Shown here: positions 1 to 64,000 of the stretch, in pieces | How positions within the stretch are numbered: the stretch's first letter is position 1 | Layout: every line of letters begins with the position of its first letter | IMG/VR virus record: IMGVR_UViG_3300042878_001826 | Location: 86,252-150,251 of that record | Length of the DNA: 64,000 bases | Origin: a virus | Reading direction: 5' to 3' (one strand) | Translations under genes and position numbers: made by a program | The notes under the pieces: generated by a model | Told to the model about the DNA's origin: nothing | Databases searched by the model: none | What the model saw: the letters and a program-made list of their open reading frames with translations, nothing else

Positions 1-2
1 GG

Positions 3-959
3 AATACTGCAAATGTGACTAATATGGGTGCTATGTTCTATGAGGCAAGTGTTTTTAATTCGAACATAAGTAGTTGGAATACTGTAAATGTGACTGCAAT
101 GTATAGTATGTTCTTTAACGCATATTCCTTCAACAGACCAATCGGTTCTTGGAACACTGCAAATGTGACTGGTATGGGTAGTATGTTCTGGGGTGCAACA
201 TTGTTCAATCAGAATATATCCGCTTGGAATACCGCTGCGGTTGTAGATATGAGTGGTATGTTCTTTAGTTCTGCATTCAACAATGGTGGACAGCCAATGC
301 CTACTAACGGAAATAGCTGGAATACATCGTCGGTTCAATATATGAGCAATATGTTCAATCAAGCTACAAACTTCAATCAAAATATAGCAACATGGAACAC
401 TTTGAGTGTTATTTCTATGAGACAGATGTTCTATGGTGCTTCTGCTTTCAACAATGGTGGACAACCGATGCCGACTAATGGAAATAGTTGGAATACCACG
501 AATGTTACAGATATGTGGGGTATGTTCTCTTACACTACAAACTTTAATCAAAACATAGCAACATGGAATACTGCAAATGTTACTACTATGGGTCCTATGT
601 TCAACGGTAGTATATTCAACAATGGAGGACAACCAATACCAAGAAATGGAAGTAGCTGGAACACCGCATTGGTTACGGATATGAACTCAATGTTCTATAT
701 GAACGACGCGTTCAACCAAAACATAGGAACTTGGAATGTTTCTAACGTAACAGACTTCACAAATTTCATGTCGACAAAAACTCCGACTACGTTATCAACT
801 GCGAATCTTGATGCTATATATATAGGATGGGTTAGTAGACCAGTTAAACCAAATATCATCATCTCGTTTGGAACGGCGAATAGAACTTCCGCGAGTACAA
901 GTGCAAGAAACGCATTAATAGTTGCTAATTTATGGACTATAACAGATGGTGGAATATAA
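3..959 (+). CDS. BspA-like (DUF285) repeat protein, 5'-truncated; probable fibre or surface protein
   Basis: The frame is open to the first base of the window, so the N-terminus lies upstream. The visible 318 or so residues are about ten copies of a unit with W-N-T-x-x-V-T-x-M-x-x-M-F followed by F-N-Q-N-I. Spacing is 24 residues, or about 31 where an N-N-G-G-Q-P-x-P spacer is inserted. This is the DUF285/BspA-like leucine-rich-type repeat common in Bacteroidota surface proteins and in fibres of their phages. The repeats stop near residue 245 and a short non-repeat C-terminal end follows. It sits just upstream of, and co-directional with, another gene. A role in host attachment is inferred, not shown. 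Confidence 0.8.
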   Translation, partial: NTANVTNMGAMFYEASVFNSNISSWNTVNVTAMYSMFFNAYSFNRPIGSWNTANVTGMGSMFWGATLFNQNISAWNTAAVVDMSGMFFSSAFNNGGQPMPTNGNSWNTSSVQYMSNMFNQATNFNQNIATWNTLSVISMRQMFYGASAFNNGGQPMPTNGNSWNTTNVTDMWGMFSYTTNFNQNIATWNTANVTTMGPMFNGSIFNNGGQPIPRNGSSWNTALVTDMNSMFYMNDAFNQNIGTWNVSNVTDFTNFMSTKTPTTLSTANLDAIYIGWVSRPVKPNIIISFGTANRTSASTSARNALIVANLWTITDGGI

Positions 960-969
960 TATATAGTAT

Positions 970-2754
970 ATGATATCAAAATATAATAACTTTATTTTAG
1001 AAAAAGCTTTAAACGAGTCTACTTTATATGTTTCTCCTGAGATACTTAAAAGGCTACAAAAGATTGGTAGTGAAATATCAAGAGATTTAATAAATCAGTT
1101 AGGACAGGATATAAAGCCAGATGCAACATTCTTGGACGAAAGTGATAAAGAAGGTGAACTTACTTTCATCACGATAAGAAATGCAATCAAAAAACTAAGT
1201 GATATATATCATGGTGATCCAGATTTCGTTAAGAGTATTGGGGAGCCAGCAGTTGATACTTTTGCAATAAATATTTCAACCATGTTAAAGAACAACGAAC
1301 CTGATTTCTGGACTCAATCAAGAAATCCTATAAAGATAGGTAGATTCATAAGACAGGTATTTCCAGGTAAATATTCAGATGTTGATATTGAGAAGTTTGT
1401 TAACGCATTCAAAAGCTCCGATGAAAAGGATCTACAGAAGTTCATTCTAGTAGAAGGAGAAGATATTGCAAAATACTATTGGCACGAAAACTATAAAGAG
1501 ATGGCAGGAGACTTAGGAAGATCTTGTATGGCAAGAAAGAAATTCTTCAACATCTATACTCAAAATCCAGAAGTTTGTAGACTTTTAGTTCTTTTAGAAG
1601 ATGACAAAGTGATAGGAAGGTCTCTTATATGGAAGTTAGATAGAAACAACGGAGAAAGTGAGATTGAGTATTTCATGGATAGACAATATACCATAGAGCA
1701 ATCAGATGTCATCAAGTTCACAAACTACGCAAAAGAAAACGGATGGGCATATAAAACATACAACAACCACCATAGCTATTCAAACATAACCCATTTAGGA
1801 AGAGAGATGAACTGTGAGATAGTCGTAAAGATAGAAAAGAAGAATTATGATGAGTATCCTTATATGGATACACTCAAAAGATTTAATCCAAAGACAGGAG
1901 AACTTTTCAACGATACGGATAAAGATGGAAATGAAGGTCAGTTTCTATTAGAAGATACTGATGGAGACTACACGGAAATAAAATCGGGAAAATGGTCTGA
2001 ATATTATGATACAGAAATAGATGAAGATGATGCTGTATGGTCTAATGCATATGGCGACTGGTTACCTGAGAACAGAGCAGTTCACATAGAAACAGGAAGA
2101 GGTAGAAGTAATACTGGATGGTTTCCAGAAGATGACGAAAACATCTACTACTCGGAATGGGAAGATGAATATCTACACATAGACGACTGTAGATATTCTG
2201 AAGACAAAGACGAATACATACTGAGTAGAAATTCTATATCGGCTGCATATAAAATATATGAAGATGGAAGTATAGAAACAAGCTGGTATCACCAAGACGA
2301 CGACCATTGCATAGATATAGACAGAACGATGAGATGGTATGAAATACTATCGGAAAAAAATTCTGATTGGGAAGATGTTTCTAGAATGAATCTAAAAATC
2401 ACAGATAGATGGAGTACAGTATATAAAGAATTCTATCCTAAGATATTCAAAGTATTCTTATATAGAATGAAAAATTCAAAAGATAAAATCTATCTAAGCG
2501 TAAGAGATGCGAAGATACTTGGATTTGAATATGACAAAGATGATATGATTGAGATAGATGACTTCGAATACCACAAGAGATTGAATGAAGCTTATGTAAA
2601 TGATAAAAGTTTATTTGATACTTTAACAGAGAAATTGGAGAATGATCTTATTCCGAATACAGAAAGAATCGCGGATGAAGGCGAAGAAGATATGAAACAA
2701 ATGTATGTCAATAGGCTTCAAAGAGCTTGGGACAAAATGGGTTATGATAAATAA
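970..2754 (+). CDS. Unknown protein, paralogue family A (1 of 3), with capsid-targeting-like N-terminus
   Basis: A 594-residue acidic protein of unknown function. Its first residues, M-I-S-K-Y-N-N-F-I-L-E, resemble the T4 capsid-targeting peptide and carry I-L-E, a T4-prohead-protease-like cleavage pattern. Residues about 115-275 form a core shared with the genes at 32250 and 42509: a P-I-K-I-G-R-F-I-R segment, F-V-N-A-F-K, L-V-E-G-E-D-I-A-K-Y-Y, a conserved S-C-M, I-Y-T-Q-N and F-M-D-R-Q-Y. The C-terminal half is rich in D, E, Y and W and is not shared. An AT-rich AATATAATATATA element precedes the ATG. The conserved cysteine and F-M-D-R could be catalytic, but no known enzyme family was recognised. 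Confidence 0.85.
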   Translation: MISKYNNFILEKALNESTLYVSPEILKRLQKIGSEISRDLINQLGQDIKPDATFLDESDKEGELTFITIRNAIKKLSDIYHGDPDFVKSIGEPAVDTFAINISTMLKNNEPDFWTQSRNPIKIGRFIRQVFPGKYSDVDIEKFVNAFKSSDEKDLQKFILVEGEDIAKYYWHENYKEMAGDLGRSCMARKKFFNIYTQNPEVCRLLVLLEDDKVIGRSLIWKLDRNNGESEIEYFMDRQYTIEQSDVIKFTNYAKENGWAYKTYNNHHSYSNITHLGREMNCEIVVKIEKKNYDEYPYMDTLKRFNPKTGELFNDTDKDGNEGQFLLEDTDGDYTEIKSGKWSEYYDTEIDEDDAVWSNAYGDWLPENRAVHIETGRGRSNTGWFPEDDENIYYSEWEDEYLHIDDCRYSEDKDEYILSRNSISAAYKIYEDGSIETSWYHQDDDHCIDIDRTMRWYEILSEKNSDWEDVSRMNLKITDRWSTVYKEFYPKIFKVFLYRMKNSKDKIYLSVRDAKILGFEYDKDDMIEIDDFEYHKRLNEAYVNDKSLFDTLTEKLENDLIPNTERIADEGEEDMKQMYVNRLQRAWDKMGYDK

Positions 2755-2755
2755 G

Positions 2756-2784
2756 AAAAGTCGAAGAGAAATCTTCGACTTTTT
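2756..2784. terminator. Bidirectional intrinsic terminator
   Basis: A 12-bp perfect stem AAAAGTCGAAGA with a GAAA tetraloop, flanked by A and T runs, lies between two convergent genes and can serve both strands. Confidence 0.85.
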
Positions 2785-2787
2785 GAT

Positions 2788-3504
2788 TTATTTGGTGGCT
2801 ACTAATACTTTTACTCTTGGAAACTTCGTGCTGAATATTCTATGGTATCCATCAATCACTCGCCATTTGTCTCCAGACTTCTTTACAATCCCTCTGATAC
2901 CATTGTAGTTTTTATCAGAATAAAAATCTAAGTCTTTTTTCATTACTTTATCTAAATGCTTTTCGGTACCGAATATGATGTCGTCTTTATCGATTGTAAT
3001 AGATTCGTAGTTTGAATCTGTAATCTCTGGAAGAATCTTACCGTATTCTACTTTCAAAAGATACTCAATCTTTTCTTTTAAACTAGGTAATGAAAATACA
3101 GTCATAAGCTCTTCTTCAATCTTGTCTGCAATAGATTCTTTTATTCTGACATCGTTTACTTCTTGTCCATAGTACCCACCTTCAACTTCAATATCCCAGT
3201 TATCAGATTCCCATATTTTATAGGATCTAATAATTCTATCAATCGTATAGATGTCTATGTCTTTTCCAATACCATAAAGAACTTCGTTGATTGTGTTGTT
3301 TCTATTAGCAGCCTTTCCTTCTTCGAAAAATTCGTCGTATATTTTTTTGACTATTAAAGATACATCAACAGACTCAACAGACTCATTATGAATACTACCA
3401 CATCTACATATACCTTCTTCATCACACCCATAATTTTCACAATCATAAGTATAGCTATAGTCTACGTAAACACCGTTGTATTGAAATTTTATGTCTTTGA
3501 GCAT
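2788..3504 (-). CDS. Protein with C-terminal ParB/sulfiredoxin-like domain
   Basis: A 238-residue protein. Near the C-terminus (residues about 213-235) it carries W-R-V-I-D-G-Y-H-R-I followed by V-K-V-L-V-A, the typical G-x-H-R box of ParB-like nuclease/sulfiredoxin folds, which bind nucleotide phosphates. The N-terminal half has a cysteine cluster (residues about 22-35, C-x4-C-x4-C-x-C) that could bind metal, then acidic helical sequence. It ends a minus-strand operon that stops at the hairpin near 2770 and overlaps the gene upstream by about 16 bases. Substrate unknown. ParB-like domains in phages occur in partition, nuclease and modification proteins, and nothing here decides between them. 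Confidence 0.65.
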   Translation of the reverse strand: MLKDIKFQYNGVYVDYSYTYDCENYGCDEEGICRCGSIHNESVESVDVSLIVKKIYDEFFEEGKAANRNNTINEVLYGIGKDIDIYTIDRIIRSYKIWESDNWDIEVEGGYYGQEVNDVRIKESIADKIEEELMTVFSLPSLKEKIEYLLKVEYGKILPEITDSNYESITIDKDDIIFGTEKHLDKVMKKDLDFYSDKNYNGIRGIVKKSGDKWRVIDGYHRIFSTKFPRVKVLVATK

Positions 3505-3794
3505 CTTCTTCTTAGTTTATATTTTCTACCCTCTATTGTTTTGTAGCCATAAAACTTACCGTCTCTCATAGAGATATAGATTTCTTTGAGTATGTTTCCT
3601 GAAAGGTCGTGCCAGCCAGAATGAACCAGTTCTTCCTCACAGAATGGATACCATTGATTCAGTCTGTTGACTTTTCTCTTACCATCAACATTGATTGGAT
3701 TATCTAAATAAAGAAACTTAGAATCACCAAGATTCTCGTTCTTCTTATACATCATCTTTATTCTTGAAACAAGGTGTGCCTTTATGAAATTCAT
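3489..3794 (-). CDS. Small basic protein of unknown function
   Basis: A 101-residue protein with many lysines and arginines, ending in K-L-R-R-R-C-S-K-T. The centre contains W-Y-P-F-C-E-E-E-L-V and the C-terminal part a short G-K-F-Y-G-Y-K-T beta-like segment. Its start overlaps the stop of the upstream gene by the usual ATGA, so it is translated within the same minus-strand operon. No family was recognised. Confidence 0.7.
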   Translation of the reverse strand: MNFIKAHLVSRIKMMYKKNENLGDSKFLYLDNPINVDGKRKVNRLNQWYPFCEEELVHSGWHDLSGNILKEIYISMRDGKFYGYKTIEGRKYKLRRRCSKT

Positions 3795-4210
3795 ACTGCT
3801 TGCCCGTTTACGACTCCTTTGTGGTATCCTCTGAAGTCTGGATAGGTAATACCTTCTACTTTGTCTAAGTAGTTGGTGATTGCCCCAATGATGTTTTGAC
3901 GACCATTAGTATTGTCAGAGTGAACGTACCAGCTTTTAGGAAATGATTTGTCATTATCTAAGCAGTATCCGATTACATAGTCGACTGCATTTTTTCCCGT
4001 CATTTCGTTTCCGTCCGCGTCAAAGCAAGCCAAGTCGTGGTCGAAAGAGATCAAGTCAATGTCGTCGAATTTCGCGTTTACAACGTCTACAAAGTCGTCG
4101 TAGGTTCTAACAATAGTCCAGTCAGAATCTTTGGAATAAGCTACTCCTAACCCTTTAGAAGAGTTGTGTGCCATGTTCGCGGATCTGATGTCGTCTAAAA
4201 ATAAGTTCAT
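3791..4210 (-). CDS. Cyclic-phosphate processing receiver-domain protein (cREC-like)
   Basis: A 139-residue receiver-like domain. It starts with L-F-L-D-D-I-R (the acidic D-D pair at residues 6-7), has S-F-D-H-D-L-A in the middle and V-H-S-D-N-T-N-G-R-Q-N-I near residue 107. This arrangement is characteristic of the cREC family, a receiver-fold domain named for predicted processing of cyclic phosphate ends and often associated with RNA repair genes. It forms an ATGA overlap with the next gene downstream. The window also encodes two ligases and a Swiss-army-knife HAD phosphatase, which fits an RNA-end-repair role. The enzymatic activity itself is inferred from the family. Confidence 0.7.
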   Translation of the reverse strand: MNLFLDDIRSANMAHNSSKGLGVAYSKDSDWTIVRTYDDFVDVVNAKFDDIDLISFDHDLACFDADGNEMTGKNAVDYVIGYCLDNDKSFPKSWYVHSDNTNGRQNIIGAITNYLDKVEGITYPDFRGYHKGVVNGQAV

Positions 4211-4211
4211 T

Positions 4212-4382
4212 TTAGTCTAAGTAAATGTCTAAGTATTCAGTGAAGCAATAGTCTAATAGTACGCCTTGGTACATCAGCTGTTCGTATTCAAAAAGGTTAT
4301 CACACTTTGACAATCTGTCGATGATGAAGTTCGCGTAGATTTGTCCAAAGTATTGAGCGATTTGTTTTAGTTTATTTTTCAT
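4212..4382 (-). CDS. Small unknown protein
   Basis: A 56-residue protein beginning M-K-N-K-L-K-Q-I-A-Q-Y-F and ending Y-L-D-I-Y-L-D. A longer frame extends upstream but would run deep into the preceding gene. The ATG chosen here overlaps that gene's TGA (ATGA), the coupling seen throughout this phage. It looks like two amphipathic helices. No family recognised. Confidence 0.65.
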   Translation of the reverse strand: MKNKLKQIAQYFGQIYANFIIDRLSKCDNLFEYEQLMYQGVLLDYCFTEYLDIYLD

Positions 4383-4633
4383 TGTTCGTTTTTTAAAAGT
4401 TCTTCTAATTGATTGATAGTTATTACAGACTCTACGTTTGTTAGGTTCTGCTCGCCTAGTGGTCTTGAAAGCTGAGATTTTAACCAAGTCTCTCTAGTAC
4501 TATTCTTAATCTGCGTTGCCTTTTCAAAGGAAGTTGGATCGGAAGATACAATGTCCCATTCTTTTTTCCCAAAGTTTTCGCTAAACGGATCTGTTTCGGT
4601 CCAGCTGCAGATAACAACATATATATTTTCCAT
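4379..4633 (-). CDS. Small unknown protein
   Basis: An 84-residue protein starting M-E-N-I-Y-V-V-I-C-S-W, suggesting one N-terminal beta strand, followed by charged helical sequence ending L-E-E-L-L-K-N-E-Q. It is first in a small run of ATGA-coupled genes (4633 down to 3489) and has a TATCTTTG host-like -7 box at 4650-4657, about 17 bases upstream of its start. It is likely the promoter-proximal gene of that transcript. Function unknown. Confidence 0.7.
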   Translation of the reverse strand: MENIYVVICSWTETDPFSENFGKKEWDIVSSDPTSFEKATQIKNSTRETWLKSQLSRPLGEQNLTNVESVITINQLEELLKNEQ

Positions 4634-4649
4634 AGTGTTTTATTTTAAA

Positions 4650-4657
4650 CAAAGATA
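4650..4657 (-). promoter_or_regulatory. Host-like -7 box (TATCTTTG)
   Basis: On the minus strand the sequence reads TATCTTTG, the Bacteroidota TAnnTTTG -7 element, about 17 bases before the ATG at 4633. No good TTTG -33 box is present at 19-20 bases, so the promoter may be weak. Confidence 0.5.
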
Positions 4658-4668
4658 AGGAATGTTTG

Positions 4669-5121
4669 CTAGTTTTGAAAGTTTCTAAGAAATTTCTTTT
4701 CGACTGGTCTCAAACCATCCATTCCGCACTGTCCGATTCTGTCCAGAACGAGGTCCATGTCGAGGTTGTCGTAGATCCATTGGTCGAGCTTGGCCTTGTA
4801 CGTGTTCCATCTGAAACGGTTTAAGGCGTTCACGAATGGCTTAAGCGAGCTTTCGACACAGAGCTTGTTGTCCAGAACTCTTTCTGAAACATCTTCTGTT
4901 GTGTGCTCGATAAGGTTGTTGTCCAATATCTTAGAATACTTCTCTATGTCTAACGGAGAGAATATAAGATAAAGAGTATAACGTTCCTTGTCGTTGAAGT
5001 CAAAGAACGAATCCGGGTTCATAGAAGATATAGCAAGTTTCTCTTGCTCGGAAAACCTTTCGTAGTCTTTGTCAAGCTCGAAAGAGGATTTGTTGAATTC
5101 TATTTTGTATACTCTGTTCAT
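4669..5121 (-). CDS. Unknown protein with helical C-terminal L-D-R-I...E-K-K-F-L motif
   Basis: A 150-residue acidic protein. The N-terminal half contains R-Y-T-L-Y-L-I-F-S-P, suggesting a beta core. The last 25 residues, D-L-V-L-D-R-I-G-Q-C-G followed by L-R-P-V-E-K-K-F-L, resemble the short helical motif (L-D-K-I-x3-G-x-x-x-L-T-x-E-E-K-x-F-L) at the C-termini of many Bacteroidota proteins. That likeness is from memory and weak. The start codon is directly preceded by TTTTTAATATATATACC, one of the best copies of the recurrent AT-rich element. Monocistronic or first of a run. Function unknown. Confidence 0.7.
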   Translation of the reverse strand: MNRVYKIEFNKSSFELDKDYERFSEQEKLAISSMNPDSFFDFNDKERYTLYLIFSPLDIEKYSKILDNNLIEHTTEDVSERVLDNKLCVESSLKPFVNALNRFRWNTYKAKLDQWIYDNLDMDLVLDRIGQCGMDGLRPVEKKFLRNFQN

Positions 5122-5123
5122 AT

Positions 5124-5140
5124 GGTATATATATTAAAAA
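5124..5140 (-). promoter_or_regulatory. AT-rich phage promoter/start element
   Basis: Minus-strand TTTTTAATATATATACC immediately before the ATG at 5121; same element as upstream of 8231, 37215 and 51820. Confidence 0.5.
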
Positions 5141-5160
5141 CATGTAACATCATGATATAC

Positions 5161-5814
5161 TTATAACTCTATAATATCATTATGTTCTTGTCCTAAGATT
5201 TCGAAAGATTTCCAATCATATCCTGATTGTCTAGAATCTTTTGTCAATGCCACATAGTAAATAGTGCCACCTAAATCTGCTTTTATTACTTTTGGTATAA
5301 GGTGATTCTTTACTTTCTTAAACTTCTCACAAAGTTTTTCGTTTACAGCTTCTTCGATTATACCAAATACATGACGATCAAAAACAGACTTCATCTTCTC
5401 TAATCTTCTAAGCTCTTCACCAAGCTCGAATTGTTTTTGTTTGCTTAAAATAAAGTTTATCTTTTCTTCTCTTGCGAGAACTTTTTCTTTAGAGAAAGTA
5501 ACTCTGTCAGTAGAGTAAGCCCATCCAAAATGTTCGTCTTTTCTTATAGAGTATTTATAAGTAATTCCATCTCTATCAAAATAGACTTGCATAGATCCTT
5601 TTTCACCTGGATTCATACTATCAATAGGTTCGACTTCATTGATTATCTTATCGATGAAATCTGAAAAGTCTTTTCTTCTCCTATCCGCTCTTTCTTTTGC
5701 ACGAAGATAAAGTTCATGTAGCTCTTTGAAGCTCCAAGTCTTTGGATCTCTATCGAATTTACATTCAAACTCCCATCTTCTCAAAAAGTTTACTCCCAGG
5801 TTTTTATTGTACAT
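5161..5814 (-). CDS. Unknown protein with central coiled-coil
   Basis: A 217-residue, highly charged protein. The N-terminal third is helical (E-L-H-E-L-Y-L-R-A-K-E-R-A-D-R-R-R-K), the middle has a short beta segment (M-Q-V-Y-F-D-R-D-G-I-T-Y-K-Y), and residues about 105-175 are long charged helix. It lies three bases downstream of the preceding minus-strand gene and is presumably co-transcribed with it. No motif ties it to a known function. Confidence 0.7.
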   Translation of the reverse strand: MYNKNLGVNFLRRWEFECKFDRDPKTWSFKELHELYLRAKERADRRRKDFSDFIDKIINEVEPIDSMNPGEKGSMQVYFDRDGITYKYSIRKDEHFGWAYSTDRVTFSKEKVLAREEKINFILSKQKQFELGEELRRLEKMKSVFDRHVFGIIEEAVNEKLCEKFKKVKNHLIPKVIKADLGGTIYYVALTKDSRQSGYDWKSFEILGQEHNDIIEL

Positions 5815-5817
5815 TGC

Positions 5818-6060
5818 TTATTTTTTTAAAGTCTCGTCAATCTTGATGTCTCTCTCAATCGCTTCTTTATTTTGATGATACCAAATTCTAAAGTCACATC
5901 CGTAGTAGATGAACTCTTTGATAGTTTTACCATCTTCTTCATATTCAGCACAACAAGTTTGACCAAACATGAATCTACTAAAACTTTCTTTCCAGATATC
6001 CGGAATTTCAGAATCTTTGATGTCTCTACCTTCTTCGTATATTTCTTTTAGATTTTTCAT
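5818..6060 (-). CDS. Small unknown protein with shared C-terminal tail motif
   Basis: An 80-residue acidic protein with three cysteines in the middle. It ends I-E-R-D-I-K-I-D-E-T-L-K-K, matching the tail R-(D/E)-x-K-(L/I)-x-x-x-L seen on about a dozen small proteins, mostly at 23.9-32 kb. A TATATTTG sequence on the minus strand near 6078-6085 could be its -7 box. Function unknown; the tail is the only recognisable feature. Confidence 0.7.
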   Translation of the reverse strand: MKNLKEIYEEGRDIKDSEIPDIWKESFSRFMFGQTCCAEYEEDGKTIKEFIYYGCDFRIWYHQNKEAIERDIKIDETLKK

Positions 6061-6107
6061 GTACTTTTCTTTTAGTCTACAAATATACGGATTTTATTTC
6101 AAAGATA

Positions 6108-6710
6108 TTATCTTTTTATGAAATTGTCTAATATTATGAACGTGTCTCTTTTATTTTCTGGATGAAAAAGAAGTCCGTATCTTTTTTTAGAATCACTTAG
6201 TATTGCAGCAATCTTTCCGTTTATTGTTGCATGAACTTCAAATTCTTTAGGACAATCGATAGGATTATCGTTGAACGCAAACGAAACAGGAGTTGAATCT
6301 AAATCTATTCCTTCAAAAAGCCAATGTTCTTTTATGTTGCCTAATATAGATTCTCCTATAGTAAGTTCAGTTCCACTATTTACCTTTGCACCATAGTGTA
6401 TTGCCATGGTCTGCATACCAAAACATATACCTAATAAAGGACAGTCTAGTTTATCCATTGCCAACGCGGCCAAAGAATAGTCGTCTTTGTTTGCTCTATA
6501 GTCAGATCCGGTTGATATAGCACATAATATTTTTTCTGCACCCAAAATTTCATTTAGCTTCGCCACATCGTCCACTACAATGTGTTCGATATTCCTATCT
6601 TTTAGATAAAGAACTATGTTTTCTAAATACTTTTTTTCAGGTGGTTTACTGTTATCTATTACTAACACCTTTCCTATATCAAAACTTTCAAATCTTTTTA
6701 TCCATCTCAT
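6108..6710 (-). CDS. Class I glutamine amidotransferase-like protein with capsid-targeting-like N-terminus
   Basis: A 200-residue single-domain protein. P-L-L-G-I-C-F-G-M-Q places the nucleophilic cysteine at residue 96, and L-F-H-P-E-N gives the H183-x-E185 of the catalytic triad, so a class I glutaminase fold (releasing ammonia from glutamine, as in GuaA/TrpG) is well supported. No synthetase domain is fused or adjacent, so the acceptor is unknown. The N-terminus M-R-W-I-K-R-F-E-S-F matches the peptide shared by about thirteen proteins here, and the fold proper begins with V-L-V-I-D-N at residue 15. A short unfused amidotransferase could alternatively be a peptidase-like (PfpI/C26) hydrolase. 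AATAATATATA precedes the start. Confidence 0.8.
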   Translation of the reverse strand: MRWIKRFESFDIGKVLVIDNSKPPEKKYLENIVLYLKDRNIEHIVVDDVAKLNEILGAEKILCAISTGSDYRANKDDYSLAALAMDKLDCPLLGICFGMQTMAIHYGAKVNSGTELTIGESILGNIKEHWLFEGIDLDSTPVSFAFNDNPIDCPKEFEVHATINGKIAAILSDSKKRYGLLFHPENKRDTFIILDNFIKR

Positions 6711-6736
6711 ATACTATATATTATTTATATGAAATA

Positions 6737-6758
6737 AAAAAAGAGCCGAAGCTCTTTT
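6737..6758 (-). terminator. Intrinsic terminator
   Basis: AAAAGAGC stem with CGAA loop and GCTCTTTT arm, followed on the minus strand by an A/T run. It closes the peptidase/UVR-motif operon and overlaps that operon's last stop codon. Confidence 0.7.
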
Positions 6759-6915
6759 ATTTGTTTTCTTTTATTTGCTCTACACCGTAGAATATCATTA
6801 GTTCATCTATCCATCTTTTTATGATAGCCGCCTTTTCATATTCCTCAATCTCTACTACATAATCTAATCTCATTTTTAAAAAGACTATATCGTATGGTAA
6901 ATCTTCGTTTTTCAT
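6757..6915 (-). CDS. Small UVR-motif-like protein
   Basis: A 52-residue protein starting M-K-N-E-D-L-P. Its helical pair (residues about 8-45, M-R-L-D-Y-V-V-E-I-E-E-Y-E-K-A-A-I-I-K) follows the UVR/UvrB-C interaction motif pattern, E-x-Y-E-x-A-A-x-x-R/K. The start was chosen because it follows the upstream stop codon by one base; the longer reading frame would overlap the peptidase gene. UVR motifs mediate protein-protein contacts in UvrB, UvrC and ClpC/McsA. Here the partner is unknown, and translational coupling to the peptidase suggests a joint role. Confidence 0.65.
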   Translation of the reverse strand: MKNEDLPYDIVFLKMRLDYVVEIEEYEKAAIIKRWIDELMIFYGVEQIKENK

Positions 6916-6916
6916 T

Positions 6917-8140
6917 TTAGTCCCAAATATCGTCGCAGTATCCGTAGTTGTCTGCGTAGTCATTTACATTTTTACCTTTGTACTCTCCTAAGTCTCCACC
7001 ATTTGAGTAGTCTAACTCTGGTAAGAACTCTAACAAATCGTTTCGAGTACATTCAGTTTTGTGCTCACCATTTTTGTAGTAAGCAGTAAGGTTCATTCCA
7101 TCCCACTCTACACTTATATATTCAATGTCAAGAGATTTCAACAAGTCTTCGATAAGAGATTTCTCATACTCTTTTCGGTCTTTACAAAGGTCTACTTTCA
7201 CTACTTTTTTAGTAGTGGCATTTATTTCAATGTTAGAAACATAACCGTACTTATTGTCGTAGAACCAGATTGGCTCTATTTTATCTACTGGTTTTCCCCA
7301 GTTAGAAGTTTTTGATCTACTGTAGTCGTAGTCGTATTCATCATCATCGTATCCACCTCGACTCCAACCACCGTAAGACCCGTAAGAAGATCCGTAAGAT
7401 TTGTACTCTGTTGTTTTTGGGTCACGTTCTACCGGTAATGCGTTCCAATCTACTTTCAAACAAGCTTCTGCAAGTTTAGTTAAGTGTTCAATATCTTGTT
7501 TCTCAGAAAATGTGTGCTCGTTTTGGTAACCTACTGATATGTTTGTACACTCAGCATAGATACTTACAAACTGAACAGAGTCAGTTAAGATACCTGTGTC
7601 GTCATTTTCGTATTTGAAAGTAGAGTCTACATCGTTTAAAGCTTTTGCTAAAGCAGAACCGAATGTATCAGAGCAACATCTAGCACCACTTTGGTAAGTA
7701 ATGATTGAGTTATTACCTCTACGGTCGAAAGATATTACTTTGTTGATACCTTCAATCTTATTTTCTTTTTGAACAGTTGCAACTTTTCTAGAACCGATAC
7801 AACCAACTTCTTCACCTAAGAAGAAGTAATAAAGTCCTGCTATGTTATTCTCAATCATATTAAGCATGATTGCAACACCAGCTTTATCATCTGCACCTAA
7901 GATAGATTTACCATCAGTTTTGATTATATTTCCTTCGAATACGTGAGTAACATCCGTAAGTGCAGAAGTGGCAGTATCTAAGTGAGCAGTAAACATAACG
8001 TCGCTCTCACCTATTTTGATAAACAAGTTTCCGAACTCGTCAGCTTGAAGACCTTCACCTAAAAGTGGAAAGATCTCAGACTCAGTCCCGTGTGGGTATG
8101 TTCTGCTTGTCAATTCTAAAAACTTATCTTTAATATTCAT
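6917..8140 (-). CDS. M20/M42-like metallopeptidase (paralogue 1)
   Basis: A 407-residue zinc-peptidase-like protein. It has H53-L-D55, G-A-D84-D-K-A-G, G-E-E110/111-V-G-C-I-G-S, a later S-F-D-R-R-G and N-E-H-T-F-S-E, the ordered metal ligands of the di-zinc M20/M42 aminopeptidase fold (peptidase T-like). After about residue 265 comes a Gly/Ser/Tyr/Asp-rich linker and an extra C-terminal domain. The ATG was chosen because it follows a host-like promoter at 8163-8194; upstream in-frame codons precede that promoter. The gene at 40986 is a paralogue. Role is unknown: it could process host peptides or degrade host proteins for amino acids. Confidence 0.85.
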   Translation of the reverse strand: MNIKDKFLELTSRTYPHGTESEIFPLLGEGLQADEFGNLFIKIGESDVMFTAHLDTATSALTDVTHVFEGNIIKTDGKSILGADDKAGVAIMLNMIENNIAGLYYFFLGEEVGCIGSRKVATVQKENKIEGINKVISFDRRGNNSIITYQSGARCCSDTFGSALAKALNDVDSTFKYENDDTGILTDSVQFVSIYAECTNISVGYQNEHTFSEKQDIEHLTKLAEACLKVDWNALPVERDPKTTEYKSYGSSYGSYGGWSRGGYDDDEYDYDYSRSKTSNWGKPVDKIEPIWFYDNKYGYVSNIEINATTKKVVKVDLCKDRKEYEKSLIEDLLKSLDIEYISVEWDGMNLTAYYKNGEHKTECTRNDLLEFLPELDYSNGGDLGEYKGKNVNDYADNYGYCDDIWD

Positions 8141-8162
8141 CTTGCTTATTTTATTTGTTTTA

Positions 8163-8194
8163 CAAAGATATGGATAAATAAAGTTATTAACAAA
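8163..8194 (-). promoter_or_regulatory. Host-like promoter, TTTG-N20-TATCTTTG
   Basis: On the minus strand a TTTG (8191-8194) is followed after exactly 20 bases by TATCTTTG (8163-8170), the Bacteroidota housekeeping-type promoter. The ATG of the peptidase lies about 23 bases further on. Confidence 0.8.
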
Positions 8195-8212
8195 TATTTT
8201 AAATAGATTTTC

Positions 8213-8226
8213 TTTTTTAATATATA
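8213..8226 (+). promoter_or_regulatory. AT-rich phage promoter/start element
   Basis: TTTTTTAATATATA ends four bases before the ATG of the virion gene at 8231. It faces away from the host-like promoter at 8163-8194, so two promoter types share one 90-base divergent gap. Confidence 0.55.
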
Positions 8227-8230
8227 CTCT

Positions 8231-10504
8231 ATGCAACAAAATTCTGACCTTCTAAACGGAACAATACAAATATTCGACAAGTTCGATATTGGTGCGACAC
8301 AATCTGGTGATTACAATTTCACACCTACATTTCCTTCTATAGGAAGTGAATACATATTGACATTCGATAATCTGACGAATGTAATAAAGTTTGAGAAGTT
8401 TCAATACGACACGCTTGGAATGACAAGTGAAAGGTTCTTAAATAACTTTTATAGAATATCAAGAGACAAAACAAACTGGAGTGCATGGCTTCCTTTAAAT
8501 AGGAATATTGAAAACTTTCCTGTAATCGATCCTAACGATCCACTTTACTTAGATATTAAATGGGTAAGAGCAGGAAGTTCTACTATAGGAACTATCAGAC
8601 TTTTAGAATATGCAATCGAAGGCAAACTTAATAGAGTTGTAGTAGATGACGGAAGTGTAGTTCAGGTTCCTCCTGGAAAGACTTTGATAATGAAAGCACC
8701 TTTTATCTATAAAGTATTCTCTGTAAACGATATTGAAATATTGTCTGGATCAGACCTTTCTAATACAATAATAAAATACAGATACTCACAAGATAATGAA
8801 AGAACATGGTCTGAGTGGGAATTGTTCACAAAAGAAAACGTAACCACTACAAGAATAAATCCTATTAGATTCTTTCAAGTAGAATATTCTATACACAACA
8901 ACTCTGGCTCTAACATATCGATACAAGATATCAATATAATAGGTGATGTTCAAAATGTTAGTAAAGACTATTTCAAATCTAACCTTATGGGAATAAGAGA
9001 ATGTTGTACTTCTAATATGACAGGATATACTGATGCTAATGGAAACTTCGTGGCTAGTACTGGTGCAAATGTTGGGGCTGGAGGAAATACACTTGGTGGA
9101 AGTGGAGTAGGTGGTGGTAGTGCATGTGCAACCGATGGTAATGGAAGTTCTCTTCCTAAGATGACAAGTGAGGACAAAGCAGGACTTTATAATCCCTATC
9201 AACAAAACACTGCTATGGATCTTCTTACTAAACTTAGTACGGACGCACAGGAAGTATTTGGACACGCGACTATATACTTCTGTACCGATCCTGATAAGAA
9301 AGGACAAGATCACACAATGCATGAGTATCAACTATTCAATGTAGTATGTGAAGGAAACATAAAAGTATCTGTTGATAATAATGCATTCCCGGATAGTCAG
9401 ATAGTAATGAATCAATTTGATTTGAATCTATTTGAACAAATGGAAGTACATATAACGAAACAAGCATTCAAAGAAATATTTGGACCTCAAAGAAGACCTT
9501 CGAAAGAAGACTTTTTATATTTCTGTAATCTTAATAGAATGTATCAGGTAGATCACGCACAACAATTTAGAAACTTTAACAATGCTGCGGTGTACTACAA
9601 ACTACATCTGAAAAAATACAGTCAAAAAGCAAACGTCAGGGCAGGTACTGCAGATATTGCAGATACACTTAAAAATCTTACTAAGAACACAACTCTTGAT
9701 GAACTTATGGGAATCGAGATGGCTCAAGATAAAGCGGCCATCGCTAACAAAGACCAATACAAACCATTGACTAAAGATCCAATCAGATTGGAATACTTAG
9801 CTGAGATTGATAAAGAACTTATAGAAAATTCTAGTACTATTATATCTAGAGCAAACTACGACATGTCAAGTGTTGCATATAGAACCCCTGCAGTAAGATA
9901 CAAAAATCTTGATGCTCAGTTGAAAGTATCTGATAATATAGGATTCTATGTTTGGTTTAAACTTCAGAATTATATAAAAGATGAGTTATATAACTTGTTC
10001 CATTATTATGATGATACAAACTCTTTCGGTTGGAAAGCAGACATTGTAAACGATGATATTGTATTTACTGCAAATGCAACTGAATATAGATACCATCTTA
10101 AAGGTAATCCAACAAACGATGTTATTGCATTAGACGAAGATACTTGGTATTGCTATGCACTTAATGTGGATCAAAGAAACAGAGAAATGACTCAATGGAT
10201 CTATAAGAGAGATATTTATGATGAGGATGAAGGAGCACAAGCACCTTCAACAATACTACACAATGTTTATAGAGGTTCTCAGACAATCGTTCCATTTGAG
10301 TATGTAATCGAAGGAGACTATTGTAGTATCTTAGGTTCTGATATGAGATTGACGAATGTTAGATTGTTCATAGAAACTATACCAGAAGGATATCATAATA
10401 AGATTCTTAACCAGTATATAATAAGAGACGACTCTAAGCATATGGTTTTTGCAGATAATGCAACAACAAGAATCTATCTACCGAACTTCCCGTACAACGA
10501 ATAA
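8231..10504 (+). CDS. Probable virion structural protein
   Basis: A 757-residue protein without a recognised family. The first 230 residues are beta-rich with two W-S-A/E-W segments, resembling phage receptor-binding or baseplate accessory domains. A Gly/Ser-rich hinge lies around residues 280-310, then mixed helical sequence, and from about residue 570 a segment resembling a concanavalin-like (LamG) fold (I-G-F-Y-V-W-F-K-L, W-Y-C-Y-A-L-N-V-D). Its length, AT-rich start element and style match the late genes at 44-64 kb, although it is isolated among minus-strand early genes. The 3' end overlaps the convergent glycosyltransferase gene by 31 bases. Structural role inferred. Confidence 0.7.
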   Translation: MQQNSDLLNGTIQIFDKFDIGATQSGDYNFTPTFPSIGSEYILTFDNLTNVIKFEKFQYDTLGMTSERFLNNFYRISRDKTNWSAWLPLNRNIENFPVIDPNDPLYLDIKWVRAGSSTIGTIRLLEYAIEGKLNRVVVDDGSVVQVPPGKTLIMKAPFIYKVFSVNDIEILSGSDLSNTIIKYRYSQDNERTWSEWELFTKENVTTTRINPIRFFQVEYSIHNNSGSNISIQDINIIGDVQNVSKDYFKSNLMGIRECCTSNMTGYTDANGNFVASTGANVGAGGNTLGGSGVGGGSACATDGNGSSLPKMTSEDKAGLYNPYQQNTAMDLLTKLSTDAQEVFGHATIYFCTDPDKKGQDHTMHEYQLFNVVCEGNIKVSVDNNAFPDSQIVMNQFDLNLFEQMEVHITKQAFKEIFGPQRRPSKEDFLYFCNLNRMYQVDHAQQFRNFNNAAVYYKLHLKKYSQKANVRAGTADIADTLKNLTKNTTLDELMGIEMAQDKAAIANKDQYKPLTKDPIRLEYLAEIDKELIENSSTIISRANYDMSSVAYRTPAVRYKNLDAQLKVSDNIGFYVWFKLQNYIKDELYNLFHYYDDTNSFGWKADIVNDDIVFTANATEYRYHLKGNPTNDVIALDEDTWYCYALNVDQRNREMTQWIYKRDIYDEDEGAQAPSTILHNVYRGSQTIVPFEYVIEGDYCSILGSDMRLTNVRLFIETIPEGYHNKILNQYIIRDDSKHMVFADNATTRIYLPNFPYNE

Positions 10505-11208
10505 TTTAGAGCTAGAAAATCATCAACTTCGTTTTTGTCGTGTGGTTCAAACTCTTCTAACTTTCTTTTTGCATACTGATCTGCTTGGCCCCTGTTTATC
10601 TTTTTTATAAACTCTGGTCTGGTTTTACAGAAGTAATGGTTTATCTGTGCAATATCTATATCACCTTTAAAGTTGACTGGTCCAAAAACCTCATTAAGAT
10701 TAGTGTCGTTCAACATTACATTTGGATAATGTGGATTTACCATCTTTACACCAAATCGTTTCAACTTCAAAATCGTTTTTATATGTTTGTTTTTATCAAT
10801 CTGTCTCTTTGTGAATCTTTCTAATAGACTGGTGTTTTCTGAAATCTCCTTATGTCCGTTGCTACCAAACATTACCCAGTTGATTGCGATTCCGTTTTCA
10901 ACGTTATCATACTCATTTAAAAAATCTTTTATATTATCGTGTTTCTTTAAAACAATGAATTCATCCACGTCTATGAACGCGGCCCAATCGTAGTCGTATC
11001 TGAATCTTTCTATGAATGTGTTGTATGCAGGTATTTGTTTTCTATCACCATCAAACTCTATGTTGGTGACTATATCGTCTTTGACTTTACAACGCCAATT
11101 ATTTTCAAAGACAAATATGTTGTCAAATCCTAATTTCTTATGGTATTCAATCCATTCTTTGATGTATTCGTCTTCGTCTTTTGCTATACAAACTAATGCG
11201 ACTTTCAT
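10474..11208 (-). CDS. Glycosyltransferase (GT2/GT92-like)
   Basis: A 244-residue protein starting V-A-L-V-C-I-A-K-D-E-D-E-Y-I-x-E-W-I-E-Y-H, the nucleotide-sugar-binding start of GT2/GT92 (DUF23) enzymes. The metal-binding motif F-I-D-V-D-E-F follows near residue 80, and a G-x-x-H region near 160-200. Such enzymes transfer a sugar to DNA bases, protein or surface glycans. Here the acceptor is unknown; modification of phage DNA or of host surface is possible. It follows the RHH gene by two bases and is likely co-transcribed with it. Confidence 0.75.
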   Translation of the reverse strand: MKVALVCIAKDEDEYIKEWIEYHKKLGFDNIFVFENNWRCKVKDDIVTNIEFDGDRKQIPAYNTFIERFRYDYDWAAFIDVDEFIVLKKHDNIKDFLNEYDNVENGIAINWVMFGSNGHKEISENTSLLERFTKRQIDKNKHIKTILKLKRFGVKMVNPHYPNVMLNDTNLNEVFGPVNFKGDIDIAQINHYFCKTRPEFIKKINRGQADQYAKRKLEEFEPHDKNEVDDFLALNYSLYGKFGR

Positions 11209-11210
11209 TG

Positions 11211-11381
11211 TTAGCCGGCATTGTTTTTTTGATTTCTTATTCTCCAGTTTTCTAAATCTCTTTCCATAAACTTTCTGATTCTTTTAGAAATGTTTATTGA
11301 GTTTTCGTCACAGAACTTTCTGTATTCTTCCAGAAGTTTGTCTGGTAATCTTAGTGAAAACATCTTGTCTTTCGCGGCCAT
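11211..11381 (-). CDS. Small ribbon-helix-helix-like protein
   Basis: A 56-residue protein starting M-A-A-K-D-K-M-F-S-L-R-L-P. It fits the Arc/MetJ/CopG fold: a short strand M-F-S-L-R-L-P, helix A D-K-L-L-E-E-Y-R-K-F-C, a turn N-S-I-N, and helix B S-K-R-I-R-K-F-M-E-R-D-L-E. Such proteins dimerise and bind DNA through the strand, often as repressors. It directly precedes the glycosyltransferase gene, so it may be a phage transcription regulator. A TATATTTG box lies just upstream on the minus strand near 11410. Target unknown. Confidence 0.7.
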   Translation of the reverse strand: MAAKDKMFSLRLPDKLLEEYRKFCDENSINISKRIRKFMERDLENWRIRNQKNNAG

Positions 11382-11428
11382 AAAATGTATATGCTATTTT
11401 TACTTATATATACAAATATATGCTGGTC

Positions 11429-11770
11429 CTATATTGTTTTTTCTACGTAAGTTACTATTTCACCGGTACTGAATCCTTTTTCGATTAGAAGTGTTAGAGA
11501 AGCATCTTTGCACCAAGCGTAGACTGTATATCCTTTGTAGTTTTCGTTGACGTATTCCCATCTGGTTTCCCAAAGTTTTCTGTAGATTCCTTTTCTCCTG
11601 TGATCTTCGTCAACCCAAGCATCCAGGAATTTTATTCGTTTGTTGTTTTCTAAGGTCATAAAGATATGTCCTATTGCCTCTCCTCCATCTCCTTCGTACG
11701 CCATCCACATTTCGAGGTTCTGTGCATTCGTCTTAAGCCTAATTATTTTAAGGCCTGTATTCTCTCCCAT
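11429..11770 (-). CDS. GNAT-family N-acetyltransferase
   Basis: A 113-residue protein. After a beta core (E-M-W-M-A-Y-E-G and E-A-I-G-H-I-F-M-T-L) comes F-L-D-A-W-V-D-E-D-H-R-R-K-G-I-Y-R-K-L-W, containing the R-R-K-G-I-x-R-x-L acetyl-CoA pyrophosphate loop of GNAT enzymes (residues about 57-66), followed by A-W-C-K-D-A-S-L-T-L-L-I-E-K-G-F. It is short for the family but complete. Substrate unknown; acetylation of a host protein, small molecule or toxin is possible. The copy of the AT-rich element (TATTAATATATAG) lies about 30 bases upstream. Confidence 0.8.
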   Translation of the reverse strand: MGENTGLKIIRLKTNAQNLEMWMAYEGDGGEAIGHIFMTLENNKRIKFLDAWVDEDHRRKGIYRKLWETRWEYVNENYKGYTVYAWCKDASLTLLIEKGFSTGEIVTYVEKTI

Positions 11771-11816
11771 CTATTCTACAGATTATTTTCCTATAATCTA
11801 TATATTAATATAAAAC

Positions 11817-11846
11817 AAAAAAAAGCAGCCAAACGACTGCTTTTGT
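11817..11846. terminator. Intrinsic terminator
   Basis: AAAAGCAG / CTGCTTTT stem with an eight-base loop and A/T runs on both sides, just after the small membrane-peptide gene transcribed from the minus strand. Confidence 0.7.
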
Positions 11847-11862
11847 TGATTTATTTGGATTA

Positions 11863-11946
11863 TTATATTGCTAAGAATACCATTGTTGCTACTAAGACAA
11901 CACCAATAACTGTGGAGTAGATGTCATTTTTATCAAAATACATCAT
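11863..11946 (-). CDS. Putative 27-residue single-span membrane peptide
   Basis: A very short frame, M-M-Y-F-D-K-N-D-I-Y followed by a hydrophobic stretch (residues 13-27, V-I-G-V-V-L-V-A-T-M-V-F-L-A-I). It starts one base after the stop of the upstream small gene and is followed by a terminator, the layout expected for a real last gene of a transcript. It could be a small membrane effector. Length makes it uncertain. Confidence 0.45.
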   Translation of the reverse strand: MMYFDKNDIYSTVIGVVLVATMVFLAI

Positions 11947-11947
11947 A

Positions 11948-12103
11948 TTATTTTCCGTTTATAGTTTGACAAAATAGAACTGGTGTTACTTCTTTTGATT
12001 TCATCTCTAAGTATTCATCCATTGAGAATCCTTCTGGTAAGTTTTCTAAATCGTATCCGTATTCGTTTTGTAAATCGATAACTAAGTCTTTGATGCGTCC
12101 CAT
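11948..12103 (-). CDS. Small unknown acidic protein
   Basis: A 51-residue protein, M-G-R-I-K-D-L-V-I-D-L-Q-N-E-Y-G-Y-D to F-C-Q-T-I-N-G-K. It has a well-formed host-like promoter (TTG-N20-TATATTTG) about 25 bases upstream, in the 3' end of the exonuclease gene, and the membrane peptide follows at one base. Function unknown. Confidence 0.6.
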   Translation of the reverse strand: MGRIKDLVIDLQNEYGYDLENLPEGFSMDEYLEMKSKEVTPVLFCQTINGK

Positions 12104-12128
12104 AATATATTGTTTTAAGTTTGTTTTA

Positions 12129-12159
12129 CAAATATAAGGACAATATTCTATTTGTACAA
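12129..12159 (-). promoter_or_regulatory. Host-like promoter, TTG-N20-TATATTTG
   Basis: Minus-strand TTG (12157-12159), 20-base spacer, TATATTTG (12129-12136). The -33 box lies inside the exonuclease coding sequence. Confidence 0.65.
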
Positions 12160-12804
12160 CTTTAAACCAGCATCAATTGAAGAAGAAACGTCCATTTCGC
12201 AATATTCTTTTATTTCTTCTAGTCTACCAGTATGATAGTATTCGTGTACTAATGATCCATCCATTTTAGTTTTAGGACTTGCAACTCCCAACTCATAACA
12301 CATTTCGTCAAACGAGAAAGCATAAGCAAACTTTTGTTTCCAATCATCAGCCATATCTACGACTCTCATTTCCCACGGTTTCTTTTCGTAAGGACGAATC
12401 ATATCAGCAGGTGTGATTTCGTATTTGTGTAGTTTGTGAAGTATCCAGGGAATGTCAAAGTAGTTTATTCTGAATCCTGATAGATTAAAACTTTTTTGTC
12501 CAATCTTTTTTAGTAAGTCGTTAAAACTTTCAACGATATATCTTTCATCAGTACCATGAAAGCTTCTAATCTGTTTCTGACCGTTACCATCTACGTATCC
12601 AAAAGATATACAACAGATTCTACCATAGGTAGACATTATTCCGGATTGGTCTAAGTAAGAATCTTCAAGTGTAAACTTTTGATCCCAACCCATTCTTTTC
12701 CATTTACCTTCAAAAAGGTTTGCACCACGTTCGTCGTGTGCTTTAAAATCAGCGAAGCTTTTGTACTCGCCAGTTGTTTCGATATCAAACATAAATAATT
12801 CCAT
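12148..12804 (-). CDS. DEDD-family 3'-5' exonuclease (PolB-associated exo2-like)
   Basis: A 218-residue stand-alone exonuclease domain. Exo I is F-D7-I-E9-T-T-G, Exo II is G-F-R-I-N-Y-F-D117-I-P-W, and Exo III is E-Y201-C-E-M-D205, giving the DEDDy set that binds two metal ions and removes 3' nucleotides. It most resembles the predicted exonucleases associated with family B polymerases. It may proofread for the phage polymerase or trim DNA or RNA ends in recombination with UvsX. A terminator separates it from the methylase gene upstream. Confidence 0.85.
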   Translation of the reverse strand: MELFMFDIETTGEYKSFADFKAHDERGANLFEGKWKRMGWDQKFTLEDSYLDQSGIMSTYGRICCISFGYVDGNGQKQIRSFHGTDERYIVESFNDLLKKIGQKSFNLSGFRINYFDIPWILHKLHKYEITPADMIRPYEKKPWEMRVVDMADDWKQKFAYAFSFDEMCYELGVASPKTKMDGSLVHEYYHTGRLEEIKEYCEMDVSSSIDAGLKLYK

Positions 12805-12816
12805 ATGTATTATATG

Positions 12817-12843
12817 AAAAAAGAGAGCAAATGCTCTCTTTTT
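12817..12843 (-). terminator. Intrinsic terminator
   Basis: AAAAGAGAGCA stem, two-base A-A apex and TGCTCTCTTTT arm with trailing T/A run, just 3' of the methylase gene. Confidence 0.8.
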
Positions 12844-12844
12844 A

Positions 12845-13687
12845 TTATGCTTTTATCATAAGTACTTCTGTTGCAGCTTTGGCTTCAAACCCATCATCTG
12901 TTTTCTTTCTTCGACCCGCCGTATATGTTATAGGGAATGTCGTGATAGTATAGTTCTCAGATCTTTCATTAATCCATTGAGTACCATCGTCTCTGTTACA
13001 AATGAAAACCAACCCTTCCACATTTCTACTAAGGTCAAGTAGTTCTTCAAACTCTTTGTCTCCCCAACCAGTTCCGTACTTAGTGAAACTATCTCTGTAT
13101 GGTGGATCGAAGAAAGTGAACTCACTATAAGGACAGTTTTTCCAATCACCACAAAGAATCTCTGTGTTTTGTAATAACTTATTCCATTCAAGAATGTTAT
13201 CGTAATCAAAACAAGTTTCTTTTTGAGTAAGAAGTCCAGAAGGAGTTCCGAATCTGTTATTAGTGTTTTGATTTATCTGCCAGATTCCGTTGAATCCTGT
13301 CTTCATTAAAAAGTAAAGTGCTGCAGACTCTTCTAGTTTAGACCACTTTTGGAAGTCATAAGCATGTTCTAATCTTATTTCATAGTAAAGTTTCTTTCTG
13401 TCTTCTTTAGTCAAAGGAATAAATCTTTTGTCATAACCTTTAAGAATCTCTATGAAACCCAATGGATCGCTTTTAACTGATTTGTAAATCTCGATGATAC
13501 CTTCATTGGCATCGTTTATGTAGCATTTTTCGGGTGCGAAGTTTTGCTGAACATAAATATACATTGCTCCACCACCAAAGAACGGCTCTGAGTAAGTGCT
13601 TACTTTTTCTGGCATGTGTGCAAGATAATTCTTAATCATCTTGTTCTTACCGCCGGCCCACATAAATAATGGTTTTACTACTTTCAT
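12845..13687 (-). CDS. dam: DNA adenine-N6 methyltransferase, D12 (Dam) class
   Basis: A 280-residue enzyme of the Dam/D12 class: P-L-F-M-W-A-G-G-K-N-K at the N-terminus (SAM-binding motif X), S-E-P-F-F-G-G-G-A at 33-41 (motif I), and F-F-D-P-P-Y at 192-197 (catalytic motif IV). It methylates adenine N6 using S-adenosylmethionine; the recognition site cannot be read from sequence. An EcoRI-fold endonuclease lies about 0.7 kb upstream on the same strand, so a paired restriction-modification function is possible, although a terminator separates the two. T4 Dam (GATC) is the classic phage relative. Confidence 0.88.
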   Translation of the reverse strand: MKVVKPLFMWAGGKNKMIKNYLAHMPEKVSTYSEPFFGGGAMYIYVQQNFAPEKCYINDANEGIIEIYKSVKSDPLGFIEILKGYDKRFIPLTKEDRKKLYYEIRLEHAYDFQKWSKLEESAALYFLMKTGFNGIWQINQNTNNRFGTPSGLLTQKETCFDYDNILEWNKLLQNTEILCGDWKNCPYSEFTFFDPPYRDSFTKYGTGWGDKEFEELLDLSRNVEGLVFICNRDDGTQWINERSENYTITTFPITYTAGRRKKTDDGFEAKAATEVLMIKA

Positions 13688-13727
13688 ATATTGTTATATT
13701 TTTATATCTATTTTATATATAAAAAAC

Positions 13728-13756
13728 AGAAAAGTCCTCTATTTGAGGACTTTTAT
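13728..13756 (-). terminator. Intrinsic terminator
   Basis: AAAAGTCCTC stem, TATTT loop, GAGGACTTTT arm; ends the two-gene endonuclease operon. Confidence 0.8.
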
Positions 13757-13780
13757 TATTAGTGGTTGGTTATTATTATT

Positions 13781-14377
13781 TTAAAATATAAGAGTTGATA
13801 CATTTTTATAGTGTTTGAGTTGTATTTTTTCCTCGATAGTATTGTTATTTCTTAGTATATTATCTTTTTGATGTTCTTCTTTAGTTACACCAATAGTAAT
13901 CCATAACCATAGATTTTCATATAACCAAACTTCTTTCATATATTCAATTAAGCTTATTGTGGATTCATTATCTAAATATCCTTTTTCGTTGACAATAGTT
14001 AATAAATCTTTACCTAATAAAGAAATAGAAGCTTTTTCAAACTCATTATGTACATATCTACCAATTCCTACGGCACCTATAAGGTGGTCCCATGTAATAT
14101 CTTTTGACAAAAGATTTTTTGCAGCACTTGTTCTTATACCAGATTTTATACCAGTAGTACCAGTTCCTATACCATCGTATCCAAAATTTCCTTTGAGCCA
14201 AGTATTTGAAACATTGTTATCTGTTTGTCTTATCTGTAATAAAAGATGTTCTAAAGCCCAACCAAATAGTGTTTTACATTTTTCTTTATTGGTGAATCCA
14301 ATAAACTCTTTTGTTTGAGACTTTTTCTCCCAAAACAAATCTCTTTTATTATTATTAAAACAAGTTATAATATCCAT
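13781..14377 (-). CDS. Unknown protein paired with the EcoRI-like endonuclease
   Basis: A 198-residue protein that starts one base after the endonuclease stop codon, so the two are translationally coupled and probably work together. It contains a central G-Y-D-G-I-G-T-G-T-T-G-I-K-S-G-I-R glycine-rich segment and an aromatic helix Y-E-N-L-W-L-W-I-T-I-G. No methyltransferase, helicase or nuclease motif is visible, so it is not an obvious modification or translocation subunit. It might be a specificity or regulatory partner. Its A+T-rich coding (many I, N, K residues) is more extreme than that of its neighbours. Confidence 0.7.
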   Translation of the reverse strand: MDIITCFNNNKRDLFWEKKSQTKEFIGFTNKEKCKTLFGWALEHLLLQIRQTDNNVSNTWLKGNFGYDGIGTGTTGIKSGIRTSAAKNLLSKDITWDHLIGAVGIGRYVHNEFEKASISLLGKDLLTIVNEKGYLDNESTISLIEYMKEVWLYENLWLWITIGVTKEEHQKDNILRNNNTIEEKIQLKHYKNVSTLIF

Positions 14378-14378
14378 T

Positions 14379-14945
14379 TTATTTTACTTTTTCAATCGCC
14401 ATTAAGATGATTTGTTTCAATGTAGATTTTACATAGTCAAAGTCAAAGTCAGTTTCAGATAAGAAGATAGAAAAGTTATCCATTCCGTAACCTTCGTTTG
14501 CTTTTTCTCTGATTGTGTTGTACTCACCTTCAACTGCGATGTGTAATGTGTTCCAGATTGGTCCGTTTACTGCAGTTCCTTTACCCGTACCAAAAGTTAC
14601 ATAAAGAATATCTTTGTTACAAGCTCTTGCGATGAATGGGTTTTTATACCATCTTTCGATTGCGTTTCCACGCTCACCTTGTTTTTTAGCTTCTGATGCA
14701 AAGATTGGTAGGCCGTTGAAAAGCCAAATACCACCATCTGGTGCACAAGCACCAACACCACCACAGATTTGATCTTTTCTTAATTTTGCTTGGTATGTTA
14801 AACCTGGAATAGTTGCTTTCAATTCTTCGAACAACTCTTTGTTTGCAGTCTTAACTTGTTTGTCGATAAGTTTAGACTCTACAGAGCTTGCTACTGTACC
14901 TGGTTGTATTCCGCCTTTTTTCTTTGCTGTTGCTATTTCTGTCAT
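14379..14945 (-). CDS. EcoRI-family type II restriction endonuclease-like protein
   Basis: A 188-residue protein with the EcoRI-type active site. A-P-D70-G-G-I is followed by S-E85-A-K87 (PD...ExK), then G-N-A-I-E-R (93-98), W-Y-K-N. EcoRI, RsrI and MunI-like enzymes share P-D-G-G, E-A-K and the G-N-A-I-E-R recognition loop (EcoRI N141 and R145 contact the site). Between E-A-K and the loop EcoRI has about 25 residues, whereas here there are five, so the inner arm is missing, and the whole protein is about 90 residues shorter than EcoRI. A GAATTC- or CAATTG-like site is plausible but unproven. It is coupled to the gene downstream, and a Dam-class methylase lies nearby. Confidence 0.75.
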   Translation of the reverse strand: MTEIATAKKKGGIQPGTVASSVESKLIDKQVKTANKELFEELKATIPGLTYQAKLRKDQICGGVGACAPDGGIWLFNGLPIFASEAKKQGERGNAIERWYKNPFIARACNKDILYVTFGTGKGTAVNGPIWNTLHIAVEGEYNTIREKANEGYGMDNFSIFLSETDFDFDYVKSTLKQIILMAIEKVK

Positions 14946-15014
14946 AGTTGTCGTCGTTTGTTTTACAAATATAAGAATTATTTATTGATAAAACTATTTT
15001 TTTATAAATTATTA

Positions 15015-15719
15015 TTATTTATTTTTTATCAATTTACATTTACCATATCGTGGATTCTTACTTAGCATTTCTGCAAATAGTTCAAACTCTAATTCGATTG
15101 TAGGTATATTTATGAATAGTTCTGTATCTACCTTTATCTCATTTTTCTTACATAGTCTAAAATCTTCAAAAAACTTATGTAATACTCTTTCGATTATAGA
15201 ATAGTCTTCACATTCTATTCTCATAATCTCTTCTAAATTAAAAACACCATATCTATGATCTTTTGATAGTTCTGATAGTCGCTGAGTGATGTTTTTAGTT
15301 TTTCCGACTTTATAAGTATCGTTGAAAGATTTACTTTTTAAAAGATATACAATACCAAAAGTATCGACATTTTCTTCTATATCAATATTTTCTATAACAA
15401 CGTCAATATTTTCTTCTTCTTCTTTGTTACTCTCTAAGTAGAATTTCTTACCAAGTTCCGTTATATTATGTTTATTTAACGAACCTTTTTCTTTTGAGGT
15501 TTCAACAAGTGTTGGTATTGATATAATTCCTCTACCCATCTCTGCGTAGATTTGTTGTCTTAATTCTTTTTCTGTTTTTTCACTACCTTTTGATATATAA
15601 TAAACTCTCTTTTCATCAACCTTTTCAGTACATTCATCGTAGAATTTATCTACTATTTCACTTGTTGATAATGTTCCGTTTAAAAATAACGATTTTATTA
15701 TAAAGTCTTTTTTAGTCAT
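15015..15719 (-). CDS. GIY-YIG domain protein (T5orf172/MUG113-like)
   Basis: A 234-residue protein. The C-terminal half carries G-I-V-Y-L-L-K-S-K-S, Y-K-V-G-K-T-K-N-I-x-x-R-L-x-E-L, a distal E-x-V-L-H-K-F-F, and F-x-I-P, the T5orf172/MUG113 branch of GIY-YIG nucleases. The N-terminal 90 residues look like a winged-helix-type DNA-binding region (L-S-T-S-E-I-V-D-K-F, then E-L-G-K-K-F). Such phage proteins include stand-alone homing-type endonucleases and small DNA-binding nucleases. It forms part of a cluster of DNA-cleaving and -modifying genes between 12 and 16 kb. Confidence 0.75.
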   Translation of the reverse strand: MTKKDFIIKSLFLNGTLSTSEIVDKFYDECTEKVDEKRVYYISKGSEKTEKELRQQIYAEMGRGIISIPTLVETSKEKGSLNKHNITELGKKFYLESNKEEEENIDVVIENIDIEENVDTFGIVYLLKSKSFNDTYKVGKTKNITQRLSELSKDHRYGVFNLEEIMRIECEDYSIIERVLHKFFEDFRLCKKNEIKVDTELFINIPTIELEFELFAEMLSKNPRYGKCKLIKNK

Positions 15720-15746
15720 AATATATTTTTTTTATAAATATACTGA

Positions 15747-16253
15747 TTATTTCAATATACTATTTATTTTGTCCTCTCTAATATCAATAAAATGTTTATT
15801 GAACTCAGTCACAGTTGAGTAAACTCTTCCTCCTTTATCATCAAATATGATGGCATCATCTTTACCAAAGAAAGAATCATATATGATTACATAGTTGTAT
15901 TGTATCGTCTCGTAGAAGTCATATCCACCCTTTGCTCTAGGTTCTTCATTCTTAAATCTCTTTATACAAACACATATTCTGGCATCATATGTTTTTCCAC
16001 CAGTTGTGTATTTCTCAATCTTTAACTTTCTTTTCTTTAATATTTGTATCTTATTAAAGTCAATCAGTCGATGATGTATTATCTTTCTTTCTTTTTGAAA
16101 CTGCTTTACAAAAGACTCGGTATCTAATCCTTTTGATTTTGAAAAATTCTCTGGTGAGAACTTGAAGACTTCTTGTAATAGATTATGGTTACCCTTACGT
16201 ATCTCTACGGTCTTGAGCATCTCAATCCATTTGTTATAGTCTTCTAATGTCAT
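15747..16253 (-). CDS. Unknown protein with shared C-terminal tail motif
   Basis: A 168-residue basic protein. A beta-rich core runs from about residue 75 to 150, including R-I-C-V-C-I-K-R-F and Y-N-Y-V-I-I-Y-D-S-F-F-G-K-D. It ends D-I-R-E-D-K-I-N-S-I-L-K, one of the clearest examples outside the 24-32 kb operon of the tail R-(D/E)-x-(K/R)-(L/I)-x-x-(L/I)-L. A terminator hairpin separates it from the HAD gene. Function unknown. Confidence 0.7.
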   Translation of the reverse strand: MTLEDYNKWIEMLKTVEIRKGNHNLLQEVFKFSPENFSKSKGLDTESFVKQFQKERKIIHHRLIDFNKIQILKKRKLKIEKYTTGGKTYDARICVCIKRFKNEEPRAKGGYDFYETIQYNYVIIYDSFFGKDDAIIFDDKGGRVYSTVTEFNKHFIDIREDKINSILK

Positions 16254-16268
16254 ATCTTTTATATATGA

Positions 16269-16300
16269 AAAAAGTTCTTATGTTATCATAAGAACTTTAA
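16269..16300 (-). terminator. Intrinsic terminator overlapping a gene end
   Basis: AAAGTTCTTATG / CATAAGAACTTT 12-bp stem with a TTAT loop; the upstream arm is part of the last codons and stop of the HAD gene. Confidence 0.8.
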
Positions 16301-16807
16301 AATCTGCTCTTTTATGCCAGATTGTTTGATTCCTTCTTTCATTCTCTTAGTGTGAACGAAACATTGTAAAGCACTAAGATCCAAATCGTCAATGGCTACC
16401 CATTTCTCTACGTCTGGATGACTCGAAAGCCATTCCGATATTTCGGCTACTCTCGTGCTTTCAAGTTCGTCCATAGACTTTAAAACGTGATTAGGTGTAC
16501 TCCCAATCGGTGCTTTTAAAACTCCGTACTTGATAAACATATCCTGTAACTGCTCTAGTGTACAATGCAACTTCCAATCAGAAGATACTACAATCTCAGC
16601 ATCAGTTATTGTCAATATGTCGTTTAAGACTTTAACTGCCTTTGAGTTAAAGTTGTCCATTTTTATATGTGCCGGTATCTTTGGATCGTTTACGTATCCA
16701 GGATCTCCAGGATTAGAAAGCTTCCATTTCTTAATCTTTTTGTCGCGACCGCCCCACTCTGTAGATAAGCACATTACTCCATCGTTATCCAAAAATATTA
16801 CTTTCAT
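16286..16807 (-). CDS. HAD-superfamily phosphatase (Swiss-army-knife RNA-repair type)
   Basis: A 173-residue HAD protein: V-I-F-L-D7-N-D9-G-V-M at the N-terminus (nucleophile and acid/base), I-V-V-S-S-D-W-K near residue 77 (motif II Ser), and V-A-I-D-D-L-D near 142 (motif IV). The arrangement with an early D-G-V-M/L-x and a later A-V-K-V-L-N-D-I-L matches the HAD domain of the so-called Swiss-army-knife RNA-repair proteins, presumed to remove 2'/3' phosphates. It ends G-I-K-E-Q-I-L-K-F-L, a loose match to the shared tail. A host-like promoter lies only four bases upstream of its ATG. Confidence 0.75.
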   Translation of the reverse strand: MKVIFLDNDGVMCLSTEWGGRDKKIKKWKLSNPGDPGYVNDPKIPAHIKMDNFNSKAVKVLNDILTITDAEIVVSSDWKLHCTLEQLQDMFIKYGVLKAPIGSTPNHVLKSMDELESTRVAEISEWLSSHPDVEKWVAIDDLDLSALQCFVHTKRMKEGIKQSGIKEQILKFL

Positions 16808-16811
16808 AGTG

Positions 16812-16842
16812 TAAATATAATAAATTATTTCTTCTTTAACAA
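16812..16842 (-). promoter_or_regulatory. Host-like promoter, TTG-N20-TATATTTA, near-leaderless
   Basis: Minus-strand TTG (16840-16842), 20 bases, TATATTTA (16812-16819), then four bases to the ATG of the HAD gene. The transcript would start at or next to the ATG. Confidence 0.55.
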
Positions 16843-16977
16843 TTTTTTAAGCGATTTAAAAATATTTTTCTTTGCTTTTTTCTTTATCTTCTTTTTCTTT
16901 ATCCTAAGGATTTCGTAACTTGATTCCAAGTTTCCGCTCATCACTTCCTTTGATATTATCTTTTCTTTTAATTCCAT
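16825..16977 (-). CDS. Small very basic protein
   Basis: A 50-residue protein starting M-E-L-K-E-K-I-I-S-K. The second half is almost entirely lysine with arginine and hydrophobic residues (R-I-K-K-K-K-I-K-K-K-A-K-K) and ends L-K-K-L-L-K-K-K. Such a tail would bind nucleic acid or membranes. It lies 17 bases after the upstream small gene. Its last codons contain the -33 region of the HAD-gene promoter. Possibly a nucleoid-type or packaging protein like the H1-like protein nearby, but this is inference. Confidence 0.6.
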   Translation of the reverse strand: MELKEKIISKEVMSGNLESSYEILRIKKKKIKKKAKKNIFKSLKKLLKKK

Positions 16978-16994
16978 ATCTTTTTATTTTATTT

Positions 16995-17162
16995 TTAATC
17001 CATTGAGTGCAGCACAAAATCCTTTATGTCACAGTTCACTATTGGCTTTCCGTCATGTCTAACTGGTATCGCCAATATTTCTTTTTTCCCGTTCTCTTTT
17101 TCGACGGTATGAAACATGTACAACTTGCCATCTTTCATATACTTGTAAATAGTCATTTCCAT
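16995..17162 (-). CDS. Small unknown protein
   Basis: A 55-residue protein, M-E-M-T-I-Y-K-Y-M-K-D-G-K-L-Y-M-F-H-T. It looks like a small all-beta domain (two hairpins: K-L-Y-M-F-H-T-V and I-L-A-I-P-V). The ATG chosen is preceded by AAAAAATAAAGAT, the commonest start context in this phage (compare 23958, 25804, 40986). A terminator lies immediately upstream, so it must be driven from sequence between 17163 and 17183 or by read-through. Confidence 0.55.
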   Translation of the reverse strand: MEMTIYKYMKDGKLYMFHTVEKENGKKEILAIPVRHDGKPIVNCDIKDFVLHSMD

Positions 17163-17183
17163 ATCTTTATTTTTTAAAATCAA

Positions 17184-17213
17184 AAAACCCAGCCTTAATA
17201 AAGACTGGGTTTA
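17184..17213 (-). terminator. Intrinsic terminator
   Basis: AAACCCAG / CTGGGTTT stem with a twelve-base loop. Confidence 0.75.
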
Positions 17214-17232
17214 AATATCGTTGAATACAATA

Positions 17233-17295
17233 TCATAAACTCAGTCGTTGACTGTTTTGTTCATGCAAAATCATTTTGTTATTAAATTCTCTCAT
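17233..17295 (-). CDS. Possible 20-residue peptide in a promoter-terminator cassette
   Basis: A tiny frame (M-R-E-F-N-N-K-M-I-L-H-E-Q-N-S-Q-R-L-S-L) that begins 17 bases after the -7 box of the promoter at 17312-17342 and ends before the terminator at 17184-17213. The cassette of about 120 bases could equally encode a small RNA. No composition evidence separates the two. Confidence 0.3.
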   Translation of the reverse strand: MREFNNKMILHEQNSQRLSL

Positions 17296-17311
17296 TACTT
17301 TATTTCTTTTA

Positions 17312-17342
17312 CAAAGATATATATTATTTTTCAATAAACAAA
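17312..17342 (-). promoter_or_regulatory. Host-like promoter, TTTG-N19-TATCTTTG
   Basis: Minus-strand TTTG (17339-17342), 19-base spacer, TATCTTTG (17312-17319). It abuts the terminator at 17341-17372 and drives a short transcript that ends near 17184. Confidence 0.7.
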
Positions 17343-17372
17343 AAACCCTCTCTTTAAAAGGAGAGGGTTTGG
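17341..17372 (-). terminator. Intrinsic terminator
   Basis: AAACCCTCTC / GAGAGGGTTT stem with further possible pairing in the loop. It ends the uvsX/H1-like transcript. The roughly 100 bases from 17373 to 17471 hold no open frame of note; this is the 3' untranslated region of the H1-like gene. Confidence 0.75.
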
Positions 17373-17471
17373 GCCAAATCTTTATTAAGATCTTTGTTTT
17401 CGGCTCCACCACCTTGTTTTATGACTACAAGGAAAACATACTCTTATATAGTTAGCTATATAATAAGTTTA

Positions 17472-17642
17472 TTACTTAGCAACTTTTTCAGACTCAACTG
17501 AAGCAGCTCTGTAAGTAGTAACCAACTTTTTAATCTCTCCTAATGCTTTTCTTGCGTCAGCGTTAGATTTTTTAGTCGTTTTATTATGATTAGCATCAAA
17601 TTGCTCCCATAATGTTTTCAAGTTCTCATAGATTTCTTGCAT
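17472..17642 (-). CDS. Histone H1-like (Hc1-type) small protein
   Basis: A 56-residue protein, M-Q-E-I-Y-E-N-L-K-T-L-W-E-Q-F to A-A-S-V-E-S-E-K-V-A-K. Helix 1, then K-K-S-N-A-D-A-R-K-A-L-G-E-I-K-K-L (residues 23-39) and a final basic helix match the short Hc1-like proteins of Bacteroidota (pattern N-K-A-A-x-x-R-x-R-K-A-x-x-E-L-x-K-L). These bind DNA and compact nucleoids. It lies about 55 bases after uvsX and before a terminator, so they are likely co-transcribed. It could coat phage DNA or remodel the host nucleoid. Confidence 0.65.
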   Translation of the reverse strand: MQEIYENLKTLWEQFDANHNKTTKKSNADARKALGEIKKLVTTYRAASVESEKVAK

Positions 17643-17697
17643 AATTATTCATTTTTATTTTTTAGGGTTAAAGTACCCTTCGACTTTCTCTTACTAT

Positions 17698-18930
17698 CTA
17701 TCCAAAAAGGTCTCCTGCGTCCGTAGCATCTGTGAAGCCATTTGTGTCATCTTCTTCATCATCTTCTCCAACTATCTTGTTGAATTCGTTTTCTACCTCT
17801 TCGATCTCGTCTAATGACTTGAATCTAAAGTAGTCGTTTACAATCGGTGCCATTCTATCTAAGACGCCTGTTGTGAAAACCTCTTGTGAGAATAGTTGTT
17901 TTGTAGTAACTGATTTGTTTAGGTGTGATACATACCATCTGTTTCCTCCAGGTACAAAAGTCATTTCACCAGTAGCTTTGTTTACATCCATTTTACCCTT
18001 AGCAATACCAATCTGATCCATATACTCTGGTCTACAAAAAGCATCTAATCCTGTATAAGGGTTCATACCATTTGCAAAAGAGATATCAAATCTAATTTTC
18101 TTTGGTTTGGCCATTCTGTTTTTTGCAGTTTTAAACAATACAGAGATTCCTGATTGACCTAAGTCCATATCATCTTCTTCACCTGTTTTCAATTTTGATT
18201 TAGACATAAAGCCGATTACTGATGCAGAGTATAACAAACCATTACCACCTTTTAATTTCTCTTGTGGAAAAAGGTCCATTGTTAGATAAGTGTGGTTACA
18301 TACAATCATTGGAATATCTAAGTATCCTAAGTCTGTGTTGATTGAACGGAACATAGAACCTAATGCTTTTGCTTTAGTCATATCCTGTTTGATATCACCT
18401 TTCAATAAATCTGCCTTTTCTTTGTTACTTGCCATTTGACCTAAAGAGTCTAATACAATCATTAGTTTAGGCAGTTCAAATCCTGCAAGCTTTTGTTCTT
18501 TCAAATCATCTATCAACTGAGTCAATAACATGTTTACATCTTCTACTTTGTTAGATCTGATTAATCTGAACTTTTCCAAAGAGTTGTCGATTCCAAACTT
18601 TGGTAAGTCTTCTAAGTCAATCGCTTGTTCTGTATCGATATAGATTACCGAATATCCGGCTCTCTGTGCGTGCTTTGATACTGAATAAGCGATGAACGAT
18701 TTACCTGCACCGGATTCTCCAGCGAATGCCGTGATTCTGTTTGATGCAACTCCACCACCTAGCAATCTTCCTGATAGTGCGGCGTCTAATAAATAAACTC
18801 CTGTTGTGATGAATGTTTTTTCTTTAATTTCCTTTTCTATTAAGATTGGAATAGATTTAGCTATGTTGTCTAATATAGAACCAACTTTGCTGAATTCGAA
18901 TTTCTTTCCTTCTTTTACTGCTTTTGCCAT
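17698..18930 (-). CDS. uvsX: UvsX/RecA-family recombinase
   Basis: A 410-residue RecA-fold ATPase. Walker A is G-E-S-G-A-G-K-S (71-78), and Walker B is L-M-I-V-L-D161-S-L-G. It also has I-Y-I-D-T-E-Q near residue 100 and an acidic C-terminal tail (E-D-D-E-E-D-D) typical of UvsX. T4 UvsX is 391 residues, so the length fits. It forms the presynaptic filament in recombination-dependent replication and repair. A histone-like gene follows, and a Vsr-like nuclease gene lies divergently just upstream, a position favoured by homing endonucleases near recA genes. TATATATAAAG upstream may hold the promoter. Confidence 0.93.
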   Translation of the reverse strand: MAKAVKEGKKFEFSKVGSILDNIAKSIPILIEKEIKEKTFITTGVYLLDAALSGRLLGGGVASNRITAFAGESGAGKSFIAYSVSKHAQRAGYSVIYIDTEQAIDLEDLPKFGIDNSLEKFRLIRSNKVEDVNMLLTQLIDDLKEQKLAGFELPKLMIVLDSLGQMASNKEKADLLKGDIKQDMTKAKALGSMFRSINTDLGYLDIPMIVCNHTYLTMDLFPQEKLKGGNGLLYSASVIGFMSKSKLKTGEEDDMDLGQSGISVLFKTAKNRMAKPKKIRFDISFANGMNPYTGLDAFCRPEYMDQIGIAKGKMDVNKATGEMTFVPGGNRWYVSHLNKSVTTKQLFSQEVFTTGVLDRMAPIVNDYFRFKSLDEIEEVENEFNKIVGEDDEEDDTNGFTDATDAGDLFG

Positions 18931-19017
18931 CTTCTTAAATTATTTTTATACTTTATATATAAAGAAACTATACCTCCCTTTCAAGTTTTTTTAAAATAGT
19001 TCCGAAAGAGGGTGTGA

Positions 19018-19031
19018 TTTTTTATATATAC
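19018..19031 (+). promoter_or_regulatory. AT-rich phage promoter/start element
   Basis: TTTTTTATATATAC ends three bases before the ATG at 19035. Confidence 0.5.
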
Positions 19032-19034
19032 TAT

Positions 19035-19748
19035 ATGAAGAAGATGGAATTTTTAGAGAAAGCAAGAGAAAGGCACGGATATAAATACACATATCCTACT
19101 TTAAACGAGAAAGTTATATTGTCCGATAAGATTGATATAGAATATAATGGTGTTGAATATCAACAAAGTGTTGTCAAGCATTTAATGGGTCGATGTCCAG
19201 AGAAGTCGTCTACACGTCAGTCTACAGAAGATTTTGTTGAAAGAGCAATAAATGTTTGGGGCGACAAATATGACTACTCTTTGGTACAGTATAAAAACAT
19301 GCTTACTCCGATAACGATATTATATAGAGGTATAAAGTATGAGCAACGCCCTTCTTCACATTTAGAGGGTATGGCACCTGAGTTTAGAAAGAACGAAGAA
19401 TCCATAATAAGAGACTTGCTGGATCAAAGCGACTTCAAAGGCGAGAGGGAGATAAAGGACTTTCTTAGAAAGTTCAAGATAGACTTCAAGCAGAACCATA
19501 TGTTGGATAAGATTGAGTTTGACTTTTATCTTCCTTCTATAAGAGTTTGTGTAGAGTTTGATGGTATCTATCATTTTCAGTCGATAGAAGAGCTGGGTGG
19601 CTTGAATACCTATGAGAAATCAAAGATTGATGAAAAGATAAAGTCTGACTATTGTGAAGACAACTATATTGATTTGGTTAAGATAAGGTATGACCAGATA
19701 GACAATATCTATATGATTCTTTGGGAGTGCTTGAAGAATAAGATTTAA
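19035..19748 (+). CDS. Vsr-like PD-(D/E)XK nuclease, putative free-standing homing endonuclease
   Basis: A 237-residue protein. The N-terminal 115 residues hold two degenerate DNA-binding repeats of the F-x-x-K/R-A-x-x-x-H/W-G-x-K-Y-x-Y type (residues about 5-18 and 71-84), followed by H-L-E-G-M. The C-terminal half contains I-E-F-D-F-Y-L-P-S and C-V-E-F-D-G-I-Y-H-F-Q with a later K-S-D-Y-C, the core of the very-short-patch-repair fold used by homing enzymes such as I-Bth0305I, which targets a phage recA gene. Here the gene is divergent from uvsX. Its zinc-binding cysteines are mostly lost. Start chosen at the ATG next to the AT-rich element rather than an upstream GTG. Confidence 0.75.
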   Translation: MKKMEFLEKARERHGYKYTYPTLNEKVILSDKIDIEYNGVEYQQSVVKHLMGRCPEKSSTRQSTEDFVERAINVWGDKYDYSLVQYKNMLTPITILYRGIKYEQRPSSHLEGMAPEFRKNEESIIRDLLDQSDFKGEREIKDFLRKFKIDFKQNHMLDKIEFDFYLPSIRVCVEFDGIYHFQSIEELGGLNTYEKSKIDEKIKSDYCEDNYIDLVKIRYDQIDNIYMILWECLKNKI

Positions 19749-20191
19749 GACTTTTTCACTTCGATTACAAAGTAGTCGAGACCTTTTATTCCATCTATTA
19801 AAGGCTGGTTAAAAGTGGTTTCTACTACATAGTCTGGATGTTCTTCTTTGAGCTTTTCCATATTTGCTTCAAGTTCATCTAAAAAAGCTGCAAATGCTTT
19901 GTTGTATTCTGTAAATTCTGATATGCTTCCTTTGAATCCGTCTGGTGTATGCTCGATATTCAGCTGAGGACAGATAACAAATATGATTACGTTGGTAACA
20001 TTTTTGGAAGTGGCGTCTCTGTCTTCTATCTGTTTCTTTGCACCAATATCTGATACTTTATTCCAATATGATATCTCACCAAGTTCTTCGCCATCTTTCT
20101 TCTCTTCGACCATGTCGATAAAACAGAATTTGATATACTCGATATCTAAACCTTCTTCTATGCTTTCGTTAAACCTCTTCAGATGCCTCAT
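19745..20191 (-). CDS. Unknown protein with capsid-targeting-like N-terminus
   Basis: A 148-residue protein starting M-R-H-L-K-R-F-N-E-S. The rest is alpha/beta: F-C-F-I-D-M-V-E-E, a basic K-K-Q-I-E-D-R, V-I-I-F-V-I-C-P and a helical middle, ending Y-F-V-I-E-V-K-K-S. It is last of five consecutive minus-strand genes that all begin with the same kind of peptide. It meets the homing-type nuclease gene tail to tail with a four-base overlap. Removing the peptide by processing after F-N-E would leave a small globular protein. Function unknown; packaging into the virion is inferred. Confidence 0.75.
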   Translation of the reverse strand: MRHLKRFNESIEEGLDIEYIKFCFIDMVEEKKDGEELGEISYWNKVSDIGAKKQIEDRDATSKNVTNVIIFVICPQLNIEHTPDGFKGSISEFTEYNKAFAAFLDELEANMEKLKEEHPDYVVETTFNQPLIDGIKGLDYFVIEVKKS

Positions 20192-20205
20192 TCTCTTTAT
20201 ATTTT

Positions 20206-20661
20206 TTACAATCTATCCAATACGAATGCCTCTGGTCCGAATACCCAGTCAACACCTTCTTTGGTGCGAACTATTAAATTTGGTCGGATTAAGTTAGAAG
20301 ATTCAACCCTTATAAAAGTTACCGGTTCGTCTAGGTTTATTTCATCTGTAAAAGATGGTGAATATTTCTTAATAAGATGGTTCTTATAGTGTTCCATGAA
20401 TCTTAATTGATCTCCTTCTTTGACTTCATGAATTTTGTTATCACCTAACATAATTTCGGCAGATTCATTCATTTTCTTTTCGGATACTTCTTCTTCGCCT
20501 TCCTCACCTTCCTCGTTTGCTTCTTCCCATTCTTTTTGCATTCTTTCCTTCTCCTTTTCTTCATCAAGGTAGTTAGGTAGGATTATCTCTACAGGTGTTT
20601 CACTGTTCCATTTGTGTGCGAACTTCTTTGGGAAGTTTTTGTATGACTCTAAGTATTTCAT
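20206..20661 (-). CDS. Unknown protein with capsid-targeting-like N-terminus and acidic linker
   Basis: A 151-residue protein starting M-K-Y-L-E-S-Y-K-N-F, a variant of the shared peptide. Residues about 38-65 are a run of E, K and M (E-E-A-N-E-E-G-E-E-G-E-E-E-V) like a flexible acidic linker. The second half is a compact beta domain (K-I-H-E-V-K-E-G-D-Q-L-R-F, V-T-F-I-R-V-E, L-I-V-R-T-K-E-G-V-D-W-V-F). It forms part of the five-gene cluster of tagged proteins. Function unknown. Confidence 0.72.
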   Translation of the reverse strand: MKYLESYKNFPKKFAHKWNSETPVEIILPNYLDEEKEKERMQKEWEEANEEGEEGEEEVSEKKMNESAEIMLGDNKIHEVKEGDQLRFMEHYKNHLIKKYSPSFTDEINLDEPVTFIRVESSNLIRPNLIVRTKEGVDWVFGPEAFVLDRL

Positions 20662-20670
20662 TCTCTTTTA

Positions 20671-21021
20671 TTATTTGTTAAATCCGAAAAAACTTTTTAT
20701 TTTAGATCCAAGTGTTGGCTTTTCTTCTTCAACTTCTTTTTCTTCTTCTTTTTTAGAATCTGTGCTTTGGTTTCTGTATTGGCCATAATCACCAGTTGCC
20801 CATCCTGTGCTACGGTAATAGTTTTCCTCTTCCTCTTCTGTCATTTTTTTAGCAGGAACTGCTTTAGGTGTAATAGTAGGTTGAGTTGATTGAGGATTTT
20901 TTGCTTTTCTTTCTGCTTCTATCTTTTGGATTTCTGCTTCGATTTCCTCTTCTGTTGCACCCGGGAAAGCGTTGGCTCTCCAGTCGTGGCTGTTTTCGTT
21001 AAATCTTTTTAAGTGTTTCAT
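20671..21021 (-). CDS. Unknown low-complexity protein with capsid-targeting-like N-terminus
   Basis: A 116-residue, charged, probably disordered protein starting M-K-H-L-K-R-F-N-E-N. The middle is P/T/K/E-rich. It ends L-G-S-K-I-K-S-F-F-G-F-N-K, which resembles the N-terminal peptide (I-K-x-F-x-x-F), so this protein may carry the signal at both ends. The ATG was chosen because it follows the upstream TAG by one base; the longer frame would overlap that gene. Function unknown. Confidence 0.7.
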   Translation of the reverse strand: MKHLKRFNENSHDWRANAFPGATEEEIEAEIQKIEAERKAKNPQSTQPTITPKAVPAKKMTEEEEENYYRSTGWATGDYGQYRNQSTDSKKEEEKEVEEEKPTLGSKIKSFFGFNK

Positions 21022-21022
21022 A

Positions 21023-21343
21023 CTATCTAAATTTGTTTGGGTATATTGATCTCCACTCATGTCCCTGTGGTACGTCTGATGCTCTTACACCAAAAACTTT
21101 CTTTTCAGGACTTACGTCTTTTCCGTCCATCAAAAAATTGTTGTTGCTTGCCCAGACTTCCATAGTTCTGTTGATTGGTTGACCGACAGAAAACGGAAAT
21201 CTTATTCCCGTCTTGTTATCTATATTCGAGATTCTTCTATCAGGGGAAATAGAAACGGTTATCAAAAGTCTTGGATTTCTCTGACTAATGAAAACTATTT
21301 CGTTTTTACCAAACTCTTCGTTGAATCTCTTTAAGTATTTCAT
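21023..21343 (-). CDS. Unknown protein with capsid-targeting-like N-terminus
   Basis: A 106-residue protein starting M-K-Y-L-K-R-F-N-E-E-F. After the peptide it is a basic beta-rich domain (E-I-V-F-I-S-Q-R-N-P-R-L-L-I-T-V, F-P-F-S-V-G-Q-P-I). Its ATG overlaps the last base of the upstream stop codon, so translation is coupled. Function unknown. Confidence 0.72.
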   Translation of the reverse strand: MKYLKRFNEEFGKNEIVFISQRNPRLLITVSISPDRRISNIDNKTGIRFPFSVGQPINRTMEVWASNNNFLMDGKDVSPEKKVFGVRASDVPQGHEWRSIYPNKFR

Positions 21344-22092
21344 TATTTGAAGTTGTTGAATCTTTTTAAAGAACGTCTTTCGTATTGTTGAGCATCTTCT
21401 TGACCTTCTTTTCCTTTACGTACAATGTTGGGGTTGATGTTAATTTTATCATAGTTACTATCTGAAAATCCGATATAATTACCAAATTCGTCAAATCCTT
21501 CTTCGTCCACTTGAACTTGTCTTTCTTCTTCGTCTTCTTGCATTCTTTTTTTCCTCTGATTCTTGTCTAAGCCATCATAATTACCAAATTCGTCAAATCC
21601 TTCTTCGTCTTCTTGAATATCATTAAATTCAAAGAACTTTTTCAATCCTTCGAAGTGTTGATCTTCTTGACCTTCTTCTTCATCATCATAACCTAAGTCA
21701 TCAGAACCGTCAGCTCTCATTGCACCGAAATCTTCGTCGTGCTCTGGATCGTAGTTATCATCATCATCAGAGTAGTTCTCATCATCACCTTCACCTATTT
21801 TATTATTACTTAAAAGTGTGTCAAATATTTCTATACCATCAACACCTTCTGATCTAAGTTTGTGATAGAATTCCATAACTTCTTGGTTAGATGGTTCATT
21901 ATCACCAAATTCTTCTTCGAATCTAGCTAAAACGTCTACTGGTTCTTCGTCATTTTGAGAATATTGAGCATCATGTGTATCATGTTCGTCTTGGGCATCT
22001 CTATCTGCATAGATTTGGTCGTTGTTCATTTGATCCATTTCTTCATCAGCAGCAAGGCCATCAAAGTTTTCGAATTTTTTAAGATTTCTCAT
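21343..22092 (-). CDS. Highly acidic protein with three copies of the L-K-(K/R)-F-x-x-F motif; possible prohead-core-like protein
   Basis: A 249-residue, strongly acidic, low-complexity protein. The motif occurs at residues 3-10 (N-L-K-K-F-E-N-F), 149-156 (G-L-K-K-F-F-E-F) and 241-248 (S-L-K-R-F-N-N-F). An eleven-residue segment D-E-E-G-F-D-E-F-G-N-Y is also repeated (about residues 162 and 196), matching a 33-bp direct DNA repeat. In T4, acidic prohead-core and internal proteins carry N-terminal targeting peptides. This protein could be a multivalent scaffold that displays or binds the same signal. First of the five-gene cluster, preceded by TTAATATATAG. Role inferred only. Confidence 0.75.
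   Translation of the reverse strand: MRNLKKFENFDGLAADEEMDQMNNDQIYADRDAQDEHDTHDAQYSQNDEEPVDVLARFEEEFGDNEPSNQEVMEFYHKLRSEGVDGIEIFDTLLSNNKIGEGDDENYSDDDDNYDPEHDEDFGAMRADGSDDLGYDDEEEGQEDQHFEGLKKFFEFNDIQEDEEGFDEFGNYDGLDKNQRKKRMQEDEEERQVQVDEEGFDEFGNYIGFSDSNYDKININPNIVRKGKEGQEDAQQYERRSLKRFNNFK
21475..21609. repeat. 33-bp direct repeat pair
   Basis: Identical 33-base copies at 21475-21507 and 21577-21609, inside the acidic protein gene, encoding the duplicated E-E-G-F-D-E-F-G-N-Y segment. Confidence 0.85.
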
Positions 22093-22132
22093 ATTTCTTT
22101 TTTGTTTTTTTTCTTATATACTATATATTAAT

Positions 22133-23002
22133 TTATAAAACCGATAAATATCTCTCGCCTCTATCACATAGTATTGTTATCACATCTCCTTCCATTTCAG
22201 GATATTTTTCTAAAAGTCTTTCAGCTGCCAATATATTTGCACCCGAGCTGATTCCCACAAATAAACCATTCTCACTAGCAAGTCTTTTTGCTCTATCTAT
22301 TGCATCCTGTGTTGAAATAACCATTATGTCATCTACCAGATTCAAATCTACTAAAAACTTACTACCATCACCAATCCCTTGTATTCCATGAAGACCTGGT
22401 TTACCACCACTCATTACCGGAGATTCTGCAGGTTCTACAGCAACCGTTTTCATAAAAGGATGATGCATCTTTAGTAGCATTGAAGTTCCCATTAAAGTGC
22501 CGCCGGTTCCTGTTCCTGAAACAAACGCGGCAATTCTGTTTGTATGTTGATGTAGTATTTCTGGTGCTGTTGTTTCGTAGTGTGCTTTCGCGTTTAGTGG
22601 GTTTGAAAATTGTCTAGGATTGAAATAACCATTCTCTTCGGCCATTTTATCTCTTAAAGCAATTGCATCATCAAATCTTCCATCTTCTACTTCAATAAGT
22701 TCTGCTCCGTATATCTTTAGTATCTTTTTTCTTTCTTCACTCATGTTCTTTGGCATGACTATGATTACTTTGTAACCTCTTTCTGCACCAAGCATAGCAA
22801 ATGCTATTCCAGAGTTTCCCGAAGTGGCTTCTATCAATGTATCTCCTTTCTTTATAAGTCCTTGTTTTTCGGCATCATCTATTATATAGACTGCCATTCT
22901 GTCTTTTAAAGATCCGCTTGGGTTGTGTCCTTCGAATTTTGCAAATATTCTTTCTGATATTTTTACCAGCGGTGTCTGTCCGACGTTTTTAGAGAATTTC
23001 AT
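22133..23002 (-). CDS. cysK: Cysteine synthase (O-acetylserine sulfhydrylase, CysK/CysM-like)
   Basis: A 289-residue PLP enzyme of fold type II. N-P-S-G-S-L-K33-D-R holds the Schiff-base lysine, T-S-G-N-S-G (60-65) binds substrate, G-T-G-T-G-G-T (163-169) binds the cofactor phosphate, and S-S-G-A-N is near the end. Length is slightly short of the usual 300-320. It makes cysteine from O-acetylserine and sulfide. It is rare in phages and would be an auxiliary metabolic gene, perhaps for cysteine supply or redox balance. Start chosen at M-K-F-S-K-N-V-G-Q-T-P-L; upstream codons would overlap the divergent promoter at 23027-23058. All visible active-site residues are intact. Confidence 0.92.
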   Translation of the reverse strand: MKFSKNVGQTPLVKISERIFAKFEGHNPSGSLKDRMAVYIIDDAEKQGLIKKGDTLIEATSGNSGIAFAMLGAERGYKVIIVMPKNMSEERKKILKIYGAELIEVEDGRFDDAIALRDKMAEENGYFNPRQFSNPLNAKAHYETTAPEILHQHTNRIAAFVSGTGTGGTLMGTSMLLKMHHPFMKTVAVEPAESPVMSGGKPGLHGIQGIGDGSKFLVDLNLVDDIMVISTQDAIDRAKRLASENGLFVGISSGANILAAERLLEKYPEMEGDVITILCDRGERYLSVL

Positions 23003-23026
23003 TAAATACTTTTTTTTGTTTATATA

Positions 23027-23058
23027 TTTGTCGGTGTCAGTTGTGTTTCGTATATTTG
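23027..23058 (+). promoter_or_regulatory. Host-like promoter, TTTG-N20-TATATTTG
   Basis: TTTG (23027-23030), 20-base spacer, TATATTTG (23051-23058), 14 bases before the ATG at 23073. It is likely the main promoter of the plus-strand operon that runs to about 32 kb. Confidence 0.8.
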
Positions 23059-23072
23059 TAAAAAATAAAAGC

Positions 23073-23348
23073 ATGACTAGAATATTTAGATTCGACGAGT
23101 TCAACAAAATAGAGTCCACAATCTTTAGATTGAAGACTATCGAAAGAACTGATGAAGAAGTTTGTTATACAGGAACATTGACAATAAACGGTGAAAAGAT
23201 AGTAGGTCAAATATTCTGTGAAAAAAACGGAGATTTAGAGTGCTTTCAGTTCTATGATAAGAATGGTAAAGATATATGTGACACATACGGACAAAGTATA
23301 GTCGAGTCAATAATAAAAGAAAAAATAAAAAGATTAAAAAGAAAATGA
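23073..23348 (+). CDS. Unknown small protein, first gene of the 23-32 kb operon
   Basis: A 91-residue protein starting M-T-R-I-F-R-F-D-E-F-N-K, a looser match to the capsid-targeting-like peptide. It has a central beta hairpin (Y-T-G-T-L-T-I-N-G-E-K-I-V-G-Q-I-F) and ends I-I-K-E-K-I-K-R-L-K-R-K, a loose match to the shared C-terminal tail, so it is one of the few proteins that could have both signals. The start follows the host-like promoter; an upstream open extension would run through it. ATGA overlap with the next gene. Confidence 0.7.
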   Translation: MTRIFRFDEFNKIESTIFRLKTIERTDEEVCYTGTLTINGEKIVGQIFCEKNGDLECFQFYDKNGKDICDTYGQSIVESIIKEKIKRLKRK

Positions 23349-23953
23349 AATACGAAAAACAAAACATATTCTTCATAAGTGATTTACACCTCTTTCATAA
23401 GAACGTGATAAAATTCGACAACAGACCATTTGTGGATGTTGAAGAAATGCACGTTGAAATGATTAAAAGGTGGAACAACGTTGTTGGGGAAAACGACATC
23501 GTCTACAACTTAGGAGACCTTTCTTTTGGAAGAAGTGATGGGACCAAATGGTTTGTACACTCTCTGAAAGGAAAGATTATACATATTATGGGAAACCATG
23601 ATAAGATGAAAGACATCATTGCAGTTGATAGAATGGATGGAGTCCACGAATACGGAACTGAAATCTGGGTAAAAGATGAAGACAACGAAGGATTGAGAGG
23701 TTGCAACGGATACCAGCAAATCATAATGAGTCATTATCCAATCTTTTCTTGGAACAGAAGCCACTATGGATCTTGGCATCTTCACGGACACACTCACGGA
23801 TCTTTAATGGCTACTCAACAAGAGTACTACAAAAGAAAAGTAATGGATGTTGGATGTCCTTGTATAGACTACACACCAATCTCATACGAGCAGGTGAAAG
23901 CAGAAATGAAGAAAAAGAAAGTAGGAGTAGTTGATCATCACGGAGAAAAATAA
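23345..23953 (+). CDS. Calcineurin-like metallophosphoesterase
   Basis: A 202-residue enzyme with the full dimetal signature: I-S-D13-L-H15, N-L-G-D-L-S, G-N-H-D, M-S-H-Y-P and H-L-H-G-H-T-H-G. This small family, starting with S-D-L-H-x-x-H-x-N-V/I-I, hydrolyses phosphodiesters or phosphomonoesters and is common in T4-like phages. Substrate unknown; cyclic nucleotides, RNA ends or nucleotide defence signals are possible. It is second in the operon, coupled by ATGA to the gene before it. Confidence 0.88.
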   Translation: MKYEKQNIFFISDLHLFHKNVIKFDNRPFVDVEEMHVEMIKRWNNVVGENDIVYNLGDLSFGRSDGTKWFVHSLKGKIIHIMGNHDKMKDIIAVDRMDGVHEYGTEIWVKDEDNEGLRGCNGYQQIIMSHYPIFSWNRSHYGSWHLHGHTHGSLMATQQEYYKRKVMDVGCPCIDYTPISYEQVKAEMKKKKVGVVDHHGEK

Positions 23954-23957
23954 AGAT

Positions 23958-24290
23958 ATGACAGAAAGATGGGATTGTATGGCAGTTGTTTGTATCGAAC
24001 CAATCGAAGGACTTCGTGTTGGCTCTACATATAAAGTAAAAGGACAAGGTAATCTAGAATACAACGCAGCGACTGATAAGAAAGGTTGGGGATTGTGTTT
24101 AGAAGATGATTGGGTTGGTTGCTTTGATGAAAACAACAATCCTATTAAAGATTCATGGAAACGAAAATATGAGGATAGAACCAGATGGGTCTATATGACA
24201 TTGGATGAATTAGAAAGACACTTCATAACAGACGATGAAAACTATGAGATATACAGAAGAGACGAAAGATTAAAATCATTAGGAATATGA
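23958..24290 (+). CDS. Unknown protein with shared C-terminal tail motif
   Basis: A 110-residue protein starting M-T-E-R-W-D-C-M-A-V-V. The first half is an SH3-like beta barrel candidate (G-L-R-V-G-S-T-Y-K-V-K-G, W-G-L-C-L-E-D-D-W-V-G-C-F-D). It ends Y-R-R-D-E-R-L-K-S-L-G-I, a clear tail match. The ATG was chosen in the AATAAAGAT context just after the phosphoesterase stop codon. Function unknown. Confidence 0.72.
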   Translation: MTERWDCMAVVCIEPIEGLRVGSTYKVKGQGNLEYNAATDKKGWGLCLEDDWVGCFDENNNPIKDSWKRKYEDRTRWVYMTLDELERHFITDDENYEIYRRDERLKSLGI

Positions 24291-24664
24291 AATATAAAGA
24301 CAACAACTTTTCGAAGTTCCAGGATCGTCAGAGAGATGGTGAGGTTGGATATTACTCTTCTTCAAAGTCTGATAGACAGGTAAGAAGAGAGCAAGAACAT
24401 CGTCTTTCTCTTTTCTATTCAAAGTATCTTTCTAAAAAAGTAGAAAAGGATTGGTGGTTGTGTCTAAGTTTCGACGACAAGCAGAGATTAGAGACATCAT
24501 ACTATAATCAAGAGCAGATGATGGAAGAGAAAGATCGAATGAGTATGTGGTCTAACTTTGAGTTCTTCGATACTTGGAAAGAATGGTTTGAACATATCGC
24601 TGATGAATACAAACCAGACAGGATAAAATATAGAGAAAGTAAGTTGAAAAAACTGGGTATATGA
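24287..24664 (+). CDS. Unknown protein with shared C-terminal tail motif
   Basis: A 125-residue, charged and aromatic protein with Q-D-R-Q-R-D-G-E near the N-terminus and W-W-L-C-L-S-F-D-D-K in the middle. It ends K-Y-R-E-S-K-L-K-K-L-G-I. Coupled to both neighbours by ATGA overlaps. No family recognised beyond the shared tail. Confidence 0.7.
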   Translation: MKYKDNNFSKFQDRQRDGEVGYYSSSKSDRQVRREQEHRLSLFYSKYLSKKVEKDWWLCLSFDDKQRLETSYYNQEQMMEEKDRMSMWSNFEFFDTWKEWFEHIADEYKPDRIKYRESKLKKLGI

Positions 24665-24939
24665 ATTTTTTTTTGATTAAAGATGGTGGAAAGTATTATC
24701 TTTGCTTAAAAGACGAACTTATAAAATGTGTGATGAAAGGAAGACTGACACCTCCGACTTTCTTCCGTCTTGAAAAGAGAATGTTCTCAACTCGTTTGGA
24801 ATTTGACAAAACACACTCTATTATAAAAAAGGAACTATCTGAACTTGTTTGGACTCTGAAAGAAGGCGAAGACTATTCTTATGACGAAGTAATACTACCA
24901 TTACTTAGAGAAGCTAAGTTAAAAAATATAGGACTATGA
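24661..24939 (+). CDS. Unknown protein with shared C-terminal tail motif
   Basis: A 92-residue basic protein starting M-N-F-F-L-I-K-D-G-G-K-Y-Y-L-C-L and ending L-L-R-E-A-K-L-K-N-I-G-L. The Y-Y-L-C-L-K-D-E strand recalls W-W-L-C-L-S-F-D-D in the gene before and W-G-L-C-L-E-D-D before that, so these three consecutive genes may be diverged duplicates. ATGA overlaps on both sides. Function unknown. Confidence 0.7.
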   Translation: MNFFLIKDGGKYYLCLKDELIKCVMKGRLTPPTFFRLEKRMFSTRLEFDKTHSIIKKELSELVWTLKEGEDYSYDEVILPLLREAKLKNIGL

Positions 24940-25376
24940 ACGCAGATGAAATAAAATCATTGCTTGAAGAAGTGTTCTTCGAAGAGGAATACAAGATTTG
25001 TGATTTAGACTATGTAAAGTATGAACATAAACTGAAAAGAATATTTGTAAAATGTTATTCAGAGAAGTTGAATAATCATATGTCTATGTTAGTGATAGAC
25101 AACTACATCATAGGAACTACGATAGTAGAAGATGTGTGGCAGATTACATGGACGCTTCCAAAGCAGAACTATTATATGAACATACCTGGAACAAGCACGA
25201 AGAGAAACCCAAGAGATGTTGGTGATCCAAAGTCATTTCTGATGCTGTCGAAGGAGAAGTTGAAAGACGTAATCTTGATAAACGAAATGAATCGAAGATT
25301 GATGGAGGATATGGGTAGAATGAAGGATGAACCAACGACCATTGTAAGAGACTTTAAACTAAAAAAAATATTATGA
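24936..25376 (+). CDS. Unknown protein with shared C-terminal tail motif
   Basis: A 146-residue protein, alpha-beta-alpha in appearance: N-terminal acidic helix (E-I-K-S-L-L-E-E-V-F-F-E-E), a beta segment around residues 35-72, and a C-terminal helical region ending I-V-R-D-F-K-L-K-K-I-L. Coupled by ATGA to the genes on both sides. Function unknown. Confidence 0.7.
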   Translation: MNADEIKSLLEEVFFEEEYKICDLDYVKYEHKLKRIFVKCYSEKLNNHMSMLVIDNYIIGTTIVEDVWQITWTLPKQNYYMNIPGTSTKRNPRDVGDPKSFLMLSKEKLKDVILINEMNRRLMEDMGRMKDEPTTIVRDFKLKKIL

Positions 25377-25798
25377 GAGAAGAAATAGAAACGGAAAAAT
25401 CACTGGCTCAGCTGAAAAGATTCATCGTAAGAGAAATGAAAAACCAAAGTGCGGATTGGGTAAAAACAAAGATTCAACCTAGCTATGGACCTGACCAAAA
25501 AGGATTCAAATCAGAGTATCTAAAAATTCTTAAAGAGATTAAAAGGAATAATGATGCTGATGATAATAGACCATACTATATACATCTTTGTGATGGTAGA
25601 GACGAATGTAAATACGAACTAAAGGATATTGGTCTGTCTAAAATAAGATTCTATTTTCTACTTCAATATGTAAAGAGATTCTGTAAGAGACGAGACGAGC
25701 TACAGAAAAAAGAAAGACTTGCTGTTCATTGGGAAAGTTTCTTAAAAAGAAACAAAGTGTTGGATAGAGATAGAAAGATTGATGAAATTTTAAAATAA
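25373..25798 (+). CDS. Unknown basic protein with shared C-terminal tail motif
   Basis: A 141-residue basic protein starting M-R-E-E-I-E-T-E-K-S-L-A-Q-L-K-R-F, mostly helical with one beta segment (Y-Y-I-H-L-C-D-G). It ends V-L-D-R-D-R-K-I-D-E-I-L-K. Five bases separate it from the next gene. Function unknown. Confidence 0.7.
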   Translation: MREEIETEKSLAQLKRFIVREMKNQSADWVKTKIQPSYGPDQKGFKSEYLKILKEIKRNNDADDNRPYYIHLCDGRDECKYELKDIGLSKIRFYFLLQYVKRFCKRRDELQKKERLAVHWESFLKRNKVLDRDRKIDEILK

Positions 25799-25803
25799 TA
25801 AAG

Positions 25804-26682
25804 ATGAAAGATATAAAGAGTTTTTGTAAGATGTTTGATTTGAACATAGCAAGTTTTGACGACTTCGAATACTACAAGAATCAATTCTCACGTATTGATA
25901 GATGGAAGAACCTTGACGAGCTTATTACACTATATGAAAAGGCAGAGTCAGAGATTGGAGACATGTTTGAATATCGTATGTCTAAGATTGACGAAATTGT
26001 TGCATTTGTTAAAGGAACTCGTGCATACAACGATATGGCAGACGAAAATCTTATTCCAGATTATCCGACTAACAAGAGCTTCGAATATTCTGAGGGAGTG
26101 AACTATCTTTCTATTGACTTAAAGATGGCGAACTGGCAAGCAATGAAGAAATACGATCCATCTTTTATAAATGAATTAGGTGAAACCTATTCTGAGTTCT
26201 TGAATAAGTTTGGAGTACCAGAGGTATTCCATAAATCAAAACATTTCAGACAGTATATCTTTGGAAATCTAAATCCAAAGAAACAGATAAAGGCACAAAG
26301 AGTGATGATTGAAGACATCAAAAACGCTATGTCAAAATATGGTCTTAAAATAGAGTGTATTAAACACGACGAGATTATCTACTCTTTTGAAAAGATAGAA
26401 GATGTTAGAGAGATTATCGAAGGATTGGATGGTGAAGATTTTACTATAACACCATTTACTATTAAAAAAGTTGAAAACTTCAGAATAAATCAGTATCTTT
26501 GTAAAGATAGTGGTGAAATACTACATAGCGAGCCAGTTGGATGTAATGGTCATAAGTTTTTTATGTATTTGAAAAAATATATCTTCAACGAGCCATATGA
26601 CATCAGAGACTTGTATTTCCGAATGGATGGCGAGCTTGCAATCTGGAGCACAGACAACTTAAAATTAGAATTGAATGACTGA
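25804..26682 (+). CDS. Unknown protein with possible PolA-like palm motifs
   Basis: A 292-residue protein. L-S-I-D-L-K-M-A-N-W-Q-A-M-K (residues about 101-114) and C-I-K-H-D-E-I-I-Y-S-F (about 188-198) resemble motifs A (D-x-S/L-x-x-E/N) and C (H-D-E) of family A DNA polymerases. Between them F-G-N-L-N-P-K-K-Q-I-K-A-Q could stand for the motif B helix. The spacing is compressed and the protein is far too short for a full polymerase, so it may be a relic, a primase-like relative, or an unrelated fold. No exonuclease domain is present. It sits mid-operon before the SLOG gene. Confidence 0.6.
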   Translation: MKDIKSFCKMFDLNIASFDDFEYYKNQFSRIDRWKNLDELITLYEKAESEIGDMFEYRMSKIDEIVAFVKGTRAYNDMADENLIPDYPTNKSFEYSEGVNYLSIDLKMANWQAMKKYDPSFINELGETYSEFLNKFGVPEVFHKSKHFRQYIFGNLNPKKQIKAQRVMIEDIKNAMSKYGLKIECIKHDEIIYSFEKIEDVREIIEGLDGEDFTITPFTIKKVENFRINQYLCKDSGEILHSEPVGCNGHKFFMYLKKYIFNEPYDIRDLYFRMDGELAIWSTDNLKLELND

Positions 26683-26935
26683 CATTTACTTTTATGATAC
26701 CAACAAAAAACTTATACTGAAAGATGTTATAGATGATAAGGTTGTTGGTTTTGATACTGTGTTTGCAAAAACGAGAGCAACAGAGTATCTCAGAAAGATT
26801 GGTATACCAGCGAGTGTGAAGTCGTTTGAAAAAGCGACTATACTAAATAAGTTCAATGGTACTTTCTGTATAAAAGTTTATTTGAATGATACCGCAACAA
26901 TAAGAGAAATTATATTAAAAAACATATTAGACTAA
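26675..26935 (+). CDS. Unknown small protein with weak C-terminal tail match
   Basis: An 86-residue protein, M-T-D-I-Y-F-Y-D-T-N-K-K-L-I-L-K to T-I-R-E-I-I-L-K-N-I-L-D. The ending matches the tail pattern apart from the K/R position. It starts eight bases inside the preceding gene and its stop shares a base with the next ATG. Function unknown. Confidence 0.68.
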   Translation: MTDIYFYDTNKKLILKDVIDDKVVGFDTVFAKTRATEYLRKIGIPASVKSFEKATILNKFNGTFCIKVYLNDTATIREIILKNILD

Positions 26936-27549
26936 TGGATATTTTCAACACAAAAATAGATCTTACTAAAATAACTTGTCATTCCGGTGGTGCCACCGGT
27001 GCTGATACAGTTTGGGATGAAATTGGTGAAGAGTTTGGTGTTAAGACTAAGGCTTATTCATATAGAACAAAGTCTCACGTATCTCCAAATAAAGTAGAGA
27101 TTTCGGATGCAGATTATGAAGAAGGTGTTATTCAAATAACCAAAGCAAACAAAACTTTGGGTAGATTTGGTATTCATAAGTATATGAGTTTGTTGGCCAG
27201 AAACTGGGCACAAGTTAAATATTCAAAGCAAGTTTTTGCTATCGGTACTATAATCAAAGCAGGTGAGAAATCTGTTAAAGGATATAAGAACAACTCTAAG
27301 AATGATGTAGTTGATGGTGGTACTGGATATGCTGTAATGATGGCGATAAACCAAGAAAACGATGTTTTTGTTTTTGATCAGATTAAAGATAAATGGTTTA
27401 GATGGTCTTACAATTCTCTTAGGTTTGTAGAATTAAAAGAAGTACCTTTGATAACAGAACAGGATTTTGCTGGTATAGGAACCAGAGAGATTCAACCAAA
27501 TGGAATAAAAGCAATCAGAGATGTTTATGAAAAAACATTTCTTAAATAA
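26935..27549 (+). CDS. SLOG-superfamily nucleotide-binding protein
   Basis: A 204-residue Rossmann-like protein. The N-terminus has H-S-G-G-A-T-G-A-D (16-24), the glycine-rich SLOG/LOG/DprA nucleotide-binding loop, and F-A-G-I-G-T-R-E-I lies near residue 178. SLOG proteins bind NAD-like or cytokinin-like nucleotides, act as sensors in CBASS/Thoeris-type defence, or as nucleotide hydrolases. In phages this family is often annotated as hypothetical. It lies immediately before an RNA ligase gene, and a NADAR gene lies further along the same operon. An NAD or ADP-ribose role is inferred. Confidence 0.7.
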   Translation: MDIFNTKIDLTKITCHSGGATGADTVWDEIGEEFGVKTKAYSYRTKSHVSPNKVEISDADYEEGVIQITKANKTLGRFGIHKYMSLLARNWAQVKYSKQVFAIGTIIKAGEKSVKGYKNNSKNDVVDGGTGYAVMMAINQENDVFVFDQIKDKWFRWSYNSLRFVELKEVPLITEQDFAGIGTREIQPNGIKAIRDVYEKTFLK

Positions 27550-27557
27550 AAATAAAA

Positions 27558-28874
27558 ATGGTAAAGATAGTAGAAATTGTAACGATAACTAATTTGATTC
27601 CAGTCTTCAAAGAAGGAGCTGAGGCAAATGCTATTCAAGTAGCTAAGTTTAGTTTTGATAATGGTGGTGAATGTGGTTTTAATGTGATTGCACAGAAAGG
27701 CTTATATGAGATAGGTTCAAAGGCAATCTATATCCAACCAGACTATTGTCTTTCTGAAAACGACTTATTTATGAGTTTCATTGCACCTGGTGGAGATCCA
27801 AAGAGATCTAGATTAGGTAAGCAAAATCGTATTCGTGCGATTAAGTTTAACTTTTCTTTCGAAGGTTCTAACGACCCTATTTATTCAAATGGTGTCTTAC
27901 TACCTTTAGAAGAAGTAGAAGCTTTCTTGTTTGAAGGTGATGAAAACTATTGCTTCTATAGTGATATGCCTTCTCCTGAAGCATATAGAGAATTAGACTT
28001 AGCAGAAGAGTTGGGTGTCACTAAGTATGAAGAACCAGAAACTGCAGGCTCTGGTTTAATCGCTGGTGAGTTCCCTTCTTTTATGTATAAGACTGATGAA
28101 CAAAACATCAACAACATTGTAGACCACGTCAAAAAGATAATAACAGAAGGTCAGGAAATGGGAATCACTATCAAACGTGATGGTAGTTCTCACACGACTT
28201 ACTTCAAATTAGAAGGTGAAGACTACAAATCTGGTGTTTGTTCCAGAGCTCAAGAAAAGAAAATGGATCAAACCTTTGTTACTGAATACTTAGATGAAGA
28301 TAAAAATCTTTATCATAGATACTTTGATAAAGACACTATGACTAAAGGATGGTTTTGTGATAATTTATCTCAGTTCAGAGAAGATGATGAAATGGATGGT
28401 TTTGAAGCAATCACTAAAGAAGTAAAAGACTCTTGGATTGAATTGGCTACAAACTCTGGACTATTGGAAAATGGTTTAGCTTATTGTAAAGAGCATGGAT
28501 TGCAGCTTGCTTTCCGTGGAGAGATTATCGGACAAGGATTGAAAGGTTCTGGAAACAAAGTGAATCCGGATTCAAATGAAAAACAGAAACTTGTTCTTTT
28601 CGGGATTGATGATTTGTCTGAAGGATTCTCTAAAAGAATCAACTATTCATCTCCTCACAATTTGAGAGATGTTTCTAAGATTCTTGGGATTGAATACACT
28701 CCGGTGTTTATCGCTAAGTTTGCGACCTATGAAGCTCTTTGTGAATACTGTGATGGTATCTTTGCTAAAGAGAAATCAGAGGGTAGAATCATTGAGGGTG
28801 TTGTTGTAAGAACTCTGTACACAAATGACTTGAGTTGTAAGTACATGAATCCTGAATATGATGCTAAGAAATGA
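27558..28874 (+). CDS. RNA ligase, DraRnl (Rnl5)-like
   Basis: A 438-residue ligase. The first 120 residues look like an OB-fold (F-N-V-I-A-Q-K-G-L-Y-E-I-G, R-I-R-A-I-K-F), placed before the catalytic domain as in the Deinococcus DraRnl/Rnl5 family. The nucleotidyltransferase core starts with I-T-I-K206-R-D-G-S-S (motif I, AMP-accepting lysine), L-A-F-R-G-E-I-I-G (motif III-like), I-E-G-V-V-V-R (motif IV) and S-C-K-Y (motif V). These enzymes use ATP to seal nicked RNA with a 3'-OH/5'-P. Here it likely repairs RNA cut by host nucleases. Followed by a terminator hairpin. Confidence 0.82.
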   Translation: MVKIVEIVTITNLIPVFKEGAEANAIQVAKFSFDNGGECGFNVIAQKGLYEIGSKAIYIQPDYCLSENDLFMSFIAPGGDPKRSRLGKQNRIRAIKFNFSFEGSNDPIYSNGVLLPLEEVEAFLFEGDENYCFYSDMPSPEAYRELDLAEELGVTKYEEPETAGSGLIAGEFPSFMYKTDEQNINNIVDHVKKIITEGQEMGITIKRDGSSHTTYFKLEGEDYKSGVCSRAQEKKMDQTFVTEYLDEDKNLYHRYFDKDTMTKGWFCDNLSQFREDDEMDGFEAITKEVKDSWIELATNSGLLENGLAYCKEHGLQLAFRGEIIGQGLKGSGNKVNPDSNEKQKLVLFGIDDLSEGFSKRINYSSPHNLRDVSKILGIEYTPVFIAKFATYEALCEYCDGIFAKEKSEGRIIEGVVVRTLYTNDLSCKYMNPEYDAKK

Positions 28875-28899
28875 TTGTTTCTAAAAACTTATATATAGA

Positions 28900-28918
28900 G
28901 AAGGGAGAAAATCCCTTC
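28900..28918 (+). terminator. Intrinsic terminator
   Basis: GAAGGGA / TCCCTTC stem with a GAAAA loop after the RNA ligase; the following T-run is weak, so partial termination is likely. Confidence 0.5.
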
Positions 28919-28935
28919 AAAATATATGAGTCGAT

Positions 28936-29505
28936 ATGCTATCAAGAGAACGTCTGATAAGAATGGTGAGAAGGTCTCAGACCTATATTTCCATATTTAT
29001 ATTTTTGTCAGTATTCTTGGTTTGTTGGAAGTTTGCCAATTTGGACATACGTGAGATACAGCTTTCAAACTGGGGCAAGTCTGGATGGATTGGAAGAATA
29101 TGGAATTCCGCGGTGTGTCTTTTCGCGGTATCGATATTTGTGAACTCTTTTCTTTATTTAAAGAACAATACTAGAATAAAGTATAAGAAAAAGTTTTATT
29201 TTTTATTTGGATTCTTATCGACTTGTCTTTTTGCAGTAGGTTTTTTCAACATAGATTATAGACTGATACACAATGTTTCCGCAGGGCTTTATTTCTTCTT
29301 CTATCCTCTGACTATATTTATGTTTGCTTATCTGAATCGAAAATATATGCAGTATTCTGATTGGTTACAAAAGGTTATAATATCAACATCGATGGCCGTG
29401 TTTCCTATAATACTTTTGAGTATGTTTCATGGGATGGCGATTGCAGAGATTGCACATACTTTTTTAGTAATTTTGTACAACATTAAAATAGCACGACATG
29501 AGTGA
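28936..29505 (+). CDS. Multi-span membrane protein of unknown function
   Basis: A 189-residue protein with about five or six hydrophobic segments: residues about 18-33, 54-70, 85-103, 112-133 and 145-180. The third to fourth loop carries N-I-D-Y-R-L-I-H-N-V-S-A-G, and the general look recalls DUF998/Frag1-type membrane proteins. A positively charged N-terminus (R-E-R-L-I-R-M-V-R-R) suggests inside orientation. It overlaps the next gene by eight bases. It may act at the host inner membrane, for example in superinfection exclusion, but no motif shows this. Confidence 0.72.
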   Translation: MLSRERLIRMVRRSQTYISIFIFLSVFLVCWKFANLDIREIQLSNWGKSGWIGRIWNSAVCLFAVSIFVNSFLYLKNNTRIKYKKKFYFLFGFLSTCLFAVGFFNIDYRLIHNVSAGLYFFFYPLTIFMFAYLNRKYMQYSDWLQKVIISTSMAVFPIILLSMFHGMAIAEIAHTFLVILYNIKIARHE

Positions 29506-29794
29506 CTACTTCATAAAATATAAAAGCCTTGCGATTCACGCACATCAAACATCTAAACTAATAAATAAATATTCGTATAAAGTTATTCCAATCGCAAGCG
29601 ATATGGAGTATGAGTACATACGTCTTAGGTTTCCTTATGCAAACTGTATAAGGATGGATCTGAGAGAACAACTCTTTGGTAAGAATCTTCAAAAGACACT
29701 ACCAAAAAAGATAATGAAGGAAGTCTGCAATCTTGTCGAGGTTAAATCACTGATAAGAGACGAAAGGCTTGAAAGACTTTTGAACAATGAATAA
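29498..29794 (+). CDS. Unknown protein with shared C-terminal tail motif
   Basis: A 98-residue basic protein starting M-S-D-Y-F-I-K-Y-K-S-L and ending L-I-R-D-E-R-L-E-R-L-L-N-N-E. It includes V-I-P-I-A-S-D-M-E-Y-E-Y. Function unknown; the tail, with a three-residue extension, links it to the rest of the operon. Confidence 0.7.
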   Translation: MSDYFIKYKSLAIHAHQTSKLINKYSYKVIPIASDMEYEYIRLRFPYANCIRMDLREQLFGKNLQKTLPKKIMKEVCNLVEVKSLIRDERLERLLNNE

Positions 29795-29809
29795 TTTTTG
29801 ATATATTTG
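29779..29809 (+). promoter_or_regulatory. Host-like promoter, TTTG-N19-TATATTTG, near-leaderless
   Basis: TTTG (29779-29782), 19 bases, TATATTTG (29802-29809), then only four bases to the ATG at 29814. It lets the second half of the operon be transcribed separately. Confidence 0.65.
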
Positions 29810-29813
29810 TTAT

Positions 29814-30185
29814 ATGAGTGATATTGTTATAAAAATGACTCCGTTTATTTTTGAAGACGGAAATACATACTACTTTCAGATAGAAGATAGAGATAGTAGT
29901 AATGACTATCATGATCTTTATGTCTATAAAAAGGTAGTTATTAAAAGAAAGTTTCTTTGGTGGAAGTGGGAAAACATTCGTTATGATTTAATAAATGAAA
30001 GTCCTGAGTTAGTTGATACTAAATTGAATATTAGTGAAATCAAATCTGATATAAAAAAGATAATCATAGCAAAATCTGCAAACCATCAGATAAGGGGCTG
30101 GGATGGCTTCGTCGGTAATGTACCAGAGGAACTAAAGAAGTCTATGCAAAGAGATTCTAAATTAAATGATTTATTCAACGAATGA
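29814..30185 (+). CDS. Unknown protein with shared C-terminal tail motif
   Basis: A 123-residue protein. A beta-rich first half (I-V-I-K-M-T-P-F-I-F, Y-Y-F-Q-I-E-D, V-V-I-K-R-K-F-L-W-W-K-W) is followed by helices. It ends Q-R-D-S-K-L-N-D-L-F-N-E. It overlaps the next gene by ATGA. Function unknown. Confidence 0.7.
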   Translation: MSDIVIKMTPFIFEDGNTYYFQIEDRDSSNDYHDLYVYKKVVIKRKFLWWKWENIRYDLINESPELVDTKLNISEIKSDIKKIIIAKSANHQIRGWDGFVGNVPEELKKSMQRDSKLNDLFNE

Positions 30186-30616
30186 AACTAGGACTAGACA
30201 TACACGGTGTTATTGACTCAAACCCAAAATCTTTTGCGTTTATGAGTCAATCTGTTATTTCCAACAATGGAGAAGTACATATCATCACCGGTGGTTCGTG
30301 GACAACAGAACTCGAAAATCAGCTTAAAGATTATGGTATTCAGTGGACTTCTCACTTTTCAGTGTACGACTATCTTGTCGACTCTGGAATAGACAGTATC
30401 GGAACTATTCAGTTTCCTGATGGAACTATTCAAGAGAAGTTTGACTACGACCTTTGGGACACTATAAAGGCAGGATATTGTAAGTCAAATGAGATTGATT
30501 TACATATTGATGATACTGAAGTTTATTCAAAATATTTTACTACACCATTCTTATTATACAAGTCTTCAGAAGACTTTGAGAAGATTTCTCATATAGATAT
30601 AAGAAAACATATGTAG
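30182..30616 (+). CDS. HAD-like phosphatase family protein with altered motif I
   Basis: A 144-residue HAD-fold protein. The nucleophile region is L-G-L-D6-I-H8-G-V-I-D, where the usual second aspartate (acid/base) is histidine. I-I-T-G-G-S gives motif II and L-H-I-D-D-T gives motif IV. This variant may be catalytically different or bind without cleaving. Similar short HAD proteins in T4-like phages are described as nucleotide or 5'-phosphate phosphatases. It is ATGA-coupled to the gene before. Confidence 0.75.
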   Translation: MKLGLDIHGVIDSNPKSFAFMSQSVISNNGEVHIITGGSWTTELENQLKDYGIQWTSHFSVYDYLVDSGIDSIGTIQFPDGTIQEKFDYDLWDTIKAGYCKSNEIDLHIDDTEVYSKYFTTPFLLYKSSEDFEKISHIDIRKHM

Positions 30617-30636
30617 CTTTTGTGTATATAACATAC

Positions 30637-30990
30637 ATGAATGTAAATTATGGAATAAAAGAACCACAGGTGGAAATAGACCTGGACAATCCAATCTTTG
30701 TCTACTACATAAACGTGAACGGACTGTCACCACAAAGGGCGAATGAAGTAATCAGTCAGGTCAAAGATCAATGGAGTTATTCGAACGTCGTTACCTGGAT
30801 TGTTCCTCGTCAACAAGGAGATACAAAGATAGAATGTGTCTATGATGGTAGAATAAAAGAAAGAAGTGAGGAACTTAAAGAACTTATCGAAGAGATAAAC
30901 GAAAAGGTAGACTTGATGTCACAGTCTTCTAGCTTCGAAGACTTTAAAATCATAGTAAGAGACTGGAGATTAAAAACTCTATTAAAGTAA
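30637..30990 (+). CDS. Unknown protein with shared C-terminal tail motif
   Basis: A 117-residue protein starting M-N-V-N-Y-G-I-K-E-P. It has F-V-Y-Y-I-N-V-N-G-L-S-P-Q-R-A-N-E and V-V-T-W-I-V-P-R-Q near the middle. It ends I-V-R-D-W-R-L-K-T-L-L-K. The ATG was preferred over a GTG five codons upstream because TATATAACATAC directly precedes it. I-N-V-N-G-L plus V-P-R-Q recalls T4-like small host-takeover proteins, but no call is made. Confidence 0.68.
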   Translation: MNVNYGIKEPQVEIDLDNPIFVYYINVNGLSPQRANEVISQVKDQWSYSNVVTWIVPRQQGDTKIECVYDGRIKERSEELKELIEEINEKVDLMSQSSSFEDFKIIVRDWRLKTLLK

Positions 30991-31364
30991 TGTCATTAGG
31001 AAAGTACAAAAGTAAATCTGAAATATACTCAGACACCTTCACGGTAGATTGGGAAATGATCGCGGACAATTGGTATTGTTGGGATGATTACTACCACTAT
31101 GGTTGGGAGTATGATTCCTATTCATATTACGATTATGAGTACGAGTCTTGGCAATACAAAGAAAAGGTTTACCGAACGTACGTGTCTAAACGAGTAAGAG
31201 TTACCATAGAGGAAAGACTTATTGGTGAGTTCATCGACATGGATAGTATCTATGAAATGGGAACTATCTATTATAGGGAAAGAATGCTGAACAGGCTTTT
31301 GGGTTTAGAACAGTTTGACGAAGAAAGAAAAACAACAATCGGGGATTACTTCCCTTTAAAATAA
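30990..31364 (+). CDS. Unknown tyrosine/tryptophan-rich protein
   Basis: A 124-residue protein. Residues about 20-55 are extraordinarily aromatic and acidic (N-W-Y-C-W-D-D-Y-Y-H-Y-G-W-E-Y, then Y-S-Y-Y-D-Y-E-Y-E-S-W). A basic V-S-K-R-V-R-V-T-I-E-E-R strand and Y-Y-R-E-R-M-L-N-R-L-L-G follow. The last is the shared tail pattern but sits internally, about 20 residues from the end. It shares one base with the previous stop. Function unknown. Confidence 0.7.
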   Translation: MSLGKYKSKSEIYSDTFTVDWEMIADNWYCWDDYYHYGWEYDSYSYYDYEYESWQYKEKVYRTYVSKRVRVTIEERLIGEFIDMDSIYEMGTIYYRERMLNRLLGLEQFDEERKTTIGDYFPLK

Positions 31365-31373
31365 ATAAATAAT

Positions 31374-31844
31374 ATGATTACAGAAAAATATGTGTTCTTT
31401 TGGAACGGAGTTTTCTCGCAATGGTATCCATCTAAATTCATTATAGAAGAAGTTGAGTACAACTGTTGTGAACAATATATGATGGCTCAGAAAGCTTTGC
31501 TTTTCAATGATGTAGAAAGTCATAAGATGATTATGTACTCAAAGAGTCCTGATGAGCAAAAAGGATTTGGTCGTAGAGTAAAAGGATTCGACAAAGACAA
31601 ATGGGAAGCTATCTGTCGCCAGGTTGTATTCGATGCAAATATGGCGAAGTTCACACAGAATCCTAAAATGTTGGAAGAACTTATGTACACTGATGATCTT
31701 GAGATTGTGGAAGCTAGTCCTTATGACAAGATTTGGGGAATCGGATTGCATGAGACAGACGCGAGATGTTTAGATAAGTCTCAATGGCAAGGAACGAATT
31801 GGCTTGGAGAAGCAATAATGAGTGTTAGAGAAAAACTAAGATAA
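31374..31844 (+). CDS. NADAR-family (YbiA-like) protein
   Basis: A 156-residue single-domain NADAR protein. It has F-F-W-N-G-V-F-S-Q-W-Y-P-S-x-F, then C-C-E-Q-Y-M-M-A-Q-K-A, K-I-W-G-I-G-L and G-T-N-W-L-G-E-A-I-M-S-V-R-E, the typical YbiA blocks in order. NADAR enzymes cleave N-glycosidic bonds of ADP-ribose-like or riboflavin-precursor substrates, and some reverse DarT ADP-ribosylation of DNA guanine. T4-like phages often encode one. Ends V-R-E-K-L-R, only part of the shared tail. With the SLOG gene upstream and the NUDIX gene near 35 kb, an NAD-related role is inferred. Confidence 0.88.
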   Translation: MITEKYVFFWNGVFSQWYPSKFIIEEVEYNCCEQYMMAQKALLFNDVESHKMIMYSKSPDEQKGFGRRVKGFDKDKWEAICRQVVFDANMAKFTQNPKMLEELMYTDDLEIVEASPYDKIWGIGLHETDARCLDKSQWQGTNWLGEAIMSVREKLR

Positions 31845-31845
31845 T

Positions 31846-32064
31846 ATGGGAAGTGGAGTTAGTAAGATGTATGATGACTATGATGATTATGAATACATCT
31901 GTAAAATGTTAAATGAGAAAACGGTTGGCTTAAGAGAGTTCTTGGATCACGAAGAAGAGATTTTGGTCAAGCACGGATTCAAAGACAAATATGACTATTT
32001 TCAATATCTGAACCTTCAAGAAGAAAGAGATAAAAAGATAGTGAAAATATTGGGCGAATCTTAA
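31846..32064 (+). CDS. Unknown acidic protein with shared C-terminal tail motif
   Basis: A 72-residue protein starting M-G-S-G-V-S-K-M-Y-D-D-Y-D-D-Y-E-Y, helical afterwards, ending L-Q-E-E-R-D-K-K-I-V-K-I-L-G-E-S. It starts one base after the NADAR stop codon. Function unknown. Confidence 0.68.
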   Translation: MGSGVSKMYDDYDDYEYICKMLNEKTVGLREFLDHEEEILVKHGFKDKYDYFQYLNLQEERDKKIVKILGES

Positions 32065-32080
32065 AGATTCCTTATCTTTG
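32050..32080 (+). promoter_or_regulatory. Host-like promoter, TTG-N20-TATCTTTG
   Basis: TTG (32050-32052), 20-base spacer, TATCTTTG (32073-32080), 17 bases before the ATG at 32098. Confidence 0.75.
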
Positions 32081-32097
32081 TTAAAACAAACAGAGAT

Positions 32098-32253
32098 ATG
32101 ATAGACAACATTGCATACGATATGATAGAGAATCTTGAAGCTTCTAAAATGGTAGACTTTTTAAGAATGATGAATGATTATAAAGCTACTCTTCTAATGC
32201 AAGAGATAAACAAATCTGAATCAGAAGACTTCTCTGACGATTTACCTTTTTAA
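32098..32253 (+). CDS. Small unknown acidic protein
   Basis: A 51-residue helical protein, M-I-D-N-I-A-Y-D-M-I-E-N-L-E-A-S to S-E-D-F-S-D-D-L-P-F. It has its own host-like promoter and ends convergently over the last codon of the minus-strand gene, a four-base overlap. The D-D-L-P-F ending is like single-stranded DNA-binding protein C-terminal tips (D-D-D-I-P-F), which dock replication and repair proteins, so it might act as an SSB mimic. That idea rests on six residues only. Confidence 0.55.
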   Translation: MIDNIAYDMIENLEASKMVDFLRMMNDYKATLLMQEINKSESEDFSDDLPF

Positions 32254-33407
32254 TTCGGTAAATCGTATTTTAGATTTATAGAGGTATCAACTCCATAATT
32301 CTTCAAAGCTATATGACCATCACCACAATTATTACAGATTACTTTAATACCCAAATCTCTTTCGAAGCATTTACCTTTGCAGGTTCCACATTCATCATAG
32401 CTTCCATCGGTGTAGTGTAACCAATTACAATCCTTCGACGGAAGGTTTGAAAGAGTATTCTGTTGCTTGTTCAAAAAGCAAAGTGTGTCTACGAATGGTG
32501 CTTTGTCTACGTCTCCGTTTAGCTTTACGGTTATTTCTCCATATACATCTTTACCACCATATACAAACTCAACATTGCTTTTGGTATGACTATTCATATA
32601 TTTCTTGTATAGGAATCTGTTTTCGTTTGCAAACTTTTTGAATTTTATCACATCAGAGTCGTTGTTTGAATATACTCTATCCATGAAAAAATTAGACTCA
32701 CACGGAGAATTCTTTAGTTTCCAAACCAATGCCCTTCCAGATATCTGGTCGGTTTCTTTGTCTACTAGTATCAAAAGTTGAACTTTTGTTTCGTTTTGAG
32801 TGTATAATTTAAAAGTTTTCTTTCCTTTTTCTGCCATACAAGAACTACCTAAACTTCCTTTATCACTTAAATATTTTTCGTTATTGTAGTATTTGGCTAT
32901 TTCTTCTCCTTTTACAAGTCTGAACTCCATGTTGCTGCTTGATTCTGATGCTTTGTATGCGTTTACGAAAGCTTCTAATTCACTATCACTTACACTAAAC
33001 TTTCCTTTCTTACGAAATGTTGTTACGCCAGATGATGTATTTAAAACGTTTATGATATATTTAACAAGTTTTCCAATCTTCATTTCGGATCTACCCATAG
33101 AATATGGCAGTCCTGCATCATATTCAGAATCCCACTCTTCAGGTACTTTGTTGTTCATCGTAAAGCTGACCATATCTGCTTTGTCTGTAGTGTCGAAGAA
33201 GTTCTGAGCTATTTCATCATCTTCTATATACTGTTCGTCTTCTATATACTTTCTTATGAATCTAGCAATCTCTGCAGTTTTTCCGTTGTCCAATGACAAT
33301 TCGAAAAGCTTTCTCAAAAAATCGGATGATGCATGAAGTTGTCCTTCTAACATAAGTTTTATTTCTTCGTTAAGCTTTTCTAATATAAACTGGTTATACT
33401 TTCTCAT
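32250..33407 (-). CDS. Unknown protein, paralogue family A (2 of 3), with capsid-targeting-like N-terminus and zinc ribbon
   Basis: A 385-residue paralogue of the gene at 970. The N-terminus is M-R-K-Y-N-Q-F-I-L-E-K, again with I-L-E. It shares S-E-M-K-I-G-K-L-V, F-V-N-A-Y-K, L-V-K-G-E-E-I-A-K-Y-Y, G-S-S-C-M, L-Y-T-Q-N and F-M-D-R-V-Y. The C-terminal 60 residues are different: C-G-T-C-K-G-K-C followed by C-N-N-C-G-D-G, a zinc-ribbon-like cysteine set. The ATG was chosen by homology to the paralogue; an upstream frame extends into the divergent promoter gap. Function unknown. Confidence 0.8.
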   Translation of the reverse strand: MRKYNQFILEKLNEEIKLMLEGQLHASSDFLRKLFELSLDNGKTAEIARFIRKYIEDEQYIEDDEIAQNFFDTTDKADMVSFTMNNKVPEEWDSEYDAGLPYSMGRSEMKIGKLVKYIINVLNTSSGVTTFRKKGKFSVSDSELEAFVNAYKASESSSNMEFRLVKGEEIAKYYNNEKYLSDKGSLGSSCMAEKGKKTFKLYTQNETKVQLLILVDKETDQISGRALVWKLKNSPCESNFFMDRVYSNNDSDVIKFKKFANENRFLYKKYMNSHTKSNVEFVYGGKDVYGEITVKLNGDVDKAPFVDTLCFLNKQQNTLSNLPSKDCNWLHYTDGSYDECGTCKGKCFERDLGIKVICNNCGDGHIALKNYGVDTSINLKYDLPN

Positions 33408-33457
33408 AATGATAAAAATTTTAGTATTTTTGTATATATTAAATAATAAAAACACTT

Positions 33458-34006
33458 ATGAGAAATAGAGCTCAGCAAACGAATGGTGATAAAGATTGGA
33501 CTCCATATTTAAGAGACTTCAAGCTAAGTATTATTACTGGCGAACGAGAAATAAAAATCAGCCAAGAATGTTTAACGATATTCGACGAGCAGTTAGCATT
33601 CATCAGAGACGAATTCCCTAATGATATCATAACAGGGTCGCTGGGTCTTAACATATTTGGCTTTCTGGAACGAGAGATATCAGATATCGACATCTTGATA
33701 AAGGATAGAGAAAGATATAGTCAATATAATAGTGGTGAATACTATCGACGAACAAAAAACAACGAGCTGGACATGGAACGCAGACTTGGTTATTTGGAAA
33801 TAAAGCATAGAAAGCGTGGAATCTGGGGCAAGCTTTTCCCTAAGAAATATAAAGTAGACTTCTTCGAAGACAAAGGCACGAGATATTCCGAAGTAAAATA
33901 CAAAGGACATGTCTACAAAGTGCAGCATCCTATAGATATAATAGAAACAAAAATAACACTCGAAGGTAGCAAGCATTATCGTGATCTTTATTGTATATTC
34001 GGATAA
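33458..34006 (+). CDS. Nucleotidyltransferase-fold protein
   Basis: A 182-residue protein. I-T-G-S-L-G-L-N-I-F-G (59-68) followed by S-D-I-D-I-L (75-80) is the G-S...D-x-D signature of Pol-beta-type nucleotidyltransferases. The later H-P-I-D-I-I-E-T-K region may hold the third acidic residue. Such proteins transfer nucleotides to RNA, protein or small molecules. It precedes a ligase gene with its own promoter, fitting an RNA-modifying context. Substrate unknown. Confidence 0.7.
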   Translation: MRNRAQQTNGDKDWTPYLRDFKLSIITGEREIKISQECLTIFDEQLAFIRDEFPNDIITGSLGLNIFGFLEREISDIDILIKDRERYSQYNSGEYYRRTKNNELDMERRLGYLEIKHRKRGIWGKLFPKKYKVDFFEDKGTRYSEVKYKGHVYKVQHPIDIIETKITLEGSKHYRDLYCIFG

Positions 34007-34020
34007 TTTACTTATCTTTG
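33991..34020 (+). promoter_or_regulatory. Host-like promoter, TTG-N19-TATCTTTG, near-leaderless
   Basis: TTG (33991-33993), 19-base spacer, TATCTTTG (34013-34020), then four bases to the ATG at 34025. Confidence 0.65.
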
Positions 34021-34024
34021 TCAT

Positions 34025-34660
34025 ATGAAATACGCAAGCTTTAGATATATTTTTCCTCCACGTCCAAAAAATCCAATCCCAAATACAGAGTTGGGTTTTT
34101 GGGACAATGGATCTTTGATAGCACAGCCAAAATTAAATGGTTCTAACTGTCTTATCTTCACCAATGGTGAGAAGCATATTTCTATGAACAGACACAATGG
34201 TCGTCTTACAAACTTTCAGTTGAAAGATGATGAAATCAAATCACTTTATAAAGGAACAGGTGGATGGACAATCTTGAATGGTGAATATCTTAATAAGAAT
34301 AAACAGGATGAAAACAGAAAAGCTTTCAACCATAAGTTTGTCATATTCGACATTCTTGTAAATGATGGTGATTATCTTGTGGGAAAAACTTTTGAAGAAA
34401 GAATCACGTTATTGGATAATATGTTCGGACAGAACGAATGTGAGAAAGACTACCTTTATGGTATTTCTGAAAACGTTTACCGTGTTAAGTCATACCAAAA
34501 TCAGTTCAATATGCTTTATGATACTCTGACACCAATCGATTTGATTGAAGGTCTTGTTTTAAAAAGAAAGACTGCAAGATTGGAAATGGGTACTTCTGAG
34601 TTGAACAACGTGAAGAGTCAAATCAAATGTAGAAAGGAAACAAAAAACTATAAATACTAA
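34025..34660 (+). CDS. Minimal ATP-dependent nucleic acid ligase domain (RNA ligase-like)
   Basis: A 211-residue nucleotidyltransferase core. Q-P-K36-L-N-G-S-N is motif I (adenylated lysine), I-L-N-G-E-Y-L near residue 88 is motif III, F-V-I-F-D-I-L is motif IIIa, I-E-G-L-V-L-K-R is motif IV and I-K-C-R-K is motif V. No OB or other C-terminal domain is present, so it is a stripped-down ligase, more like small RNA ligases (Rnl2 core) than replicative DNA ligase. It may seal nicks in RNA or act as a capping-like adenylyltransferase. The next gene starts directly after its stop. Confidence 0.82.
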   Translation: MKYASFRYIFPPRPKNPIPNTELGFWDNGSLIAQPKLNGSNCLIFTNGEKHISMNRHNGRLTNFQLKDDEIKSLYKGTGGWTILNGEYLNKNKQDENRKAFNHKFVIFDILVNDGDYLVGKTFEERITLLDNMFGQNECEKDYLYGISENVYRVKSYQNQFNMLYDTLTPIDLIEGLVLKRKTARLEMGTSELNNVKSQIKCRKETKNYKY

Positions 34661-34870
34661 ATGGAAAATATATTAGATACTCTAATAAAACACTTAGAGT
34701 CGATTAAAAATAGTGCACCTATCAATCACGGAGATTTGAGTGATTTAGGAAATGAGATTGGTATTATTATAGGACAGTATACCAATGATGAAATGGGTTA
34801 TGAGAAAGACGACTTTGTAAGTGGTGTGCGTCATGGCATTTCTATTTCTGACGGAACTCACGGATTTTAG
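34661..34870 (+). CDS. Small unknown protein
   Basis: A 69-residue protein, M-E-N-I-L-D-T-L-I-K-H-L-E-S-I to G-I-S-I-S-D-G-T-H-G-F. Its first base follows the ligase stop codon, so the two are translated together. It looks like a helical bundle with a short ending. Similar acidic small proteins are common in phages; function unknown. Confidence 0.7.
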   Translation: MENILDTLIKHLESIKNSAPINHGDLSDLGNEIGIIIGQYTNDEMGYEKDDFVSGVRHGISISDGTHGF

Positions 34871-34878
34871 AATACGGC

Positions 34879-34892
34879 TTTTTAATATATAA
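34879..34892 (+). promoter_or_regulatory. AT-rich phage promoter/start element
   Basis: TTTTTAATATATAA about 20 bases before the ATG of the NUDIX gene. Confidence 0.5.
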
Positions 34893-34911
34893 GAAAATAC
34901 AAATATTTTAA

Positions 34912-35484
34912 ATGGATAAGTTTTCTAAATTAAGACCAAAAACCGAGACTGAAAAAAAAGATAAAGAACTATTCTCTAAAGGACCTTTAAAGGTAATAGA
35001 GTTTGAGGATTGGAGTATCATAAAGACTAAAGACTGTATACTTTGCATTCCTATTCTTATAGAAACAAACCAAGTCGTTCTTAGACAAGAATACATACCT
35101 ACATTCAAATACGTTACTGGACAAGAGTATCATGCAACTATAGTTGCTGGTGGTATAGAACCAGGTGAAGATCCTAAGACTGCACTTTTAAGAGAGTTAG
35201 AAGAAGAAGCTGGAATAGTTTTAAGAGAAGACTATGATGATTTTGAAGAACTTAAACCATTCTTTTTAACAAAGGGTTCTGCAAACAAAGCGTATCCTTT
35301 CATACTTCCATTGAATGAGAAAGACTATCAAGAAGTAATGGCAAAAGGAGATGGATCAAAGGCAGAGAGTATGAGTAAAGCAGTTAAGATAGATTTGAAA
35401 TATCTTGACTCTGTAAACTTTTCAGACCTTGCAAGTGCTTACATGGTTTTGAAAGCAAAAGAATATCTAAACTTATCAAAATAG
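34912..35484 (+). CDS. NUDIX hydrolase, ADP-ribose pyrophosphatase-like
   Basis: A 190-residue protein with a complete NUDIX box at 80-102: G-x5-E-x7-R-E-L-x-E-E-x-G-I. Upstream V-V-L-R-Q-E-Y-I-P-T and the A-G-G-I-E-P-G pattern resemble ADP-ribose pyrophosphatases (NudF group), which split ADP-ribose to AMP and ribose-5-phosphate. Other NUDIX substrates (dNTPs, caps) cannot be excluded. With SLOG and NADAR genes it could control ADP-ribose or NAD-derived signals in the infected cell. Confidence 0.88.
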   Translation: MDKFSKLRPKTETEKKDKELFSKGPLKVIEFEDWSIIKTKDCILCIPILIETNQVVLRQEYIPTFKYVTGQEYHATIVAGGIEPGEDPKTALLRELEEEAGIVLREDYDDFEELKPFFLTKGSANKAYPFILPLNEKDYQEVMAKGDGSKAESMSKAVKIDLKYLDSVNFSDLASAYMVLKAKEYLNLSK

Positions 35485-35510
35485 TTTAATATAAAAAGAA
35501 AAACTTTTTT

Positions 35511-35729
35511 ATGGAAAAAATACCATTGAGAAACTTCGGAGTATTTTCCGAATCAGAATACAAAGGAAAGACATTACAAGAAGCAACAAAATATGCCGAA
35601 GATGGTGGATTTGTTGTTAGGATTGTAGAAGAAGAAGGAGATGTTAAAATGCTTGATATGTCTGTTCGTGCAGATAGATTAAATTTTAGAGTAAGAGGCG
35701 GATTCATCACTGCAGTCTTTGGAGGATAA
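35511..35729 (+). CDS. Small protein resembling I78-type protease inhibitors
   Basis: A 72-residue protein. G-F-V-V-R-I-V-E-E-E-G, followed by S-V-R-A-D-R-L-N-F-R-V and G-G-F-I-T-A-V-F-G-G, resembles the last half of I78/eglin-type inhibitors (R-V-I, D-x-R-x-D-R-L-N-x-x-V, I-x-x-V-x-C-G) but lacks their cysteines. It might inhibit a serine protease or only share the fold. Followed by a strong terminator. Confidence 0.6.
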   Translation: MEKIPLRNFGVFSESEYKGKTLQEATKYAEDGGFVVRIVEEEGDVKMLDMSVRADRLNFRVRGGFITAVFGG

Positions 35730-35736
35730 AAACTAT

Positions 35737-35764
35737 AAAGCCACTCAAATGAGTGGCTTTTTTT
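35737..35764. terminator. Bidirectional terminator, recurrent GCCACTC hairpin (copy 1)
   Basis: AAAGCCACTC / GAGTGGCTTT stem with an AAAT loop between convergent genes; near-identical copies near 38.94 and 43.50 kb. Confidence 0.85.
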
Positions 35765-37169
35765 ATTTGTTTAAAAATCTTAGTAAATCTGATTTGATAT
35801 CTTTGTTCCATTCTTTATCATCTACATCTCCGTAGTCCGAGAAGTGTGGTTTAAGTTCATATCCAGTTTTTTCAGTTTTGTAGCAGTATTCGCTGAAGAT
35901 AGTCTCCAGACTTTCTTGTTCTAAGTCGTCTACCTCAAAATCCTCGATCCAGTCATCGCTGAAACGTATAAGATAGAAAGTCTCTTCTTCTTTGTATGTT
36001 CTCCAGTTTCCGTTTTCGTCTTTATTGAATTTGGACTTCTTCTCCACTTCTCTTGTTCCTTTTATATATGTGAAGTTGTCGTCGAGTATTTCGTCGAACT
36101 CGTCTTTTATCTGTTGTAGGTTTGCCTCTGCATGTGCGTTGGATGCCCAATCTCCGTAGGATTGCTTGATATCCGAAAGTATTTCGGAATCGTTAGAAAT
36201 CTGCTTCAGAGTATTGTAGAATCTTTCTTTAAGAAGATATTCTGTTATATCTTTGGTTTTTCTTTCTTCTTTAGTTGACTCTGGTTCTCCTTCTTTGTCT
36301 TCTATCATTACTTTTATGGCATCATACACCATGTCGTCGCATTCGTCGCCTATATAACTAACAAATTCTTCCAATCCACCAGCGTCCTTTATCAAAGCCT
36401 TCACGAAGAGAGACTTGTTCTCTTTGTCTAGATAGTATTCAAATAGAGAGTTAAAATCTGGCTGGTAGTCATTACCACAATAGCTGTCATATATACCCGA
36501 TCCGTCTATCAGCAGATCCTTATAGTTCGAATCTCTGGAAAGAAGTAGGTCTGATAAATCTTCGAGGTTGTATTCTACGTATATACTGTCATCTTTTTCT
36601 TCGTATCTACTCCAGTCGTAGTATTTTGCAAGCTGTGTCTGTGTTATCTTTACTGCTTGTTTCTTTTTGACTAAAAATTCTACGTAGCCATCAGCCTCTG
36701 TTATGGTAGGTTCTTTACCTTCGACATTGTTCCAAGTCTCTGTAAAGAATAAGCCTTCTTTTGCTATTATTCCTTCTATATCACCTATCTCTCCATCATT
36801 ATCTAATATAGAAATATCACCATCAGCTTCTTCTGCTATTATACTATAAGCAAACTTTAGATTGTCAGAAACGTCATTGCTTGATACTTTTTCACTTGTG
36901 ATGAGTATGCTTATTGCCGGTGTATTGTTTCCAGACTCCATCTTCTTTGTGAATCTTTCCACATAATGTGTTCTACTTTCTTTGTAGTTCCACATTCTTT
37001 CCTCTCCAACAAATCCATATCTGACTTCAATCTGATATCCTTCATCTATAGATTCTTGGAAGTAGTCTCTTATATCGTCTTCGTCCAACATCCAAGGATT
37101 GAATTCCTCTTCCGTCTCTTTTGATTCTTTTATGTAAGAAATAAAATCATTCCATCTTTTTATCTTCAT
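35763..37169 (-). CDS. Large acidic unknown protein with capsid-targeting-like N-terminus
   Basis: A 468-residue acidic protein starting M-K-I-K-R-W-N-D-F-I and containing Y-I-K-E-S soon after, a possible I-x-E processing site. The rest is rich in D, E, S and Y with no clear domain; C-terminal F-Y-L-I-R-F-S-D-D-W-I and a final L-L-R-F-L-N-K are notable. It shares a divergent AT-rich control region with the gene at 37215, whose product also has the N-terminal peptide. Length and acidity would fit a packaged internal protein; function unknown. Confidence 0.78.
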   Translation of the reverse strand: MKIKRWNDFISYIKESKETEEEFNPWMLDEDDIRDYFQESIDEGYQIEVRYGFVGEERMWNYKESRTHYVERFTKKMESGNNTPAISILITSEKVSSNDVSDNLKFAYSIIAEEADGDISILDNDGEIGDIEGIIAKEGLFFTETWNNVEGKEPTITEADGYVEFLVKKKQAVKITQTQLAKYYDWSRYEEKDDSIYVEYNLEDLSDLLLSRDSNYKDLLIDGSGIYDSYCGNDYQPDFNSLFEYYLDKENKSLFVKALIKDAGGLEEFVSYIGDECDDMVYDAIKVMIEDKEGEPESTKEERKTKDITEYLLKERFYNTLKQISNDSEILSDIKQSYGDWASNAHAEANLQQIKDEFDEILDDNFTYIKGTREVEKKSKFNKDENGNWRTYKEEETFYLIRFSDDWIEDFEVDDLEQESLETIFSEYCYKTEKTGYELKPHFSDYGDVDDKEWNKDIKSDLLRFLNK

Positions 37170-37170
37170 T

Positions 37171-37210
37171 CATTATATATTAAAAATCGACATCTATTTT
37201 TTAATATATA
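37171..37210. promoter_or_regulatory. Divergent pair of AT-rich phage promoter/start elements
   Basis: TTTTTAATATATAATG on the minus strand (37171-37186) and TTTTTTAATATATA on the plus strand (37197-37210) point outward from one 45-base gap, each ending within a few bases of its gene's ATG. Confidence 0.65.
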
Positions 37211-37214
37211 TGCT

Positions 37215-38924
37215 ATGAGATATCTAAAACTATACGAAGCGTTTTCATCTAATACGCTTTCAAAGCTTTATAAGCATCTAAAGAAAAAGAATGCTAGTAA
37301 TAAAAGTCTTAATCAATTCAAAGAAGACATGGAAGTAATCGCAAAGTCTTTTGATATTCCTATGGACAAAATATCAGACGAAGATGTTTCTTATATTTCT
37401 AGAAGAAAGGCTCTTCCGCTTAGATCGGAAGCAAAGAATGATTCTGGAATATGGGCCATAAAATTTTGGTTTGATAAAGACGGAGAATATATCGGTACTT
37501 CAGGAACAGGAAACGCAAAGTTTGCTACTTCAAATGTGCCAAGTACTAGTAGTTATCACAGTAAACCATATTCAAAAGCACAATGGGATAAGATTAAAAA
37601 ATCAATGACTTTTGGCTTTCCAAAAACTGGGTATTTAATACCTGTACTCCATGATGAATATGATCAGTTAAAAGATGGTGATGAGGTTATAGTATGTCTT
37701 TGTGATGAGGAAGAATATGATGACTATCCAGATTCTAGAGTAGATAGGTTAGTATGTGGAAAGATATTTGTGGATGGAAACGTATATGTCATACATGACA
37801 ACGATATCGCGGAAGGATCGGAACCAAGTAATACTCCATCAGAAGAATATCCGGACATAGAATGGGGTGAGTATTCCTGGAGTATTGTGAGTATCAATGG
37901 AGGTGTAGGTTCCGATCATTTCAACCTTCATAAAGTCATAAAGTCCGATACTCCAATATCTTACTATAGTGAAAAAGTTGATAATGAAGAAGGTAATAAT
38001 CCTTTTGAATTCAACCTTTCTTTAGAAGAGATAGAAGATAATAAGTTGATTCTTTCTGACTGGTCAGGAAACATTGATGAAAAGAATAAAATAGAAAAAG
38101 AGGCAGACTTTGCAGTTATTTTATACGTCGATGGTATTCTAAGTAGAGGATTGAAAAGTAAATCCGCTACTTCCGAAGAAAGAAAAGAAACTAGAAAAGG
38201 AGCAATCGCTTTGATGTCCGACGAAGACTTCAAGCAAGCAAACATAGAGAAATATCTCAACCAGTTAGTTGAGAAGATTGGAATCACTCCAGAATCAGTG
38301 GAGCTTAAGAATCTACAGAAGGTCGCAGCGACTATAATGTCTACTGGAATATCAGACTCATATGCACTTTTTTCAATTATGAGTCGAGATTATAGGGCTA
38401 TAGATAATTTGGCATATCAACTAAAGAGATTGATATCAAGTGTTTCTCTACAAAATCCAGAAATGATTAAATTTGTCTACAACGAATTTGCAGGTGATTA
38501 TAGAAGAACTAAAAAAAATGCGAGTAATGCATATAAATCAAAAAAAGCTTCAATGGATATGTTAAAAGAAAGAGAATATCTAAAACCTTTATATGATTCT
38601 ATACTCAGAATAAGTAATAAAATATCCAAAGGAATAGTATCTAAAGAGATTACTAGAGGAGAAGATTTAAAAAAGATATTATTCAAACTTGAAAGTATTG
38701 AATCAATGATGAGAGATGATGATTTTGAGCTTTCTCGACAGTTCAGAGACTTCTCGGAAAATGTAAGATATGGAGTGAGTGATTCCGACATGGTTATAAG
38801 AAGACTAGAAAATATGGATGGAGACTATTCTACTTTAACAAACGACAATAAGACGACTCTTTTAGAAATGGATCTGAAAAAACTTAAAGAAATAGAATCT
38901 TATGTAGATGATATAATGAAATAA
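37215..38924 (+). CDS. Large unknown protein with capsid-targeting-like N-terminus
   Basis: A 569-residue protein starting M-R-Y-L-K-L-Y-E-A-F. Around residues 75-105 an A-I-K-F-W-F-D-K-D-G-E-Y segment suggests a beta domain. Residues about 310-350 hold S-A-T-S-E-E-R-K-E-T-R-K-G-A, with helical sequence beyond. L-Y-E|A could be a prohead-protease-type site. It forms a divergent pair with the other large tagged protein. Function unknown; packaging is inferred from the peptide. Confidence 0.78.
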   Translation: MRYLKLYEAFSSNTLSKLYKHLKKKNASNKSLNQFKEDMEVIAKSFDIPMDKISDEDVSYISRRKALPLRSEAKNDSGIWAIKFWFDKDGEYIGTSGTGNAKFATSNVPSTSSYHSKPYSKAQWDKIKKSMTFGFPKTGYLIPVLHDEYDQLKDGDEVIVCLCDEEEYDDYPDSRVDRLVCGKIFVDGNVYVIHDNDIAEGSEPSNTPSEEYPDIEWGEYSWSIVSINGGVGSDHFNLHKVIKSDTPISYYSEKVDNEEGNNPFEFNLSLEEIEDNKLILSDWSGNIDEKNKIEKEADFAVILYVDGILSRGLKSKSATSEERKETRKGAIALMSDEDFKQANIEKYLNQLVEKIGITPESVELKNLQKVAATIMSTGISDSYALFSIMSRDYRAIDNLAYQLKRLISSVSLQNPEMIKFVYNEFAGDYRRTKKNASNAYKSKKASMDMLKEREYLKPLYDSILRISNKISKGIVSKEITRGEDLKKILFKLESIESMMRDDDFELSRQFRDFSENVRYGVSDSDMVIRRLENMDGDYSTLTNDNKTTLLEMDLKKLKEIESYVDDIMK

Positions 38925-38952
38925 AAAAAGCCACTCAAACGAGTGGCTTTTC
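38924..38952. terminator. Bidirectional terminator, recurrent GCCACTC hairpin (copy 2)
   Basis: AAAGCCACTC / GAGTGGCTTT stem with an AAAC loop between convergent genes. Confidence 0.85.
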
Positions 38953-38955
38953 TTT

Positions 38956-39900
38956 TTATATTCTATTTAGAAGCTCTGCCTTCTTTTCTGAAAACTCTTC
39001 GTCTGTCAATATCCCTGCAGAGTTTAAATCTGCAAGTTTCTTTATCAAACCGATTATGTCTTCTGTTGGATTCGAAGCTTTTTCTTTTTTCAAATCTTTT
39101 GTATCAACTGGTTTTACACTCTCTGGTAAAAGCTGAAGAACTATAGAAGATATGTGAAACTTCTCAAAGTCCATATCAACCTCTTCGAACTTTTGGTTTG
39201 ATTTTTTACCTTTTTCAACACGTCCTGTCTCTATCGAATTGGTCGAATAGCTTGTAGTCGTCGCCATATTTCCTAAATCTGAAATATTGATACCAGCAGT
39301 ATATGTAGAGTTTATAGACTGTAGATTTGTGGTATTAGTTGTAGTAGTACCAATAATGTTATTACTCAAGCCATTTGTATAATAACCACCGGTTGTTGTG
39401 CCACTAAGTCCACCGGTTGTTGTTCCACAATAAACGTTTGGAACTCCATACCAGTAAGGTTGATAATGTGGATAGTGAACAGGATAATATCTTTCTACTA
39501 TCACTCTGTTGAATCTATTTCTCCAGTTATTTAAACTCACTACATTTTCTTTGTAGAAGAATACTTCAAGCATTCCGTTTTTAGAAATAGCGACCTTTGT
39601 ACTTTGATTGTCTTCGACTTCGTATGTATTGAACACAAACTTTTTGTTATCATCTACGAAACAATCAAGATAGAATCTTTCACCGGGTCTGATTACCAGT
39701 CCGCTTTGTGATATTGTATTTCCGTTTAGTTTGATGTCTGCGAGTACGCAGTCTGTTAGTGGATTGAAAAGTTCTATTTGAAACTCTTCTTTGTCTTTTA
39801 GATAGACTTTGCCATTTTTGATTGACTTTCTCCCTTTATCGTTGGAGACTACCCATGCACTTGGCTTTTCAACATGGTTGTTTTTAGCTTTCTTTGCCAT
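38956..39900 (-). CDS. SHOCT-domain protein of unknown function
   Basis: A 314-residue protein. Residues about 20-130 are a beta-sandwich candidate with L-V-I-R-P-G-E-R-F-Y-L-D, followed by a Y/P-rich stretch (H-Y-P-H-Y-Q-P-Y-W-Y-G), a long G/T/N-rich linker (about 155-235), and a C-terminal SHOCT domain (I-I-G-L-I-K-K-L-A-D-L-N-S-A-G-I-L-T-D-E-E-F). SHOCT is a short oligomerisation/targeting domain found at protein ends. Start M-A-K-K-A-K-N chosen over an upstream in-frame ATG by context. A structural or cell-envelope role is possible. Confidence 0.75.
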   Translation of the reverse strand: MAKKAKNNHVEKPSAWVVSNDKGRKSIKNGKVYLKDKEEFQIELFNPLTDCVLADIKLNGNTISQSGLVIRPGERFYLDCFVDDNKKFVFNTYEVEDNQSTKVAISKNGMLEVFFYKENVVSLNNWRNRFNRVIVERYYPVHYPHYQPYWYGVPNVYCGTTTGGLSGTTTGGYYTNGLSNNIIGTTTTNTTNLQSINSTYTAGINISDLGNMATTTSYSTNSIETGRVEKGKKSNQKFEEVDMDFEKFHISSIVLQLLPESVKPVDTKDLKKEKASNPTEDIIGLIKKLADLNSAGILTDEEFSEKKAELLNRI

Positions 39901-40002
39901 TTTATTCTTTTTTATTTTTAACTTATATCTTGATTCATTTCTAAATCTCAAAGGCTACCCGGAATAACCTGACATAAGTTTGTCGAACTTAAAAGTATAT
40001 AT

Positions 40003-40023
40003 AAGAGGATTATTTCCCTCTTT
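40003..40023 (-). terminator. Possible weak terminator
   Basis: A 6-bp AAGAGG/CCTCTT stem overlaps the stop codon of the gene ending at 40022; its 3' side on the minus strand is A/T-rich but not a pure T run. Confidence 0.35.
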
Positions 40024-40900
40024 ATATTTTAATAGTGTCTTGAAGACCTAACTCTTCTATTAATTTGACTATATTTCTATGAAATGGTGAGTCCTTTTCA
40101 ATAGACAAATGGTTTCTATTATGCCAATGATAACAATACGCATCGTCATAGAAATATTCATTGTTATTATTTTTAAACCAAAGGTCAAAATCACATGTGT
40201 CACAAATCCACATTGGATCAAACCACCCACAGGGTAGAGTATTTATTTCTAAAGTACTATCTAAGCTAAAATGTATTTGATTTTCCTTTCTATTACCAAA
40301 TGTATCTTGCATTCCAAAATGACCTCCACCATATTCAAGAAATCTTTCTATTATACTTTTTAAAATATTTTTATCTCTACACCAAAAAAGTGCATTATTT
40401 GGATAGTTACTTCTTTCCCATGTTGATAGAAATGAATCATATTTAGAGAATAGATAGTCAAAATTTTTGAAAAAAAGTATATCTAAATCAAACCACATTC
40501 CATCATATTTGTAAAGCATTATAAGTCTAAGATAATCACTATAGAATGATGGCATAGATAGATATCCATTTCTATCTATTTGATATGATTCTAATGGAGT
40601 TCCAACTCTTTCTGTTAAGTGATCAAAATATTTCACTTCACAAAATCTACTTAATAACTTATAGATAGGCTTTTCTAAATAAGATTCTATGTCAGATTCA
40701 CCCCATAGTATTATTTTATTGTTTGTATCCTTAACATTTGTTAAGTAACATGATAGTATTGAAAATAGCTGATTTATTCCAATTTCTTTATTCCAATAAC
40801 AATGAAATGTTACGGGCTTTTCATAAACAATTTCATCATGTGTTTTTATATCTTTTAGTTGGTCAAAAAGACTTTCTTTAATTAAATTATGTAATATCAT
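40022..40900 (-). CDS. DXD glycosyltransferase (GT32/TcdA-like)
   Basis: A 292-residue enzyme starting M-I-L-H-N-L-I-K-E-S. F-H-C-Y-W-N near residue 27 opens a GT-A fold, and Y-K-Y-D-G-M-W-F-D-L-D-I-L-F-F places the metal- and sugar-nucleotide-binding D-x-D around residues 135-145. Further on are N-N-A-L-F-W and C-Y-H-W-H-N-R. This order matches the Och1/capsular-polysaccharide sugar transferase group. Target unknown: phage DNA, virion protein or host glycan. The longer frame upstream runs through A/T-rich control sequence and was not used. A second glycosyltransferase is at 10474. Confidence 0.78.
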   Translation of the reverse strand: MILHNLIKESLFDQLKDIKTHDEIVYEKPVTFHCYWNKEIGINQLFSILSCYLTNVKDTNNKIILWGESDIESYLEKPIYKLLSRFCEVKYFDHLTERVGTPLESYQIDRNGYLSMPSFYSDYLRLIMLYKYDGMWFDLDILFFKNFDYLFSKYDSFLSTWERSNYPNNALFWCRDKNILKSIIERFLEYGGGHFGMQDTFGNRKENQIHFSLDSTLEINTLPCGWFDPMWICDTCDFDLWFKNNNNEYFYDDAYCYHWHNRNHLSIEKDSPFHRNIVKLIEELGLQDTIKI

Positions 40901-40929
40901 AAATTTTATATTAATAATAATAATAATGT

Positions 40930-40961
40930 TTTGTATTTTGTTAAAAAACTCCGTATCTTTG
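40930..40961 (+). promoter_or_regulatory. Host-like promoter, TTTG-N20-TATCTTTG
   Basis: TTTG (40930-40933), 20 bases, TATCTTTG (40954-40961), 24 bases before the ATG at 40986. The paralogous peptidase at 8140 has the same promoter type at almost the same distance. Confidence 0.8.
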
Positions 40962-40985
40962 TCAAACAAACAAATAAATATAAAG

Positions 40986-42245
40986 ATGGGTAAAGCTACA
41001 AAGTTCATATTAAATACTTTTATCAAACTTACTTCGATGACATATCCTTATGGATATGAAGACGTTTTGGTAAAAGAAATGATTAAATGCGGGTTGTTCC
41101 CTAAAGACATCGTGAAAGATGTTCACGGAAATTTCTTCTATCAGGTAGGAGAAAGCAGAACTATTTTCGCAAGCCACTTAGATACTGTTTCAAAAACACA
41201 CACAAAAGTAAATCATGTTTTCGAAGGAACCATGATTAAAACTGATGGTACTACTACATTAGGTGCAGATGATAAAGCAGGTGTTACAACTATGCTTTGG
41301 ATGATTAAACACAACGTTCCTGGATTATACTACTTCTTTATTGGTGAAGAAGTTGGTTGTATCGGTTCTGGTAATGCAGCAAGATCTGTATCTGACTTTA
41401 AAGATAAATATGATAGAATAATCTCTTTCGATAGACGTGATGTTGGTTCTGTAATCACTCACCAATCTTGGTCAAGATGTTGCTCAGACTCTTTTGGTGA
41501 TGCTTTGGCTTCAGAGTTAAACAAAAGCGGTTTGTCATATAAGAAAGACGATGGTGGTGTCTATACTGACTCGGCAGAGTTCGTAGATATCATTCCAGAG
41601 TGTACTAACATATCTGTTGGTTATTACAAAGAACACACAACAAACGAGTCTCAAGATATCGTTCACTTAGAGAAACTTGCAGAAGCTTGTTTAAGAGTTG
41701 ATTGGGAAAATCTTCCTACAGAAAGAGACCCAAAGTTCACAGAGTACAAAACGACTTCCTACGACTATGGAACTTCTTATGGCTCTTCTAAAAGAAACAC
41801 TTGGGTTGGTAAAGGTGGTGGTATCGATTATGGATATGGCAACTCTCGTACAAAGAGAGGTAGTTCTAAAAAAGGTGGAAGTAGAGGTAATGGATACCAC
41901 GATGATTGGTATGACGACTATAGTGGCTCATACGCACACGACGATTATCCTGGATGGGATGATGAAGTAGAAGATGTGGATAGCGATTGGGATAAATGGG
42001 AAGAAATTGAAACTAAGAATAGTAAAACATATTATGACAAAGGTGGAGAGCTTATTGAGATAAAAGATAAAAAAGTATCAACTGCTCAAAGTGACTATGA
42101 ATGGATAATGTCTAAGTTTGTTGGATCTAAACTAACGATTCATGATTTAGAAGTAATAAAACATCAGTACCTAGATTTATCTAGCTATAACGACAGATTG
42201 TTCTATGAATATTTGGTTGAGTATGTTAGCGAGCTAAATCAATAA
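40986..42245 (+). CDS. M20/M42-like metallopeptidase (paralogue 2)
   Basis: A 419-residue paralogue of the protein at 6917. Metal-binding blocks are S-H64-L-D66-T-V, L-G-A-D-D-K-A-G, I-G-E-E-V-G-C-I-G-S, I-S-F-D-R-R-D and Y-K-E-H-T-T. After about residue 260 comes a long Gly/Ser/Tyr/Asp low-complexity linker and a C-terminal D-Y-E-W-I-M-S-K-F-V domain. The ATG next to AAATATAAAG was chosen because the upstream extension crosses the host-like promoter. Its 3' end overlaps the convergent gene by 20 bases. Substrate unknown. Confidence 0.85.
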   Translation: MGKATKFILNTFIKLTSMTYPYGYEDVLVKEMIKCGLFPKDIVKDVHGNFFYQVGESRTIFASHLDTVSKTHTKVNHVFEGTMIKTDGTTTLGADDKAGVTTMLWMIKHNVPGLYYFFIGEEVGCIGSGNAARSVSDFKDKYDRIISFDRRDVGSVITHQSWSRCCSDSFGDALASELNKSGLSYKKDDGGVYTDSAEFVDIIPECTNISVGYYKEHTTNESQDIVHLEKLAEACLRVDWENLPTERDPKFTEYKTTSYDYGTSYGSSKRNTWVGKGGGIDYGYGNSRTKRGSSKKGGSRGNGYHDDWYDDYSGSYAHDDYPGWDDEVEDVDSDWDKWEEIETKNSKTYYDKGGELIEIKDKKVSTAQSDYEWIMSKFVGSKLTIHDLEVIKHQYLDLSSYNDRLFYEYLVEYVSELNQ

Positions 42246-42486
42246 TGTCAGTGGTTTTGACAATCTCGTCTGGGGCGTTTTTTATTTCAGAATTAGGAAC
42301 ATTATGACTAACTTTAAAAGATACTTTAGAAAGTTTTTCGACTATCTTAACCGGTGTGTAAGGAAACTTTCTTTGTAGTAAAGGTGGGCAAGACGGTTCA
42401 TCAAGATACCAATACTCAACAAGAACAACATCACCGACTTCATAAGTTGGTTTTTTATAAGAATTAAACTCTAATATAAATTTCAT
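42226..42486 (-). CDS. Small unknown protein with capsid-targeting-like N-terminus
   Basis: An 86-residue protein starting M-K-F-I-L-E-F-N-S-Y, with I-L-E as in the paralogue family A proteins. The rest looks like an SH3-type barrel (V-G-D-V-V-L-V-E-Y-W-Y and T-P-V-K-I-V-E-K-L). It is divergent from the third family A paralogue, separated by a 22-base AT-rich gap, and overlaps the peptidase gene end. Function unknown. Confidence 0.7.
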   Translation of the reverse strand: MKFILEFNSYKKPTYEVGDVVLVEYWYLDEPSCPPLLQRKFPYTPVKIVEKLSKVSFKVSHNVPNSEIKNAPDEIVKTTDIIDLAR

Positions 42487-42508
42487 TAACTATATATAAA
42501 ATTTTCAC

Positions 42509-43477
42509 ATGCTTAAATTTGACAACGAAATGTACAGATTTCTTGAGTTCGCATCAAGAGGTTCGGTTATTGCACAGATACTAATGAACGGAGATTCAAA
42601 ACTTCTTGTATTGGAAGGAAACTTTATTTCTAAAGTTGAAAAAGAGATTGACATGGTTTCTTTTTTACCTCTGTCTAAGTTTGAGAAAGTAGAGGATGTC
42701 TGGCACAAAAGTCGAACTTCTATAAAGATTGGAAAGTTTTTGAGAAAGTTTTTGAACGAATACTCTATCAAAAACTATGAGATTGATGATACTCAGATTG
42801 AGAAATTTGTGAATACTTTCAAATCTTATTTTTCAAGAGATACATCTAAGTTAAAGATTGTTGAAGGTAAAGATATTTTAAAATACTATCAAGAAGATAG
42901 TTACCATATAAATGGTGGTTGTAGATACGGAAGTCTTTGGAACTCCTGTATGAGACAGTCTGAAAGAAACAAGTTCATGAAGCTTTACGCAGACAATGTG
43001 GATAAGATAAAGATGCTGGTGTTCTTTGATGATAATGAAAGAATAAGAGCGAGAGCTTTGCTTTGGGATGGAGTAAGAGACCACAATGATAAAGATGCAA
43101 GATATAAATTCATGGATAGAATATATTCTTTCTATGACCACGATGTAGATTTTTTCAAAGATTGGGCCAAAGATAACGGATACATTGCAAAATGGGAACA
43201 ATCTGCCAAATCTGAAAGAGATTTTGATTTAGGAGATAAAGTTCATTCAAGAATGTCATTGTATGTAAAGCTTGAAAATACCGAACAAGATTACTATCCT
43301 TATTTAGATACTTTCAAATTCTATAACGTAGATAAGAAAAGATTCTCTAGTTCTGATGGATTCAACTTTGACTATGTTTTGATTCAAAGTAATGGTGCTA
43401 CCGAAAGAGAAGAAGAAGAACCAGATGAAGAAGAGCCAGAATATTGGGGAGATTCTGATGATGATGATCAATACTAA
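42509..43477 (+). CDS. Unknown protein, paralogue family A (3 of 3)
   Basis: A 322-residue paralogue of the genes at 970 and 32250. Shared blocks are T-S-I-K-I-G-K-F-L, F-V-N-T-F-K, I-V-E-G-K-D-I-L-K-Y-Y, W-N-S-C-M, L-Y-A-D-N, R-A-L-L-W-D and F-M-D-R-I-Y. The start M-L-K-F-D-N-E-M-Y-R-F-L-E-F is a longer, less typical version of the N-terminal peptide. The C-terminus is a short acidic stretch (E-E-E-P-D-E-E-E-P-E-Y-W-G-D) without the zinc ribbon. Function unknown. Confidence 0.78.
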   Translation: MLKFDNEMYRFLEFASRGSVIAQILMNGDSKLLVLEGNFISKVEKEIDMVSFLPLSKFEKVEDVWHKSRTSIKIGKFLRKFLNEYSIKNYEIDDTQIEKFVNTFKSYFSRDTSKLKIVEGKDILKYYQEDSYHINGGCRYGSLWNSCMRQSERNKFMKLYADNVDKIKMLVFFDDNERIRARALLWDGVRDHNDKDARYKFMDRIYSFYDHDVDFFKDWAKDNGYIAKWEQSAKSERDFDLGDKVHSRMSLYVKLENTEQDYYPYLDTFKFYNVDKKRFSSSDGFNFDYVLIQSNGATEREEEEPDEEEPEYWGDSDDDDQY

Positions 43478-43479
43478 CA

Positions 43480-43512
43480 AAAAAGCCACTCAAACTGAGT
43501 GGCTTTTTTTTA
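43480..43512. terminator. Bidirectional terminator, recurrent GCCACTC hairpin (copy 3)
   Basis: AAAGCCACTCA / TGAGTGGCTTT stem with an AAC loop and long A and T runs between convergent genes. Confidence 0.88.
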
Positions 43513-44262
43513 GTCGTTGTTTTCTGAACGATACTTATCGTATCTGTTCGCAATCTCTATTAAGAATTTATTTCTTACAATATCTGTGTTTTGGAACTCA
43601 AAAAGATTCAACTCATTCATTCCATTGACCATTTTGATGAAGTCATTATATCCAGAGTCTCTTTTCTTCACATCATACTGTGATGTATCTCCCATCATGA
43701 CCGCCTTAGAATCTTTACCTAAACGAGTTACCCAAAGCATTAGTTGTTTGATACTTGCGTTCTGACATTCGTCTAAAAGCATTATTGAGTTATCATATGT
43801 AGAACCTCTCATATAAGCAAGTGGTTCAAAAACAATCTCTTCAGTAGAAAACAAAAAGTCTGTTGCTTGTTTTCCGATTATCTTACAGAAAGAGTTATAA
43901 TATGACTGTCTATAAGGATGAAGTTTGTCTTCCATCGATCCAGGAAGAAATCCTAAGTTTTCACCAGATTCTTGTATTGGTTTTGTAATGATTATCTTTT
44001 CAATCTTTTTATCGGCTAAAAGAGCTAAAGCGGTATAACATGTAGTAAAAGTCTTAGATGTTCCGGCAGGGCCGTGAACAACGGTAAGTGTATTGTTTCT
44101 AATGCCTTTGTACAAATCATTCTGCTTTGGTGTAAGCTGTACATTGCATTTTTGGAATTCCTCTTTTGAAAGAGAGTTCTTCCTTCTGATGTTCTTACGA
44201 TATTCGTGCTCTTGCACACCTTCGTCAACTTCGTTCTTGAAATCCCGTTTTTCTCTCGCCAT
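43510..44262 (-). CDS. phoH: PhoH-like ATPase
   Basis: A 250-residue P-loop protein. Walker A is G-P-A-G-T-S-K-T (64-71), I-I-T-K-P near 91, Walker B is I-M-L-L-D164-E-C-Q-N, and V-M-M-G-D-T-S-Q-Y follows, the PhoH/RNA-helicase-like order. Frequently carried by large phages of the T4 group; its exact role (RNA metabolism, phosphate stress) is unsettled. N-terminal 40 residues are basic. Ends in the shared convergent terminator. Confidence 0.92.
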   Translation of the reverse strand: MAREKRDFKNEVDEGVQEHEYRKNIRRKNSLSKEEFQKCNVQLTPKQNDLYKGIRNNTLTVVHGPAGTSKTFTTCYTALALLADKKIEKIIITKPIQESGENLGFLPGSMEDKLHPYRQSYYNSFCKIIGKQATDFLFSTEEIVFEPLAYMRGSTYDNSIMLLDECQNASIKQLMLWVTRLGKDSKAVMMGDTSQYDVKKRDSGYNDFIKMVNGMNELNLFEFQNTDIVRNKFLIEIANRYDKYRSENND

Positions 44263-44335
44263 ATTTTAATATTTCTTTTTTATTATATATTGAAATATTC
44301 TATTTACCCTTTCCTATATTAAATGGGCTACAAAG

Positions 44336-44350
44336 TTTTTAATATATATG
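44336..44350 (+). promoter_or_regulatory. AT-rich phage promoter/start element
   Basis: TTTTTAATATATATG, about 17 bases before the GTG start of the first late gene; likely the late promoter of the 44.4-52.3 kb transcript. Confidence 0.55.
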
Positions 44351-44367
44351 TAAAAATATCATTTTAG

Positions 44368-44583
44368 GTGAAGACTAAGGATGAACTCATATACGACTTG
44401 ATATTCTCTGATGTTACAAGTTATAGAATAGATATCGCCGAATATTTGGATGACATATACGGATATGAGGAATTCGTCGCAGAAATAAAACGAGTATTAA
44501 AAAAGTCAAAGGTCAACATAGTCAAAAGTAGTGTCTTGGTTGATAGCAAGACTGCGATATGGGAACTAAAAGTAAAGAAATAA
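44368..44583 (+). CDS. Small unknown protein at the head of the late block
   Basis: A 71-residue protein, K-T-K-D-E-L-I-Y-D-L-I-F-S-D-V-T to I-W-E-L-K-V-K-K. A GTG start is used, the first usable codon after the AT-rich element, with TTTTAG just before it. It is two helices then a short beta hairpin. It precedes the 2400-residue gene by four bases and could be its chaperone or a small baseplate part; neither is shown. Confidence 0.62.
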   Translation: MKTKDELIYDLIFSDVTSYRIDIAEYLDDIYGYEEFVAEIKRVLKKSKVNIVKSSVLVDSKTAIWELKVKK

Positions 44584-44587
44584 AAAT

Positions 44588-47500
44588 ATGTGGATATACA
44601 ACAGTAATTTTGGAAAATGGTCTTCGTCTGGCGATAACCTTACAAAAACTTCATTCGACCTTTTAAAGCAAGAGTTGTCGGCTACAAGATTCTATTCTAG
44701 GATTCTTAGTGGTGCCACGTTCATTCCGGTGAACGATTTAGATAACATCTATGATATTTTAGGAGAATGGGAGCCAAGAAACTGGTATATAAACTCTTCT
44801 GGTTCACAATATAGTGAAACGATGTCTCCTACTAAAAATGCGATGGGTATAGATAGTACTAATTCATATGAATACTATACTAAATTTATAGCAGAATATG
44901 GGTTAACATTAAAAACATTATTTACTGCGGACAGACTTATAAAAGACTCTATAAATAACTACTACTATGTCGATTTAGCAACAACGGATCAAATAAATCT
45001 AAATCAAATTTCCAATGCGATTGTAATAGACGGCGTCCTTCTTAGAAATGGACATAAAGTATTAGTTAAGGATCAAAAGACTTCGGATACTCTTCCCGGT
45101 GATTTAGATCCGGCTACTTATTTTTTAGGAGAATATAAGGTTATTGAAGATTTGGGTGGTACGATAACATATGAATACTACAACAGTGAAAACGGAATAT
45201 ACATCTATGATGGTAAAAGACTTATTAAAGATTCGATATTAGATGATTATTCTAATTGTGTGAGATATAGTGTGCATGTGAATATGGGTACTGTAAATAC
45301 CGAAAAACAGTTTCATTTAAAAAGACTTTTGAACGGATATTTTCCTACATCAAGTCTCTCTGAACCTATGGAGTTTGTAGAGAAGCACAACTGGATGCTT
45401 AGAAACAGAGTTGACTATAATAATCTTTTTGAAATAAACTATTATGATGTTATCAAGCATGGAACACAATCATATCAGATAGAAGGAGTAACTTATAGTA
45501 TACCTCCAAGAACTATTTCAGTAGGAGAGTTTGGAGTCATTTTAAACACTCAAAATTTATCTGGTCTTCAGGGAACATCTAACATAATAAACAACAAATA
45601 CAAAGTAAACCTAAGAAGTATATCTCAGACATCAACTCACTATTGGATTTGTGGTGATGATTCTATACTTCTGAAAGTAAGAAAGCATGACTTCTTTATT
45701 GAAAGAGTTACGGTTGACACTTTATCAAATCTTACATCAGTTTCTTTATTTAACGACCTTAGAGGTGCGGTAGTAGGTGAGTTTAATAGTATATTTATAA
45801 CCACTAATGGTGGACAAAAATGGAACAGACTAAAGATAGCAGACTTTGCACCATATACATACAATAAAGTTCTTTTCACAGAAGCAAATAGATTTTATAT
45901 TGGTGGAAGAAACGGAGTCTTCTTAGAAATGTATGAAGATCAGTCTGGTTGGACTGCATTAAAAAGAAGAATCTTCAAAGAGATTGATGATGATGATGAG
46001 TATTTATTAGTAGAAGGAATCAATGACCTTTATAAAACTACTATAAATACATGGGGTTTAAGTTATTCTTTTGGTAGTACACAAACCACTGCAACTACAA
46101 AGGATCTTATGTTTATCGCAACAAACAATGGTAACTTAATAACCTATGATATGACTGATGCCACAGATTTTGACTTTCTATACTTAGATTTTGGAAAGAA
46201 CTATGGTGACATAAGAAACGTTACAAGACAATCAAACACAAACAACTTTTACTTTACTGCGACGGATGGACTATACTCATTTGATATAAATAACTTTAAG
46301 TATATAGGTGTTGGAAACACTTATTCTAATACGATTTCAGGAACATACGCGACGCTTAAGTCTTCTTTGTGGGCAAACGAAATATTCGATTACGAAGAAA
46401 ATGAGTTGATAATAGCAGGAAACAACTCTTTGTTGAAAACCACAAACTATGGTACAACATTGAACTTTAATTTATTAGATGATAACTTTGAAAATAGATT
46501 GAAGTCAAAACTTCTTTTCATGGACTATGATATTGGTGCTAAACTAAACTGGTTTACTGATCAAGGAGACTACAGAATGCCAAATTCAATAACATTTAGT
46601 ACTAGTATTCCATTCAAAAAACTTGCTAATGGGTCATTATCTACTACAAGAAGTTCAGAGTATCTTTATGATATGGGATTTGGTCCTATAATATACGGTG
46701 CAACTGCACCTAGTATGCTAACACAATCAGAGTGTAACTGGCTTACTTATTGGGTAGATTCTCAAAAGACTTTCGAATATTATAGTAAATATCCACTAAA
46801 CGAATATGCAGTAAGTGGTATAACAGGAAGTATGGTTTTGATATCAACAACTTTCTCTTATGCATCGGGTGCATTAGTAAATGGTGCGATACCAAGTAAG
46901 GAAAACAAAGTGAAACTTTACAAAGGAATAATCAGTAATGATTTGACAGATATTATAAAGCTTGCACCGAGTTTTGATTATTCTGGAACACAAAGTAGTA
47001 GATATGATAAGTTAAATAGAGCCAATATAACAGCACCTACTGATTTAACACCTATAAAGCTTTATCTATATGATTATCTTATGATATTAAAAGTTCCTAC
47101 TTCTCAATACACATACAATGTAGGAGATGTTACAAGAATAGAAAGTGGTATTATAGACACAAACTTAATAGTAAATAAGACTTGGGTTGATGGAACATCT
47201 ACATACGTTTATATGTATTCCGAATTCAACCAAACAATAATAACTGATTTGATATTGAATGCTGGAGATACTTTAGTGACTTCAACTGTTACGATAACTA
47301 ACTTAAACAGATATAAAGATATTGATGAGTTAGTTTATAACTTTAATTTACATCCAATCGGAAACGCATACAAAATGCAGATAACAGGTTCTGCATCGTA
47401 TCTAAACTATGATTTGAAACTTACTCCAAAGTTTAACAATCTAACATCATATTATAACTTGGCAACAAATGTTTTTCTGAATACTTATAAGTATCAAACG

Positions 47501-50500
47501 TCTACTTATGGTAACTATGTAAAAGATATGATATACACAAGTGGATTCTTGAAGTTTGGATACACCGCAACTTATAATCTACTTGACTATTTAGAAAGTA
47601 TAAACAAAGTAAGTAATGGACTTTCAACATTCTACGCATCTAAAGAGTATCTAGCAATGCCTATATACAAAGATATTCCATTGGGATCTCTTGGTTCTAG
47701 TAACATTTATATAGACTCAAATGGAATAACACAATCGTCGACTACTGGAAACAAAATAATGTTTGGAGAAAAACTTAAACTAGAATGGGAAAGTATTTTA
47801 CTAAACACTTTTGTTGACGTTTCGATATATCAACCAGATGCAGGAGGTACATACACAACTGAAAGACTTCTTGTTATGCACAAATACAAGATAGAAAATA
47901 TAGACAATATAGGATTAAACACTTATGTAATAGAGTTCCATAAAAAAATAAACTTTCAGTTAAACACATCTCTTAATGATGGTACTATAGATATAATATC
48001 GAGAAGATCGTTGCTTCAGATAAGTGATGACTTACAGGAGTTGAACAACATACACAAAGCTAAGTTAAGTACTAAACATATTGTGAACGATACTTTTGGT
48101 TACAACAACTATCAAAGTGAACTAAACTTTAAAGTTCCTACAGATTCTTATGCTAAGATATTTCTTTCAGATGTTGATACTGTTGATTCACTTAGTGCGG
48201 TTATGTATATTGACTACAAAAACGAGTTGGCAATGAACATAACAAGACTTGATAGAGACTTCAACATTCCTATAACAAACACGGTTGATTTTGGTGGACA
48301 GCTTTTCATAACTTGTTCAGAGAAACACAAACTATCAAAAGATGATGGAATCGTATTAGAGTTTAATGGTGGTTCACAATCTTCCGCAGAATTAAATCAA
48401 AACTACTTTGGATACAGAGTTGTAACTCAGGTATATGGTGAATATGATTTTGCAGTGGATCTTCCTTATGGAAATGAAGCTTTTGTTGGATCTGACTCTG
48501 GTTATGTTAGATATGTAAAGAAAGATCCTTTCTTAAACTACCAACCAGTTGATTTGATTGATATAGGAGTAAATAAAAGAGGAAATATTGCGATTGAGCT
48601 TGGAGTTGAAAATACAAAGTTAACAGACGGAAAATTTGGATTGGTAAATGTAGACTTCAGTAAATATAGATTCAGATTAGTTGACGGATTAAACATAGAA
48701 ACAATTTCGTTGAACTTCCCTTGGCTTTTAGAAGCAGAAGTTTCTGGTGCAGTAATCGGACAGGAAGGTAGTGAAATTATTTGGTACAAAGGAATCTGGG
48801 AAGGTGGAAGATGGTTCGGTGGAACTTGGATATCAGGAACTTGGAAGCTGGGAGACTGGTATGCAGGAACTTGGAACTCTAAAATGATTAAAGACAAAAA
48901 GATTTCTGTAGAGATAGACAAAAAATCTTCTGATGAATTCCAATCTACTTGGTATACGGGAAGATGGTTTGGTGGAACATGGAACGATGGAACATGGATA
49001 AACGGAAGATTCTATGACGGAAACTGGAACGCAGGTGTTTGGAATAACGGAACTTGGAATGATGGAACTTGGAACGGAGGAAGATTCATAGGTGGTATTT
49101 GGGTAACTGGAGAATGGAATGCAGGTATATTCAACACAGATAATGAACCTGCATATTGGATAGACGGAGTTTGGAATGGTGGTGATTTTGAGAATGGAAT
49201 GTGGTATAACGGATCTTTCGAATCAAAGAACATTGATTCTAGATTTGGAACAAAGGCATACAACTCGAGAACTGCTACTTGGCACGGTGGTAAATGGTTA
49301 AGTGGAAGTTTCTTCTCTAAACTAGGAACTATACCTGATGTTTCGGATGTTCACAAATATTCTATATGGTATACGGGTCAATGGATATCTGGTGACTTCT
49401 ATGGTGGTGTCGCTTATAATATAGACTTCAAGTCTGGAACATGGCATGGTGGTATATTGGAAGATATACAAATAATCGGAATGAACGAAAACAATAACTC
49501 TTTCATATTGAACGGAATCTTTAAATTTAATATAGGAGATGAGTTTTATATAATCGACAACAATATTGAAAACGAACTTTCTGTATTGTATGGAAATAAT
49601 GATGAACCGAAAAAATACATCGTTCTTTATACAATGGAAGATACTATAAACAAATACACCGAAGTTTATGTAGCTACAAATGTAACTGACTTTAGTGGTC
49701 GATTCGTTTCTTATAAAAAGGCAAACACTGGAATAAATGCTACGTTTAGTACTAACTCTATAATAACAAATACTATAACAACAACTGGAGTTAGAGAGAC
49801 AATAAAAGATGTTAAAGTTAAAATAAATCTTTCTGTCGAAAACAAGCTGATTGAAAAATATACTCCTGTTGCTCAATATAAAGTAGGTGGACCTACAGAT
49901 CCTTTAGGAATATCAACTTGGGAGCTTCCTTTGGGAACATCACCAGGGCCAATAACTCCATCATCAAATTCGAATCCTTATCCTACGTTACCGTTATTTG
50001 ATGCGAACTCATCAAGTGCACCAAAATCTTTAGCTTCGGTAAGTGCTGGTTGGCAAAACTCTTCTGTTGGTTTGCCTGGTAATCCAGGTATTGTTCCTAA
50101 TGTATGGAACAAAGTGGGTAATGTATATGTGCATAGTAGCAACAAGAAGAAAGTCATCGGTATATCAACACAATTCTTATCTCAGGTCGAAGTAGGATCT
50201 GATATCTATCTATATAAAGTAGATCCTGTAACACCATTTGGAGCAACTATATTTGCGATACCATATCTATTGGGTAAAGTTGCGTCAATCGCGAACGACA
50301 CCGAGCTTATGTTGGTCAACGACTTCGTTCCTCTTGTCTTTTCTACAGGTACTGGATATTTGGTAAGCGCCAATGTTAACAAAGGCTATTACTTCTATGA
50401 CAACGTAGTAAACTCGACGGTTACAAATTTTAATTATAAGTTCAGATGTAATACGAACAATGGATCAAATGGTGCAACTACTCAAGTAAGCTTCTTATCA

Positions 50501-51790
50501 CAGAATCTAATAGGTGTTAGAAAGTCTGACTCATTAGGAGTCATTAAGCTACAATGGGGATTCACACCAAACGGTTATAACGGACCAGGAAACACTCTAG
50601 CAAATGGACCAATGGTATATAGAACTAATAGTAGTATGATAGCGTCATATGGAAATAACTACGTTGCTATAGAAAGAGTTTTAGACCCTATATCGCTAAA
50701 TGATATAAGCACTACAACCATTGCAACAGGAACAACATATTCTACAAGTGATGAGATATATGGTTATAGAATAGAGATTTCAGAGGACCACCTTTTTGGA
50801 AGTTATCTTGCACAATATGAAGTTGGACTAATATACCAATATGAGGTTGTCGGTCTTTCTCCTAATAGATATTACTATTTCAGAGTATTAGAAGTAAAAT
50901 CTTCCGGTATAGGAGGAATAAGAATAAACCTAAGATCACCAAATGGACAAATAATAGGACTTAAAGAGTTCAACGAAGGAAACGATGATACAAACATGAT
51001 AGACACTGTATTTTCATATGATCAGAGCTTGTCTGAATTGGATTCTGGAAAACCTATATACGAAGGTGACTTTAAGATGAACTTAGGTACACAGAGTGAA
51101 CTTGTAACTCCTGGTAAATTATATGTACATACCTCTAGATTGTTTCTTAGCTCACCAGCGACACTTTTAACAAACCAAGCTTTCTTTTTAACAAATGGAG
51201 CTATGCCTGGATCTAAAATATATGCAACCACAACCACGAATGTTGGTGGTACAATGAGATACTATGAAAAATATCTTGGTGTTGCAAAAACGGTTACAGA
51301 GACTATAATAACTTTAGTTTCTGCTGCAAATACGTCATCCTTTATTGAGATTGGTTCAACAGGAACTGCATCATTTGCAACAGGAGTTCCTTATGGCTAT
51401 AGAGTAGATAAATATTCAGCAAAATGTGATAAGTTAATATCAGAAGATTTGAATGTTAGATCACTAATCAGTAAGAACAACTATGCAGATTTCACAAATC
51501 TTGTGGGAACAACTCAGTATGCGAATGGAGATTGGACTCTTTCTATAGAAAACACAAGTGGAGTAAACATAGGACGTCTTCAGAATTGGGAAATACAATT
51601 CGGATATTCAGATGTATTAGGTGCTCAGTTATATGACGAAACTGCTGCAATAGACTCTGGTCTAAGAATAGTCAGTAGATTTAATAACGCTAACTGGAAG
51701 ACAGGAATATGGACAAACGGAATATTCAACGAAGGAATCTTTGAAACAGGAATATGGTATAATGGAGTTTTTAACGGAACTTGGGGATAA
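44588..51790 (+). CDS. Giant (2400-residue) tail/fibre-like virion protein
   Basis: A single 7.2-kb frame. Residues about 345-630 hold BNR/photosystem-II-assembly-type beta-propeller repeats (W-I-C-G-D-D-S-I, T-T-N-G-G-Q-K-W, repeated later as T-T-N-Y-G-T). A long unclassified central part follows. Residues about 1398-1570 are a run of G-x-W-x-x-G units (G-T-W-N-D-G-T-W-I-N-G), with more near 1595-1625 and at the very C-terminus. Residues about 2110-2345 resemble a proprotein-convertase P-domain (L-R-S-P-N-G...G-D-W-T-L-S-I-E-N...I-G-R-L-Q-N-W-E-I-Q-F-G). The combination suggests carbohydrate or surface binding in a tail fibre or baseplate; the role is inferred. Confidence 0.82.
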   Translation: MWIYNSNFGKWSSSGDNLTKTSFDLLKQELSATRFYSRILSGATFIPVNDLDNIYDILGEWEPRNWYINSSGSQYSETMSPTKNAMGIDSTNSYEYYTKFIAEYGLTLKTLFTADRLIKDSINNYYYVDLATTDQINLNQISNAIVIDGVLLRNGHKVLVKDQKTSDTLPGDLDPATYFLGEYKVIEDLGGTITYEYYNSENGIYIYDGKRLIKDSILDDYSNCVRYSVHVNMGTVNTEKQFHLKRLLNGYFPTSSLSEPMEFVEKHNWMLRNRVDYNNLFEINYYDVIKHGTQSYQIEGVTYSIPPRTISVGEFGVILNTQNLSGLQGTSNIINNKYKVNLRSISQTSTHYWICGDDSILLKVRKHDFFIERVTVDTLSNLTSVSLFNDLRGAVVGEFNSIFITTNGGQKWNRLKIADFAPYTYNKVLFTEANRFYIGGRNGVFLEMYEDQSGWTALKRRIFKEIDDDDEYLLVEGINDLYKTTINTWGLSYSFGSTQTTATTKDLMFIATNNGNLITYDMTDATDFDFLYLDFGKNYGDIRNVTRQSNTNNFYFTATDGLYSFDINNFKYIGVGNTYSNTISGTYATLKSSLWANEIFDYEENELIIAGNNSLLKTTNYGTTLNFNLLDDNFENRLKSKLLFMDYDIGAKLNWFTDQGDYRMPNSITFSTSIPFKKLANGSLSTTRSSEYLYDMGFGPIIYGATAPSMLTQSECNWLTYWVDSQKTFEYYSKYPLNEYAVSGITGSMVLISTTFSYASGALVNGAIPSKENKVKLYKGIISNDLTDIIKLAPSFDYSGTQSSRYDKLNRANITAPTDLTPIKLYLYDYLMILKVPTSQYTYNVGDVTRIESGIIDTNLIVNKTWVDGTSTYVYMYSEFNQTIITDLILNAGDTLVTSTVTITNLNRYKDIDELVYNFNLHPIGNAYKMQITGSASYLNYDLKLTPKFNNLTSYYNLATNVFLNTYKYQTSTYGNYVKDMIYTSGFLKFGYTATYNLLDYLESINKVSNGLSTFYASKEYLAMPIYKDIPLGSLGSSNIYIDSNGITQSSTTGNKIMFGEKLKLEWESILLNTFVDVSIYQPDAGGTYTTERLLVMHKYKIENIDNIGLNTYVIEFHKKINFQLNTSLNDGTIDIISRRSLLQISDDLQELNNIHKAKLSTKHIVNDTFGYNNYQSELNFKVPTDSYAKIFLSDVDTVDSLSAVMYIDYKNELAMNITRLDRDFNIPITNTVDFGGQLFITCSEKHKLSKDDGIVLEFNGGSQSSAELNQNYFGYRVVTQVYGEYDFAVDLPYGNEAFVGSDSGYVRYVKKDPFLNYQPVDLIDIGVNKRGNIAIELGVENTKLTDGKFGLVNVDFSKYRFRLVDGLNIETISLNFPWLLEAEVSGAVIGQEGSEIIWYKGIWEGGRWFGGTWISGTWKLGDWYAGTWNSKMIKDKKISVEIDKKSSDEFQSTWYTGRWFGGTWNDGTWINGRFYDGNWNAGVWNNGTWNDGTWNGGRFIGGIWVTGEWNAGIFNTDNEPAYWIDGVWNGGDFENGMWYNGSFESKNIDSRFGTKAYNSRTATWHGGKWLSGSFFSKLGTIPDVSDVHKYSIWYTGQWISGDFYGGVAYNIDFKSGTWHGGILEDIQIIGMNENNNSFILNGIFKFNIGDEFYIIDNNIENELSVLYGNNDEPKKYIVLYTMEDTINKYTEVYVATNVTDFSGRFVSYKKANTGINATFSTNSIITNTITTTGVRETIKDVKVKINLSVENKLIEKYTPVAQYKVGGPTDPLGISTWELPLGTSPGPITPSSNSNPYPTLPLFDANSSSAPKSLASVSAGWQNSSVGLPGNPGIVPNVWNKVGNVYVHSSNKKKVIGISTQFLSQVEVGSDIYLYKVDPVTPFGATIFAIPYLLGKVASIANDTELMLVNDFVPLVFSTGTGYLVSANVNKGYYFYDNVVNSTVTNFNYKFRCNTNNGSNGATTQVSFLSQNLIGVRKSDSLGVIKLQWGFTPNGYNGPGNTLANGPMVYRTNSSMIASYGNNYVAIERVLDPISLNDISTTTIATGTTYSTSDEIYGYRIEISEDHLFGSYLAQYEVGLIYQYEVVGLSPNRYYYFRVLEVKSSGIGGIRINLRSPNGQIIGLKEFNEGNDDTNMIDTVFSYDQSLSELDSGKPIYEGDFKMNLGTQSELVTPGKLYVHTSRLFLSSPATLLTNQAFFLTNGAMPGSKIYATTTTNVGGTMRYYEKYLGVAKTVTETIITLVSAANTSSFIEIGSTGTASFATGVPYGYRVDKYSAKCDKLISEDLNVRSLISKNNYADFTNLVGTTQYANGDWTLSIENTSGVNIGRLQNWEIQFGYSDVLGAQLYDETAAIDSGLRIVSRFNNANWKTGIWTNGIFNEGIFETGIWYNGVFNGTWG
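48780..49240 (+). repeat. G-x-W-x-x-G coding tandem repeats
   Basis: A protein-coding run in which GGA-ACT/ACA-TGG-AA(T/C) type codon groups recur every 15-27 bases, encoding W-(N/Y)-x-G-x-W units of the giant virion protein. Confidence 0.75.
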
Positions 51791-51803
51791 AAATAATATT
51801 AAA

Positions 51804-51816
51804 TTTTAATATATAC
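51804..51816 (+). promoter_or_regulatory. AT-rich phage promoter/start element
   Basis: TTTTAATATATAC ends three or four bases before the ATG at 51820. Confidence 0.5.
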
Positions 51817-51819
51817 ATT

Positions 51820-52284
51820 ATGGTAAAAAGATACTTAGAATTCATAAAAGAAGCGAACGAAGAAGTTCAAAAAGTCGATTCCTCAAAATACACTGAGATA
51901 AAAGACGAAATAAAGTCGATGATAGAAAAGACTATCGAAAAGAGTGGAGGAGAATTTGCGTCTTTTGTGGATAAGTTCGTTAAAGAACCAGAAGATGTTA
52001 AGATTGAGGGATTGATAAACGATTCTGATTTATACGACTTTTATCTAAAGTTTAGAAATGACATCGACGAGATATTGAACGACATAAAGTTTTTTGGAAA
52101 CGCACCAAGTGAAGTTAATGCCATAGGTTTATATGACTATCTGATAAAAGGAACTCAAAAATCTATAGAAGAAGCTGTTAAATTGTTGGCAGAAGGTGGT
52201 GAAAAAAAAGAAGAGAAACCTGAAACACCTGAAGGAGAAGCTACTCCTGAGGCACCTGAAGGTGAGGCTCCTACACAGGCATAA
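51820..52284 (+). CDS. Acidic protein with capsid-targeting-like N-terminus; candidate prohead-core or internal protein
   Basis: A 154-residue protein starting M-V-K-R-Y-L-E-F-I-K-E-A-N-E-E, the closest local match to the T4 peptide M-K-T-Y-Q-E-F-I-A-E-A, including a Y-x-E-F-I-x-E|A processing pattern. The body is charged and helical. The C-terminal 35 residues are a P/E/G/A tail (P-E-G-E-A-T-P-E-A-P-E-G-E-A). It lies in the late block directly after the giant protein, consistent with an assembly-time role. It overlaps the convergent ATPase gene by 14 bases. Confidence 0.75.
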   Translation: MVKRYLEFIKEANEEVQKVDSSKYTEIKDEIKSMIEKTIEKSGGEFASFVDKFVKEPEDVKIEGLINDSDLYDFYLKFRNDIDEILNDIKFFGNAPSEVNAIGLYDYLIKGTQKSIEEAVKLLAEGGEKKEEKPETPEGEATPEAPEGEAPTQA

Positions 52285-52699
52285 ACTTGATGTCTATCAA
52301 TCTGTGTCTTTCTATTGAATGAATAAACTTTTTCATTTTATCCATCCTGTTCAACGTGTTAAATACTAATAAAATCTTTATTTTGAAGTCTGATTCAAGT
52401 TCTTCTATGTAGCTTATTTTTTCTTTGTATGACTTATTATCATTAATAAGGTTTATAGAATCTATAACAACATATTCTAAGCTGTTGCCAATCAGTCCAC
52501 CATTTTCTAATATTCTATATTTTAAATCTATTAAACTACGGTGTTTCATATAAGTGTAGTCAATCTTATATTCTTTCAATTTTTTTATAGTACTAAAGTC
52601 ATTCTCTAATACCAAATATAAAGAATTTTTTTTGTTCTTTATTAGGTTCAGTGCCAAAGTTGATTTTCCAGTTCCTTGTTCTCCGTGTATAATTATCAT
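52271..52699 (-). CDS. Small P-loop (RecA-like) ATPase
   Basis: A 142-residue protein. Walker A is G-E-Q-G-T-G-K-S-T (6-14), Walker B-like Y-V-V-I-D-S-I-N near residue 80, and a later I-L-L-V-F-N-T-L-N sensor strand. It looks like a minimal RecA/DnaB-type core without the rest. It is ATGA-coupled to a membrane-protein gene and runs opposite to the surrounding late block. A/T-richer codon use (many I, N, K) than its neighbours suggests a later insertion. An ATPase plus membrane protein pair is a common plan for exclusion or defence cargo, but no function is shown. Confidence 0.72.
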   Translation of the reverse strand: MIIIHGEQGTGKSTLALNLIKNKKNSLYLVLENDFSTIKKLKEYKIDYTYMKHRSLIDLKYRILENGGLIGNSLEYVVIDSINLINDNKSYKEKISYIEELESDFKIKILLVFNTLNRMDKMKKFIHSIERHRLIDIKFMPV

Positions 52700-53133
52700 A
52701 TCCAGTTTTTAATAATAGACCAAAGGTCATATTGATATGCAAAATCATTTACAATCAATAACAAATATACGAAAAATCTTAATAAGATAAAAAGCATTGA
52801 TGTTGTTTTTTCAAAAACCGTGAACCTAAAAGATTTACTACAAATACTCATTAACAAAAACATTGATATTATCGAAATAAATATATTCATGTTTGATGTG
52901 AATAGTCCAATCAATAACCAAGTTATCTCTAATATATTAAGAACTATCTGTGTTTGATATGTCTCCAACTCTTCTTTACTTCTATATTCTGAATCTTTAG
53001 GTGCTTTACCTATTTTTTCGTAATAGATTTGCTGCCATTCCTTTATGGAATGGTATTTTTGGAATCCATGTATAGATGAAAGAGTTCTTATCACAAACAA
53101 TATTCCAAACGAATAAAAAATATGGGCTAACAT
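52696..53133 (-). CDS. Four-span membrane protein, partner of the P-loop ATPase
   Basis: A 145-residue protein with hydrophobic segments at about 2-18, 65-82, 84-95 and 108-130. The N-terminus I-F-Y-S-F-G-I-L-F-V-I could be a signal anchor, and residues 23-60 are a hydrophilic loop. First of the two-gene unit; its stop overlaps the ATPase start by ATGA. No family recognised. The pair lies between the scaffold-like gene and the next virion gene, replacing what would otherwise be a short intergenic gap. Confidence 0.7.
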   Translation of the reverse strand: MLAHIFYSFGILFVIRTLSSIHGFQKYHSIKEWQQIYYEKIGKAPKDSEYRSKEELETYQTQIVLNILEITWLLIGLFTSNMNIFISIISMFLLMSICSKSFRFTVFEKTTSMLFILLRFFVYLLLIVNDFAYQYDLWSIIKNWI

Positions 53134-53220
53134 ACGTTTTATATTTATTTACGTCAAAATGTTTTATCAAACAGAAAAAGAGAATAATTATATATAGAAT
53201 ATAAAATTAAAATCACTTAG

Positions 53221-55917
53221 ATGGCAAGTACACCACTTTACAAAGGACTTAAATCAAATGGAACAACCTTTTACGCATTTCCAGGCGCAGCAGAGGATAT
53301 ATCGGCGGCATATCAAAATGCCAACTATAAAATGTATTTCTCTAAATATGCGTTATTGAATTTTCCTACTCAGAACTTAAGCGCGGGAACGCAATCAAAA
53401 CCAATATACTTTGACTTTGAAAGTTCTTTCAGAAGATCAGTGAATGCTACTCCTCCGGCGGATTTCTCTTCACAGATAGTAGAGTCTCTTAGAAACTATG
53501 TTGCTAACCAAGAGGTGGTAATCAGAGAAAGTAGACTTAATAGTACTAAGTATTACTATGATACTAATGCTTTGGAAACTACTAGTGAGAAATTATTTTT
53601 TAAATGGTGTAAAATGCTTAATGTAGTTGACTTTGAACCTGCAATTCCACAAGATGAATATTTTGCAAATCTTGGTGAGTTTCAAAGTAATAAATTAAAC
53701 GATGATGCTTACTTTCCAGAATATCTTTGGAAAGAAAGAGAAGTAATCGAATGGGACACAAGATACTTTTATTTAACTGACTCTGGTTCTTATAATGGAA
53801 AGATGGAGATAGAGTTCAATGGTTTGACAAATTTCAGAATCGGTGATACTATTAGAATATTCAATGTAAGTAACTCGACTATATACAACAATGGAAGTGA
53901 ACAATACTTTTATGATTCAGGTTCCGAAGAAGGACAATTCGTAAAAGTATTAGATATAATAGCACCAGGTGCAACAGCGGGTCAAAGAGTTATTATTGAT
54001 GTTGATACAGTTTTAGGTAGACAAATAGAATTTACAGGACAAGCAGAATTAGTTTATCACAGACTTATTCAATACTTAGGTGAGATTAATGGTGTTAGTA
54101 ACGTACAAGAAGCTAACAGAGCATACACAGAAGTTTATGCACATATCCCAGATCATACAGGTATGACACCTGATATTCTTTTCAGAACTAACTATGATGT
54201 AAACTATAAACCAAATTTAATATTTCCTATATTACCAAGTCAATATCAGACTGAAATAATGGGTGCGGAACTTTTTAACTCACCTATCGTTAGTTCACCT
54301 CAAAACTATCCAGGTTCTTACTTTGGACATTTTGATACATTAGACTTTACCTACGAAACTTCTACTGGTGACGTTCTTAGAAGAAGTGGTGATTATTTCG
54401 GTGTAAAAGGAGATATAAACAATCCTATAGTAACTCCACAGACAATAGATGGTCTTGGAATAGACTTTGATACCAGACACTATGTGAAGATGAACATTGC
54501 TAACAGAAAAGTAACTAACTTTGACCAGTTCAATGCTTTGGAAGTTAACAATACACCACCTAATGACTTTGAGTTTAACGCAATATTGTGGTACTATACA
54601 GTAGAGGATCAAAACGGAGTTTCTAGAACAAACGTATATGGAATCTCTTTCTTGGATAATCCAAACAACAATGATAAAGAAGAAGAAATAGGAGTAAAAT
54701 TCCCTACTTATAAAAAATTGGTTTCTAATGGAAAACAAGATGGTAGTTCTTTTGCTTTCAGTTTGAACTTAAACTTCAACATAATAAATGATAACCCACA
54801 GGATACGTATAATCCAGAGGCCATAAACTCTATGTTTAGTATGAATCTTTTCAATGCTGCAATGCAAAAACTTTCTTCTACAAATGATAGTTTTTTAAAT
54901 ATATTGGCTGATCAGGGAATCATTAAAGACGAAATAAACTCGATTAAAGGCTTGATATACACACAGACTGATATCAATGTTATCAACGCTAAAGTAAAGT
55001 CTTTAGAAGACTTAATAAGACTATATTCAACAAGACAGATGGTAACATCAGACTCTATAGAAGTGGTCACTGCAGGAACTTCTATAAAACTAAATAGTAT
55101 CGATACAAACTATGTTAAAATTGATCAAGTAAAAACAACTGATCTTTATAACGCACAGGGAATAATACCAATGAACATGGCTGTTCCTAAAAACAAAGAC
55201 TTCATGGTACACTTTATTAATAATGATGAAGTTCCACTTACACTTCCTAATAATGATAGACTTACTATTTTACTTAGTAGAGATTTAGATTTCATGCAAA
55301 CTGCAGAGTTCTATATTTCTGGAACAGAATTTGCATCACAAAATAAAAAACTAAACATATACATAAATAGTGACATCGCTACAACAACTTCAGTTAATAC
55401 TCAGGTATTGTTAGTTGGTGAGATTGATTTACCGGTTTATTACAACACTACAAAACAATTACCAAACTCTGCAATACTTTGGAAAGATTTTAAATTTGAA
55501 ATAGATTTTACACAACCAATCACACTTAGAAGTGGTGGATATCTTGACGTTCCTTTTCTTGGTAATGCTTATTTAATAAACAACTCTATAAAACCTGGTG
55601 ATACTTTACGTTTAAACAATCTTTTTGTAGGAACTTCTTCAGTGTATGATTTTTCTGGACAATATAAAGTAGATTCATTAGTTTCTGCAACAAGTTCTTA
55701 TGTAACATTTGATATAAATAGTAGTGTGGCATTTTCTACTTACACGACTACAAATAGCACTTCACTGCCAATGCAACTACATGGAACAAGTACTTCATTG
55801 CTTTCGAACCTTCCATATTTCAGTTTAAATAAAGGAAAGAAAATATTGGTGACAAGAGTTTCTCAAAGTTCTGTTGTTTTATCTGAAAGATATCGTGTGG
55901 ATGTGAGAGATATTTAA
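53221..55917 (+). CDS. Virion structural protein of unknown type
   Basis: An 898-residue protein starting M-A-S-T-P-L-Y-K-G-L-K-S-N-G-T-T-F-Y. Beta-rich with F-R-I-G-D-T-I-R-I-F segments near residues 205-215; residues about 555-605 are a short helical or coiled-coil stretch (I-K-D-E-I-N-S-I-K-G-L-I). The end, E-R-Y-R-V-D-V-R-D-I, closes a possible adhesin domain. Its place in the late block among fibre genes suggests a baseplate or neck part. No family recognised. Confidence 0.72.
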   Translation: MASTPLYKGLKSNGTTFYAFPGAAEDISAAYQNANYKMYFSKYALLNFPTQNLSAGTQSKPIYFDFESSFRRSVNATPPADFSSQIVESLRNYVANQEVVIRESRLNSTKYYYDTNALETTSEKLFFKWCKMLNVVDFEPAIPQDEYFANLGEFQSNKLNDDAYFPEYLWKEREVIEWDTRYFYLTDSGSYNGKMEIEFNGLTNFRIGDTIRIFNVSNSTIYNNGSEQYFYDSGSEEGQFVKVLDIIAPGATAGQRVIIDVDTVLGRQIEFTGQAELVYHRLIQYLGEINGVSNVQEANRAYTEVYAHIPDHTGMTPDILFRTNYDVNYKPNLIFPILPSQYQTEIMGAELFNSPIVSSPQNYPGSYFGHFDTLDFTYETSTGDVLRRSGDYFGVKGDINNPIVTPQTIDGLGIDFDTRHYVKMNIANRKVTNFDQFNALEVNNTPPNDFEFNAILWYYTVEDQNGVSRTNVYGISFLDNPNNNDKEEEIGVKFPTYKKLVSNGKQDGSSFAFSLNLNFNIINDNPQDTYNPEAINSMFSMNLFNAAMQKLSSTNDSFLNILADQGIIKDEINSIKGLIYTQTDINVINAKVKSLEDLIRLYSTRQMVTSDSIEVVTAGTSIKLNSIDTNYVKIDQVKTTDLYNAQGIIPMNMAVPKNKDFMVHFINNDEVPLTLPNNDRLTILLSRDLDFMQTAEFYISGTEFASQNKKLNIYINSDIATTTSVNTQVLLVGEIDLPVYYNTTKQLPNSAILWKDFKFEIDFTQPITLRSGGYLDVPFLGNAYLINNSIKPGDTLRLNNLFVGTSSVYDFSGQYKVDSLVSATSSYVTFDINSSVAFSTYTTTNSTSLPMQLHGTSTSLLSNLPYFSLNKGKKILVTRVSQSSVVLSERYRVDVRDI

Positions 55918-55932
55918 AATGACGAATATTTA

Positions 55933-55945
55933 TTTTAATATATAC
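55933..55945 (+). promoter_or_regulatory. AT-rich phage promoter/start element
   Basis: TTTTAATATATAC, about 22 bases before the ATG at 55968. Confidence 0.45.
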
Positions 55946-55967
55946 ATTAAAATAAATATATTTCAAT

Positions 55968-57137
55968 ATGTCATGTGGAGGAAGCTCACTATTTGGACCA
56001 AGTAGTCAATATATAAAAGTCAACGCCGGAGATTTCGTCGCTGTCAATGGGTCAAACACTTCGGAAAAGCTTTCGCTATCCGATTTAAGAATGCCATTCA
56101 AGCAAATATTAAAAAGTAGAATAGTTTTAAAACCAGGACAAGCTAACTATCTTCTAAACCATCTGGGTATTGGAGACAATGCAACCTTTTTACTTATAAA
56201 GGCATCATACGATCCTAAATCGGTTATTCAAGATGACAACTACGTAGATTGGTCTTTTTACGATAGTCTTGGTACTATCAATCAATTTGCTCAAGTTATG
56301 CTTCTTACGGGAAACTCTACTCATAGAGTAAAACAGATATATCTTACAAATCCAAACACGAAATATTCGGTTTCTTTAGATGTTATGGTTGCAGTCATAG
56401 ACGAAAACTATTCTTTCTTCAACGACAATATAAACCAAACTGCGACATCTTTCACGGATTTGGAATATACGGATATACATACTCATGTTATTGGAGAATC
56501 TATTGTTATAAACGACAAAAGCACTCCTGCCAGACCTCTTATCTATTTTATGATAAACAACATAAACTCTATAGAGAGAAATGGGAAAATACTTACTGTG
56601 GATGATAACGCACTTAGCACAATAATTCTTGCGTTCAAAACAGAAAGTGATGCAATTCAAGCACATTCTTTACTTACATATATAATAGAAAATCCAGGTA
56701 TAGACATTGATCTTACTTCTTTGGACAATCAAGATCCGGTAGTTTATTTTAACTCAACTGCAGGTGTTGGAGGTGACTATATACTATATAACGACGGAAT
56801 AACAATTGGTGCTACATTCAGTACTCCATACAATACATTCACTAATGGACTTACATTCTCTACTTCAATAAGCTTAGTACAGTTTGGTACAACGATTTCA
56901 ACTACATACAACACATTGACAAAATCGGATCTAATAGGATTAATCGTAGATAACGTAACAGACAATAGAGATGGACAAATGAGTATTCTTCCATCAAATG
57001 TTGTATTGAAAAACAATGATTTGGTAGATGTTGTTGGAATAACGGCAAGTGGAACATATTCAATGACGTTCAACTACTCTGACATCGCACAGAACTATTT
57101 GGATGGTGTCGTTGTAAATTTGAATATTATTGCATAA
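55968..57137 (+). CDS. Virion structural protein of unknown type
   Basis: A 389-residue protein starting M-S-C-G-G-S-S-L-F-G-P. The N-terminal C-G-G-S is unlikely to be a lipobox because no signal peptide precedes it. Middle part beta-rich; the second half has A-T-F-S-T-P-Y-N-T-F and T-I-S-T-T-Y-N-T-L repeats. It lies 50 bases after the previous gene and 16 before the collagen-like protein, so is probably co-expressed. No family recognised. Confidence 0.7.
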   Translation: MSCGGSSLFGPSSQYIKVNAGDFVAVNGSNTSEKLSLSDLRMPFKQILKSRIVLKPGQANYLLNHLGIGDNATFLLIKASYDPKSVIQDDNYVDWSFYDSLGTINQFAQVMLLTGNSTHRVKQIYLTNPNTKYSVSLDVMVAVIDENYSFFNDNINQTATSFTDLEYTDIHTHVIGESIVINDKSTPARPLIYFMINNINSIERNGKILTVDDNALSTIILAFKTESDAIQAHSLLTYIIENPGIDIDLTSLDNQDPVVYFNSTAGVGGDYILYNDGITIGATFSTPYNTFTNGLTFSTSISLVQFGTTISTTYNTLTKSDLIGLIVDNVTDNRDGQMSILPSNVVLKNNDLVDVVGITASGTYSMTFNYSDIAQNYLDGVVVNLNIIA

Positions 57138-57153
57138 AAAATAATTATAAAAG

Positions 57154-59460
57154 ATGAGTTTTAGTTTTGATAAATTTCTTAGACCTATAACAGCTACGGA
57201 TAGAAACATAAAGATATATGAGGATAATGGTATATTAAAATACACTATAAATCCATTCCACATCAAGAACACTAACGTTCTAAACAACACGATGAGGATA
57301 AATCTAGATTCTGATAGATCTATAGTAATGGTATTCTCCACGAACAACGAGGCTAAGATTTCATTATCTAAACTTCAGGGACAGATGGATGTTCTTACGG
57401 AAAAAGTTCCATTTATAATAGATAAAGATGTTCTTAACTATGTAACTGCAAATATCCAAAAAGGTCCTACGGGTTCAAACGGAAAGACATTCACAGGAAC
57501 TTCAAGTACATATTTGACAATACCAAATTCTGGATATTTAGTTCAGCTTACTACACAGAAAGATTTGGCATTTGTTCCTGGTCAGACTATAGTTGTATAT
57601 AAAGATTTTCCTACAAACTATTATGTTGCAGATTATTTAGATGAACCATACTATGATTATTCGGATCCAGTTTATATGGTTGGTGATGTGGATACATATA
57701 ATCCTGTTACAGGTAATTTGGCATTTGTTGCAAATGTTTGCCAACCGGTCGGTGCTACATCCAGCTTTTGGTATATAAATCTAACTGGTCAAAAAGGTAA
57801 GGATGGTACATCAGGAACATCTGGTGCATCTGCATATCAGACCTGGTTGGATGTGTATAGTCTTGAGCCACTTGCGTTCAGTGAGCAAGACTTTTTAGAT
57901 GATATTAAAGGTGAACAAGGTGAACAAGGTTTTGAAGGTCTTGCAGGAGTAAACGGAACTGATGGAACATCAGGAACATCAGGAACATCTGGTGCATCTG
58001 CATATCAGACCTGGTTGGATGTGTATGGTCTTGAGACACTTGCGTTCAGTGAGCAAGACTTTTTAAATGCTATTAAAGGTCAACAAGGTCAACAAGGTTT
58101 TGAAGGTTTACAAGGTGAAAGAGGTGCAACCGGTTCATTCGATATTGGAAACGGACTTATTCAGGTAGGAAACACAATGAGTGTTGGTGGAACTTTATAT
58201 GAGACACTTAGTTTAAATGGTGGGTATAACGATTTTATAGTTTCTGGATTTGATAATATTTCAGTAACTTCTTCTGTATTTGATGTAGTTTCTGATTTTA
58301 TTAGTCTTGATTCAAATGATTCTTCTCAAATACTATCCATAAATGATGTAACAATAATCGCAGGTGGTGAGTTAGCACTTGCAGGAACTTCCGGATTGGT
58401 TTCGATAGGAAATGGAAACGGATTGGTTTATCAATCAGACTATTCTTTAGGATTTGTTACACACTCTTTAGTGAGTAAAAAATATGTAGATGATTCTATT
58501 TTAATAGGAAGTTCAGGAACAAGCGGAACATCTGGTGTTGATGGAACATCTGGTACATCAGGAATAAGCGGTGTAGATGGTGCCGCTTCACTAAGATGGA
58601 CATTGGAAAATAATCTAGGGGCAACGCCTAGTGCGTCTGGAAAATTCACGGTTGGATATAACGCGAATATGATAAGTATTATATTATTGAAATTTGCATA
58701 TAATAGTTTGAATGTGGCATCCGAAGGATTTTGGAACACGATTGCCAATTCGATTCTTATTGGGAATTCAGTATATTTACAAGTTACAAGAGCTAATGAA
58801 CAAAATTATACAGCATTGTATAAAGTAAACAATGTTTTCTGGAGTGGTGCTGCATACGAGATTGGTGTAGATACTCCTGCGGTTTATGGTAATGGTCAAT
58901 GGTGGAATGATAATGAATACTCTGTTTCATTTTCGATAGCAGGTGCTAATGGAACTTCTGGAACTTCTGGTGTTAGTATGATAGGTGCCACCGGTTCTGA
59001 TGGGACTTCAGGAACATCTGGTATAACACCTACAACAGATTGGAGTCTAAGTGGATCATTGACCGTTTCAGGAACAGCGTCTCTTGAAGGACATACTATT
59101 TTATCCGAAATATCTGAAGTAATAAACGTAACACCTGGTGCAACTGCATCTACAGTAATCTATGATTTCAATACAGGTGCTATTTGGTATCATGCCACTG
59201 CATCTACTAACTATACTGCAAACTTTACAAACATGCCTTTAGACAACAATAGAGTAATAACAACAACAATCATGATTAGTCAGGGTCTTACTGGTTACGC
59301 ACCAACTGCTGTTCAAATAGACGGTTCTGCACAAACTATAAAATGGACAAATGGTACTTATTCGGTGTCTTCAAACAAAGTTGATATTGTTGGATTTACT
59401 TTTGTAAGATCAGAAAACGTTTGGTCGCAAGTGTTTGGACAAATAAGTTCATTTGGATAA
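57154..59460 (+). CDS. Collagen-like virion fibre protein
   Basis: A 768-residue protein. After an N-terminal region of about 210 residues come G-x-x stretches rich in G-T-S and G-x-Q (about 212-330), interrupted twice by S-A-Y-Q-T-W-L-D-V-Y and F-S-E-Q-D-F-L, a known phage collagen-linker motif. More G-T-S-G runs lie at about 450-480 and 600-635, and the C-terminal 130 residues are a beta-rich tip ending N-V-W-S-Q-V-F-G-Q. The two linker units are a 129-bp near-duplicate. Trimeric fibre or whisker likely; receptor unknown. Confidence 0.82.
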   Translation: MSFSFDKFLRPITATDRNIKIYEDNGILKYTINPFHIKNTNVLNNTMRINLDSDRSIVMVFSTNNEAKISLSKLQGQMDVLTEKVPFIIDKDVLNYVTANIQKGPTGSNGKTFTGTSSTYLTIPNSGYLVQLTTQKDLAFVPGQTIVVYKDFPTNYYVADYLDEPYYDYSDPVYMVGDVDTYNPVTGNLAFVANVCQPVGATSSFWYINLTGQKGKDGTSGTSGASAYQTWLDVYSLEPLAFSEQDFLDDIKGEQGEQGFEGLAGVNGTDGTSGTSGTSGASAYQTWLDVYGLETLAFSEQDFLNAIKGQQGQQGFEGLQGERGATGSFDIGNGLIQVGNTMSVGGTLYETLSLNGGYNDFIVSGFDNISVTSSVFDVVSDFISLDSNDSSQILSINDVTIIAGGELALAGTSGLVSIGNGNGLVYQSDYSLGFVTHSLVSKKYVDDSILIGSSGTSGTSGVDGTSGTSGISGVDGAASLRWTLENNLGATPSASGKFTVGYNANMISIILLKFAYNSLNVASEGFWNTIANSILIGNSVYLQVTRANEQNYTALYKVNNVFWSGAAYEIGVDTPAVYGNGQWWNDNEYSVSFSIAGANGTSGTSGVSMIGATGSDGTSGTSGITPTTDWSLSGSLTVSGTASLEGHTILSEISEVINVTPGATASTVIYDFNTGAIWYHATASTNYTANFTNMPLDNNRVITTTIMISQGLTGYAPTAVQIDGSAQTIKWTNGTYSVSSNKVDIVGFTFVRSENVWSQVFGQISSFG
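57811..58107 (+). repeat. 168-bp-period duplication in the collagen-like gene
   Basis: 57811-57939 is nearly identical to 57979-58107, encoding the S-A-Y-Q-T-W-L-D linker and following G-x-Q triplets. Differences cluster in a few codons, so the duplication is recent or homogenised. Confidence 0.85.
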
Positions 59461-59480
59461 AATAATTTTATTCATTTCGA

Positions 59481-59494
59481 TTTTTAATATATAC
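59481..59494 (+). promoter_or_regulatory. AT-rich phage promoter/start element
   Basis: TTTTTAATATATAC, about 25 bases before the ATG at 59519. Confidence 0.5.
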
Positions 59495-59518
59495 ATTATA
59501 AAAAATATTAAATGACCG

Positions 59519-62500
59519 ATGAGAAGAATATTGTTCACAGAAACAGACTTTACTACATTACCAAATCCTCCTGCAGGGTTTAAATATATTGGTTTTAACG
59601 GACCAACCTTCACCGAAAAGGATGAGAACGGATCAAGTACACCAACTGGTGGAGGTGGAAGTGCGAGTTTCACAGAAATAACTTACCAAACATTAAGAAC
59701 TTTACAAGACGGATCAGAGCTGACTCCAGGTGGTTACTACTTAATTACTAATTTCAAAACATGCTATGACCAACCAGACTATGATTCAGATGGGAGTCCT
59801 ACATTTTCAGCGAGTAATTACAAAGTATCACAGGAGAGTCCTATTTTGGTCTTTGCAATTTCAGCTAACGAGTTGGCAGCGAATGCTTACCAACCAAACT
59901 ATCCAAAGGATGAAATCAAATACGATATTTCATTCAACACAACGGAAGTTACTGGTGGAACCGCATATGGTAGAATAACATATAGAAAAGATGACAATGG
60001 AAACGCTTTCGATTATGATTTCAGAGAGGTTCTTTTCAAAAGATATGATGCATATTTTTCAGAACAGGTTTATAGCGGATTGATTTCCATCACAGGAACT
60101 TACTCCAATGGTCAAGAGGTTATTACAGGAGTTGTTACTGGAGATGGTGACTCATATTTTGGTAATTTTGCAACTGGAAGTGTTATTGGTGTTTTGAATC
60201 AAAATACTGATCCTATTGTAAATTATTATGAAGTTTTAGAAGTATTAGATGATAACAATATGGTCGTAACCGGTAATACAATCATTACAGGTGAAAATGT
60301 TCGTTTAGTTGATTCAAATCTATTAGAAGGTATGTCTTGGAAACAAAATAATATTATTTCCAGTACTGCTTCTTATGAATATCCAACCTTTGGTGACATA
60401 AGCCAATGTTTTAGTAACACAACCACAACCACAGATACATATATAGTATGGGATGAAAATACTTTCTTATTACCAAACAATGTATTCAAAGGTGAAAATA
60501 CTTATAGAGATAATTCATTTGGACATAATTTTGAAAATAACACATTTAATACTGACTGTGATTCTAACAGAATTGGAGGTTCTTTTTACAATAATATTAT
60601 TGATAACGATTTTGACAATAACATAATCAATGATAATTTTCACGATAATATAATGAAATGCGATTTTCAGCGTAACATAATTAATGGACAATTCTATGAT
60701 AACCATTTTGGAGATAATGAAAGTGATGAGGATTTTGATTATAATATCATTCATGCTAGTTTTTACAACAATTTCTACACAGGAGATAACCATTTTGAAT
60801 ACAATACAATCAAAGGAGAGTTTTACGAAAACATCATACTTGATGGTTTTAGTAAAAATACTCTTAATGGTACTTTTAGAGACAATGTCACAGAGGGTCA
60901 ATTTGAAGACAATCAAATTGGAGACGATTGTTATGCAAATATTATATTAGGAAGTTTTAGAGCAAATGTAATAAGTGATTATTTTTATGATAATGAAATT
61001 TTTGGCACATTCGAGAAAAATATACTTGGTAGTAATTTTTATAATAATAATTTTTATGCTAATGAGTTTTATGAAAACCAAATAGGTCATTACTTCAATA
61101 ACAATAACATAGGAGATTCTGGAAATGGAACCGGAAACGGCTACAGGTTCTCTGGAAATACGATTGGAAAAAATTTCAGTGATAACACAACACTTGGAGG
61201 AGATGAAGAATATTTTAGAGATAATCAGATTGGTAATGATTTTCAAAATAATAATGTCTATGGTGAATTCGAAAGAAACTTTATAGGAAATGATTTTAAT
61301 AACAACCAATCCATAGGATCGCGTTTCAACGACAATAAGATTGGAAACAATTTTAATGATAATGATAGGATTGGTGTTAATTTTGATTCAAATGTTATAG
61401 GAAACTATTTTGAATCAAATAGAGTAGGAAATAATTTTGAAAGAAATAGAATAGGTGATGCTTTCGCTAGTAACCAAATTGACAACGGTCTTTTTGACTG
61501 GGCTGAATTAAACAATCTAGTTGATAGAGAATATGATACGTTTTCAAATGCGTTGGATAATAGAATAGGTGAATACGTAGTTGGTGAAAATCTTATACTA
61601 AAAGATACGGTAAATGACGAATACTATAAAGTAAAGTTTACTCAATGGACACAAAATAGTAATGGTGGTGGATTCTCATATGAGAGAACTAAAGTGAATC
61701 CAACAACTGGTGCTACTGCAGGAGACACCGTATCTTTCACAAAACCAAATGGAGCTACATCCTCTGAATTAAGTGTAGATGTAATAGTTCCTGGTGTGTT
61801 AGAAATAACCAGAGGTAATAACAGATATATATACAATAGCGCAACAGAGTCGAATGCAGATTCAAGTTCTGCACCAACAGGTACTCTTTGGAATTCAAGA
61901 TTCTTGGCAAACAACAACGGTGCTCTTTTTAAAGACAACAATATTCAGAATGATTTTCAAAATAATAAGATATATAAAAACTTTGAAAAAAATAATATAG
62001 AAAACTCTTTTACTAATAACTTTATATACAATACATTCTTTGAGAATACAGAAATAGGAAATTATTTCGAAGAAAACACTATAGGTATAGGCTTAACTGC
62101 AAATTCTACGGATTTTAGCAAAAACAAAATTGGAAATAGTTTTAGAAAAAATTCACTACCTGGTTATTTTGAATCTAATGTGATTGGTGATGACTTTCTT
62201 AGTAACGATTTTATTGATGGTGCTTGGGGAAACACGATTAAAAATAATTTTTATAATAATGATATAGATCCTTATTTTAATGGAAATGAAATAGGAAATG
62301 ATTTTGAAGATAATACGATAGGAGAAACCTTTGTGAATAACAAAATCAACGACGGATTTTATAACAACGTGATTGCACAAAACTTCGCACACAACACGAT
62401 TGAATACGGCTTTACGAACAACAGTATAGAAAGCGACTTTGGATTCGGAGACGATGAGATAAGAGGAAACAGAATTGGAAACAACTTTACAGAAAACCAC

Positions 62501-63040
62501 GTAGGTGAGTATTTCTATGATAACAACATCTCGGATAATTTCATTGGAAACACAATGAGTCATAACTTCCAATATAATGATGTTAAAACAAGAGTTAGTA
62601 ATACAGACTTCTCAACATACAACGGAAACATATTGACATTCTCATATGACTTCACGGGAACTCTTCCAAATGAAGCCGAAGGTATTACATATTCTAGTGT
62701 ATCAGGAACTTATAGTTATGGTGGTACTGTGTCTGTGGTGGTTGATGCGACATTCGATATCTACGTAACGAGCACAACTTCATTGTCGGTTACATTGGTT
62801 AATTCGGGTAATAATTACTTACCAAGTATTGGTTTTACTGCAAGTGAGATTGCTATATCGGATTCTAATTTTGGTGGAACCGGTAGTAATGACTTATCTA
62901 TAATAATCACTGGAGTATCTGATTTACCTTCTGTATACGGAGAATACAACACTGAAATATTCAAAAGTGCAGGTAGTGTGAACAGATTGTCCTACTACGA
63001 TGCTTCCGATATCTTGACTATAAAAGACATAGATAAATAA
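59519..63040 (+). CDS. Fibre-like virion protein with nine-residue N-x-I-G-x-x-F solenoid repeats
   Basis: A 1173-residue protein. Residues about 50-85 hold a Y-Q-T-L-R-T-L-Q-D-G-S domain seen in phage fibres. From about 320 to 660 and again 800 to 1020 runs an Asn/Phe/Asp-rich repeat of about nine residues, N-x-I-G-x-x-F-x-x, likely a beta-solenoid. The two blocks are separated by a roughly 140-residue insert (D-E-Y-Y-K-V-K-F-T-Q-W, G-G-G-F-S-Y-E-R) and closed by a C-terminal beta domain. Of two nearby ATGs only the second is in frame. Role as a side-fibre or spike is inferred. Confidence 0.8.
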   Translation: MRRILFTETDFTTLPNPPAGFKYIGFNGPTFTEKDENGSSTPTGGGGSASFTEITYQTLRTLQDGSELTPGGYYLITNFKTCYDQPDYDSDGSPTFSASNYKVSQESPILVFAISANELAANAYQPNYPKDEIKYDISFNTTEVTGGTAYGRITYRKDDNGNAFDYDFREVLFKRYDAYFSEQVYSGLISITGTYSNGQEVITGVVTGDGDSYFGNFATGSVIGVLNQNTDPIVNYYEVLEVLDDNNMVVTGNTIITGENVRLVDSNLLEGMSWKQNNIISSTASYEYPTFGDISQCFSNTTTTTDTYIVWDENTFLLPNNVFKGENTYRDNSFGHNFENNTFNTDCDSNRIGGSFYNNIIDNDFDNNIINDNFHDNIMKCDFQRNIINGQFYDNHFGDNESDEDFDYNIIHASFYNNFYTGDNHFEYNTIKGEFYENIILDGFSKNTLNGTFRDNVTEGQFEDNQIGDDCYANIILGSFRANVISDYFYDNEIFGTFEKNILGSNFYNNNFYANEFYENQIGHYFNNNNIGDSGNGTGNGYRFSGNTIGKNFSDNTTLGGDEEYFRDNQIGNDFQNNNVYGEFERNFIGNDFNNNQSIGSRFNDNKIGNNFNDNDRIGVNFDSNVIGNYFESNRVGNNFERNRIGDAFASNQIDNGLFDWAELNNLVDREYDTFSNALDNRIGEYVVGENLILKDTVNDEYYKVKFTQWTQNSNGGGFSYERTKVNPTTGATAGDTVSFTKPNGATSSELSVDVIVPGVLEITRGNNRYIYNSATESNADSSSAPTGTLWNSRFLANNNGALFKDNNIQNDFQNNKIYKNFEKNNIENSFTNNFIYNTFFENTEIGNYFEENTIGIGLTANSTDFSKNKIGNSFRKNSLPGYFESNVIGDDFLSNDFIDGAWGNTIKNNFYNNDIDPYFNGNEIGNDFEDNTIGETFVNNKINDGFYNNVIAQNFAHNTIEYGFTNNSIESDFGFGDDEIRGNRIGNNFTENHVGEYFYDNNISDNFIGNTMSHNFQYNDVKTRVSNTDFSTYNGNILTFSYDFTGTLPNEAEGITYSSVSGTYSYGGTVSVVVDATFDIYVTSTTSLSVTLVNSGNNYLPSIGFTASEIAISDSNFGGTGSNDLSIIITGVSDLPSVYGEYNTEIFKSAGSVNRLSYYDASDILTIKDIDK
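60478..62580 (+). repeat. Nine-residue coding repeat blocks with an insert
   Basis: Two blocks (about 60478-61500 and 61921-62580) of diverged roughly 27-base coding repeats. Third-position divergence is high, so the repeats are old, unlike the collagen duplication nearby. Confidence 0.7.
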
Positions 63041-63057
63041 AAAATAAATAATAAGAA

Positions 63058-64000
63058 ATGAAGAAATATATCGTAGATAATCTATCGAACCAAAGTATAA
63101 CTGGTCAGTTAACGATAAACGGAGGACTGACCGTTGTTGATGAGAATTTCACTACCTTAACATACAGAGCACTTTTGACACAAACCGGACCAATTGTGGG
63201 TACGGAAATATTAGATTTAGAGGGTGGATTTATTGTAGGAGAAGAATACACTATCACCAATTATGTAGATGGTGACGACTTCACCAATATAGGTGCTACT
63301 ATCAGCGCGACCGGAAGCGTTTTCATAGCAACGGGAGAAATACCAAACGTTTGGGCAAACGGATCTACAATAACATCTACAGGAGATATATTCGCAAATG
63401 TTTTGGAAAATACATTGGGGTATGATTTACAATGGGAGCAAAATCCAACTGCACCACCGGGAATTTATGCGGGATTTGATTCCAACTTTGGACCAAAATA
63501 CAACAACTTTCCTAAAGACAGAACATTTATTACGGTACAAGAGACTGGATATTTCTTTGAAGCGGATAATATAAGATATTATCCAAGTACTAGAGAGATT
63601 GTTGTAAAGAATGATAGTATAGGTCTCGATGTAAGAAATATAAACTATCAATCTTGGACACAGTCAGATTGGATTGAGAATAGACTATATTTAACACCGG
63701 TTGAGATAAAAGTAAAGCAAAATATTGACAAGACTCCTATATTATTAACTGGTATGAGTGTAGTTGACTATTCGACCGAATCTACTATAGATGTGGTACT
63801 ATACAATAACAATGATTTTGTAGAGTACTTCACGACTTCTGTTAGTATGCCCAATAATATTACAGAACTTGTCACGTTATTGAACAATGATGAAGGAACC
63901 AATTTTTTAGGAGTCTTTTCAGATGACGGTAACGATGGGTTAGAATTTTCAATGTATGCAAATCTTGTAGAGAGATTCAACACATTTGGAACTTTGAATT
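63058..64000 (+). CDS. Fibre-like virion protein, 3'-truncated
   Basis: The frame is open from its ATG to the window end (314 codons seen), so the C-terminus lies beyond. It starts M-K-K-Y-I-V-D-N-L-S-N-Q. Residues about 60-102 contain Y-T-I-T-N-Y-V-D-G-D-D-F-T-N-I-G-A, then F-I-A-T-G-E-I-P-N-V-W, a motif frequent in phage fibres of Bacteroidota. It begins 18 bases after the preceding gene in the same late run. Receptor-binding role is inferred. Confidence 0.75.
   Translation, partial: MKKYIVDNLSNQSITGQLTINGGLTVVDENFTTLTYRALLTQTGPIVGTEILDLEGGFIVGEEYTITNYVDGDDFTNIGATISATGSVFIATGEIPNVWANGSTITSTGDIFANVLENTLGYDLQWEQNPTAPPGIYAGFDSNFGPKYNNFPKDRTFITVQETGYFFEADNIRYYPSTREIVVKNDSIGLDVRNINYQSWTQSDWIENRLYLTPVEIKVKQNIDKTPILLTGMSVVDYSTESTIDVVLYNNNDFVEYFTTSVSMPNNITELVTLLNNDEGTNFLGVFSDDGNDGLEFSMYANLVERFNTFGTLN

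Follow-up and report, generated by a model that had tools for sequence, protein, structure and literature searches.

The window (the whole 64,000-nucleotide stretch analysed, which forms the closing 64 kb of a virus record 150,251 bases long) carries near its end a gene for a protein of 1173 residues in which two blocks of a nine-residue repeat flank an inserted domain. The gene directly upstream encodes a collagen-like protein that matches collagen-like and tail-fibre PHROGs. The features are as follows.

57154..59460, + strand: upstream collagen-like (GTSGTSG) protein of tail-fibre type, 768 aa
59519..63040, + strand: the whole solenoid gene, a 1173 aa ORF for a putative modular fibre or spike protein
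59519..59668, + strand: N-terminal anchor, residues 1-50; closest match L043
59669..60388, + strand: conserved N-terminal domain 'YDQPD...DYDxR', about residues 51-290
60476..61483, + strand: solenoid block 1, residues 320-655, predicted to form about 18 coils of 18 residues
61487..61918, + strand: inserted domain, predicted to be beta-rich, residues 657-800, with its halves in the order A-B
61919..62593, + strand: solenoid block 2, residues 801-1025, predicted to form about 12 coils; the part that relatives exchange matches this block
62594..63037, + strand: one or more C-terminal beta domains, residues 1026-1173, with a recurrent RLSYYDxSDxLxI tail at the end
63058..63999, + strand: next gene downstream (KYIVDNL...), truncated where the contig stops; many relatives have its counterpart behind the solenoid gene

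The repeat is confined to the two blocks. Autocorrelation peaks at 9, 18 and 27 residues are 0.25, 0.23 and 0.20 in block 1 and 0.27, 0.22 and 0.19 in block 2 (about 0.10 is expected), and this periodicity is absent from the N-terminal part, the insert and the C-terminal part. The strict motif N.[IVFLM]...[FYW]..[NDSG] occurs 43 times (23 + 20), always inside the blocks; 2000 shuffles of the protein average 2.6 and never exceed 9. The ORF with two N-x-I-G-x-x-F blocks around an insert that a sequence-only reading of this DNA had proposed is thus borne out. Its estimate of about 60 copies is fair, since the blocks (562 residues in total) leave space for about 62 nonapeptide units (a looser motif counts 53), and the insert that it put at 140 residues spans about 144. 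The constant period that it expected holds in that the spacing of 9 is steady, but several loops break the run (spacings of 16, 22, 27 and 34, for example). Asn makes up 22% of the solenoid blocks. The consensus of 3449 units in relatives is N(68%)-x-I(51%)-G(33%)-N/D-N/D-F(57%)-x-x, with positions 1, 3 and 7 partly selected by the motif that was used for finding the units.

The whole protein has no meaningful match in Pfam, PHROG, NCBIfam or PDB sequence families (hits to POLO_box, E 0.014, and to a cytochrome, E 0.27, are below any threshold and were rejected), and sequence does not place it in a named family. The only part of it that finds a match in 50,697 phage records is the N-terminal domain: in MT835470 and LR756504 when the window protein is the query, and in LR756504 and gp99 of phage PAU when a relative is. 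In a 636-kb phage this conserved domain belongs to a protein without the F-bearing solenoid. Relatives are abundant in uncultured virus contigs: a first scan of IMG/VR found 12 loci and a profile scan 224 confirmed relatives (80 of which were kept), as against one confirmed locus, in a Chitinophagaceae MAG contig, when bacterial and archaeal genomes were scanned with a profile. The 78 distinct proteins measure 508-2149 aa and contain 23-106 loose-motif units (some are cut by contig ends), and their C-terminal ends are of several types. Grouping 74 proteins by their first 48 residues gives 15 clusters, which replace a rougher set of N-terminal classes in which the window protein had been misplaced. 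One relative in a 430-kb record (L016, identical in contig sequence to L017) starts with Pfam Mtd_N above cut-off (E 1.7e-8), and three further genes near it start with the same type of anchor; the Pfam search finds Mtd_N (PF18454) absent from the window protein. A literature search that had most subscription papers outside its reach turned up no description of the N-x-I-G-x-x-F repeat in a phage fibre.

Foldseek against the PDB returned nothing significant for either of two structural models (best E 1.2e-3, probability 0.21; best 0.11 for the other model). With sequence families likewise silent, the fold assignment rests on AlphaFold2 and VIA-align. Model 1 covers the whole protein (55 sequences; alignment A2, the window protein and 54 of 62 solenoid proteins, with L044, L045, L047, L042:10372, L055, L051, L048 and L088 left out). 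Its mean pLDDT is 73, exceeding 90 over about residues 420-530 and falling below 50 at 152 residues, and it has two-residue strands every 4-5 residues. Model 2 covers residues 437-900, that is, solenoid plus insert (30 sequences; alignment A4, the window and 29 segments, with L104 and L119 skipped because they have no solenoid). It reaches pLDDT 77.7 and pTM 0.77; its regular stretches have four short strands per 18 residues, and its insert is beta-rich. The beta-solenoid anticipated from the letters of the sequence is supported by these predictions, by the stretch of highest confidence in model 1 and by the pTM of model 2. In VIA-align, block 1 of model 1 aligns with the pentapeptide-repeat protein EfsQnr (Z 13.4, 184 residues aligned, 3.1 A, target of 207 residues) and block 2 with polygalacturonase-like helices (Z 13.7, 3.9 A); the closest structure to model 2 is the tailspike of cyanophage Pam1 (Z 19.4, rmsd 3.7, 313 aligned). 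Many beta-helices tie, three-sided ones scoring as high as the quadrilateral EfsQnr, and on these models the fold would lie near pentapeptide-repeat helices and phage tailspike beta-helices. In a viral library, Foldseek gave one match at E below 0.001, to H9NBX6 (1048 aa, E 4.4e-5), presumably PAU gp99, to which it is equal in length.

Indel lengths between relatives were tried as a gauge of coil size and proved too noisy (not cleanly multiples of 18, with 9 commoner than 18), so a lag analysis of 223 unbroken runs (1553 units, 63 non-redundant proteins) was used instead. Outward positions are alike at a distance of two units (identity 0.225 vs 0.173 shuffled, z +15) and are also above expectation at four units (z +4); at one and three units they are below it (z -6.6 and -5.0). 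Strands every 4-5 residues, together with likeness at two units, point to a structural coil of 18 residues, a nonapeptide pair making four short sides. The nonapeptide of the sequence-only reading stands as the unit of sequence, but not as the predicted coil. A distant repeat protein in LR756504 has its periodicity peak directly at 18 (0.21). Beta-helices rise 4.8 A per coil, which would make the rod, at about 30-31 coils, roughly 15 nm long.

The genes around the solenoid gene support the phage origin assumed for this DNA. In relatives it lies near fibre genes, and in one of them (L005) a T4-type major capsid gene (PF07068, E 3e-76) is about 3 kb upstream. PF07068 scores above cut-off in 11 of 12 records tested, comprising one insert-only record and 10 of 11 solenoid-bearing records, among which L005 and L013 hold the same locus sequence. 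The window's own 150-kb record, a fragment, has no Gp23 match above cut-off and no tail sheath match. There are two clues to the host: the N-terminal domain shared with gp99 of phage PAU (for which a passage of PMC3738902 proposes reassignment of the host to Sphingobacterium) and the single relative in the Chitinophagaceae MAG contig (L088 may be a misbinned phage contig). We consider it likely, at a probability of roughly 0.8, that the solenoid protein is a tail fibre or spike of a large phage, for which the T4-like superfamily and a host among the Bacteroidota are the most probable. Its location in the virion, receptor binding, trimer state and the host of the phage are what we infer; the data themselves show the repeat, the coil length (from sequence statistics), the order of the modules, where the insert is present or absent, the mosaic exchange and the structural genes nearby.

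The inserted domain is optional, being present in 33 of the 78 proteins and absent from 45 (some of the 78 were found through the insert, so that 33/78 may overstate its frequency). It is made of two halves, A and B, which among 47 distinct ORFs found with the insert are arranged as AB in 28, ABAB in 2 and AAB in 4 (in these AAB forms A is split by a further inserted stretch); the remaining 13 are BA (7), BABA (4), BABABA (1) and BBBAAA (1). The B-first forms occur in other phage proteins, without a solenoid. This suggests a mobile module of phages that is conserved here and occurs circularly permuted or in tandem elsewhere. It carries invariant R, D, W and Y residues (its alignment, A3, holds the window and 15 of 17 segments, with the B-A forms L098 and L099 left out). 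Searched alone, it has no usable match in Pfam, NCBIfam or the PDB and none in the 50,697 phage records; the B-A form from L099 likewise gives no usable match.

The proposal that this domain is exposed like a recognition head holds only in so far as it is a separate domain; the head role was rejected. Median identity over 253 insert-bearing pairs is 0.63 in the N-terminal core, 0.53 in the rod before the insert, 0.57 in the insert and 0.48 in the rod after it, and the excess variation that a comparison among relatives might have revealed is not there. The insert, optional and no more variable than the rod, is not the variable head: it is the distal solenoid that recombination replaces. Among 528 pairs, 14 (which overlap, and so are not independent) met closeness thresholds, 9 of them discordant across the insert and 5 concordant; 8 of the discordant pairs combine a conserved proximal with a diverged distal part, and one is the reverse. 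DNA identity between L010 and L117 drops at about codon 780, from 0.84-1.0 before it to 0.57-0.75 after it; the point of divergence is about 90 codons beyond the insert, and L117 and L106 are still alike in the stretch where L010 and L117 diverge. Close relatives, to judge by these alignments, swap the distal solenoid and not the insert, and the swap probably alters which bacteria can be gripped. Exchange of fibre tips is a known pattern in phages, and the solenoid exchange fits it.

In such a fibre or spike, a short N-terminal anchor would tie the protein to the virion, with the conserved globular domain next to it, followed by a rigid rod of about 30 coils, each of two nonapeptides and four short beta-strands, in which Ile and Phe would be stacked inside and Asn would take a recurrent position in each nonapeptide. 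The optional beta-rich domain would sit about two thirds of the way along the rod, and a small C-terminal domain would be its tip. Outward side chains of the rod, together with the tip, would bind the host surface; replacement of the distal rod by recombination would then create new binding specificity while the anchor, the proximal rod and the insert stay.

The alternative that survives best, if at somewhat long odds, is a rod that serves as a passive spacer, host contact being made only through the C-terminal tip or through other fibre genes. Unit numbers that range from 23 to 106 (loose motif) and the several C-terminal types are as for interchangeable spacers and tips, but coil-to-coil patterns are kept at outward positions and the exchanged stretch spans distal rod as well as tip. 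We think it unlikely, and less probable than a spacer, that the rod is a polysaccharide depolymerase tailspike whose solenoid groove or insert cleaves the host capsule. The solved folds nearest to model 2 are largely depolymerase tailspikes and polysaccharide lyases, and the insert has invariant R, D, W and Y; yet there is no match to a glycoside-hydrolase or lyase family, the residues that never vary in the solenoid are nearly all Asn, Ile, Phe or Gly, acidic ones being few, no catalytic cluster stands out in the sequence, and 45 of the 78 proteins do without the insert. Beta-solenoid adhesins exist and a bacterial MAG contig holds one relative, but tail-fibre and capsid genes as neighbours, and 224 viral loci against one bacterial or archaeal, make a bacterial surface or secreted protein (adhesin or ice-binding-like) on a misassigned contig very improbable. 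A repeat-rich, low-complexity stretch without a fold, which the Asn content of the blocks might suggest, is equally hard to credit in view of the long stretch that AlphaFold2 models with confidence above 90, strictly spaced core residues and family-wide conservation.

In many relatives the gene of this putative fibre or spike is adjoined by one for a putative 2OG-Fe(II) hydroxylase of about 205 aa. Members are 51-92% identical to the first in alignment A5 (20 of 28 distinct proteins, near-duplicates and three short ones being left out), and H117, D119, H165 and R174 (PHYD, KH, R) are invariant in 20/20. The linked gene thus has the HxD...H...R residues of 2OG-Fe(II) oxygenases. The best PDB match of the profile is a prolyl-4-hydroxylase, over exactly its HxD (E 0.47), Asp_Arg_Hydrox matches 4 of the 20 members weakly (E 0.083 or worse), and none of the 20 matches a curated family above cut-off; the oxygenase assignment therefore comes mainly from the motif.

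A scan with the hydroxylase protein alone found 143 relatives. Of the best 80 of these, 55 loci are distinct. For 39 of them the sequence extends 3 kb or more upstream, and 38 of the 39 are preceded by a solenoid gene in the same orientation, at a distance of 0.2-3.6 kb. Conversely, the hydroxylase is found at 36 of 74 distinct solenoid loci and at 0 of 18 loci without a solenoid. No match occurs anywhere in 30 solenoid records whose locus has no hydroxylase (many are fragments; positive controls were 6/6), nor anywhere in the 18 non-solenoid records. Missing at about half of the solenoid loci and from 30 such records, the hydroxylase is thus an optional partner of the solenoid gene. The linkage may partly reflect shared ancestry, because other neighbours are partly conserved too, the next best gene being common to 22 of 31 hydroxylase-solenoid loci (these were chosen for having a solenoid, whose 31/31 is no evidence there, unlike the 38/39). 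In L043, nearest to the window protein by its anchor, the hydroxylase is one gene past the counterpart of the gene at 63058; the window's contig ends inside that gene, before the place expected for a hydroxylase.

Asparaginyl hydroxylases act on repeat proteins. By analogy, a dedicated, phage-encoded 2OG-Fe(II) oxygenase might hydroxylate Asn-ladder side chains of the rod and so tune its stability or surface recognition, a conjecture that we hold doubtful. The solenoid gene upstream in 38 of 39 loci and the invariance of the presumed catalytic residues speak for it; its limits are the solenoid loci that lack the gene and the partial conservation of other neighbours. Asn content does not differ between solenoid proteins with and without the hydroxylase, and the titles and openings of abstracts in the literature contain no report of hydroxylases that act on phage fibres. 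The linked candidate leads one to ask whether the fibres of phages undergo chemical modification as they assemble.

The solenoid proteins make up a large family of probable attachment proteins, hardly annotated so far, from big phages of the environment. Their simple repeat code (two nonapeptides per coil) would predict the outward-facing side chains, and natural recombinants reveal the part that is swapped, so that swapping a single defined stretch between laboratory phages could test what determines host range.

Among known systems, pentapeptide-repeat proteins (PF00805; EfsQnr, 2w7z), which form a right-handed four-sided beta-helix with a single inward-facing residue on each short side, may have a similar coil. 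They have four repeats per coil (as a section of PMC8145042 has it) and a coil of 20, whereas the solenoid described here has a unit of 9, a predicted coil of 18, alternating Ile and Phe and a recurrent Asn, and belongs to a probable phage fibre that also has anchors and an inserted domain. Pentapeptide proteins are defined by a contiguous run of eight or more five-residue repeats in a 20-residue coil; the period of 9 and coil of 18 depart from this, and Pfam pentapeptide families give no match at E up to 1. The recently described Knotted Solenoid fold, whose nearest unknotted relatives are pentapeptide-repeat proteins, differs in being three-sided, knotted and from a specific group of bacteria, according to portions of PMC13123833. 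The major tropism determinant and other Mtd_N-anchored fibres (PF18454) share their anchor with L016 and not with the window protein; the Mtd_N-bearing protein represents one of the 15 anchor clusters of the solenoid family. RTX nonapeptide repeats have a 9-residue unit and an 18-residue coil, as the solenoid appears to have, but its units contain no GGxGxD calcium motif and have no Pfam match (HemolysinCabind). Phage tailspikes (Pam1, 7eea; phi92 colanidase, 6e0v; P22, 1tsp) share the parallel beta-helix rod, the N-terminal anchor and the C-terminal domain, and score Z 14.6-19.4 in VIA-align, with no sequence match to the solenoid protein; the parallel beta-helix of the right-handed tailspikes, whose coils are longer and three-sided, is seen here in the models, with Foldseek not significant. 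What would be new in the solenoid protein is the paired-nonapeptide coil, the permutable inserted module, the exchange of the distal rod and the hydroxylase gene partner; otherwise it would work like a beta-helix tail fibre or tailspike.

Within half A of the insert domain, four relatives (loci L132, L133, L137 and L142) hold ~65 additional residues that end in the motif FIATGTTP, and this motif is similar to part of the window ORF starting at 63058 (+), the downstream neighbour of the solenoid gene. Judged from these sequences, the insert of the four relatives is a set of modules nested in modules. The domain is also carried by fibre-like proteins that have no solenoid (L135, L138, L143-L150, L098 and L099), in which its halves are in B-A order, in tandem or permuted.

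One phage record (L042) has two solenoid genes in tandem, the insert being present in one and absent from the other:

L042:5869-10050, solenoid gene of the tandem pair
L042:10372-13161, solenoid gene of the tandem pair

In a 430-kb phage record, similar anchors of the RILLRRD type (Mtd_N-like) start four genes at L017:5188-15438, and the solenoid gene is one of these. Close to the solenoid genes of many relatives is a conserved putative 2OG-Fe(II) oxygenase (so read from its PHYD...KH...R pattern), for which no curated family scored above cut-off:

L084:10972-11595, putative oxygenase near solenoid gene
L043:9998-10627, putative oxygenase near solenoid gene
L017:10428-11063, putative oxygenase near solenoid gene

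Elsewhere in the window, the 2400-aa ORF 44588-51790 matches the proprotein-convertase P-domain at its C-terminal end (PF01483, E 4.5e-8) and no other family. The phage genome also encodes:

window 22133-23119, PALP-family enzyme that depends on pyridoxal phosphate (E 3.6e-70)
window 12845-13687, D12 adenine methyltransferase
window 43510-44262, PhoH

The 5' part of an 898-aa gene (window 53221-53760) is 75.6% identical in DNA to LR756502, a 642-kb phage record and the sole DNA-level match to this region in the phage collection searched.
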